A stretch of 32,481 nucleotides of DNA, taken from NCBI GenBank assembly GCA_009995385.1, contig JAACPT010000011.1:1-32481 (forward strand). Reading direction: 5' to 3'. The DNA comes from Candidatus Parcubacteria bacterium. Lineage in GTDB: Bacteria; Patescibacteriota; Minisyncoccia; Phycocordibacterales; UBA918. Below are positions 1 through 32,481 of this stretch, piece after piece (positions within the stretch are counted from its first letter, which is position 1; each line of letters begins with the position of its first letter). The translations under genes were made by a program, and so were the position numbers. The notes under the pieces were generated by a model. The model saw only the letters and a program-made list of their open reading frames with translations. It did no database searches and had not been told where the DNA came from.

Positions 1-53
1 AGATTCACCTTCACACCCTGATTCGGACGGGAGTTCGATTCTCCCCATCTCCA
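1..53 (+). ncRNA. ssrA: 3' end of tmRNA (tRNA-like domain: T arm and acceptor 3' strand); CCA not encoded
   Basis: GGGAG-TTCGATT-CTCCC T arm (29-45) followed by CATCTCC-A, the typical tmRNA 3' acceptor strand (pairs with GGGGAUG including the G:U). The rest lies upstream of the window. Confidence 0.7.
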
Positions 54-415
54 CATAAAGAAACTTCACCGACCCCACGCCACCCGCTCGCTTTGCGAAC
101 GGGTGTTTGTGTATGGGCAAAATCTGTTTTTGTGCTGTACGCAAAAACTAATTCCGAGAGGATGGTAAACCCGAAGCGCGGGGTTTTGTCACGAACCGAG
201 GGTTTGTTCCAATTATTTCTTAGGACTTTAAAATCTTTCAATGCTTCATGTAAAGCGGCGTTAGCGCGGAGAATCTTATCTTTTTTCCGCACGTACAATT
301 CCTTCGGAATATCCCCATCAAGATACGACTCGACCAACTTCATTTCTTTATTGATAATGGGTTTATGCCAGCGATACCGTTCCTCTTGAATTGTATTTGC
401 CATGGATATGCACAT
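11..415 (-). pseudogene. Short ORF overlapping the tmRNA 3' end; possible C-terminal remnant of a site-specific (serine) recombinase
   Basis: 134-aa ORF. The coiled, charged region 'KEMKLVESYLDGDIPKELYVRKKDKILRANAALHEALKDFKVL' resembles the C-terminal part of large serine recombinases. The reading frame runs antisense into the tmRNA T arm. Confidence 0.35.
81..105 (+). terminator. Hairpin downstream of tmRNA, possible terminator
   Basis: CACCCGCTCG-CTTTG-CGAACGGGTG: 10-bp arms with one mismatch, followed by TTTG. Confidence 0.4.
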
Positions 416-440
416 TTCCTAATGATAATGAAAAGTGCTA

Positions 441-456
441 AATGTGTGTACACATT
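441..456. promoter_or_regulatory. Operator-like inverted repeat upstream of the LuxI-like gene promoter
   Basis: AATGTG-TGTA-CACATT, 11 bp upstream of the -35 box. Confidence 0.35.
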
Positions 457-467
457 ACCGATGATAC

Positions 468-495
468 TTGACATTTATATAAAGTGATATATAAT
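468..495 (+). promoter_or_regulatory. Sigma70-like promoter
   Basis: TTGACA (468-473), 16-bp spacer, TATAAT (490-495): both hexamers consensus. Confidence 0.7.
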
Positions 496-601
496 TGAAT
501 CAGCTTCCTTGTGCTATACTGACATAAGAAAGCGGGGTCTCCCGTTTAGTTCATTGGGAGACTTATTTCTCTCAATCAACCCAACCAACTGGAGGCTTTG
601 T

Positions 602-1159
602 ATGAAGTTTTTTACGTTAAGAAAGAGTCCTCCTCCCATCAGCGGAGTGGTGCTACAGTGGAAAGAGCGAGATCATCAGTACTTTAAAGAGTACATGATG
701 ATCAGAGATTTCCATTACCATCACAAAAATCAATGGGAAGAGAGGGAGGGTGTCGACCAATACGACCCTCACAGCATTTTTGTGCTAGTGGTAGAGTCAA
801 GACATGTCGTCGCTGGTTGCCGTATTATCAATGATGATATCGGTCTTCCGGTACGCGAAGTCCTGCGAAACAATGGGTTACCGACAGAACAAATCCCACT
901 TGGTAGTTGCGAGATATCTCGCTTCGTCATCCACCCTGCCCATTTGGCAAGGAAAGAAACCGGAGATTACGTTAGCTATCTTGCTGATGCAATCAAGCTC
1001 TACTGCAGTGAAGATAGAATTTTCTCTGCCTACGCAGTCATGATTTCCATCCTCGAAAAATGGATGGATCGATTGGGTATACCTGTATTCCCATTGTCCC
1101 AACCCGCGGTAATTTCTCACGGCAGTGAGACGTTCCGCACCGTCCGGTTTCCAAGTTGA
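602..1159 (+). CDS. LuxI-like autoinducer synthase superfamily / GNAT-type N-acyltransferase
   Basis: Start at ATG 602 with GGAGG upstream. Motifs IRDFHYHHKNQW, EGVDQYD, VVAGCRII and CEISRF match the R/W, D-x2-D, R and E-x2-R pattern of AHL synthases. Confidence 0.65.
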   Translation: MKFFTLRKSPPPISGVVLQWKERDHQYFKEYMMIRDFHYHHKNQWEEREGVDQYDPHSIFVLVVESRHVVAGCRIINDDIGLPVREVLRNNGLPTEQIPLGSCEISRFVIHPAHLARKETGDYVSYLADAIKLYCSEDRIFSAYAVMISILEKWMDRLGIPVFPLSQPAVISHGSETFRTVRFPS

Positions 1160-1171
1160 AACCACCCCCTT

Positions 1172-1200
1172 AAAACCCGACACCGTCGGGTTTTAATTTT
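1172..1200. terminator. Rho-independent terminator
   Basis: AAAACCCGAC-ACC-GTCGGGTTTT followed by AATTTT. Confidence 0.85.
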
Positions 1201-1275
1201 GTCTACACAATCTAGATTTAGACACACCGCACACGTAACTCGTGCAAACAGAAAAAAATACGTTACACTATAGTC

Positions 1276-1647
1276 ATGGAAAAGAAAAAAATCCTCGTTG
1301 TTGAAGACTCACCCTACTTGGCTGAGTCACTTAAAGATATGCTCACCATTAAAGGCTACGAAGCAATCCTCGCTGAGGATGGGCGTGAAGGAGTAAGTAT
1401 GGCAATTGAGCAACAACCAGATCTTATCTTGCTCGATATTCGGCTCCCTGATATTGATGGCTACGAAGTATACCGCCGTATCCGCACTAATGATTGGGGC
1501 GCAAAAGCAAACATTATTGTCCTAACTGCCTCCGAATCAACTGAAAATATATCAAAGAATATCGACCTCCCTAAAGAAGATATCCTCTTTAAACCTGATT
1601 GGAGTGTTTCAGATTTGCTAGCGAAAATAGCGGAGAAAGTAAAGTAA
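1276..1647 (+). CDS. CheY-like single-domain response regulator
   Basis: KILVVEDSPYLAESLKDML...DLILLDIRLPDIDGYEVYRRIR...IIVLTA...LFKPD: receiver-domain motifs with no output domain. Confidence 0.93.
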   Translation: MEKKKILVVEDSPYLAESLKDMLTIKGYEAILAEDGREGVSMAIEQQPDLILLDIRLPDIDGYEVYRRIRTNDWGAKANIIVLTASESTENISKNIDLPKEDILFKPDWSVSDLLAKIAEKVK

Positions 1648-1707
1648 AAATCTGTTCTCTGTCACAGCGAGAAGTTGTCATGGCGTTCTAGGCGAACTAA
1701 TACCGAT

Positions 1708-3021
1708 TTACTTTGCTTGGTCATCTGGTAATTCGAGCGGCAGAATCACTTCAAAGGTAGTACCAATATTTTCGGTGGTAGTAAACGAAATCTGCCCCTT
1801 AAGCACTGTGACCGCCTCGCGGACAATATAGAGCCCTAATCCAGTTCCATCAGGGACATTGCGCACAGCGTTAGATGCGCGAAAAAGTTTAGAGAAGACT
1901 TCCTCTTGATCTTCAACCGGGATCCCCATCCCGTTATCGGCTACTGTGATAACCAAGTTGTTATCTTTTGGACCGAACCCAATGTGAATAGTCCCATTCT
2001 CTCGAGTGTACTTAGTCGCATTTGAATAGAGATTCGTCACAATCATCCGCATCAGATTGAGGTCTGTGATGACAGTACCAACTGAGGCATCGTAAAATTT
2101 CTTAACCGTAATCTTTTTTTGTTCCACTCGAGGAGCTAACTCTAATAAAACATCTTCAAAAAGATCAGTCAGTGACACCGTCTTATACTCAGGATGAAAT
2201 GTACCTAACTCAAAACGTGAGACACGAAGGAAATCGTCTACCAGTAGCGCCATTCGCTTGATACTGAGTTGCAAACGATCTATGTATTTATGTTGTTGTT
2301 CGGTGAGTGTTTCTGGATTATCAACAAGTAATAATTCGGCACTCCATTTCATGCCGGCAATTGGTGTACGAAGCTGGTGCGAAGCAAGCGAAACAAACTC
2401 CGATTTTGCATCCTCAGCTTTCTTTTGTTTAGTAATATCAACAAGAGTCATGAGACCGATACATTGTCCCGCGACATCACTAGAGCCAAAAAGTGACAGT
2501 AATGCCCAGGCTTCACGATGATCAGGTTGTTTAACACGAACCATCTCGTCACTCACTGGTATCCCCCCTTTAAACTTTTCAATGAGAAGGTCAAGATGAT
2601 CTTCGTGCTCACAATGCAGTTGTTTAAATATCTCCATTCCTTTGATTTTGGCTTGAGTTACTCCAAACATTCGGACCGCAGCAATATTCGCAGATTTTAC
2701 AGTGCCCTCAGTATCGATAATCAAATACGGTACTGGGCTATTTCGATACAATTGAACATAGAGCTGATCTGAAGAAACTGCTAAATCGATTGCAACGTCT
2801 TTTTTCAAATCTTCTGAAGTCTGTGCAGCACGGGTAAGGTCATATACATTTTTTGCAATGAAAACACAACAAAGAAAAGCAGTCAGGAACAGCAGACCGC
2901 CAACATCGATTTGTGAAAAGTCATAGTACATTGCTAATAATATGACCATTGCAAACAAGAAACTAAACGTCAGTAGGGACTGGACGAATGGTTTTTTACT
3001 TTGATTATTAGACCAAGACAT
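1708..3021 (-). CDS. Membrane-bound PAS sensor histidine kinase (HisKA + HATPase_c)
   Basis: Two N-terminal hydrophobic segments, PAS-like region, SLASHQLRTPIAGMKWSAE H-box, N-box NLYSNATKYT, G boxes DNGMGI and GTGLGLYIV. Confidence 0.95.
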   Translation of the reverse strand: MSWSNNQSKKPFVQSLLTFSFLFAMVILLAMYYDFSQIDVGGLLFLTAFLCCVFIAKNVYDLTRAAQTSEDLKKDVAIDLAVSSDQLYVQLYRNSPVPYLIIDTEGTVKSANIAAVRMFGVTQAKIKGMEIFKQLHCEHEDHLDLLIEKFKGGIPVSDEMVRVKQPDHREAWALLSLFGSSDVAGQCIGLMTLVDITKQKKAEDAKSEFVSLASHQLRTPIAGMKWSAELLLVDNPETLTEQQHKYIDRLQLSIKRMALLVDDFLRVSRFELGTFHPEYKTVSLTDLFEDVLLELAPRVEQKKITVKKFYDASVGTVITDLNLMRMIVTNLYSNATKYTRENGTIHIGFGPKDNNLVITVADNGMGIPVEDQEEVFSKLFRASNAVRNVPDGTGLGLYIVREAVTVLKGQISFTTTENIGTTFEVILPLELPDDQAK

Positions 3022-3073
3022 ACGATAAATACATTCATCTTTATACTACCATCTCCTAACCAACAAAATGTAC

Positions 3074-4261
3074 CTAAGCAATACCTAGTAGTAAGCAGTC
3101 GGCAACAAGAGCCATTTCACCCATCTCATCCGTGCGCATCACTACCACTTTTACGGCACTATTACGAACACTAATCACTCCATCCTTTCCAACTAAAAGT
3201 TCATTACGATCTTTGCTCATCTGAATTCCGAGATATGACAATCCACTCAAGATTAGACTTCGCAATTCTGAACTTCGCACTGCGGCAGTAGCGGTAAAAA
3301 CAAGCACATCAATCCCACGGAGCGCGACCGTCTGTGCAGCGATAGCTTTTTGAATATTGTACGCATACATTTCTAACGCCTGCCTCGCAGTTGCGTCATT
3401 TTTCGAACGGCGGTCAAGTAACCGACGAATGTCAGATTCTTTTGCTACTCCAGCGAGTCCACCATTGGTGTTGATATACAGTTCAGCTTCAGCTGTCCGC
3501 CAATGCTTGCGACGCATAAGCTCAAGGAGGGCTGCATTATCAAGGTCACCAGCGCGACTCCCCATCGGTAGTCCTGTGGAAGGTGAAAATCCCATCGTCG
3601 TTTCGACACTCTTTCCATCTTTCACCGCGGTCACACTAGTACCACTGCCAATATGGCAAACCACCATACGCTCAGGATCCTGACCAATGACCGCATGAAT
3701 TCTTCGTACGATAGATGCAACCGAGAGCCCATGGTACCCAAAACGATGGATGTCGTACTGAATAGCGTCAGCGGTAATGATACTGTACTCGCGCGCTTTA
3801 GGAGGCATTTCACTATGGAAGGCACTGTCAGAAGCAGCGATTAGTTTTGCTTGTTTATAGTGTTTTCGAGCACTTTCAACTTCTCGAAGTATGAGTGGAA
3901 TATGCAACGGAGCGATAGCCGACCGCCGCGTAAGTTCTGCGACATACGCATCATCAATGATTGCGTGGTGCTGAAAAAAAGTTCCTGGCGCTACTACTCG
4001 AATAACTATCGCATCTAATTTTTTTCCACGTTCTTCACGAAACATATACGAATCAACCGCTTCAACAACACGAGCAAATGAGTCATTGAAATCTACTTTC
4101 TCGACCGCGGCGCAGACTTGCTGAGTACCAGCAGTTTGCGAACACATTTCGAAGCCGGTATTTGTATCTTCAAAGCGAAATTCCAAAACTGACTGCCCAC
4201 CTTTATATAAGGCATACTTTCGAGAGGAAGATCCTGGGTTTACTACGAGCGTTGTTGCCAT
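3074..4261 (-). CDS. ackA: Acetate kinase family protein (divergent)
   Basis: VNPGSSSRKYAL, SDSAFHSEMPP, FGYHGLS, HIGSGTS, TTMGFSPSTGLPMGSRAGDLD. Confidence 0.85.
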   Translation of the reverse strand: MATTLVVNPGSSSRKYALYKGGQSVLEFRFEDTNTGFEMCSQTAGTQQVCAAVEKVDFNDSFARVVEAVDSYMFREERGKKLDAIVIRVVAPGTFFQHHAIIDDAYVAELTRRSAIAPLHIPLILREVESARKHYKQAKLIAASDSAFHSEMPPKAREYSIITADAIQYDIHRFGYHGLSVASIVRRIHAVIGQDPERMVVCHIGSGTSVTAVKDGKSVETTMGFSPSTGLPMGSRAGDLDNAALLELMRRKHWRTAEAELYINTNGGLAGVAKESDIRRLLDRRSKNDATARQALEMYAYNIQKAIAAQTVALRGIDVLVFTATAAVRSSELRSLILSGLSYLGIQMSKDRNELLVGKDGVISVRNSAVKVVVMRTDEMGEMALVADCLLLGIA

Positions 4262-6600
4262 GTCCAGTTGGTAATTTCAGCCAAATCTTCACCGTGTTCA
4301 ATAACATAGGTACGGTGCGCTGCTAATTTTTCTTGGAAGTCAGAAATTAAGCGTTGCGCTTCTGTCTCATCAATTACGTTTTGTTGTGCTGCTACAGCAA
4401 AAGCTTCCATCGCTAGATGGTATCGATCAACTCTGTTTCGAACCATCATATCAAATGGCGTTGTAGTCGAACCTGACTCCTCGTAGCCATGTACGATGAA
4501 ACGCCTCGGATTAAGAGCATAATCAAACAACACTTGCTTCATGGTTTGTGGGTAGCCATGGAAATTAACGATGACTGGCTTATCTTCTGTAAAGTAATGT
4601 TTAAAATCATGGCGAAGTACTCGACAGTTTGAGTTACCAATTCCAAGCGCCGAAAGTGATGCGATGTTTACAAAGCGAATACGGAGGGCTGGCACGAATT
4701 CTCGCACAAGACTAATGGCAGCAAGCGCTTCGAGTGTCGGATAATCACCCGCCGCCGAAAATACCACCTGCGGATCTTCATCACTCACGAAATTCCAAAT
4801 CGATACACCATCCTCAAAATCTTGTTTTGCCTCCTCAATCGTACGCCAAATCGGCAATGGGCGCTTTTCGCACACAAGTACGTTTATTTCTTTGGTTGAC
4901 TTCATCATGCGGTCAAACGCAACGAGCGCGGAATTAGCATCGGCTGGGAAATACACGTTAGTAAAGCAACCTTGGCGCTGTAAAACTCCATCAATAAACC
5001 CAGGATTCTGGTGAGAAAAGCCGTTGTGTTCTTGGCGCCACGCCCCAGAAGTGAGAATGTAATTGAGCGACGGAATAGTACCTCGCCACTTCACATCACG
5101 AGCTATCTTGAGAAACTTTGCGTACTGGTCAGTCATGCTCGCCACAATCTGTACAAATGCTTCGTATGAGGCAAAGACACCATGTCGACCGGTGAGTACA
5201 TACCCTTGCAGCATCCCCTGTAGGCTATGTTCCGAAAGCATCTCGAGTACTCTTCCGTCCCATGCCATATCTCTATCCCACTCTTTATGAGGCCAGACAA
5301 ATGAACGTTTCGTCGCTTCAAAAACTGCGTGGAGTTTATTTGAATAGGTCTCATCCGGTGACATGATACGGAGATTTCTATTATGTTCATTGAGACGAAT
5401 CGTGTCACGGAGATATGCCCCAATTTTTTCCATACCACTCTCTGAACCCGTAATTGGGCTAGTAAGATCACTGACTGTTTCAATGTCATAATCTTCAACT
5501 GCCGGAAGGATAAGTGGTTTGTAGACAGGCTCACCGCCACGGGCGTGCGGAGTATCACCCATACGTCGTCCCTCTGGTGGAACTAAACTCTGGATATCAT
5601 CATCAAATTTCACCCCATCAAAGAGTTCATTGAAGCGATATGAACGAAGCCAATCTTCAAGCTGCTTTCGCTGTCCTTCATCAGTTTTAGCTAGTTCAGC
5701 AATCACTTGGTGTGATAAACAATTGTCCTCAATCTTATTCCCATCAATATAATCAATACTTCCCCAACCTTTTGGCGTGCGAAGGATAATCATTGGGAAA
5801 CGTGGATTTTCATGCAGTGTTCCTTCACGGGCGCAGTGCTGTGTGAAGCGAATCGCTTCTATCGCATCGTCGAGAACTTTCATCATACGACCATGCACAT
5901 CTTCTTCTTTGTGCGCGTCAACAAAATGTGGCTCGTATCCATATCCCCAGAAAAGTGACCGCAGTTCTTCATCACTCATGCGACCCATAAAAGTTGGGCC
6001 AGAAATCTTGTAGCCGTTGAGATGAAGAATCGGTAGCACTGCTCCATTTTTACCCGGGTCAATCAATTTATTGAGGTGCCAAGCAGTGGCAGTTGGACCG
6101 GTCTCAGCTTCACCGTCGCCAACGAGACAAGCGACGATTAAATCGGGGTTATCAAGTATCGCACCGTATGAAGTAGCTAGTGAGTAACCGAGTTCGCCGC
6201 CTTCTAAAATAACTCCTGGTGCCTCTGGATTACTATGACTAGGATAGCCATATGGCCAGCTAAACATATGGGTCATGTGCGATAGACCAGCAGTATCGTG
6301 TGTGATATCTTTAAAATATTTTGTCAGCGTCCCTTCCAAAAAGAGGTTGGCTTGCACTGCGGGGAAGCCGTGCCCTGGCCCAAGCACAAACATCATATTC
6401 ACATCATGCGCAATAATGGCACGATTAAGATGTGCGTAGGTAAAATTAATACCGGGACAAGTACCCCAATGCCCTAAGAGTCTCGGCTTTATATGCTCTG
6501 ACTTTAGCGGCTCTGTTAATAACACATTATCTTTTAAATAAATCTGCGCAGCCGACAAATAATTTGTGGCGCGAACGAACTTTTTAAGAACATCACTCAT
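4243..6600 (-). CDS. xfp: Xylulose-5-phosphate/fructose-6-phosphate phosphoketolase
   Basis: 785 aa; RPRLLGHWGTCPGINFTYAHLNR, GPGHG, GDGEAETGP, WRQEHNGFSHQNPGFID, HGYEESGSTTTPFDM. Confidence 0.97.
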   Translation of the reverse strand: MSDVLKKFVRATNYLSAAQIYLKDNVLLTEPLKSEHIKPRLLGHWGTCPGINFTYAHLNRAIIAHDVNMMFVLGPGHGFPAVQANLFLEGTLTKYFKDITHDTAGLSHMTHMFSWPYGYPSHSNPEAPGVILEGGELGYSLATSYGAILDNPDLIVACLVGDGEAETGPTATAWHLNKLIDPGKNGAVLPILHLNGYKISGPTFMGRMSDEELRSLFWGYGYEPHFVDAHKEEDVHGRMMKVLDDAIEAIRFTQHCAREGTLHENPRFPMIILRTPKGWGSIDYIDGNKIEDNCLSHQVIAELAKTDEGQRKQLEDWLRSYRFNELFDGVKFDDDIQSLVPPEGRRMGDTPHARGGEPVYKPLILPAVEDYDIETVSDLTSPITGSESGMEKIGAYLRDTIRLNEHNRNLRIMSPDETYSNKLHAVFEATKRSFVWPHKEWDRDMAWDGRVLEMLSEHSLQGMLQGYVLTGRHGVFASYEAFVQIVASMTDQYAKFLKIARDVKWRGTIPSLNYILTSGAWRQEHNGFSHQNPGFIDGVLQRQGCFTNVYFPADANSALVAFDRMMKSTKEINVLVCEKRPLPIWRTIEEAKQDFEDGVSIWNFVSDEDPQVVFSAAGDYPTLEALAAISLVREFVPALRIRFVNIASLSALGIGNSNCRVLRHDFKHYFTEDKPVIVNFHGYPQTMKQVLFDYALNPRRFIVHGYEESGSTTTPFDMMVRNRVDRYHLAMEAFAVAAQQNVIDETEAQRLISDFQEKLAAHRTYVIEHGEDLAEITNWTWQQRS

Positions 6601-6677
6601 TGGCAGTATTCTAACAGATTTTATTATTTACGTTTTCCACTACTGTGTAGAGCCGCCACTTTGCTATACTAGCGAGT

Positions 6678-7079
6678 ATGTCAAGAACTAAAAATGTCAT
6701 CGTACAAAGAAGCAGCGCGGGACTAGGATTGTTTGCTACGGTACCGTTTGCAAAGGGCGATTTCGTTATTGAGTATACTGGTGAAGTCATCAGCGACGAA
6801 GAAGCGCAGCGCCGTGGTGGTAAATATCTTTTCGAACTCAACGACAAGTGGACTATCGACGGGAAAGGTCGTCAGCACATTGCACGCTATATTAACCATA
6901 GCTGCAAACCAAACTGCGAACCACAACTAAACGACGATGAGACGCGTGTCTTTATTTATGCAAAAAAGAAAATCACCCCCGGAGAGGAGCTGACATACAA
7001 TTACGGTGTGGACTATTTCAGACGTGTCATTAAACCACTTGGCTGCCGCTGTAGTAAGTGTAGCACTACTGCAAAATAG
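6678..7079 (+). CDS. SET-domain protein-lysine methyltransferase-like protein with post-SET-like Cys cluster
   Basis: SSAGLGLFATVPFAKGDFVIEYTGEVIS, RYINHSCKPNCEP, GEELTYNYGVDYF, GCRCSKCS. Confidence 0.93.
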   Translation: MSRTKNVIVQRSSAGLGLFATVPFAKGDFVIEYTGEVISDEEAQRRGGKYLFELNDKWTIDGKGRQHIARYINHSCKPNCEPQLNDDETRVFIYAKKKITPGEELTYNYGVDYFRRVIKPLGCRCSKCSTTAK

Positions 7080-7698
7080 TCTCTTCGGTAGTTTCAAGCG
7101 GCACATCCTCTCCAAGTACTTCTTCCGTTTCATCTACACCACTCTCTGTACTACTGGCCATTAGGTCAGTACTTGATGCGGTTTCATCGGTAGAAGTAGC
7201 AGTAGTACTGGCTACTTCTGATACAACTGGTACTCGACCGCCGGTGCCACGACCAATAAGTCCACCGTCAGCTTTCCCTTGAAAGGTAGTGTCTTGCACC
7301 GGGACTTCAAACTGGCTCACTAGCACGTCCCGTTCATCTGCTTGATTATTACGAATGCGTTCATTACGTGCCTCGATTACTTGCTGGACATCAATCTGAC
7401 CATCATCAAGAAGTCCAACTCCTGCCGAGGCTACAACACCAAGAATAAGGAGTGTTCCTATCGTAATGAGTTGTCTTTTTTTTTCGATATGCACTTCCCG
7501 GTGAGCGGCCAATGGTGTCGGTGCCTTACGACTCTCCGATATTCCTGGTTCTGCGATTGCTGTAGTAACTTTTTTTGATGATGATGTAACTCTTCGCACT
7601 GAAGAAACGATTCTCCGTGGCGCAACAGATTCGCCTTCTCCTCGCCTGACAAAGTGGCGTTTCTCTAAGAATTCAAGATCTTCAGATGAACGAGTCAT
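7066..7698 (-). CDS. Hypothetical membrane-anchored protein (one TM, Ser/Thr/Glu-rich C terminus)
   Basis: Start taken at internal Met (MTRSSEDLEF, 7698), because the annotated N-terminal extension overlaps the divergent DUF1295 gene. TM segment LITIGTLLILGVVASAGVGLL. Confidence 0.65.
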   Translation of the reverse strand: MTRSSEDLEFLEKRHFVRRGEGESVAPRRIVSSVRRVTSSSKKVTTAIAEPGISESRKAPTPLAAHREVHIEKKRQLITIGTLLILGVVASAGVGLLDDGQIDVQQVIEARNERIRNNQADERDVLVSQFEVPVQDTTFQGKADGGLIGRGTGGRVPVVSEVASTTATSTDETASSTDLMASSTESGVDETEEVLGEDVPLETTEETILQ

Positions 7699-7738
7699 AT
7701 TCCTCAAATTGTACCATCTGGTACAATGAACACATAAT

Positions 7739-8542
7739 ATGGAATCATTAATTGTCAACAGTGGTATCGTCGCCCTTCTTATTCTTATGTACGTAACCGG
7801 TGTCTTTGTTATTGCCTTTTTACGAGAAGACAATAGTATTATGGATATTGCATACGGTCCGGCTTTTTTGTTCAGTATCGGTGGAGCTACCCTTCTTACT
7901 GGAAACTTTACGCTATCACCGCTCATTATCAGTAGTGGTATTGCCCTGTGGAGCATACGCCTTAGTACCCGCATCTTCCAAAAAAATCATGGTAAACCAG
8001 AAGACTTCCGTTACGCCAAATGGCGAAGCACTTGGAACGAACGCGGACGCTGGTATTTTTTCATTCGTAGTTATTTGCAAATAAATATCTTGCAAGGAGT
8101 TATTATTTTTTTAGTAGCACTGCCTGGTATAGTTGCCCTATCTACAGTAAGCAATCCTTCCCCACTCGCACTATACTTTGGAACGGCGATATTTTTATTT
8201 GGGCTCACATATGAGACTATCGCTGATTGGCAACTTGACCGTTTTATCGCTAACAAGCGCTCTGGCACTGAGAACGCCAACTTAATGAAGACGGGGCTTT
8301 TTGCGTACAGCCGTCGGCCAAACTACTTTGGTGAAACCCTCATCTGGTGGGGACTCGCTATCATTGTTTCACCGTTGCCATATGGTTGGATCGCGTTTGT
8401 CAGTCCAATAGTGATTACGTTCATTGTTACTAAAGTAACTGGTCCAATGCTTGAACAAGCCTTTTTAGAAAAGTTCCCTGAGGAATATAATTTGTACATG
8501 AAACAGGTGAATTATTTAGTACCTGGACCGAGAAGAGATTAG
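7739..8542 (+). CDS. DUF1295 / steroid 5-alpha-reductase C-terminal-like integral membrane protein
   Basis: Polytopic protein; DxAYGPAFL, SIRLSTRIF, PEDFRYAKWR, and C-terminal GLFAYSRRPNYFGETLIWWG typical of DUF1295. Confidence 0.9.
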   Translation: MESLIVNSGIVALLILMYVTGVFVIAFLREDNSIMDIAYGPAFLFSIGGATLLTGNFTLSPLIISSGIALWSIRLSTRIFQKNHGKPEDFRYAKWRSTWNERGRWYFFIRSYLQINILQGVIIFLVALPGIVALSTVSNPSPLALYFGTAIFLFGLTYETIADWQLDRFIANKRSGTENANLMKTGLFAYSRRPNYFGETLIWWGLAIIVSPLPYGWIAFVSPIVITFIVTKVTGPMLEQAFLEKFPEEYNLYMKQVNYLVPGPRRD

Positions 8543-8549
8543 ATTAAAT

Positions 8550-8578
8550 GAGGGGCGCCCGCGAAGCGGGCGCCCCTC
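8550..8578. terminator. GC-rich 13-bp perfect hairpin, terminator-like
   Basis: GAGGGGCGCCCGC-GAA-GCGGGCGCCCCTC; no U tract. Confidence 0.55.
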
Positions 8579-8585
8579 CCGTCAC

Positions 8586-9206
8586 ATGAACACCATTCGT
8601 CCTACTCACCTCTTCATCGTTGCAAGTATCCTTCTCTTTGGAGGTTGGTTCTTTTGGCCGAATCCGACTCCACTTTTACCAACCGCCGGTACAACAGTAG
8701 TCATGTTTGGTGACAGTCTTGCAGCTGGAACGGGGGCTACCTTAGGAGGCGATATTGCTAGCCGTCTCAGCACACATCTTGAAATGCCCGTCCGTAATCT
8801 TGGAGTACCTGGTGACACTACTGCTACTGGACTCGCACGAGCAAACACCCTTTCGGCGGTCGACCCACGCGTAGTTATTGTTCTTCTCGGCGGAAATGAC
8901 GCACTCAAAAAGGTACCAATCAAAGAAACATTTTCAAACCTCGCCTCGCTCATCGAATATATCCAATCTATCGGGGCGACAGTAATCCTCGTCGGTGAAC
9001 CTGGTGGTCTCTATGGAAATAGTTATGAAAAAGAATATGAACGACTAGCCAAAAAATATCGCACTTTTTACATACCCAATATTCTCTCTGGACTCATTGG
9101 TCGCACCGAATACATGAGTGACTATATTCACCCCAACGACGCTGGCTACGAAAAAGCGACGGCTCGAATACTTCCAGTGGTGAATACAGCCTTACGAAAT
9201 TTTTAG
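8586..9206 (+). CDS. SGNH/GDSL hydrolase (TesA/arylesterase-like)
   Basis: Signal-anchor-like N terminus; FGDSLAAGTGA, NLGVPGDTT, LLGGNDAL, DYIHPNDAGY: four SGNH blocks. Confidence 0.93.
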   Translation: MNTIRPTHLFIVASILLFGGWFFWPNPTPLLPTAGTTVVMFGDSLAAGTGATLGGDIASRLSTHLEMPVRNLGVPGDTTATGLARANTLSAVDPRVVIVLLGGNDALKKVPIKETFSNLASLIEYIQSIGATVILVGEPGGLYGNSYEKEYERLAKKYRTFYIPNILSGLIGRTEYMSDYIHPNDAGYEKATARILPVVNTALRNF

Positions 9207-9405
9207 TGAAGGTGTCCTTCTCGTAAAATTCTAATGAGTGCTTGTTCATCTGCATCAAGCACTTGGTTATTAGCAAGCTTACGAATAATTTCGAAATACT
9301 GCGTCTCACCCATTTCTTCTTTTAATTCTTCAAGGGTCTTTTTTGTGCCTCATGTCCAGCTCGCTCTCCACGTTGATCAATATTGCTACTATATTCGTAT
9401 TTCAT
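9203..9405 (-). pseudogene. Small hypothetical protein gene interrupted by a -1 frameshift at an A6 run
   Basis: Frame 1 MKYEYSSNIDQRGERAGHEAQK; frame 2 KTLEELKEEMGETQYFEIIRKLANNQVLDADEQALIRILREGHLH*. One extra A in the run (plus-strand T6, 9339-9344) joins them into a 67-aa ORF. Confidence 0.6.
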
Positions 9406-9447
9406 ACCTAGTGTACTAATTATTTATGAAATAAGTATATCAGATTA

Positions 9448-9789
9448 TCAGGTTGTTCTACTGAGGTAGATTGAAAGTGCAACAGTATCAGAATTTGTCA
9501 AAATAGTGCCACGGTCGGATATATAGAAAAATGCTTCATCAATTGAAAACCGTTGTAGTCGTATGTCGAGTGAGTTAGTAATGAGATGCTGACTAAAAAT
9601 TTTTCCGGTAGCCGTTAGACCCGTAAAATTGCCGTCAGCGTCTTGAGAGAAGGACACTGGTACATCATGTTCACTCGTAAGGAAATTCTCGTTGGTATAC
9701 AACGTTGGTATCGCTGCGAACACTGGTAAAGCTACCGCTTCTAGAAAGAAACATACCAATACCATACCCAGTACTAATGACCGTCTCAT
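9448..9789 (-). CDS. Small secreted hypothetical protein
   Basis: Signal peptide MRRSLVLGMVLVCFFLEAVALPVFA; start at MRRS preferred from an upstream -10-like box. Confidence 0.65.
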   Translation of the reverse strand: MRRSLVLGMVLVCFFLEAVALPVFAAIPTLYTNENFLTSEHDVPVSFSQDADGNFTGLTATGKIFSQHLITNSLDIRLQRFSIDEAFFYISDRGTILTNSDTVALSIYLSRTT

Positions 9790-9870
9790 GTGCAAGATAC
9801 TATAGAACTAGTTTTTTTTCTGTCAAGTTTACTATTGAATCAGTATATAAATTATCTCTTTTATTATTAC

Positions 9871-10293
9871 TTATTTATGAGTTGGCAATTGCCTCGAGCG
9901 AATAGAACCATATATAAACGTACCAATGAACATGCCAGCGATGGCATAGAGAAGAGGCCAATTTCCAGTTCCTACTGACGCAAGGGAAGTGGCTGGACAA
10001 ATACCCGCTATTCCCCAACCCATACCGAAAAGAATTGCCCCCACAATTGTCCGACTGGTCACTGGAAAACCATCATGACCATCAAAACTCTCACCATAGG
10101 GTGGTTTACGAAGCAAACGAGGTACCAGTTGATAGGTGAAAAGTGTGACCAAGAGTGCTACGCCGATGACCAGTATAAGCCCAAGGTCTTCAAGGCGTAG
10201 AAATGAGAGTACAATCTCTGGTTTAGTAGCGCCAGAAAAAGCCAGACCAAAACCAAAAATCATTCCGCCAATATACATAGTGAGTTTTACCAT
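9871..10293 (-). CDS. YeeE/YedE family membrane protein, half 2
   Basis: GGMIFGFGLAFSGATKPEIVLSFL, ILFGMGWGIAGICPATSL. Confidence 0.85.
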   Translation of the reverse strand: MVKLTMYIGGMIFGFGLAFSGATKPEIVLSFLRLEDLGLILVIGVALLVTLFTYQLVPRLLRKPPYGESFDGHDGFPVTSRTIVGAILFGMGWGIAGICPATSLASVGTGNWPLLYAIAGMFIGTFIYGSIRSRQLPTHK

Positions 10294-10751
10294 ACCAGTA
10301 CCTTACTTGTGAATAATGCAACTGCAATTGCTGTAGCGAGGAATGTGACTGTCGCAACTAATGATACTTTCTCTAATGACGCTAATCCGCATATAGCATG
10401 TCCTGAGGTGCATCCTCCTGACATTCGAGCACCTACACCAACTAGTATTCCACCCAGTAACAGTCTCCACCACGGGATAGTAGTGATAATCGTAGAGCCA
10501 TATAGCGAGAGATAAACCACTCCCCCAGAGACGATACCGCCTACCAGGAACCATTTCCACCCACGTGATTGTATATACCAATTAGTCTGGAAGAACCATC
10601 CTTTATGTACATATGACCACACTACTGTATAAAATGATGAGATCCCTACTACTAATCCGGTTGCAATAAATGGGATGGAAATACCAATCCCGACCAGTAA
10701 TCCGCCGAATGCATAATTGCAAAGCCCTAGCGGAAAAAATGTTTCTAACAT
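10287..10751 (-). CDS. YeeE/YedE family membrane protein, half 1
   Basis: GLLVGIGISIPFIATG..., LGGILVGVGARMSGGCTSGHAICGLA; overlaps the next gene by 7 bp. Confidence 0.88.
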   Translation of the reverse strand: MLETFFPLGLCNYAFGGLLVGIGISIPFIATGLVVGISSFYTVVWSYVHKGWFFQTNWYIQSRGWKWFLVGGIVSGGVVYLSLYGSTIITTIPWWRLLLGGILVGVGARMSGGCTSGHAICGLASLEKVSLVATVTFLATAIAVALFTSKVLVW

Positions 10752-10822
10752 ACGTATTCATTGTACAACGTAATTTACCACTTGACGTCAGTTCTCTTTG
10801 AACAAGAAAACTAAAAAATACC

Positions 10823-10850
10823 TTGCAAACAGATGGTGGTGTGATACGAT
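10823..10850 (+). promoter_or_regulatory. Putative promoter upstream of infC
   Basis: TTGCAA, 16-bp spacer, TACGAT. Confidence 0.35.
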
Positions 10851-10918
10851 TTCGGCAATCGTGAGACCGTGGATATTTTAGTACACGCATTCTCCTTTTA
10901 TCACGTAACCCCATTAAT

Positions 10919-11599
10919 TTGCGAACACCACAAAAGCAGTTTTCCGGAAAAGATACTCGAACGAGGATTAATCAGGCAATTCGGGCGTCCGAACTACGGG
11001 TCATCGGACCTGATAATGAAAACTTAGGGACACTCTCACTTGCAAATGCGCTCAAAGAAGCAGAAAAGCGGAAGCTTGATCTGATTGAAATCTCCCCAAA
11101 CGCAAAACCGCCAGTGGCTAAAATCACTGACTTTGGTCAATATCGATACGAAACAAAACGTAAAGCGAGCGTCGCAAAAGCCAAAGCGCACGTAACCGAA
11201 ACTAAAAGTGCCCAAGTAAAAATCGGCACTGGTGAACACGACCAGCAACTTAAAGCCAAGCGTATTGCTGAATGGCTCGAAGAAGGACACCGAGTAAAAG
11301 TTGACCTCTTCTTATGGGGACGCTACAAATACATGGAATCAGGCTTCCTTAAAGAACGTCTCGACCGGTTTCTTAAAATCATACCGTCTGAATATAAAAT
11401 TGCAGATCCTATTAAGAAAAGTCCTAAAGGATTTACCACCACCCTCGAACGTGTCCCTGGTGGAAGTAAGGTTCATAAGCCTAAAGTGCTTGAAGAAGTG
11501 AAGAAAGAATCTGACGGAAAGAAACCTTTTTCCGAAAAATCTGAGAATAAATCAAGAAAGAAGTCTCTTGATGACCTCCTAGAGTCAGGAATGATTTAA
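10919..11599 (+). CDS. infC: Translation initiation factor IF-3 (TTG start, or in-frame ATT at 10913)
   Basis: TRINQAIRASELRVIGPDNENLGTLSLANALKEAEKRKLDLIEISPNAKPPVAKITDFGQYRYE; followed by rpmI and rplT; Lys-rich C-terminal extension. Confidence 0.95.
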   Translation: MRTPQKQFSGKDTRTRINQAIRASELRVIGPDNENLGTLSLANALKEAEKRKLDLIEISPNAKPPVAKITDFGQYRYETKRKASVAKAKAHVTETKSAQVKIGTGEHDQQLKAKRIAEWLEEGHRVKVDLFLWGRYKYMESGFLKERLDRFLKIIPSEYKIADPIKKSPKGFTTTLERVPGGSKVHKPKVLEEVKKESDGKKPFSEKSENKSRKKSLDDLLESGMI

Positions 11600-11600
11600 T

Positions 11601-11642
11601 AGAAAATATCGGTCGACCCCATGGGGTCGACCGATATTTTCT
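11601..11642. terminator. 42-bp perfect palindrome between infC and rpmI (terminator/attenuator-like)
   Basis: AGAAAATATCGGTCGACCCCATGGGGTCGACCGATATTTTCT. Confidence 0.6.
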
Positions 11643-11835
11643 GATAAGAAAAAAGCATCTATTTACGCATATTTCAGTAATGATTGAAAAATAAATGCAC
11701 AGTATCCATACTAAATAGTATTTTGACGGACATATAACAAAGGTAACGCTGGACTTTTATGCTGTAATACGGTATATTTTGCCCACTTTGCCACTTCCCT
11801 TGTGGCTGAAGCCCGATCAAAAAAATTGCAATTTT

Positions 11836-12027
11836 ATGAAAACAAACAAGTCATTCACCAAGCGCATTAAGGTGACCAAAAACGGTAAGCTTATCGCGCG
11901 TAAGCCAGGACAAAACCACTTCAATGCTCGCCAGACTGGTCGTGACCGTCTCGCGCGTAAGCGAACACAGCTACTCACTTTGAGTAAGCGTATTACTCGC
12001 CGCTTCCTGCCAAAAACAGGCGCTTAA
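11836..12027 (+). CDS. rpmI: 50S ribosomal protein L35
   Basis: MKTNKSFTKRIKVTKNGKLIARKPGQNHFNARQTGRDRLARK; position between infC and rplT. Confidence 0.93.
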   Translation: MKTNKSFTKRIKVTKNGKLIARKPGQNHFNARQTGRDRLARKRTQLLTLSKRITRRFLPKTGA

Positions 12028-12050
12028 TTATTCAGTAATCAGAACCAGGT

Positions 12051-12398
12051 ATGGCACGTGTAAAAGGAGGTCTTATGGCCCAAAAGCGCCGACGCAATAT
12101 CCTCGATGAAGTAAAGGGATACCGTCTCCAACGCTCAAAGAAGAAGCGTGTCGCTCGTGAAGCGATTTACCACGCACAATTGCATTCATTTGCACACCGT
12201 AAAGACAAAAAGAACGACTTCCGTCGTCTCTGGACTGTCCGCATCAATGCTGCACTAATGGCCCACGGCCTCAAGTACAGCCGCTTCATCAACGCCCTCA
12301 AGACCAAAAAGATCGAGCTCGACCGTAAAGTACTCGCCACTATCGCAGTAGAAAACGGAGAGGCATTCGATAGAATTGTCGCAGAAGTTTCGAAGTAA
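12051..12398 (+). CDS. rplT: 50S ribosomal protein L20
   Basis: MARVKGGLMAQKRRRNILDEVKGYRLQRSKKKRVAREA...HRKDKKNDFRRLWTVRINAA. Confidence 0.97.
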   Translation: MARVKGGLMAQKRRRNILDEVKGYRLQRSKKKRVAREAIYHAQLHSFAHRKDKKNDFRRLWTVRINAALMAHGLKYSRFINALKTKKIELDRKVLATIAVENGEAFDRIVAEVSK

Positions 12399-12406
12399 CA
12401 ACTTCT

Positions 12407-12439
12407 AAAAAGCCACGACCCATTGGGTCGTGGCTTTTT
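12407..12439. terminator. Bidirectional terminator between rplT and the MBL nuclease gene
   Basis: AAAAAGCCACGACCC-ATT-GGGTCGTGGCTTTTT. Confidence 0.9.
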
Positions 12440-13806
12440 TAAAAATCTATTTCAACTTCAGCGTTCGGCTCTGGCACCATAGCATTCACACCGAGATAAT
12501 CACGCAAGCGCTGGGTCAAAAACAGTGATGACCGCTCCTCTCCCATAGTGACAAATATTTGTTTCGGTGGCTTTGCTTCCGTTCCCTTATGGACAAGGGC
12601 GACAAGTTGGTCACGGTCAGCGTGACCAGAAAATCCACGGATAGTTTCTACCTGCGCTTTTACCTTCACTTCCATCCGGTCAATCCAGATCTGCTTTGCA
12701 CCATCTTGCAGTAGCCGACCGACACTGCCAACGGTTTGATACCCCACGAGAAGTAACGTGGTATTAGCGTCGTCTAGATACTGCTTTTCATGTTGACGGA
12801 TGCGACCACCATGGCTCATTCCAGAACCGGCAATGATAATCTTCGGGCTATTATCACGAGCAATCATGCTTGATTCTTTCATTGTCTCAGTAAAAGAAAG
12901 ACCTGCAAATAAGAAAATATCATCACCATTTTTAATTTGCTCCTGCACTTCTGGTTTTAAGTATTTCGTCGAATCGCGGTAAATATCGGTTACTTTAATT
13001 GCTAGTGGTGAATCAAGATATGTCTTAATGAATGGAACCGATTTTGTCTCGATAAGGTTATTAATCTCAAATAAAATACCTTGCGTACGCTCCAGTGAGA
13101 AAGCCGGGATAATGAGTGTTCCCCGATTTCTGACCGTCTCACGGATGTGGTGTTGCAAAAGCGCTGTGCGTTCTGCAACTTCTTCGTGCACCCGATCTCC
13201 ATACACACTTTCCATGATTAGATAGTCGTAACCAGTCGGTACTTCTGGTTCACCCATTAGCGGCTGTGGGACATTACCCACGTCTCCAGTGAAAACAACC
13301 GATTTACCAGCCCGATTAAAATGCACCATTGCCGACCCGAGAATATGTCCAGCATCAGTTAATTCCACGTCAACTGAATCGGCAAGATGCACTGTCTCGT
13401 GGTATTCGATTGTCTTCCAAAGCGAAAGTGCCTGATCAATATCAATTTGTGAATACAGTGGCTCCCGCTTGTCTCGTTCTGCTTCAAATTCCATAATTTT
13501 AAGTGCGTCATCAAACATGACGCGAGCAAGTAAACGAGTAGGAGTAGTCGAATAAATGGCCCCCTGAAATCCATCTTTTACTAACTTTGGAATGCGCCCA
13601 ATATGATCAGCATGCGCGTGAGTGACAAATAAAGCATCAATCTGTGCTGGATTATAGACAAATGGCTTTTCATTTATTTCCTGCGCAAAATTGTCACCCT
13701 GCACTAATCCACAATCTACTAACACTGCCAGTTTGCCGGTATCAAGCATGAAGTTTGCCCCCGTGACTGATCCGACTCCTCCATAAAAACCTATTGTTGC
13801 GCTCAT
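12439..13806 (-). CDS. MBL-fold beta-CASP RNA-processing exonuclease
   Basis: GSVTGANFMLDTG, FVTHAHADHIGRIP, TDAGHILGSAMV, IIPAFSLERTQ, IIIAGSGMSHGGRI, IRGFSGHADRDQL. Confidence 0.95.
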   Translation of the reverse strand: MSATIGFYGGVGSVTGANFMLDTGKLAVLVDCGLVQGDNFAQEINEKPFVYNPAQIDALFVTHAHADHIGRIPKLVKDGFQGAIYSTTPTRLLARVMFDDALKIMEFEAERDKREPLYSQIDIDQALSLWKTIEYHETVHLADSVDVELTDAGHILGSAMVHFNRAGKSVVFTGDVGNVPQPLMGEPEVPTGYDYLIMESVYGDRVHEEVAERTALLQHHIRETVRNRGTLIIPAFSLERTQGILFEINNLIETKSVPFIKTYLDSPLAIKVTDIYRDSTKYLKPEVQEQIKNGDDIFLFAGLSFTETMKESSMIARDNSPKIIIAGSGMSHGGRIRQHEKQYLDDANTTLLLVGYQTVGSVGRLLQDGAKQIWIDRMEVKVKAQVETIRGFSGHADRDQLVALVHKGTEAKPPKQIFVTMGEERSSLFLTQRLRDYLGVNAMVPEPNAEVEIDF

Positions 13807-13807
13807 A

Positions 13808-14179
13808 TCATTTCATTCTATAGGTCCGAAATACGAAATGTGCGAGTAATCCCCCACTCAGTCCCAAAAGTAGATCTTGCGTTGTATCTATGACATACAC
13901 CATTGGATCATACAATCCTGCATACCGTTCAAACACCTCCCAGCCAACAATAATGACGAGGATAATCATTAATACCGTCTTGGTCGTTGGATTCATCCGT
14001 AAAAAACGAAGTGTTGAAAGGGCGTGTACTCCTAAACCAATCAACAAACCTCCCCAAAAATGCATAAAAATATCAAACCACCAGAAGTACCAATAAAGAG
14101 AAGCAGCCATCGCCATAGAATGGACCAAGGCAAAGAGACCAGCAAATATAAGAAAAATAATAACAATACTATGCACCAT
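13808..14179 (-). CDS. Small polytopic membrane protein, hypothetical
   Basis: Four hydrophobic segments; YWYFWWFDIFMHFWGGLLIGLGVHAL. One base upstream of the MBL gene on the same strand. Confidence 0.7.
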   Translation of the reverse strand: MVHSIVIIFLIFAGLFALVHSMAMAASLYWYFWWFDIFMHFWGGLLIGLGVHALSTLRFLRMNPTTKTVLMIILVIIVGWEVFERYAGLYDPMVYVIDTTQDLLLGLSGGLLAHFVFRTYRMK

Positions 14180-14415
14180 ACAGTTCTATAGTAGCAAGAA
14201 ATGGACTTGTCGCGAAGGAAAAAGCTCCCTAGAGGGGGAGCCTTTTTCATGGAACCACGCGTATGCTCCTGATGAATGACACCAGGTGGGCGCCTTTTCT
14301 AATCGGATTATTCGAAATCTCTTGCGAGTTCTCGGCACCAATCATGACTGCAGGTAGCCCGGAACGAATGTAATCAGAACATACGTATATGGTTCCATTA
14401 ATAAGCGTATCATAA

Positions 14416-14446
14416 AAACGGTCGGGCACATAGTGCCCGACCGTTT
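14416..14446. terminator. Terminator downstream of ndk
   Basis: AAACGGTCGGGCAC-ATA-GTGCCCGACCGTTT, with T-rich sequence after the stem on the minus strand. Confidence 0.75.
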
Positions 14447-14464
14447 AACATTGGTAGCGTGAAA

Positions 14465-15070
14465 TTATTCGTTCGATCCGTCAAGATTTACATCATACAT
14501 GATGCGTTCCTGTGCAGTAACGTACTGCATAATTTCACTTTCCGTAAACCAAATCTTGATTTCACGTTCAGCTTCAACTGGTGATTCTGACTGGTGCACC
14601 AGATTACGAACCGCACGGTTTTCATACGTAGCATGACCGTAAGAATCTAAGGTGTAGTCACCACGAATTGTCCCTACGTCAGAAGTAGCCGGCTCAGTTG
14701 AACCGACGATCTTACTCACCACAGCGACGGCTTTATTACCTTCAAATACCATTGCTACTACCGGTCCAGCGGTCATATACTTAACTACCGTACGGATAAT
14801 ATCCTTACCGTACTCAATCGGTTCTTTCTCGATTGGTTTACCTTGCTCAGTAAGTTCAGTAATAATTCCTTTTCCTTTTCGTTCGTACCACTCATCATTT
14901 TTGTTGTAATGTTCAAGTAGTTGGGCTTCAGTAGCAACAATCATTTTCATTGCGCTAATTTTAAGGCCAGTCTGCTCAAAACGTTTGGTCACCTCACCGA
15001 TGAGACTACGTTGTACTGTATCTGGTTTGAGGAGGACAAGTGATCGCTCTTGATTTGGACGTTTGTTCAT
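14465..15070 (-). CDS. ndk: Nucleoside diphosphate kinase with internal insertion
   Basis: RSLVLLKPDTVQRSLIGEV, KYMTAGPVVAMVFEGNKAV, GTIRGDYTLDSYG, NLVHQSESPVEAEREI. Confidence 0.92.
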   Translation of the reverse strand: MNKRPNQERSLVLLKPDTVQRSLIGEVTKRFEQTGLKISAMKMIVATEAQLLEHYNKNDEWYERKGKGIITELTEQGKPIEKEPIEYGKDIIRTVVKYMTAGPVVAMVFEGNKAVAVVSKIVGSTEPATSDVGTIRGDYTLDSYGHATYENRAVRNLVHQSESPVEAEREIKIWFTESEIMQYVTAQERIMYDVNLDGSNE

Positions 15071-15124
15071 AAATAAATGATTTGAAATAATGCGCGCAGT
15101 ATAGCAAAAAATATGAAAAAAACA

Positions 15125-15157
15125 TAAAAAAGCCCCGTCAAAATAATTTGACGGGGC
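15125..15157 (-). terminator. Terminator between map and ndk
   Basis: On the minus strand GCCCCGTCAAA-TTAT-TTTGACGGGGC followed by TTTTTT. Confidence 0.85.
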
Positions 15158-15219
15158 AAGGGCTTCTGCTCTCAGGGAGAACCACGGAAAACGTGGACTA
15201 ATATAATAAGCTAAATTAG

Positions 15220-15990
15220 CTACTTTGTCAAAATAAGTGGACCCTTTTCAGTGATTGCTACTGTATGCTCAAAATGAGCACTCCAACTACCATCTTTAGT
15301 GTAGACACTATACCCATCACCTTCATCATCAAAATACACATCTGGCTTTCCGATATTCACGATTGGTTCAATCGCATAGACATGACCAACTTCAATTTTT
15401 GGACCAGTACCAGCTCTACCGAAATTAGGAATAGTCGGTTCTTCATGAACCGCATACCCGACCCCATGACCACAGAGCACTTCAACCACAGAAAACCCAC
15501 GTGATTCTACGAATTGTTGAATTGCGGCGCTAATATCGCCAATATGACCCGAAGGACGGGCTGCTTTTATACCATGGGCAAGCGCTTCTTGCGTCACTGC
15601 CAAAAGTCTTTTTGCTTCGGCGGAAATTTCACCGACGGGGACAGTAATACCAGAATCTACAATCATCCCTTTATAGCCAATTGACATATCAATGTTGACG
15701 GTATCTCCTTCTTTTAGGACCACTGCTTCAGATGGTATACCATGTTGCACACAGTTATTGACTGAAATACAAACCGCAGCCGGATAGGGGTATGCTGCAA
15801 ACGTTGGGTGGTACCCTAAAAGCACTGGCTCGACTCCGTACTCTTCAACCAACTCCATAGCGCGATCATCGAGTGATAGGGTGGTCGCACCAGGTATGGC
15901 CTCCTTAGCGATCTCACGCAAAATTACTGCCAATAAGTGTCCTGCCTCTTTAAGTATTTCGATTTCTCCGGGCGTTTTTTTAGTTATCAT
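15220..15990 (-). CDS. map: Methionine aminopeptidase, type I
   Basis: VCISVNNCVQHGIPSE, GDTVNIDMSIGYKGMIVDSGIT, CGHGVGYAVHEEPTIPNFG, EPIVNIG, HFEHTVAIT. Confidence 0.97.
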   Translation of the reverse strand: MITKKTPGEIEILKEAGHLLAVILREIAKEAIPGATTLSLDDRAMELVEEYGVEPVLLGYHPTFAAYPYPAAVCISVNNCVQHGIPSEAVVLKEGDTVNIDMSIGYKGMIVDSGITVPVGEISAEAKRLLAVTQEALAHGIKAARPSGHIGDISAAIQQFVESRGFSVVEVLCGHGVGYAVHEEPTIPNFGRAGTGPKIEVGHVYAIEPIVNIGKPDVYFDDEGDGYSVYTKDGSWSAHFEHTVAITEKGPLILTK

Positions 15991-16586
15991 ATAATTAGCG
16001 TTAATGCGGTGAGTATTTGTTGATGTACTCCATCGATAGAATCTGTGCCTACGAGGTCATGCACTACAGTATCAGGGCGGGTACGATAAAAATTAAGTAC
16101 CGGGATCGTATCTTCACGATACCACCGCAAGCGAGTCTCTATCGAATCTGTAGTGTCATCGGCGCGAGCACGCTCGTACATACGCTGCCGTACAGTCGCT
16201 TCCGGTGTATCAAGGTTCATGACGTGCACCTGTTTCCGATCAAAAAAATCAAAAGCATCATCAAGTACATCTGCCTGCATTACAGTACGAGGAAAACCAT
16301 CGATGAGTAGATGGCTCTTTGGATCAAGTTGATCAATCATTGCTTGACCCCACAAGATGTGTGTAAGAAAGTCTGGCTGCAGTGCGCCTGTATCAAGCGT
16401 CTCACTAATTTTTCGTTCGGCAAATGTTTCGTGTTTTGCTGCTAACGCACGAAATCGTCGACCAGTTTGAATATCAACCACTCGTCGAGCAGGATCTTTT
16501 TCAGAGATTACTCGGCGAAGTAATTCAATTTGTGTTCCCTTCCCACTTCCTTGTGGGCCGATAAAAATAACAGTCATTGGTTCCAT
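15987..16586 (-). CDS. adk: Adenylate kinase family nucleoside monophosphate kinase
   Basis: VIFIGPQGSGKGTQIELL, LLIDGFPRTVMQADVLD, RARADDTTDSIETRLRWYREDTIPVLNFY. Confidence 0.92.
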   Translation of the reverse strand: MEPMTVIFIGPQGSGKGTQIELLRRVISEKDPARRVVDIQTGRRFRALAAKHETFAERKISETLDTGALQPDFLTHILWGQAMIDQLDPKSHLLIDGFPRTVMQADVLDDAFDFFDRKQVHVMNLDTPEATVRQRMYERARADDTTDSIETRLRWYREDTIPVLNFYRTRPDTVVHDLVGTDSIDGVHQQILTALTLII

Positions 16587-16591
16587 ATTTA

Positions 16592-17188
16592 TTATTTACA
16601 TTTACTAAAAGCTATTTGGATGACCTGATCAAACTGAGTATGTGCATAGGCTAAGTCTCCACTATTATCAATGATGACATCGGCGATTGGTTTGGCTAGC
16701 TGTTCGATAAGGTATCGTTCATGTCGGGCGTGAAGTTCGGAGTCGCTCATTGGGGCACGTGCACACGCACGCGCCCGTAATATCTCCCAGCCACCTGCTT
16801 CTATATACACAATGGTCATATGCGCTCGCGGGAGCAATTTTAATAATTGTTCAACACCCTGCAGTTCAATTTCAACAATCACCACCTCACAATCTACTAG
16901 TCGAGGTACTATTTCACTTTTTAATGTCCCGTATTTATTGCCAGCAAAAGTTGCCCATTCCAAGAATTCCCCTTGCTCTATCATATGGTTGAATTTCTCG
17001 ATCGTGACAAAGTGGTACTGCTCACCATCAACTTCTCCCGGTCGTTTCTCTCTTGAGGTACAAGAGATGGTATGTTTGAGATTTGGATACTTCGCAAGTG
17101 CCTGAGTGACAATCGTTCCTTTTCCACTCCCCATAGGAGCCATAACAACCACGACGTGGCCACGGATATCATTGAGCGTAGGTTGCAT
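16592..17188 (-). CDS. gmk: Guanylate kinase
   Basis: VVVVMAPMGSGKGTIVTQAL, HTISCTSREKRPGEVDGEQYHFVTIEKF, EFLEWATFAGNKYGT; start at MQPTLND. Confidence 0.93.
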   Translation of the reverse strand: MQPTLNDIRGHVVVVMAPMGSGKGTIVTQALAKYPNLKHTISCTSREKRPGEVDGEQYHFVTIEKFNHMIEQGEFLEWATFAGNKYGTLKSEIVPRLVDCEVVIVEIELQGVEQLLKLLPRAHMTIVYIEAGGWEILRARACARAPMSDSELHARHERYLIEQLAKPIADVIIDNSGDLAYAHTQFDQVIQIAFSKCK

Positions 17189-17247
17189 GCCAGAAGAGAG
17201 TAGCAACTTTTTTAGAGAGACGCAACAACTATGGTATGCTACAAACT

Positions 17248-17880
17248 ATGCAGAGGAAACACATCATTACCATTTCTGGTAAGCCAGGAAGCGGAAAATC
17301 ATCAACTGCTGATAAAGTGGCTGAACTGCTTGGATATACCCGTCATTCATCGGGCGACATGGTACGGCGAGTACTGGCAAAAAAAGAGATGACCCTTTCA
17401 GAATATAATGCTAAAGCTGCCAGTGACCACGACCTCGATGCCGAAGTCGATGAACAACTACGAAACCTGCGCACTAAAAAAGATATTGTCGTCGATTCCC
17501 GACTTGGTTTTTACTGGATTCCAGAATCATTTAAGGTATATCTTGACCTTGATTTAGAAATCGCTACTGCCCGCATCTTTAAAGACTCAGTCAGCAACAG
17601 TATGCGTGGTGCAGTCGAATTCGAGTCAAATTCACTTGGTGATGTCGCCAGACAAGTGCGTGAACGAATGCTCACCGAACAAAATCGGTTTCGCAAAATG
17701 TATGGAGTAGATCCTTACGATAAAACTCATTTTGACTTTATTATCGATACTTCCCGACAAAATCCCCAATCAGTTTCTATCGCTGTGTTTGATGCCTACC
17801 GAGAGTGGCTTGATACTGAAGTATGGGAACAACGACACAACGAAGTTCCATTGGGATACTCATTTAAAAATCAATACTAA
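17248..17880 (+). CDS. Cytidylate kinase-like NMP kinase
   Basis: IITISGKPGSGKSSTADKVAELLGYTRHSSGDMVRR, DIVVDSRLGFYWIP, DFIIDTS; start at MQRKH. Confidence 0.85.
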   Translation: MQRKHIITISGKPGSGKSSTADKVAELLGYTRHSSGDMVRRVLAKKEMTLSEYNAKAASDHDLDAEVDEQLRNLRTKKDIVVDSRLGFYWIPESFKVYLDLDLEIATARIFKDSVSNSMRGAVEFESNSLGDVARQVRERMLTEQNRFRKMYGVDPYDKTHFDFIIDTSRQNPQSVSIAVFDAYREWLDTEVWEQRHNEVPLGYSFKNQY

Positions 17881-17883
17881 AAC

Positions 17884-17915
17884 AAAAAGACCGGTCTTTA
17901 AAGACCGGTCTTTTT
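17884..17915. terminator. 32-bp perfect palindrome, bidirectional terminator
   Basis: AAAAAGACCGGTCTTTAAAGACCGGTCTTTTT between convergent cmk-like and secY genes. Confidence 0.85.
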
Positions 17916-17929
17916 ATTTTGCGTGCTGT

Positions 17930-19201
17930 TTAGTATTCGCGCATCGAGACTTGTGCATCAAGTCTACGAGTGAGATCAAGAACTACTGATACAACAATCA
18001 GTACCGCCGTTCCTCCAATCGCTAATGCACTAACACCAGTAGCTATTTGCATGCCGACTGGTAACACAGCAATCACACCGAGGAAAAGCGCTCCTACCAA
18101 GGTAAGTCGAGTGACGAGATTACCAAGATATTCAGAAGTATGCGCTCCTGGTCTAATACCAGGAATAAAACCGCCACTCCGTTGCAAGTTTTTAGCAACG
18201 GCATCGGGGTCAAATGTCACTGCAGTGTAGAAGTAGGTGAAGAGGAAAACCAACATAAAGTACACCCCTCCGTATGCCCACTGATTATTAAGGAAGTTTG
18301 TTACCAACTCATTAGCTCTCGCCACCCATGGCAAATTAAAGGCCGAAAGGATGTTGAGCACCATCTGTGGGAACAGGATGATTGATAGTGCAAAGATGAT
18401 AGGAATCACCCCCGCCTGATTAAGGCGCATCGGCAAATATGATTGGCTCGTACCGTAGGTCGATCCACCTCGACTCTGCTTGGCGTAGGTAATCGGTACT
18501 GGTCGTTCCGCTTCAGTCATTACCACCACCGCATAGATGATACCGAGCGCTACAATTGAGAACCCAATGTAGAGCGGTAATTGTGAAGGATCATATGAGT
18601 AGAAAAGCTGACTCATCGTCATTGGTAGTGTCGCGACGATACCGGCAAAGATAATGATGGAAACGCCGTTTCCGATACCGTATTCAGTCACCATCTCTCC
18701 AATCCACATCAGTAATACAGATCCTGCGACCACGAGAATGACATTCACAATAAACTGAAAAGTGGTAAGGTCGGCAATTACTCCTTGACTCTTAAGTAGC
18801 GTAAGGAACCCAAACCCCTGCAGTATTGCTAGCGGTAAAGTCAACATACGGCTGTACTGCGTAAACTTTGCACGACCAGCTTCTCCTTCTTCTGTATAGA
18901 GACTCTTAAATTTTGGTGACATAACCGTCAGAAGCTGCATGATAATTGAAGCCGTGATGAACGGTCCAACACCAAGCATCACAATCGAAAGGTTGGATAA
19001 ACCACCACCAGAAAAGATATTAAGCAGACCGAGAAATTGATTGTTCGTAAAGAACTGCTCTAGTACAGTTTGATCAATACCCGGAATTGGGATTGAAGCC
19101 AGCGCACGGAAGACCACCAATGCTCCGAGAACGAAGAATACTCGGTTGCGAATTGCTGGTTCAGTGAAAATGGTCTTAAACTTGTGAAGGAATGTTTGCA
19201 T
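17930..19201 (-). CDS. secY: Preprotein translocase subunit SecY
   Basis: ALASIPIPGIDQ, IVMLGVGPFITASIIMQLL, GNGVSIIIFAGIVA, PMRLNQAGVIPIIFA, SGGFIPGIRPG. Confidence 0.98.
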   Translation of the reverse strand: MQTFLHKFKTIFTEPAIRNRVFFVLGALVVFRALASIPIPGIDQTVLEQFFTNNQFLGLLNIFSGGGLSNLSIVMLGVGPFITASIIMQLLTVMSPKFKSLYTEEGEAGRAKFTQYSRMLTLPLAILQGFGFLTLLKSQGVIADLTTFQFIVNVILVVAGSVLLMWIGEMVTEYGIGNGVSIIIFAGIVATLPMTMSQLFYSYDPSQLPLYIGFSIVALGIIYAVVVMTEAERPVPITYAKQSRGGSTYGTSQSYLPMRLNQAGVIPIIFALSIILFPQMVLNILSAFNLPWVARANELVTNFLNNQWAYGGVYFMLVFLFTYFYTAVTFDPDAVAKNLQRSGGFIPGIRPGAHTSEYLGNLVTRLTLVGALFLGVIAVLPVGMQIATGVSALAIGGTAVLIVVSVVLDLTRRLDAQVSMREY

Positions 19202-19218
19202 ACGCTGTATGGTACCGC

Positions 19219-19668
19219 TTATTTCACGCTTCCGCCAGCTGCTTCAATTTTTGTTTTCGCTGACTGCGAGACCTGACAATTTTCTACGACGAGTTTCTTT
19301 TTGATTTCCCCATTACCAAGGATCTTCACCATTGGTGCACGTCTCGCCACCGCAGTAACGACACCGGCTGACACGAGTGTTTTTGGTGTCACTGTTGCTC
19401 CCACCTCAAAAGAAGCTTCGAGTGCTGAAACATTAACCACAACTGGTCGCACTTTCTCGGCATTTACTGTACGCGCTCGATTTTTACCATGTCCACGAAG
19501 CTTTGGTAGCTTCTTGATGAAATCACGCATTTCAGGACGGGTACTATTACCAGTACGAGCGGTCTGACCTTTATGACCAGCGCCTGACATCTTACCTCGT
19601 TTACCTCCACGTCCAACCCGCTTTGCTACTTTGCGTGGCGTAGTTGACTGTAGTTCATGAAGTTGCAT
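19219..19668 (-). CDS. rplO: 50S ribosomal protein L15
   Basis: MQLHELQSTTPRKVAKRVGRGGKRGKMSGAGHKGQTARTG. Confidence 0.96.
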   Translation of the reverse strand: MQLHELQSTTPRKVAKRVGRGGKRGKMSGAGHKGQTARTGNSTRPEMRDFIKKLPKLRGHGKNRARTVNAEKVRPVVVNVSALEASFEVGATVTPKTLVSAGVVTAVARRAPMVKILGNGEIKKKLVVENCQVSQSAKTKIEAAGGSVK

Positions 19669-19671
19669 AGA

Positions 19672-20334
19672 CTAGCTATTTTTAAGTTGCTTAAGCGCTT
19701 CGACAGCGGCGCGGGCATTATTAAGTTTATTCTTACTGCGAGAGAAAATCTTTGCAGTCACATCTTTTACTCCGGCGAGTTCGAGGACCGTACGGACTGA
19801 AGAACCAGCCACTAGTCCACGACCTAGCGCTGGCATAATCATTACCTCACTCGCTGAAAGCTTAACGTGTACATCATGTGGGATTCTGTATTCTCGATCC
19901 ACTGGTACAGTGATCATGTGCTTCTTTGCATCGCGAACTGCCTTTTCAATAGCGAGTTGGGTGTCACCAGCTTTGCCAATACCAACACCAACCTTGCCTT
20001 TTTTGTCTCCAATCACCATTGCTACCGAGAAAGAAAAACGACGACCACCAGCAACCACGCGAGTTACGCGACGAATGCTGATAATCTTTTGGTCAAACTC
20101 TGGACGTACGCGCTCTGGACGTCCACCACGACGTGGACGACGTGCTCCCCCCTGCCGGTCATTTCCTCCTCGGCGATCATTTCCACCACGGCGGCGACGT
20201 GGACCTCGGTCCCCTTCTGTCGCAGCGGGTGCATCGGTAGCAGACGCCACTGGCGCCGCAGCTGTTGGTGTTTCCACCACAGTATCTGAAGTAGTCACTT
20301 CAGTTGTAGCTTCCTGCTGTTTTGTCTCACTCAT
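19672..20334 (-). CDS. rpsE: 30S ribosomal protein S5 with long N-terminal extension
   Basis: KIISIRRVTRVVAGGRRFSFSVAMVIGDKKGKVGVGIGKAGDTQLAIEKAV core; about 80-aa Thr/Ala/Glu then Arg/Gly-rich extension. Confidence 0.97.
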   Translation of the reverse strand: MSETKQQEATTEVTTSDTVVETPTAAAPVASATDAPAATEGDRGPRRRRGGNDRRGGNDRQGGARRPRRGGRPERVRPEFDQKIISIRRVTRVVAGGRRFSFSVAMVIGDKKGKVGVGIGKAGDTQLAIEKAVRDAKKHMITVPVDREYRIPHDVHVKLSASEVMIMPALGRGLVAGSSVRTVLELAGVKDVTAKIFSRSKNKLNNARAAVEALKQLKNS

Positions 20335-20377
20335 TTATTAAGTGTTTAATTTTTTTGTAATTATTTCACATTCCTTG

Positions 20378-20412
20378 GTCGGAAAAATATTCTCCCAGAA
20401 TATTTTTCCGAC
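20378..20412. promoter_or_regulatory. 16-bp perfect stem-loop in the L18-S5 spacer
   Basis: GTCGGAAAAATATTCT-CCC-AGAATATTTTTCCGAC; no T tract after it on the minus strand. Confidence 0.6.
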
Positions 20413-20469
20413 ATAAGTTCGCACGGTGATATCTCTGGAGCAACTACTTCAGAGATATCCAGCGCTCAC

Positions 20470-20823
20470 TTAAAACTTCAGACCTCCTTCTCGGGCTGCA
20501 TCAGCTAATGCTGCGACAATACCTTGATAGCGGAATCCGCCTCGGTCAAAGACCACTTCAGTGATTTTTAGCCCTGCTGCTTTCTTTGCGATGGCTGCGC
20601 CAACTGCTTTAGATCGCTCCATGGTAGTGCCAGTGCCCTCACTGCGTGAGTCAGCTGCTGCCAAAGTCTTACTTACCGTATCATCGATAAGTTGCACGTA
20701 AACGTACATATTGCTACGGTACACTGCCAAACGTGGTCGGGTGGCAGTACCACTAATTTTATGTCGAAGACGATTATGTCGCTTGGTGCGAGAAACCGTC
20801 TTTTGAGTTGATTTGTTTGTCAT
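20470..20823 (-). CDS. rplR: 50S ribosomal protein L18
   Basis: [35 protein letters not shown]...[26 protein letters not shown]. Confidence 0.97.
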
Positions 20824-20891
20824 ATTTTATGATTACAAATCTAAAGTTCAAAACTGCTACAGATGCAATGCAACTGTAGTGTCTTTAGACT

Positions 20892-21425
20892 TTAGACGGC
20901 TTTCTTGCCTTGCTTACGAAGAATAAATTCTCCCTTATAACGAATCCCTTTACCTTTATATGGCTCAGGCTTCTTCACTTTACGCACGTTGGCAGCGAAC
21001 TGCCCAACAGCATCTTTATCAGCACCGGTGAGGGTAATGACGTTTTTCAGCACTTCGGCAGTAATGCCGGCAGGTATTGCAAGCACTACTGGATGTGAAA
21101 AGCCCATATTAAGGACAATGTCGCTTCCTTTCACTTCAGCACGGTATCCTACTCCTTCGATTTCGAGTATTCGAGAGAAACCTTCGGTTACTCCCTTCAC
21201 CATATTGCGAAGGTGCGCAGCGTAAGTTCCCCACAATGCCGGAGCATTTTCAGTCTGACCAGGGGTAAGCGTAACTGCATTACCATCGATTTTAATATCA
21301 ACATCTTTTTTAATCTCCCGTGAGAGGGTCGCTTTTGCACCTTTCACCGTCAGTACACCATCCTCAAATGTGACCGTCACGTCACTTGGAATGATAACTG
21401 GAATTTTTCCTAGACGACTCATAGT
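20892..21425 (-). CDS. rplF: 50S ribosomal protein L6 (start at MSRLGK)
   Basis: MSRLGKIPVIIPSDVTVTFEDGVLTVKGAKATLS...PEPYKGKGIRYKGEFILRKQGKKA. Confidence 0.97.
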   Translation of the reverse strand, partial: TMSRLGKIPVIIPSDVTVTFEDGVLTVKGAKATLSREIKKDVDIKIDGNAVTLTPGQTENAPALWGTYAAHLRNMVKGVTEGFSRILEIEGVGYRAEVKGSDIVLNMGFSHPVVLAIPAGITAEVLKNVITLTGADKDAVGQFAANVRKVKKPEPYKGKGIRYKGEFILRKQGKKAV

Positions 21426-21820
21426 TACCAAATGATGAAAAGTTGCTCGCCGCCCATCTGCTTCTCCTTAGCTTCTTCACCCGTGAGGATGCCAGCTGGA
21501 GTAGAGAGGATCAGGTGCCCCTTACCAAATTTAACCGGATGAATATCCGTCACCTTCGTGTAGAGACGTCGACCTGGCTTTGAGATACGCTTCACACCGT
21601 TAATACGATGTTCGCCATTTTCGTAGCTAAGTGTCACTTCGAGGGTTTTTTCTTGTACTTCTTTTCCTTTTTCGGTCGCTGACATAACGTAGCCAGCTGA
21701 CACGAGCTTATCAAGCACTGCCTTGCGGAGCTTTGAATAGGGTACCGAAACGGTTGCCTTTCGCACTGCGCCGGCGTTCTTCAGACGAATAATCAAATCG
21801 CCAATTGTATCGCCTACCAT
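21425..21820 (-). CDS. rpsH: 30S ribosomal protein S8
   Basis: [17 protein letters not shown]...[13 protein letters not shown]...[28 protein letters not shown]; start at internal Met. Confidence 0.96.
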
Positions 21821-21999
21821 GATGATTTTCTTACGCCTGGTATATGACCTTCGTGGGCGAGTTCGCGGAAGCAAATTCGGCACGCATCGAAGTCACGCAT
21901 GTATCCATGTCGTCGGCCACAAAGATTGCAACGACGGACTACACGCGATTTGAACTTTGGTGGGCGCGCTGCGCGCACCACTAATGACTTTCTTGCCAC
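21814..21999 (-). CDS. rpsN: 30S ribosomal protein S14, zinc-binding type
   Basis: 61 aa; [38 protein letters not shown]. Confidence 0.96.
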
Positions 22000-22243
22000 G
22001 TGATTGTTTTTGTTACTAACACAAATGCGACTGCATACTATTTGCAGTACTATTCAAAATAAGATTTTGAATGACGACAAGTTGTCTGGCAGTCAATTTG
22101 CTTTAGTGGAATCGTCTTACTCCGGATGAGTAACTGCATTCCTCTTATAAATCCGGCTCGAGTGGCTATTGCCAACACCAGCCTTCAACGTCTGGAAACA
22201 TATTTATTACCAGTCGTCTTGCCGCCAACAATACCAGAATAAG

Positions 22244-22302
22244 CTAAAAAAGCAATAGAAAAACAGCGTGGACCAAAATCTCACGCTGTTTTTCTATTGC
22301 TT
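22244..22302 (-). terminator. Strong terminator between L5 and S14 on the minus strand
   Basis: 21-bp perfect stem AAGCAATAGAAAAACAGCGTG / CACGCTGTTTTTCTATTGCTT with 11-nt loop; minus strand continues in T's. Confidence 0.85.
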
Positions 22303-22312
22303 CCTAAAAAGC

Positions 22313-22852
22313 CTACTTGGCTTTTTGCAGTGGCAAGCCAATGTGTCGAAGCAGAGCTTCGGCTTCGGCTTTAGTCTTGGCAGTGGTCACAATAGTGATT
22401 GACATACCAAACACATCACGAATATCTTCATCAGCAGTTTCTGGAAAAATAGTATGTTCCTTGATACCAATGGTGTAATTTCCCATTTCATCTATTGATG
22501 AAATCTTGAGACCGCGGAAGTCACGTGTCTGTGGAATAGCCATGTGAATAAGCTTATTAAGAAAATCAAGTTTACGTTGTCCACGTAATGTCACTTGATA
22601 CCCAATAATCTCACCTTCACGTAACTTGAAGGATGCAATCGACTGACGAGCAGCGCGAGGGGCGGCTTTCTGACCAGTAATCAGCGCGAGGCGATCCTGA
22701 ATAAGTGCGAGCTTTGCTTTATCATCAACACGACCAGTACCCACTGAGACAACCACTTTTTCAATAGTTGGTGCTTGGTTGACGTTCTTGTATCCAAACT
22801 GACCTTTACAGGCGTCGAATACCGTCTTTAATTGAGTCTGTACAGTTTCCAT
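22313..22852 (-). CDS. rplE: 50S ribosomal protein L5
   Basis: NVNQAPTIEKVVVSVGTG...ALITGQKAAPRAARQSIASFKLREGEIIGYQVTLRG...DFRGL. Confidence 0.97.
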   Translation of the reverse strand: METVQTQLKTVFDACKGQFGYKNVNQAPTIEKVVVSVGTGRVDDKAKLALIQDRLALITGQKAAPRAARQSIASFKLREGEIIGYQVTLRGQRKLDFLNKLIHMAIPQTRDFRGLKISSIDEMGNYTIGIKEHTIFPETADEDIRDVFGMSITIVTTAKTKAEAEALLRHIGLPLQKAK

Positions 22853-22864
22853 ACTCTAATTTAA

Positions 22865-23176
22865 TTAAATTTTCTTACCCGTTGCCTTCGAAATGCGTAC
22901 CTTCTTACGCTTTTCTCCTTCTCCTTCAAAAACATATCCCGCGCGAACTACTTTGTCGCCTTCCATCAGTGACACATTGGAAGCATGGATTGGCATACTC
23001 TTTTCGACAATTTGTCCTTGGGAACGAGAACGCTTATTCTTTTGGTGTCGTTTGGCAACATTGATACCTTCAATTACTACTTGGTCGGTTCCACGGAGAG
23101 TGATAAGGATTGTTCCAGTCTTTCCCTTGTCTTTGCCGGCAATCACCTTCACGGTATCTCCTTTTTTGATTTTCAT
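22865..23176 (-). CDS. rplX: 50S ribosomal protein L24
   Basis: MKIKKGDTVKVIAGKDKGKTGTI...VEGINVAKRHQK. Confidence 0.97.
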   Translation of the reverse strand: MKIKKGDTVKVIAGKDKGKTGTILITLRGTDQVVIEGINVAKRHQKNKRSRSQGQIVEKSMPIHASNVSLMEGDKVVRAGYVFEGEGEKRKKVRISKATGKKI

Positions 23177-23188
23177 ACAATTGTTTGA

Positions 23189-23560
23189 TTACACTACCTC
23201 AGGAGCGAGGGAGACAATTTTCTGATAACCAGCTTCACTGAGTTCACGTGGGATTGGTCCAAAGACGCGGTTCGCACGTGGCTCTTTCTTTACCTTATCG
23301 ATAAGCACTACCGCATTATCGTCGAAACTCACGTATGAGCCGTCTTTACGACGAAATGGTTTGCGCTGTCGCACCACCACTCCGTAGACGACATCCTTCT
23401 TCTTCACCGCTTTACGTGGTTCTGCAGTCTGAACAGAAAGTACGACAATTTCTCCGAGTTCAGCATAACGCTTCTTTGATCCGCCGAGTACCTTAAAGAC
23501 TCGACCAACTTTACCACCTGAGTTGTCGGTGATTTTTACGATTGTTTGAGGCTGAATCAT
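23189..23560 (-). CDS. rplN: 50S ribosomal protein L14
   Basis: MIQPQTIVKITDNSGGKVGRVFKVLGGSKKRYA...RRKDGSYVSFDDNAVVLID...FGPIPRELSEAGYQKIVSLAPEVV. Confidence 0.97.
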   Translation of the reverse strand: MIQPQTIVKITDNSGGKVGRVFKVLGGSKKRYAELGEIVVLSVQTAEPRKAVKKKDVVYGVVVRQRKPFRRKDGSYVSFDDNAVVLIDKVKKEPRANRVFGPIPRELSEAGYQKIVSLAPEVV

Positions 23561-23561
23561 A

Positions 23562-23816
23562 CTACTTTGCGGTTACGAGCTCGAAGCACTTACGCTTAGA
23601 GATCGGACGGGTTTCTTTAATGTCGACCACATCGCCTACTTTGGCGGTGTTTCCTTTATCATGCACCAAGAATTTCTTCGTGCGACGCATGAACTTTTTG
23701 TATTTTGGATGTTGTACGTATCGCTCTACCGCTACCGTACAGGTGTCCATCATTTTTGATGCCACTACTGTACCGCGGAGTACGCGACCGTTACTTGTTT
23801 TTTGTTCGGTACTCAT
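23562..23816 (-). CDS. rpsQ: 30S ribosomal protein S17
   Basis: LRGTVVASKMMDTCTVAVERYVQHPKYKKFMRRTKKFLVHDKGNTAKVGDVVDIKETRPISKRKCFELV. Confidence 0.96.
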   Translation of the reverse strand: MSTEQKTSNGRVLRGTVVASKMMDTCTVAVERYVQHPKYKKFMRRTKKFLVHDKGNTAKVGDVVDIKETRPISKRKCFELVTAK

Positions 23817-23819
23817 ACG

Positions 23820-24011
23820 CTATTTAGTTTCAGGGTTACGGCGGCGAGCAGAAAGCTCAGTAAGGGCACGCGCGATCTCGGTCTTAGCATTTTGAATGAT
23901 GTTAGCCTTACGACTGAATCTGTCTTTAAAACGCTCTTCGCGAACAGTCTTGCGCGCAGACTCAACTACACTAGTGAGTTCAGCTACTGATTTCTTTCGC
24001 AAATCTTGCAT
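23820..24011 (-). CDS. rpmC: 50S ribosomal protein L29
   Basis: MQDLRKKSVAELTSVVESARKTVREERF...; position between L16 and S17. Confidence 0.9.
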   Translation of the reverse strand: MQDLRKKSVAELTSVVESARKTVREERFKDRFSRKANIIQNAKTEIARALTELSARRRNPETK

Positions 24012-24035
24012 ATTAATCATAAGCAATAACGAAGA

Positions 24036-24470
24036 TTACACGCGTGTGTCTTCACGACGCACGAATTTACCTTGTAATGGGAGCTTCGCACAAGCCTTAC
24101 GAAAGGCTTCGCGAGCAATGTCTTCAGGAACACCATCAACTTCAAAGAGGATGCGTCCTGGCTTTACTTCAAACACAAAGTGGTCTGGATCTCCTTTACC
24201 TTTACCCATCGGTACTTCTGCTGCCTTTTGGGTAATCGGACGATCAGGGAAAATACGGATCCACGCTTTACCAGTTTTACCCATGGTGCGAGAAATCACC
24301 CGGCGGGCGGCTTCAATCTGGTTTGATTTTACGCGAGAACCGGTAGTTGCCTTGAGACCATACTCACCGTAGGAAACGGTGATACCGCGGGTATCAGGTC
24401 GCTGTCGCCTTTCTTCACTGATGCGATTGGTCTGCCACTTGCGGTGTTTTACTTTCTTTGGGAATAACAT
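24036..24470 (-). CDS. rplP: 50S ribosomal protein L16
   Basis: MLFPKKVKHRKWQ...VSYGEYGLKATTGSRVKSNQIEAARRVISR...PDRPITQKAAEVPMGKGKGDPDHFVFEVKPGRILFE. Confidence 0.97.
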   Translation of the reverse strand: MLFPKKVKHRKWQTNRISEERRQRPDTRGITVSYGEYGLKATTGSRVKSNQIEAARRVISRTMGKTGKAWIRIFPDRPITQKAAEVPMGKGKGDPDHFVFEVKPGRILFEVDGVPEDIAREAFRKACAKLPLQGKFVRREDTRV

Positions 24471-24480
24471 ACGCTTCTAA

Positions 24481-25188
24481 TTATCGATTACGAGTAGGGC
24501 GAGCTTCAGTTTCTTGTTGACCAGCTTTACGGTCGGTGAACACTTCACCGCGGTAAATCCATACTTTAATACCAATCACACCGTACGGTAGGTTGGCTTC
24601 TACGCGAGCAAAGTCAATGTCAGCGCGAAGTGTCTGGAGTGGAATACGACCTTTTTTGAGTTCTTCAATACGAGCCATATCAGCGCCACCAAGGCGACCT
24701 GAAAGCTTAATACGAACTCCCTCTACGTCTCGATTCGCCATTACTTTTTCAGCTGTCTGCTTCATAACCCGACGGAAAGTGAGACGCTTCTCAAGTCCTT
24801 CAGCTATCATCTGACCAACAATATTTGCTGATGATTCTGGTGAACGGACTTCTTCGATGTCAATCTTGAGTTCTGGCTTATCTGACATCTTCTGCTTGCG
24901 GAGGAAGAGATCAATCTCCTTCTTGAGTTTATTGATTCCTTCACCACTACGACCGATGATGAGACCAGGACGAGCAGTTTTAATAATGATACGGATGTCT
25001 TTTTGGTTACGCTCAATTTCTATAATATCAACTGACATGCCCTTGAGACGCTTTTTGAGCATCTTACGAAGAGCAGCGTCGACGCGGAGAAACTCGCGGA
25101 ACTTCTCTGGACTGGTCGTGAACCAGCGACTTTTCCAATCGCGATTGACGCCAATACGCTGGACATATGGATGTGCTACGTGTGTCAT
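24481..25188 (-). CDS. rpsC: 30S ribosomal protein S3
   Basis: MTHVAHPYVQRIGVNRDWKSRWF...RPGLIIGRSGEGINKLKKEI...GADMARIEELKKGRIPLQTLRADIDF. Confidence 0.97.
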   Translation of the reverse strand: MTHVAHPYVQRIGVNRDWKSRWFTTSPEKFREFLRVDAALRKMLKKRLKGMSVDIIEIERNQKDIRIIIKTARPGLIIGRSGEGINKLKKEIDLFLRKQKMSDKPELKIDIEEVRSPESSANIVGQMIAEGLEKRLTFRRVMKQTAEKVMANRDVEGVRIKLSGRLGGADMARIEELKKGRIPLQTLRADIDFARVEANLPYGVIGIKVWIYRGEVFTDRKAGQQETEARPTRNR

Positions 25189-25192
25189 ATCC

Positions 25193-25519
25193 TTATTTCT
25201 TCTCGCCGAGCTCGACTGAGAGATGGCTGTTACGCTTATTAATTCGTGAGGCAGAACCACGAGCTCGTGGCATGAATCGTTTGAGAGTTGGCGCTTTGTT
25301 TACCTGTACACTCTTGATGATGAGCTTATCAAGGTCAGCACCTTGCTGTTTGGCATTTGCGATGGCTGATTCAATCAACTTCGCAAATGGTTGCGCAGCG
25401 CGCTTGTCAACAAAACGAAGGGTAGTAAGGGCATCTGCGGCACTTTTTCCGCGCACCAGATCTGCAATCAAGCGGACCTTACGTGGTGACTGACGATAGT
25501 TTTTTAGAATTGCTTTCAT
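25193..25519 (-). CDS. rplV: 50S ribosomal protein L22
   Basis: NYRQSPRKVRLIADLVRGKSAADAL...APTLKRFMPRARGSASRINKRNSHLSVELGEK. Confidence 0.97.
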   Translation of the reverse strand: MKAILKNYRQSPRKVRLIADLVRGKSAADALTTLRFVDKRAAQPFAKLIESAIANAKQQGADLDKLIIKSVQVNKAPTLKRFMPRARGSASRINKRNSHLSVELGEKK

Positions 25520-25529
25520 ACGTCAATAC

Positions 25530-25859
25530 TTATTTAGTTGCCTTTACAGCTTTCGCAGCGGAGATTTCAGCTTCCTTGCGCTTTTGTTCAAGTTCTTTCT
25601 GCATCTTACCTCCGTGTCGGTGGAACTTCTTCGTTGGTGAGAACTCACCGAACTTGTGTCCTACCATTTCTTCTGCGACTAAGACTTCAATGTGTGTCTT
25701 TCCGTTGTGAACGCCGAACGTAAACCCAACCATTTCTGGTGAGATTACTGAGCCGCGCGCCCAGGTCTTGATGACACCACCCTCTCCGGGTTTTTTTCCG
25801 GCGATCTTTTTGAGGAGCTTTTCGTCTACGTATGGTCCTTTATAGAGTGATCGTGACAT
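25530..25859 (-). CDS. rpsS: 30S ribosomal protein S19
   Basis: [19 protein letters not shown]...[56 protein letters not shown]. Confidence 0.97.
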
Positions 25860-26034
25860 TAAATGATGAATGGAGTGCAGCAACTATTCAGAATTTAGTT
25901 CTGAATTTTCGGTTTTTTTGCCGAAAATTCTTGGGACGTAGGGTCTGGCCAGCTGCCACAACTCCAGTTAGTTTATAATTGGTAGTTTTGCGACTACTAT
26001 AAATCCGCACATATGGTGCGGTTATTGAGAGTCT

Positions 26035-26097
26035 CTAGTAAAAACAGGTAACGGCCGGTCTTAAAAGAGACTCCCAACCACTTTGATTGTTCTTCAT
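26035..26097 (-). other. Possible 20-aa leader ORF in the S19-operon leader
   Basis: MKNNQSGWESLLRPAVTCFY*; AGGAGG one nt upstream of ATG; its 3' half overlaps an 8-bp stem (26029-26036/26066-26073). Confidence 0.25.
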
Positions 26098-26141
26098 ACC
26101 TCCTGTTACCAGACAGAAGGACTTGAGGTTGGAACTCGATG

Positions 26142-26170
26142 AGAATACCGAAAATAACTGGAAAAGTCAA
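26142..26170 (-). promoter_or_regulatory. Putative promoter for the S19-L5 transcription unit
   Basis: Minus strand TTGACT, 17-bp spacer, TATTCT. Confidence 0.5.
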
Positions 26171-26273
26171 CAAAACTGGTCAACCGTGGCAATAGGACAT
26201 TTCCTTTACTTTTTGATACTAGCAAATTCCACGAAACACACATCGAACTAGCTTTTGTGCTACCCTACTCCAT

Positions 26274-26591
26274 ATGGCAAAACCTCGTGGTCGAGAACAT
26301 TCCACCCTCACTGAAACGGCTACTTTAGTAGTGGGTGAACTCACCAAAATACCTGGCATTAAGATGATTGCGCCAGGAGAAATACGTACTAATAGCCGTG
26401 GTGCCAGCGGGCGATTCGTAACCTGTGTATACACCACCGCTGGATTCGAGCTCATCATCAGTGGACAAAGTACTCAGAAAGTAGCCGTACATACCTCTAG
26501 TGAGGCGAAAGTAATCTTTACCATACTCAAAGCCAGTAAAAAACTCCGCGAGTACGAATTTAAAGAGAGAGAACGACGACCTGAAATATAA
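26274..26591 (+). CDS. Small conserved-looking hypothetical protein (possibly DUF2103-like)
   Basis: 105 aa; GREHSTLTETATLVVGELTKIPGIKMIAPGEI...; preceded by TGC-TACCCT and followed by a terminator. Confidence 0.6.
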   Translation: MAKPRGREHSTLTETATLVVGELTKIPGIKMIAPGEIRTNSRGASGRFVTCVYTTAGFELIISGQSTQKVAVHTSSEAKVIFTILKASKKLREYEFKERERRPEI

Positions 26592-26623
26592 AAAAGCAGG
26601 GCGCAAAAGCGCCCTGCTTTTTT
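26590..26623. terminator. Bidirectional terminator
   Basis: AAAAAAGCAGGGCGC-AAAA-GCGCCCTGCTTTTTT. Confidence 0.92.
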
Positions 26624-26631
26624 AAGTATTC

Positions 26632-28776
26632 TTACAATTCTTGAATTGAAGGAATCACTTCAATCCTGGTTTCTGTTGAAGTACTCACTCCACTTAATGG
26701 ATTATTGCAGGTCAACCGAACGATTTGTGCGGCGGTAAGTGCTTCCGTTGTCGTACTATAAAGCTGTTCATCTATGCTTCCGACATGAACAAATGCACTC
26801 GGTGCGGTCTTCGCACCATAGAGAATACAATCCATGTTAGATTCAGTAATAATTCCTATCTGTAGTGTGGTACTTGCACCAGACCGGATAATTTTCGAAT
26901 CAGGGCGGAGCCAAACGGTCGGAGCCGGTCCTCCTGTTGGAGGGTCTATTGGGACTAAGATACATTGATTTGTACCCAAGTCCCAAGTGTGTTCACTAGA
27001 ACAAATAGCTGAAATGATTATTATTTGGCTCTGTATAATGTTATTTCCATCGCGTGCTTGAATCGCGTTGTTGCCATGCGCAAGAGTACATAATTCATTA
27101 GTTCCCCCTGGATTACTTGAACACCGCACTCCGGTAGTTTCATTATATACATTGGGATCTGCAGCATCATTGATATTCCATGTAATCTCCCCCTCGCACG
27201 TCGATTCTCCGACTGAGATGTCGCAGTCAGAACCACTAAGTGTAGCGGTAGGTGGTACGGTAACTGTAAATGGTGCTGACCAACCAGACCAATTCGCAAT
27301 TGTACTGTCACTAGCATCCTCTATTATCTCATTGTTAACGTCAGCAAAATATCCGACTCGGTAATTGCTACCAGCCACCGCACCTACTGGTACCGTCCAG
27401 TCAATAGAGATGGTTTGACTAGACCCTATTCCCGTATTCGTTTCAACTCTAGAAACTGGAAGTGAGTACTCTGCTGGATCACTACCGTCTACATCGACAT
27501 AAATAAAACCAATATCATATGGACCAGCGACAGCGGTACCGGTGTTACTGATCGTACCTTCGATAGTAATTTGCTGACCAACCACGACAGAACCTGGAGT
27601 AACAGTTGGGAGACCGGCATTCAAATCTGGAGACGTTGGTAGAGTAACAGAAAACAATACTTCAGGGCTTGTGCTGATATTGCCAGCGTAATCTTTTGCT
27701 ACAGCATAGTACGAGTGGTTCTCTAGTGGATCAAACGGGCCAGCACTTTTAAAACACGTAGCATTTTCAACTAACGCATATGAACATGTTCCGATTGATA
27801 CCCCATCAACAAATATCTCGATACTAGTGACACCGGTCAGGACATCTCCTGCATCGACCCTAAAGGTAACAGTTTCATCTTCTAATGGCGCGATTGGTAA
27901 ATGACTCAAAGAAGTATACGTCGGAGCAGTAGTATCGAGTACAAACGGTTCCCAAACATTAAGAAAACCGCTTTTTGAGACGTTCAGGCTTTGGACTCCT
28001 TCCCCAATCAAATGATTAATATTGAGATGAATATAGAGTGACCAACCGTACCAGCCATCAGCGAGTACCTCTGGCGGAATTGCTTTGATTCCGACACCAC
28101 CACTCTGATTGACAGGTTTGCTTAGAACATTACTAGTATAATCAGGAATAGTTGGATCAAAACCATACAAGAAAAAATTTACGCCAGTAAGAGTACTTGC
28201 TCCATAGAGATCATGGATATAGTTCACTGCGTAACGGTATTCTGGACTAGAACTAGCGACCATCACTGATAACGGTGAGGGTGATATTTGTTGGTATTCA
28301 TATGGTTCACCTACCGGTGTCAACCACACCGTACCTGTCATCGCTCTTTGACGGGGTAGTACTTCAGGATTTGAATATACGAAGGAGGAGAAAAAATCAC
28401 GATAATTACTACCACCGTCTACATCGTATGCCACAGAGTGGATGACTGGATCAAAACACACTGGACCAATTCTATAATCGTTACTACTGCCTATCGCAAA
28501 ACTTATCCATTCGTTAGAAGTAGCATTGCGTACCGCAATAACCGCTGAATCAGCGGTTGTCGTCGCCTTTGTATTTCGGTCACGTAACTCTAGTGTCAGT
28601 GCTACTTCATTCACACCACAAGTGGTGGTGTCAGTACCATCAATCGAGGTAATAACATCAGTCCAGCCGTAACGGCCATACGGACCAGCCGCTACAGCGG
28701 TCAAAGTTGAGAAAGTAAAAAAAACTATTACTACCGACAAAAGAAAACGTGTACTATTGAGTGTAATTTTTTTCAT
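26632..28776 (-). CDS. Large secreted cell-surface protein with CARDB-like and Ig-like domains
   Basis: Signal peptide; SPDLNAGLPTVTPGSVVVGQQITIEGTISNTGTAVAGPYDIGFIYVD...EIIEDASDSTIANWSGWSAPFTV is CARDB-like. Confidence 0.8.
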   Translation of the reverse strand: MKKITLNSTRFLLSVVIVFFTFSTLTAVAAGPYGRYGWTDVITSIDGTDTTTCGVNEVALTLELRDRNTKATTTADSAVIAVRNATSNEWISFAIGSSNDYRIGPVCFDPVIHSVAYDVDGGSNYRDFFSSFVYSNPEVLPRQRAMTGTVWLTPVGEPYEYQQISPSPLSVMVASSSPEYRYAVNYIHDLYGASTLTGVNFFLYGFDPTIPDYTSNVLSKPVNQSGGVGIKAIPPEVLADGWYGWSLYIHLNINHLIGEGVQSLNVSKSGFLNVWEPFVLDTTAPTYTSLSHLPIAPLEDETVTFRVDAGDVLTGVTSIEIFVDGVSIGTCSYALVENATCFKSAGPFDPLENHSYYAVAKDYAGNISTSPEVLFSVTLPTSPDLNAGLPTVTPGSVVVGQQITIEGTISNTGTAVAGPYDIGFIYVDVDGSDPAEYSLPVSRVETNTGIGSSQTISIDWTVPVGAVAGSNYRVGYFADVNNEIIEDASDSTIANWSGWSAPFTVTVPPTATLSGSDCDISVGESTCEGEITWNINDAADPNVYNETTGVRCSSNPGGTNELCTLAHGNNAIQARDGNNIIQSQIIIISAICSSEHTWDLGTNQCILVPIDPPTGGPAPTVWLRPDSKIIRSGASTTLQIGIITESNMDCILYGAKTAPSAFVHVGSIDEQLYSTTTEALTAAQIVRLTCNNPLSGVSTSTETRIEVIPSIQEL

Positions 28777-28784
28777 AAAAATAG

Positions 28785-29297
28785 CTATTCTACAGTACTA
28801 AATTCAGACATTTTTAACATACGATCAAGTCTCTCTTCTGTTGATTCATTTCTATCAACAGCACCAAACGTCCTCGTACTCACTTCTGGAACTGCATTTT
28901 CTTGAATCAACAAATCATATGCTTCAGTATTTGGTAAAACTTCAGTAGTCACGGTTATGGTCGACATCGGCTCGATATCGCTAATGTTTACCTCTTTTCC
29001 ATCAATCACTACAGCAGACAATCCACCGAGCCCGACAGAAACAGTTCCTTCTCCCGGTACTGCCACGCGTAGAAACGCTCCATCTGGATCAACCATCATA
29101 ATGGTGCCAGATATAGTCTTAATATCTACCACTGGAGCTATTTCTACTTCAGTTGCAACTACCGGCGGTACGCCTTCCTTCTCTCTTTGCATAAATGATA
29201 GGGCAAGTATTACTACGACCAAGAAGACTAGTAAAAATGAAACAATAATTAATCCATTACGAAAAAAAATATGTGATATCGGCATTGGTGACAGCAT
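28785..29297 (-). CDS. N-terminally membrane-anchored hypothetical protein
   Basis: TM segment GLIIVSFLLVFLVVVILALSF; acidic soluble domain; same strand, 8 bp upstream of the surface protein gene. Confidence 0.7.
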   Translation of the reverse strand: MLSPMPISHIFFRNGLIIVSFLLVFLVVVILALSFMQREKEGVPPVVATEVEIAPVVDIKTISGTIMMVDPDGAFLRVAVPGEGTVSVGLGGLSAVVIDGKEVNISDIEPMSTITVTTEVLPNTEAYDLLIQENAVPEVSTRTFGAVDRNESTEERLDRMLKMSEFSTVE

Positions 29298-29508
29298 GAT
29301 AAATAAATTGCTATATGATAAACCGTTTTGTTAATTATAGCGCATCAATATGCAAATTAGTTATATGATGGGGTATACCCGTGGCATTATTTTGTTGCTC
29401 TCATCGTCACAAATCACTGAATATATTTGTTCGCTGCGCTCCAAGCACTACTGAGTATTCATGACCCCATATCGGGAAGAGATACGCATCGTGCGCAAGC
29501 ACAGTACT

Positions 29509-29549
29509 AAAACAAAAAACCTACGCGTGACGCGTAGGTTTTTTGTTTT
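29509..29549. terminator. Strong terminator immediately after L2
   Basis: AAAACAAAAAACCTACGCG-TGA-CGCGTAGGTTTTTTGTTTT (19-bp stem). Confidence 0.92.
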
Positions 29550-30408
29550 ACTTCTTTCCGCCCATCAGCCGACCTGGCTTGCGACGAGAAACGATCATCT
29601 TGTTCGAATACTTCTTTGGTGAACGAGTCTTCTGTCCCTTTCCAGTTGGGCGACCTTGCTTGGTACGAGAGCGACGATGTCCTCGTGGTGCCTTTCCTTC
29701 ACCTCCTCCATGTGGATGGTCAACAGCGTTTCGTGCGCTACCACGGTTCTTCGGACGAAGTCCCATGTGTCGAGCACGTCCAGCTTTTCCGATAGTGACG
29801 AGACGGTACTCTTCGTTAGATACCGATCCGATAGACGCCCAAGCAGTCTTGTGCACTTTTCGAATTTCTGACGATGGCATCTTAAGTGTCGTATGCGTGG
29901 CGTCTTGAGCTACCACTTCAGCAGCATTACCAGCTGACCGGGCTAGTCGAGCTCCAGCTCCTGGGTTGATTTCTACGTTGTACACGAAGGTACCAACGGG
30001 GATTGCCTGGAGTGGAAGTCGATTACCGATTTTTGGCTTGGCTGTTTCTGAGACAATTATCTCATCGCCTGCAGCAAGCTGTTGCGGTGCAAGAATGTAC
30101 CGACGTTCTCCATCAGCGTAACAAACAAGTGCTACGAATCCTGAACGAAACGGGTCATATTCAATCGTTTCAACGATTGCCGGTACATCTTTCTTATTGT
30201 ACTTAAAGTCGATTTCGCGGTAGGTTCGTTTATTACCACCACCACGATAGTGATTGGTGATACGTCCAGCACTATTGCGACCGCCAGTACTCTTCATCCC
30301 CTTTGTGAGGGACTTATGAGGATTGCTCTTTGTAGTAGTGAGCTTCTTTTTATACTCAATGACTGAACTATCACGACGTCCAGCTGAGGTTGGTTTATAT
30401 GATTTCAT
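29548..30408 (-). CDS. rplB: 50S ribosomal protein L2
   Basis: MKSYKPTSAGRRDSSVIEYKKKLTTTKSNPHKSLTKGMKSTGGRNSAGRITNHYRGGGNKR...AVDHPHGGGEGKAPRG. Confidence 0.98.
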   Translation of the reverse strand: MKSYKPTSAGRRDSSVIEYKKKLTTTKSNPHKSLTKGMKSTGGRNSAGRITNHYRGGGNKRTYREIDFKYNKKDVPAIVETIEYDPFRSGFVALVCYADGERRYILAPQQLAAGDEIIVSETAKPKIGNRLPLQAIPVGTFVYNVEINPGAGARLARSAGNAAEVVAQDATHTTLKMPSSEIRKVHKTAWASIGSVSNEEYRLVTIGKAGRARHMGLRPKNRGSARNAVDHPHGGGEGKAPRGHRRSRTKQGRPTGKGQKTRSPKKYSNKMIVSRRKPGRLMGGKK

Positions 30409-30449
30409 GGGTTAGAAACTAGTGGCTTTCGCCTTATCTTCCTAACGGA

Positions 30450-30821
30450 TTACACCAAATTAATGGTATCTCCTTTTTTAAGATACACGTAAGCTTTCTT
30501 CATACCGGCTACGTGCTTGGTGCGACTGCGACTGCCCATTAGGCGCTCCGCAGGTTTTTTGTTGACGATGTTCACCTTCACCGGCGTCACGTTGTAGAGT
30601 GCCTTCACTGCATCACGAACCTGGAATTTATTTGCATCACGTTTCACCGTAAAGGTGTACACGTTCTGCTCTCCTTGCCGCACTGATTTCTCAGTGATGC
30701 GTGGTCCAATGATGACAGCGTCGAGATTTCTATCAGTACTTTGCGCTTTTGACGCGACTACTTTCTTATTCTCGACAACACCCTCTTCCTTGGTTTCTTT
30801 CTTCTTTCCAAAGAGAGCCAT
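30450..30821 (-). CDS. rplW: 50S ribosomal protein L23 (N-terminally extended)
   Basis: IIGPRITEKSVRQGEQNVYTFTVKRDANKFQVRDAVKALYNVTPVKVNIVN; start at MALFGKKK. Confidence 0.95.
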   Translation of the reverse strand: MALFGKKKETKEEGVVENKKVVASKAQSTDRNLDAVIIGPRITEKSVRQGEQNVYTFTVKRDANKFQVRDAVKALYNVTPVKVNIVNKKPAERLMGSRSRTKHVAGMKKAYVYLKKGDTINLV

Positions 30822-30822
30822 A

Positions 30823-31506
30823 TTAGTTTGACTTAGGAGCAGCTGGCACGATACGCTTTTCCAAGATCTCAATTGAGCTTGGAGCATCGGCAACTACTAC
30901 ATACTTATAAGTGAGGAGGTCAACAGGGTTGACGTCCTTTGCTTGCATCACTTCAATGTTACCAAAGTTACGGAAGCTTTTTTCGATGAGCAAATCACGT
31001 CCAGCGAGAACAACCACTGCGGCATTCTTGCGCTTGGTAGCGAGCATTTCTAGCCCAGTTACTTTCGCGAGTGCAGAAACAATAAATTTAGCATCTTTTG
31101 TCTTTGGTTCAGTGAATTTTACGCTATCCACGAACAAGACTTCTTGGTCAGCAAATTTCTTTGAAAGTACGAGTGCGAGTGCTTTTGCGCGTACTTTCTT
31201 GTTGATCTTTACTGAGTAGTCTTTTTCGCTCGTTGGACCATGTGATACTCCACCACCCACCCAAATCGGTGAACGACGTGAACCATGTCGCGCGCGACCA
31301 GTTCCTTTTTGCTTCCATGGTTTTTTACCACCTCCGCGAACATCTCCTCGTCCTTTAGTATGAGCTGAACTCGAACGAGCGTTTGCCTGCATACCGATGA
31401 CCACTTCGTGAACAAGATCTGGGTTCCAAGCAACACCAAACACTGCTTCTGGAAGTGTTACCTTGCCAGTCTCTTTTCCCTCTTGTGAGAATACTTTTGC
31501 ATCCAT
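30823..31506 (-). CDS. rplD: 50S ribosomal protein L4
   Basis: [60 protein letters not shown]. Confidence 0.97.
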
Positions 31507-31520
31507 ATGTTTTTTGTTAC

Positions 31521-32141
31521 TTAGGCGCCGTAGACCTCTACTAATGTTCCTTTTCGACCTGGAACAGCTCCTGATACGACAAGCGTATTTTCGGCTGCAT
31601 TTACTTGAAGTACTTTGAGTCCTTTGACTGTAACTCGATCGCTACCCATGCGACCAGCCATACGTGTGCCTTTGATGACACGCATAAAGCCAGTAGCACT
31701 AATAGAACCTGGTTCACGTTCAGAGTGCTTCTGACCGTGTGTGCGCTGACCGCCGCGGAACCCGTGACGCTTCACCACACCTTGGAATCCTTTTCCTTTT
31801 GAGATAGCAGAAACCGTGATGTCATCACCCGGTACAAAAATAGAAACATCTACTTTCGACCCTTTCTCGAGACCATCAATTAGCGCTTCTTCTCCCGCCC
31901 GTGGACGAAACTCTCGGGAAAGTGCCAAAGCACTACCGAAATGTCCTTTCTGGGCTTTACTAACCCGGTGCTCTTTTTGCGCACCAGAAGCAAGCTGTAC
32001 AGCTGCGTACCCGTCCTTTTCAGTAGATTTCACCTGTGCCACGATAGCTGGTGAAACAGTGAGTACTGTGGCCGCTCGGCAGACTCCTTCGGAGTCGAAG
32101 ACTTGTGTCATACCGGTCTTTGCTCCAACAATGAATTTCAT
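31521..32141 (-). CDS. rplC: 50S ribosomal protein L3
   Basis: MKFIVGAKTGMTQVFDSEG...GKGFQGVVKRHGFRGGQRTHGQKHSEREPGSISATGFMRVIKGTRMAGRMG. Confidence 0.97.
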   Translation of the reverse strand: MKFIVGAKTGMTQVFDSEGVCRAATVLTVSPAIVAQVKSTEKDGYAAVQLASGAQKEHRVSKAQKGHFGSALALSREFRPRAGEEALIDGLEKGSKVDVSIFVPGDDITVSAISKGKGFQGVVKRHGFRGGQRTHGQKHSEREPGSISATGFMRVIKGTRMAGRMGSDRVTVKGLKVLQVNAAENTLVVSGAVPGRKGTLVEVYGA

Positions 32142-32143
32142 TA

Positions 32144-32243
32144 TTGTATGGACTAACCTAATAAATTGCTTTAGACCCATACAACAAACCGCGCAGATTT
32201 TTTGGCGCGAGCACAGCTCGCAACGAAAATCCGCGCGGTTTGT
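32144..32243 (-). promoter_or_regulatory. Structured 5' leader of the L3 operon (two adjacent hairpins)
   Basis: TTGTATGG/CCATACAA next to the L3 ATG; ACAAACCGCGC/GCGCGGTTTGT enclosing GATTTT/AAAATC and GCGAGC-ACA-GCTCGC. Confidence 0.6.
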
Positions 32244-32291
32244 GCCCATTGGTCCGGGATTTCCCGTACATAGGTCTTTAAAGCTGGGGTG

Positions 32292-32319
32292 AGTATACCG
32301 TTTTATGAGAGAAAAGCAA
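32292..32319 (-). promoter_or_regulatory. Putative promoter of the L3-L4-L23-L2 operon
   Basis: Minus strand TTGCTT, 16-bp spacer, TATACT. Confidence 0.5.
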
Positions 32320-32362
32320 TAGTAGCAAACACTTTTCTGCTACCGTAGTCGTTAGTGATACC

Positions 32363-32480
32363 TTAGTGAATTATTGTTCCGGTCTCTTTTATTTCGCTCC
32401 GCAAGGTGTCAATCACCTCAGCAACACAACTATCAGAGAAAACTTGTTTGTCGTTGATATAACAACCAGCCACTAGTACC
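32363..32480 (-). CDS. Partial CDS (C terminus only), unknown function
   Basis: Minus-strand frame ...VLVAGCYINDKQVFSDSCVAEVIDTLRSEIKETGTIIH* running off the window edge. Confidence 0.45.
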   Translation of the reverse strand, partial: VLVAGCYINDKQVFSDSCVAEVIDTLRSEIKETGTIIH

Positions 32481-32481
32481 C

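Follow-up and report, generated by a model that had tools for sequence, protein, structure and literature searches.

Organisation of the locus

The window, i.e. the whole stretch of 32,481 nucleotides that was analysed, begins in the 3' end of ssrA and carries a single gene for a predicted LuxI-fold N-acyltransferase (P0001), followed by a response regulator and a histidine kinase:

1..56, + strand: 3' end of ssrA (tmRNA; Rfam tmRNA E 4e-11)
330..459, - strand: insertion sequence (IS) remnant, a transposase ORF start plus a conserved end, with multi-copy matches in the genus
468..495, + strand: sigma-70 promoter TTGACA-16-TATAAT of the P0001 gene, 12/12 match
534..599, + strand: 5' UTR structure with the Shine-Dalgarno sequence (591-595) paired in its outer stem, 534-542 / 591-599
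602..1159, + strand: predicted LuxI-fold N-acyltransferase gene (P0001, 185 aa), uninterrupted ORF with Shine-Dalgarno sequence at 591-595
704..766, + strand: codons R35-x3-Y39-x5-W45 ... D52-x2-D55, N-terminal catalytic motif by alignment with 9 AHL synthases
821..823, + strand: R74 codon of the AGCR motif (LuxI R68-70 equivalent by alignment)
911..922, + strand: codons E104-I-S106-R107, E-x-S/T-R motif by alignment
1170..1196, + strand: intrinsic terminator of the P0001 gene, perfect 12-pair stem and T-rich tail
1276..1647, + strand: single-domain response regulator (Response_reg 1.3e-23), separate transcription unit
1708..3021, - strand: PAS histidine kinase (HisKA, HATPase_c and PAS matches), convergent with the response regulator

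The ORF of P0001 starts with ATG, 6 nt downstream of the Shine-Dalgarno sequence GGAGG. The promoter was the top-scoring site within the region and matches the consensus at all 12 positions. The terminator lies directly 3' of the stop codon and the gene is therefore a separate transcription unit. Its GC content is 46%, compared with 43% for the genome. The 5' UTR (window 500-605) folds with an MFE of -33.4 kcal/mol (z -2.97), and none of 200 shuffles was equally stable. This structure is a possible lead for translational control, as predicted from a single-sequence fold; a rival hairpin GTCTCCC/GGGAGAC competes with the fold that pairs the Shine-Dalgarno sequence. An Rfam scan of the 5' UTR matched no family, and a known riboswitch was rejected on this ground. 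A sub-threshold rnk_pseudo match covers the terminator hairpin and was judged to be due to chance.

Flanking regions and gene gain

The remainder of ssrA was found at the start of contig C38, which is joined to the window by an exact 36-base overlap, and ARAGORN predicted a complete tmRNA across this junction. A search of window 1-1300 for an att-type repeat of the 3' end of ssrA in direct orientation found none, and an integrative element marked by such a repeat was therefore rejected. The region between ssrA and the P0001 gene does contain the remains of an IS: the truncated ORF 11-415 begins like an integrase-type transposase of 315 aa that is intact in genus member G013, and the remnant has multi-copy matches of 82-85% identity in G008 and G013, the G013 copy being located at this intact ORF. 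Part of window 300-480 is multi-copy in G008, where the copies diverge after ACACATTACC, corresponding to window position ~459. This end of the remnant adjoins the promoter of the P0001 gene. The conserved IS end contains a perfect palindrome, TGTGTACACA (window 445-454), just upstream of the promoter, and recurs in genus members G006 and G008.

Downstream, the response regulator, the convergent PAS kinase, ackA, xfp and a SET-domain gene form a block that is wholly or nearly kept in seven genus members. All seven of these relatives have the regulator and kinase without a LuxI-like gene at this place; ackA accompanies them throughout, xfp and SET in most cases, and in one genome (G002) the interval between ssrA and the regulator is occupied by other genes. 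The P0001 gene looks horizontally acquired, since it has ssrA and an IS remnant on one side and, on the other, a block that is found without it in seven relatives. On the simplest reading, the interval from ssrA to the regulator is a variable site that has gained one gene, and the response regulator and PAS kinase are the ancestral neighbours of the gene. Because relatives without a LuxI-like gene keep the kinase, it does not look dedicated to P0001, and a dedicated LuxI-kinase system was rejected as a demonstrated arrangement. Still, the searches detected no more than two histidine kinases genome-wide, so that the position of the P0001 gene beside one of them is mildly suggestive, and the adjacency may matter all the same. 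No LuxR match was obtained with three partial LuxR queries, and no kinase was seen near the other members of the P0001 clade.

Further genes in the window were noted. The phosphoketolase-like and acetate kinase genes overlap (window 3074-6600) and a phosphotransacetylase match is absent genome-wide. The SET-domain protein (window 6678-7079, E 1.3e-27) keeps its place next to the phosphoketolase and acetate kinase genes across this CPR genus. At window 7739-8542 this CPR genome encodes a DUF1295/steroid-reductase-like membrane protein (E 6e-45).

Signature residues and predicted fold

The original prediction placed P0001 in the LuxI-like autoinducer synthase family on the basis of R-x9-W, D-x2-D, VVAGCR and E-x2-R motifs in the order found in AHL synthases. 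All of these occur in the intact ORF (as IRDFHYHHKNQW, VDQYD, VVAGCR and CEISRF), and their proposed equivalence to the conserved LuxI/EsaI residues held up in an alignment with nine annotated or close-homologue AHL synthases of rhizobial/methylobacterial origin. In this alignment R35, Y39, W45, D52, D55, R74, E104, S106 and R107 fall in conserved, catalytic columns, Y39 being in the F/Y column, S106 in the S/T column and W45 at R+10, an equivalence that rests on spacing as MAFFT misaligned that column. The conserved order R, F/Y, W, D, D, R, E, R is thus present as R35, Y39, W45, D52, D55, R74, E104 and R107. In LuxI enzymes the N-terminal motif (R35 to D55) forms the SAM/amine side. R74 is invariant in P0001, 25/25 CPR homologues and 9/9 AHL synthases, and E104 and R107 are identical in 9/9 of the aligned AHL synthases. 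Two differences were seen. The R35-D52 spacing is 17 in P0001 versus 21-22 in AHL synthases, and the AGCR arginine is followed by LP-x-x-E-x-L, where LuxI enzymes have LPT..PHLL..VFP.

Among the CPR homologues found, D52, D55, R74 and R107 are invariant, R-x3-F/Y with an aromatic residue at +10 is common, and the P0001 clade retains the R-Y/F-W/Y-D-D-R-E-R set despite only ~25-31% identity to P0001. The CPR homologues match the exosort_acyl model (25/26), AHL-synthase models (12-15/26) and OlsB models (8-9/26) to varying degree. Since the same residues recur in related acyltransferases of CPR bacteria with matches to other families, they are not very specific for AHL synthesis and mark a wider LuxI/FeeM/exosort_acyl acyltransferase group.

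An AlphaFold2 model of P0001 built with 26 homologues had a mean pLDDT of 87.4 and a pTM of 0.85, with low confidence mainly at residues 41-50 (mean pLDDT 56) and 171-185. Foldseek searches of the PDB with this model gave AHL synthases at all of ranks 1-8 (BjaI at 2e-8, LasI with a TM score of 0.76, EsaI, MesI), followed by GNATs and further AHL synthases, with FeeM at 2.7e-6; among viral models the best match was a phage AHL synthetase. The fold predicted by AlphaFold2 and identified by Foldseek is thus LuxI-like and lies within the LuxI/GNAT fold that the original prediction depended on. In the model the signature residues sit in helix 26-39, the loop after this helix, and strands 68-77 and 103-110. 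AHL synthases have the same order of secondary-structure elements bearing their catalytic residues. The expected active-site position of the aligned residues is therefore suggested by their place in LuxI catalytic columns and on equivalent elements of the predicted structure.

Family assignment and phylogeny

Single-model searches would lead to a different annotation, naively 'GNAT family protein'. In Pfam, P0001 scored above the gathering cut-off of Acetyltransf_5 (PF13444; 24.2 bits versus 22.4) and did not match the generic Acetyltransf_1. It did not match Autoind_synth (PF00765) in a scan up to E 10, a model for which two members of its clade reached 22.8 and 21.0 bits versus a cut-off of 24, and it remained below the cut-off of FeeM (PF21926; 17 bits versus 27, E 0.005). 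Its sole NCBIfam match was TIGR03694 (exosort_acyl; 2e-5, 24.2 bits versus a cut-off of 111.95) and it passed the cut-off of none of the NCBIfam AHL-synthase models. A single-sequence search of the PDB gave BjaI with an E-value of 0.034.

Profile-based comparison was more informative. A LuxI HMM built from nine AHL synthases or close homologues was searched against all 5,300 ORFs of at least 50 aa in the genome and scored P0001 at 33 bits (E 1.1e-8), compared to 8.8 bits for the second-best ORF and a maximum of 3.3 bits over 1,000 shuffled versions of P0001, so at the sequence level its likeness to LuxI exceeds what is expected by chance. The profile of the five-member P0001 clade found BjaI (1.5e-10), LasI (9.3e-10), RpaI (1.6e-7), MesI (7.5e-5) and EsaI (8.5e-4) in the PDB and did not find FeeM. 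With hhalign, this clade matched the AHL synthases with 98.4% probability (E 5e-15, 142 columns), and the CPR exosort_acyl-like group more weakly (E 7e-11).

In the tree, P0001 groups with one sequence from its genus (G017), one from its order (G094) and two paralogues from a genome of its class (G382), with 95/95 support. This clade consists of CPR sequences only and stands apart from the nine AHL synthases, which form their own clade (support 100/99); branches are long. Topologies that unite the AHL synthases with P0001 or with its clade were not rejected (p-AU 0.29 and 0.34), so phylogeny with CPR homologues, proposed as a check of the original prediction, gives P0001 a clade of its own and is compatible with a union with AHL synthases. 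Taken together, P0001 is very probably a real LuxI-fold N-acyltransferase. The original prediction is upheld in fold and motif order; production of an autoinducer is not borne out by the unspecific residues, PF00765, the NCBIfam AHL cut-offs or the searches for LuxR and a SAM synthase.

Distribution of homologues

Homologues are sparsely distributed, being detected in 3/146 genomes of relatives, 12/397 of the order, 8/384 of the class and 16/380 of the phylum, counts for which samples overlap and queries differ, relatives having been searched with a single sequence. Only two genus members, including G017, carry a homologue. A search of the relatives with the PF13444 model missed even the known P0001 gene, and its zero count is uninformative. 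Collections of genome contigs and plasmids contained no close relatives of P0001.

LuxI homologues that keep the key residues were reported from CPR genomes in 2020, where they were found by BLAST/HMM thresholds against LuxI references and 18 of them are described as adjoining a sensor kinase (PMC7567580). As a general finding CPR LuxI homologues are therefore already known from that description, and the novelty implied by the original prediction is smaller than it seemed. No experimental test of CPR LuxI homologues was found in the literature searched.

Several CPR homologues of other clades adjoin 7TM histidine kinases. In G303 (L007:241-3366) a LuxI-like gene lies between two HisKA_7TM proteins and exceeds the Autoind_synth cut-off (3.5e-17); it is a better candidate for an AHL synthase with its receptor than the P0001 gene. 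In two CPR genomes (G244, L008:1294-2583; G1047, L142:1366-2643) a SAM-dependent methyltransferase domain is fused to a LuxI/FeeM-like acyltransferase domain, and the fusion gene of G244 adjoins a 7TM kinase-like gene and a response regulator. Separate methyltransferase genes adjoin homologues at four loci (L005, L006, L129 and L132). The two P0001-clade paralogues of G382 lie ~18 kb apart (C1, ~176.4 and 194.8 kb; L116/L117) and this CPR genome has two ACP-domain matches.

Genome and substrate supply

The genome measures 723,122 bases, in an assembly of 92.4% completeness. Among named organisms, the closest relatives of the adjacent kinase come from Ca. Elulimicrobium, Ca. Kaiserbacteria, Ca. 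Paceibacterota and Patescibacteria. The CPR/Patescibacteria origin that had been read from the sequence agrees with these relatives and with the 723-kb genome, and the source is a tiny, probably symbiotic Patescibacterium.

It had also been argued that such a cell lacks a normal acyl supply, and the genome bears this out. Whole-genome phmmer searches with E. coli queries found no FabH, FabD, FabG, FabF, AcpP, AcpS, PlsX or FadD, and no MetK, Pta, Acs, PDH E1/E2, CoaD or CoaE. Pfam models for MetK and ACP gave no match in the whole genome either. The same type of search did detect AckA, MutM, L33, L28 and Rnc, with the limitation that E. coli queries have limited sensitivity, divergent proteins may escape and the Era control was weak. 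At this completeness and with divergent proteins missable, each single absence is uncertain; the joint absence is persuasive. Within the genus, MetK occurs in 12/38 members and is absent from G017, the other carrier. MetK and ACP were each found in 5/26 carriers of P0001 homologues, no enrichment, and co-occurrence of carriers with either was rejected for this reason. The assembly thus shows no cellular source of SAM and acyl-ACP/acyl-CoA. Uptake is possible, and a working enzyme would probably depend on scavenged substrates.

Proposed function and alternatives

We propose that P0001 is a divergent LuxI-superfamily N-acyltransferase. Its GNAT-fold active site would transfer the acyl group of a thioester, either acyl-CoA or acyl-ACP, to an amine, which would be that of SAM or of a free amino acid. 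The substrates would be drawn from the host or neighbours, and the product, an N-acyl amino acid or an AHL-like molecule, could have its effect extracellularly. We somewhat favour this combination of fold, scavenged substrates and product, in which activity, substrates and product are inferred. As for the product, an N-acyl amino acid is a fair guess that falls short of probable, and both an AHL and another N-acylated amine or a protein- or tRNA-linked substrate are rather less likely, to about the same degree. A signalling function is plausible from the sequence. That a CPR-specific LuxI-fold clade, spread between lineages by mobile DNA, would make a signal or effector wholly from thioester and amine substrates of host or neighbours is a broader idea that we regard as distinctly doubtful. 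If true, a molecule that an ultra-small symbiont cannot make by itself would serve it to report on the metabolism of its host or to manipulate it. For CPR-host communication, the P0001 gene is a clean, strongly promoted single-gene candidate, open to expression in E. coli, where the usual substrates are available, and its genome makes the question of host-derived substrates concrete.

P0001 could be a true AHL synthase, using host SAM and host acyl-CoA (like BjaI/RpaI/MesI) or acyl-ACP to make an AHL that is sensed by the adjacent kinase and regulator or by the host. The full LuxI residue set, the nearest solved structures (the CoA-dependent BjaI, RpaI and MesI, plus LasI) and the p-AU values of 0.29-0.34 for a joint grouping are consistent with this, as is the recurrence of LuxI homologues beside sensor kinases in CPR, both as described in PMC7567580 and among the homologues studied here. 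However, MetK was found neither in the source genome nor in G017, LuxR was not matched, P0001 exceeds no AHL-synthase family cut-off, the kinase/regulator block occurs without the gene in 7/7 relatives and the other clade members have no nearby kinase, and we consider this function unlikely. A non-signalling acyltransferase of the exosortase-associated, OlsB or FeeM type, active for example in N-acylation of lipids or surface molecules, would explain why TIGR03694, although far under its cut-off, is the sole NCBIfam match of P0001 and matches 25/26 family members, and why OlsB models match 8-9/26; FeeM-like GNATs also have the same fold. The clade profile nevertheless retrieves AHL synthases and not FeeM from the PDB, and the hhalign match to the CPR exosort_acyl-like group (E 7e-11) is weaker than that to AHL synthases (E 5e-15), which leaves this type of enzyme somewhat unlikely.

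An ordinary GNAT acetyltransferase acting on small molecules, proteins or aminoacyl-tRNA, with only a resemblance to LuxI, would fit the generic Acetyltransf_5 match and the GNATs that come right after the AHL synthases in Foldseek. It would not fit the lack of an Acetyltransf_1 match or the residue set retained in the clade at ~25-31% identity, and we think it very unlikely. Finally, the contig edge, the adjoining IS remnant and the restriction to two genus members could point to an acquired gene in decay and without function, or to contamination of the assembly. Against this, the ORF is intact and has a consensus promoter, Shine-Dalgarno sequence and terminator, it shares its contig with the genus-conserved block and is joined to the ssrA of the genome, and its GC content (46% versus 43%) is near that of the genome. 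Decay or contamination is therefore hardly credible.

Comparison with known systems

FeeM, an N-acyl amino acid synthase (2g0b), has the fold of P0001, and its Pfam model gives an E-value of 0.005, below cut-off; unlike the AHL synthases, it is not retrieved from the PDB by the P0001-clade profile. The PEP-CTERM/exosortase-associated acyltransferase TIGR03694 is the sole NCBIfam match (2e-5), at 24 bits versus a cut-off of 112, and exosortase genes were not seen in the part of the P0001 neighbourhood that was examined. The ACP-dependent LasI and EsaI (1ro5, 1kzf) have the fold (LasI TM 0.76) and R-F/Y-W-D-D-R-E-R residues in common with P0001, whereas P0001 falls outside PF00765 by score and its genome has no match for ACP or fatty-acid synthesis. 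The CoA-dependent AHL synthases BjaI, RpaI and MesI (PDB 5w8a, 6wn0, 6wns) are the top PDB matches by profile and among the best by fold, and have the same catalytic residue set at ~20% identity. P0001 differs from them in its shorter R35-D52 loop, in having no LuxR partner found and in a genome that shows no SAM or acyl-CoA synthesis. The CPR LuxI homologues, as described in PMC7567580, resemble P0001 in keeping the key residues and having a sensor kinase as neighbour, but the neighbour of P0001 is an ancestral PAS kinase that is present in relatives without the gene. To that description the present analysis adds a divergent clade of its own, a genome in which the substrate pathways are missing, and the mobile context of a single gene.
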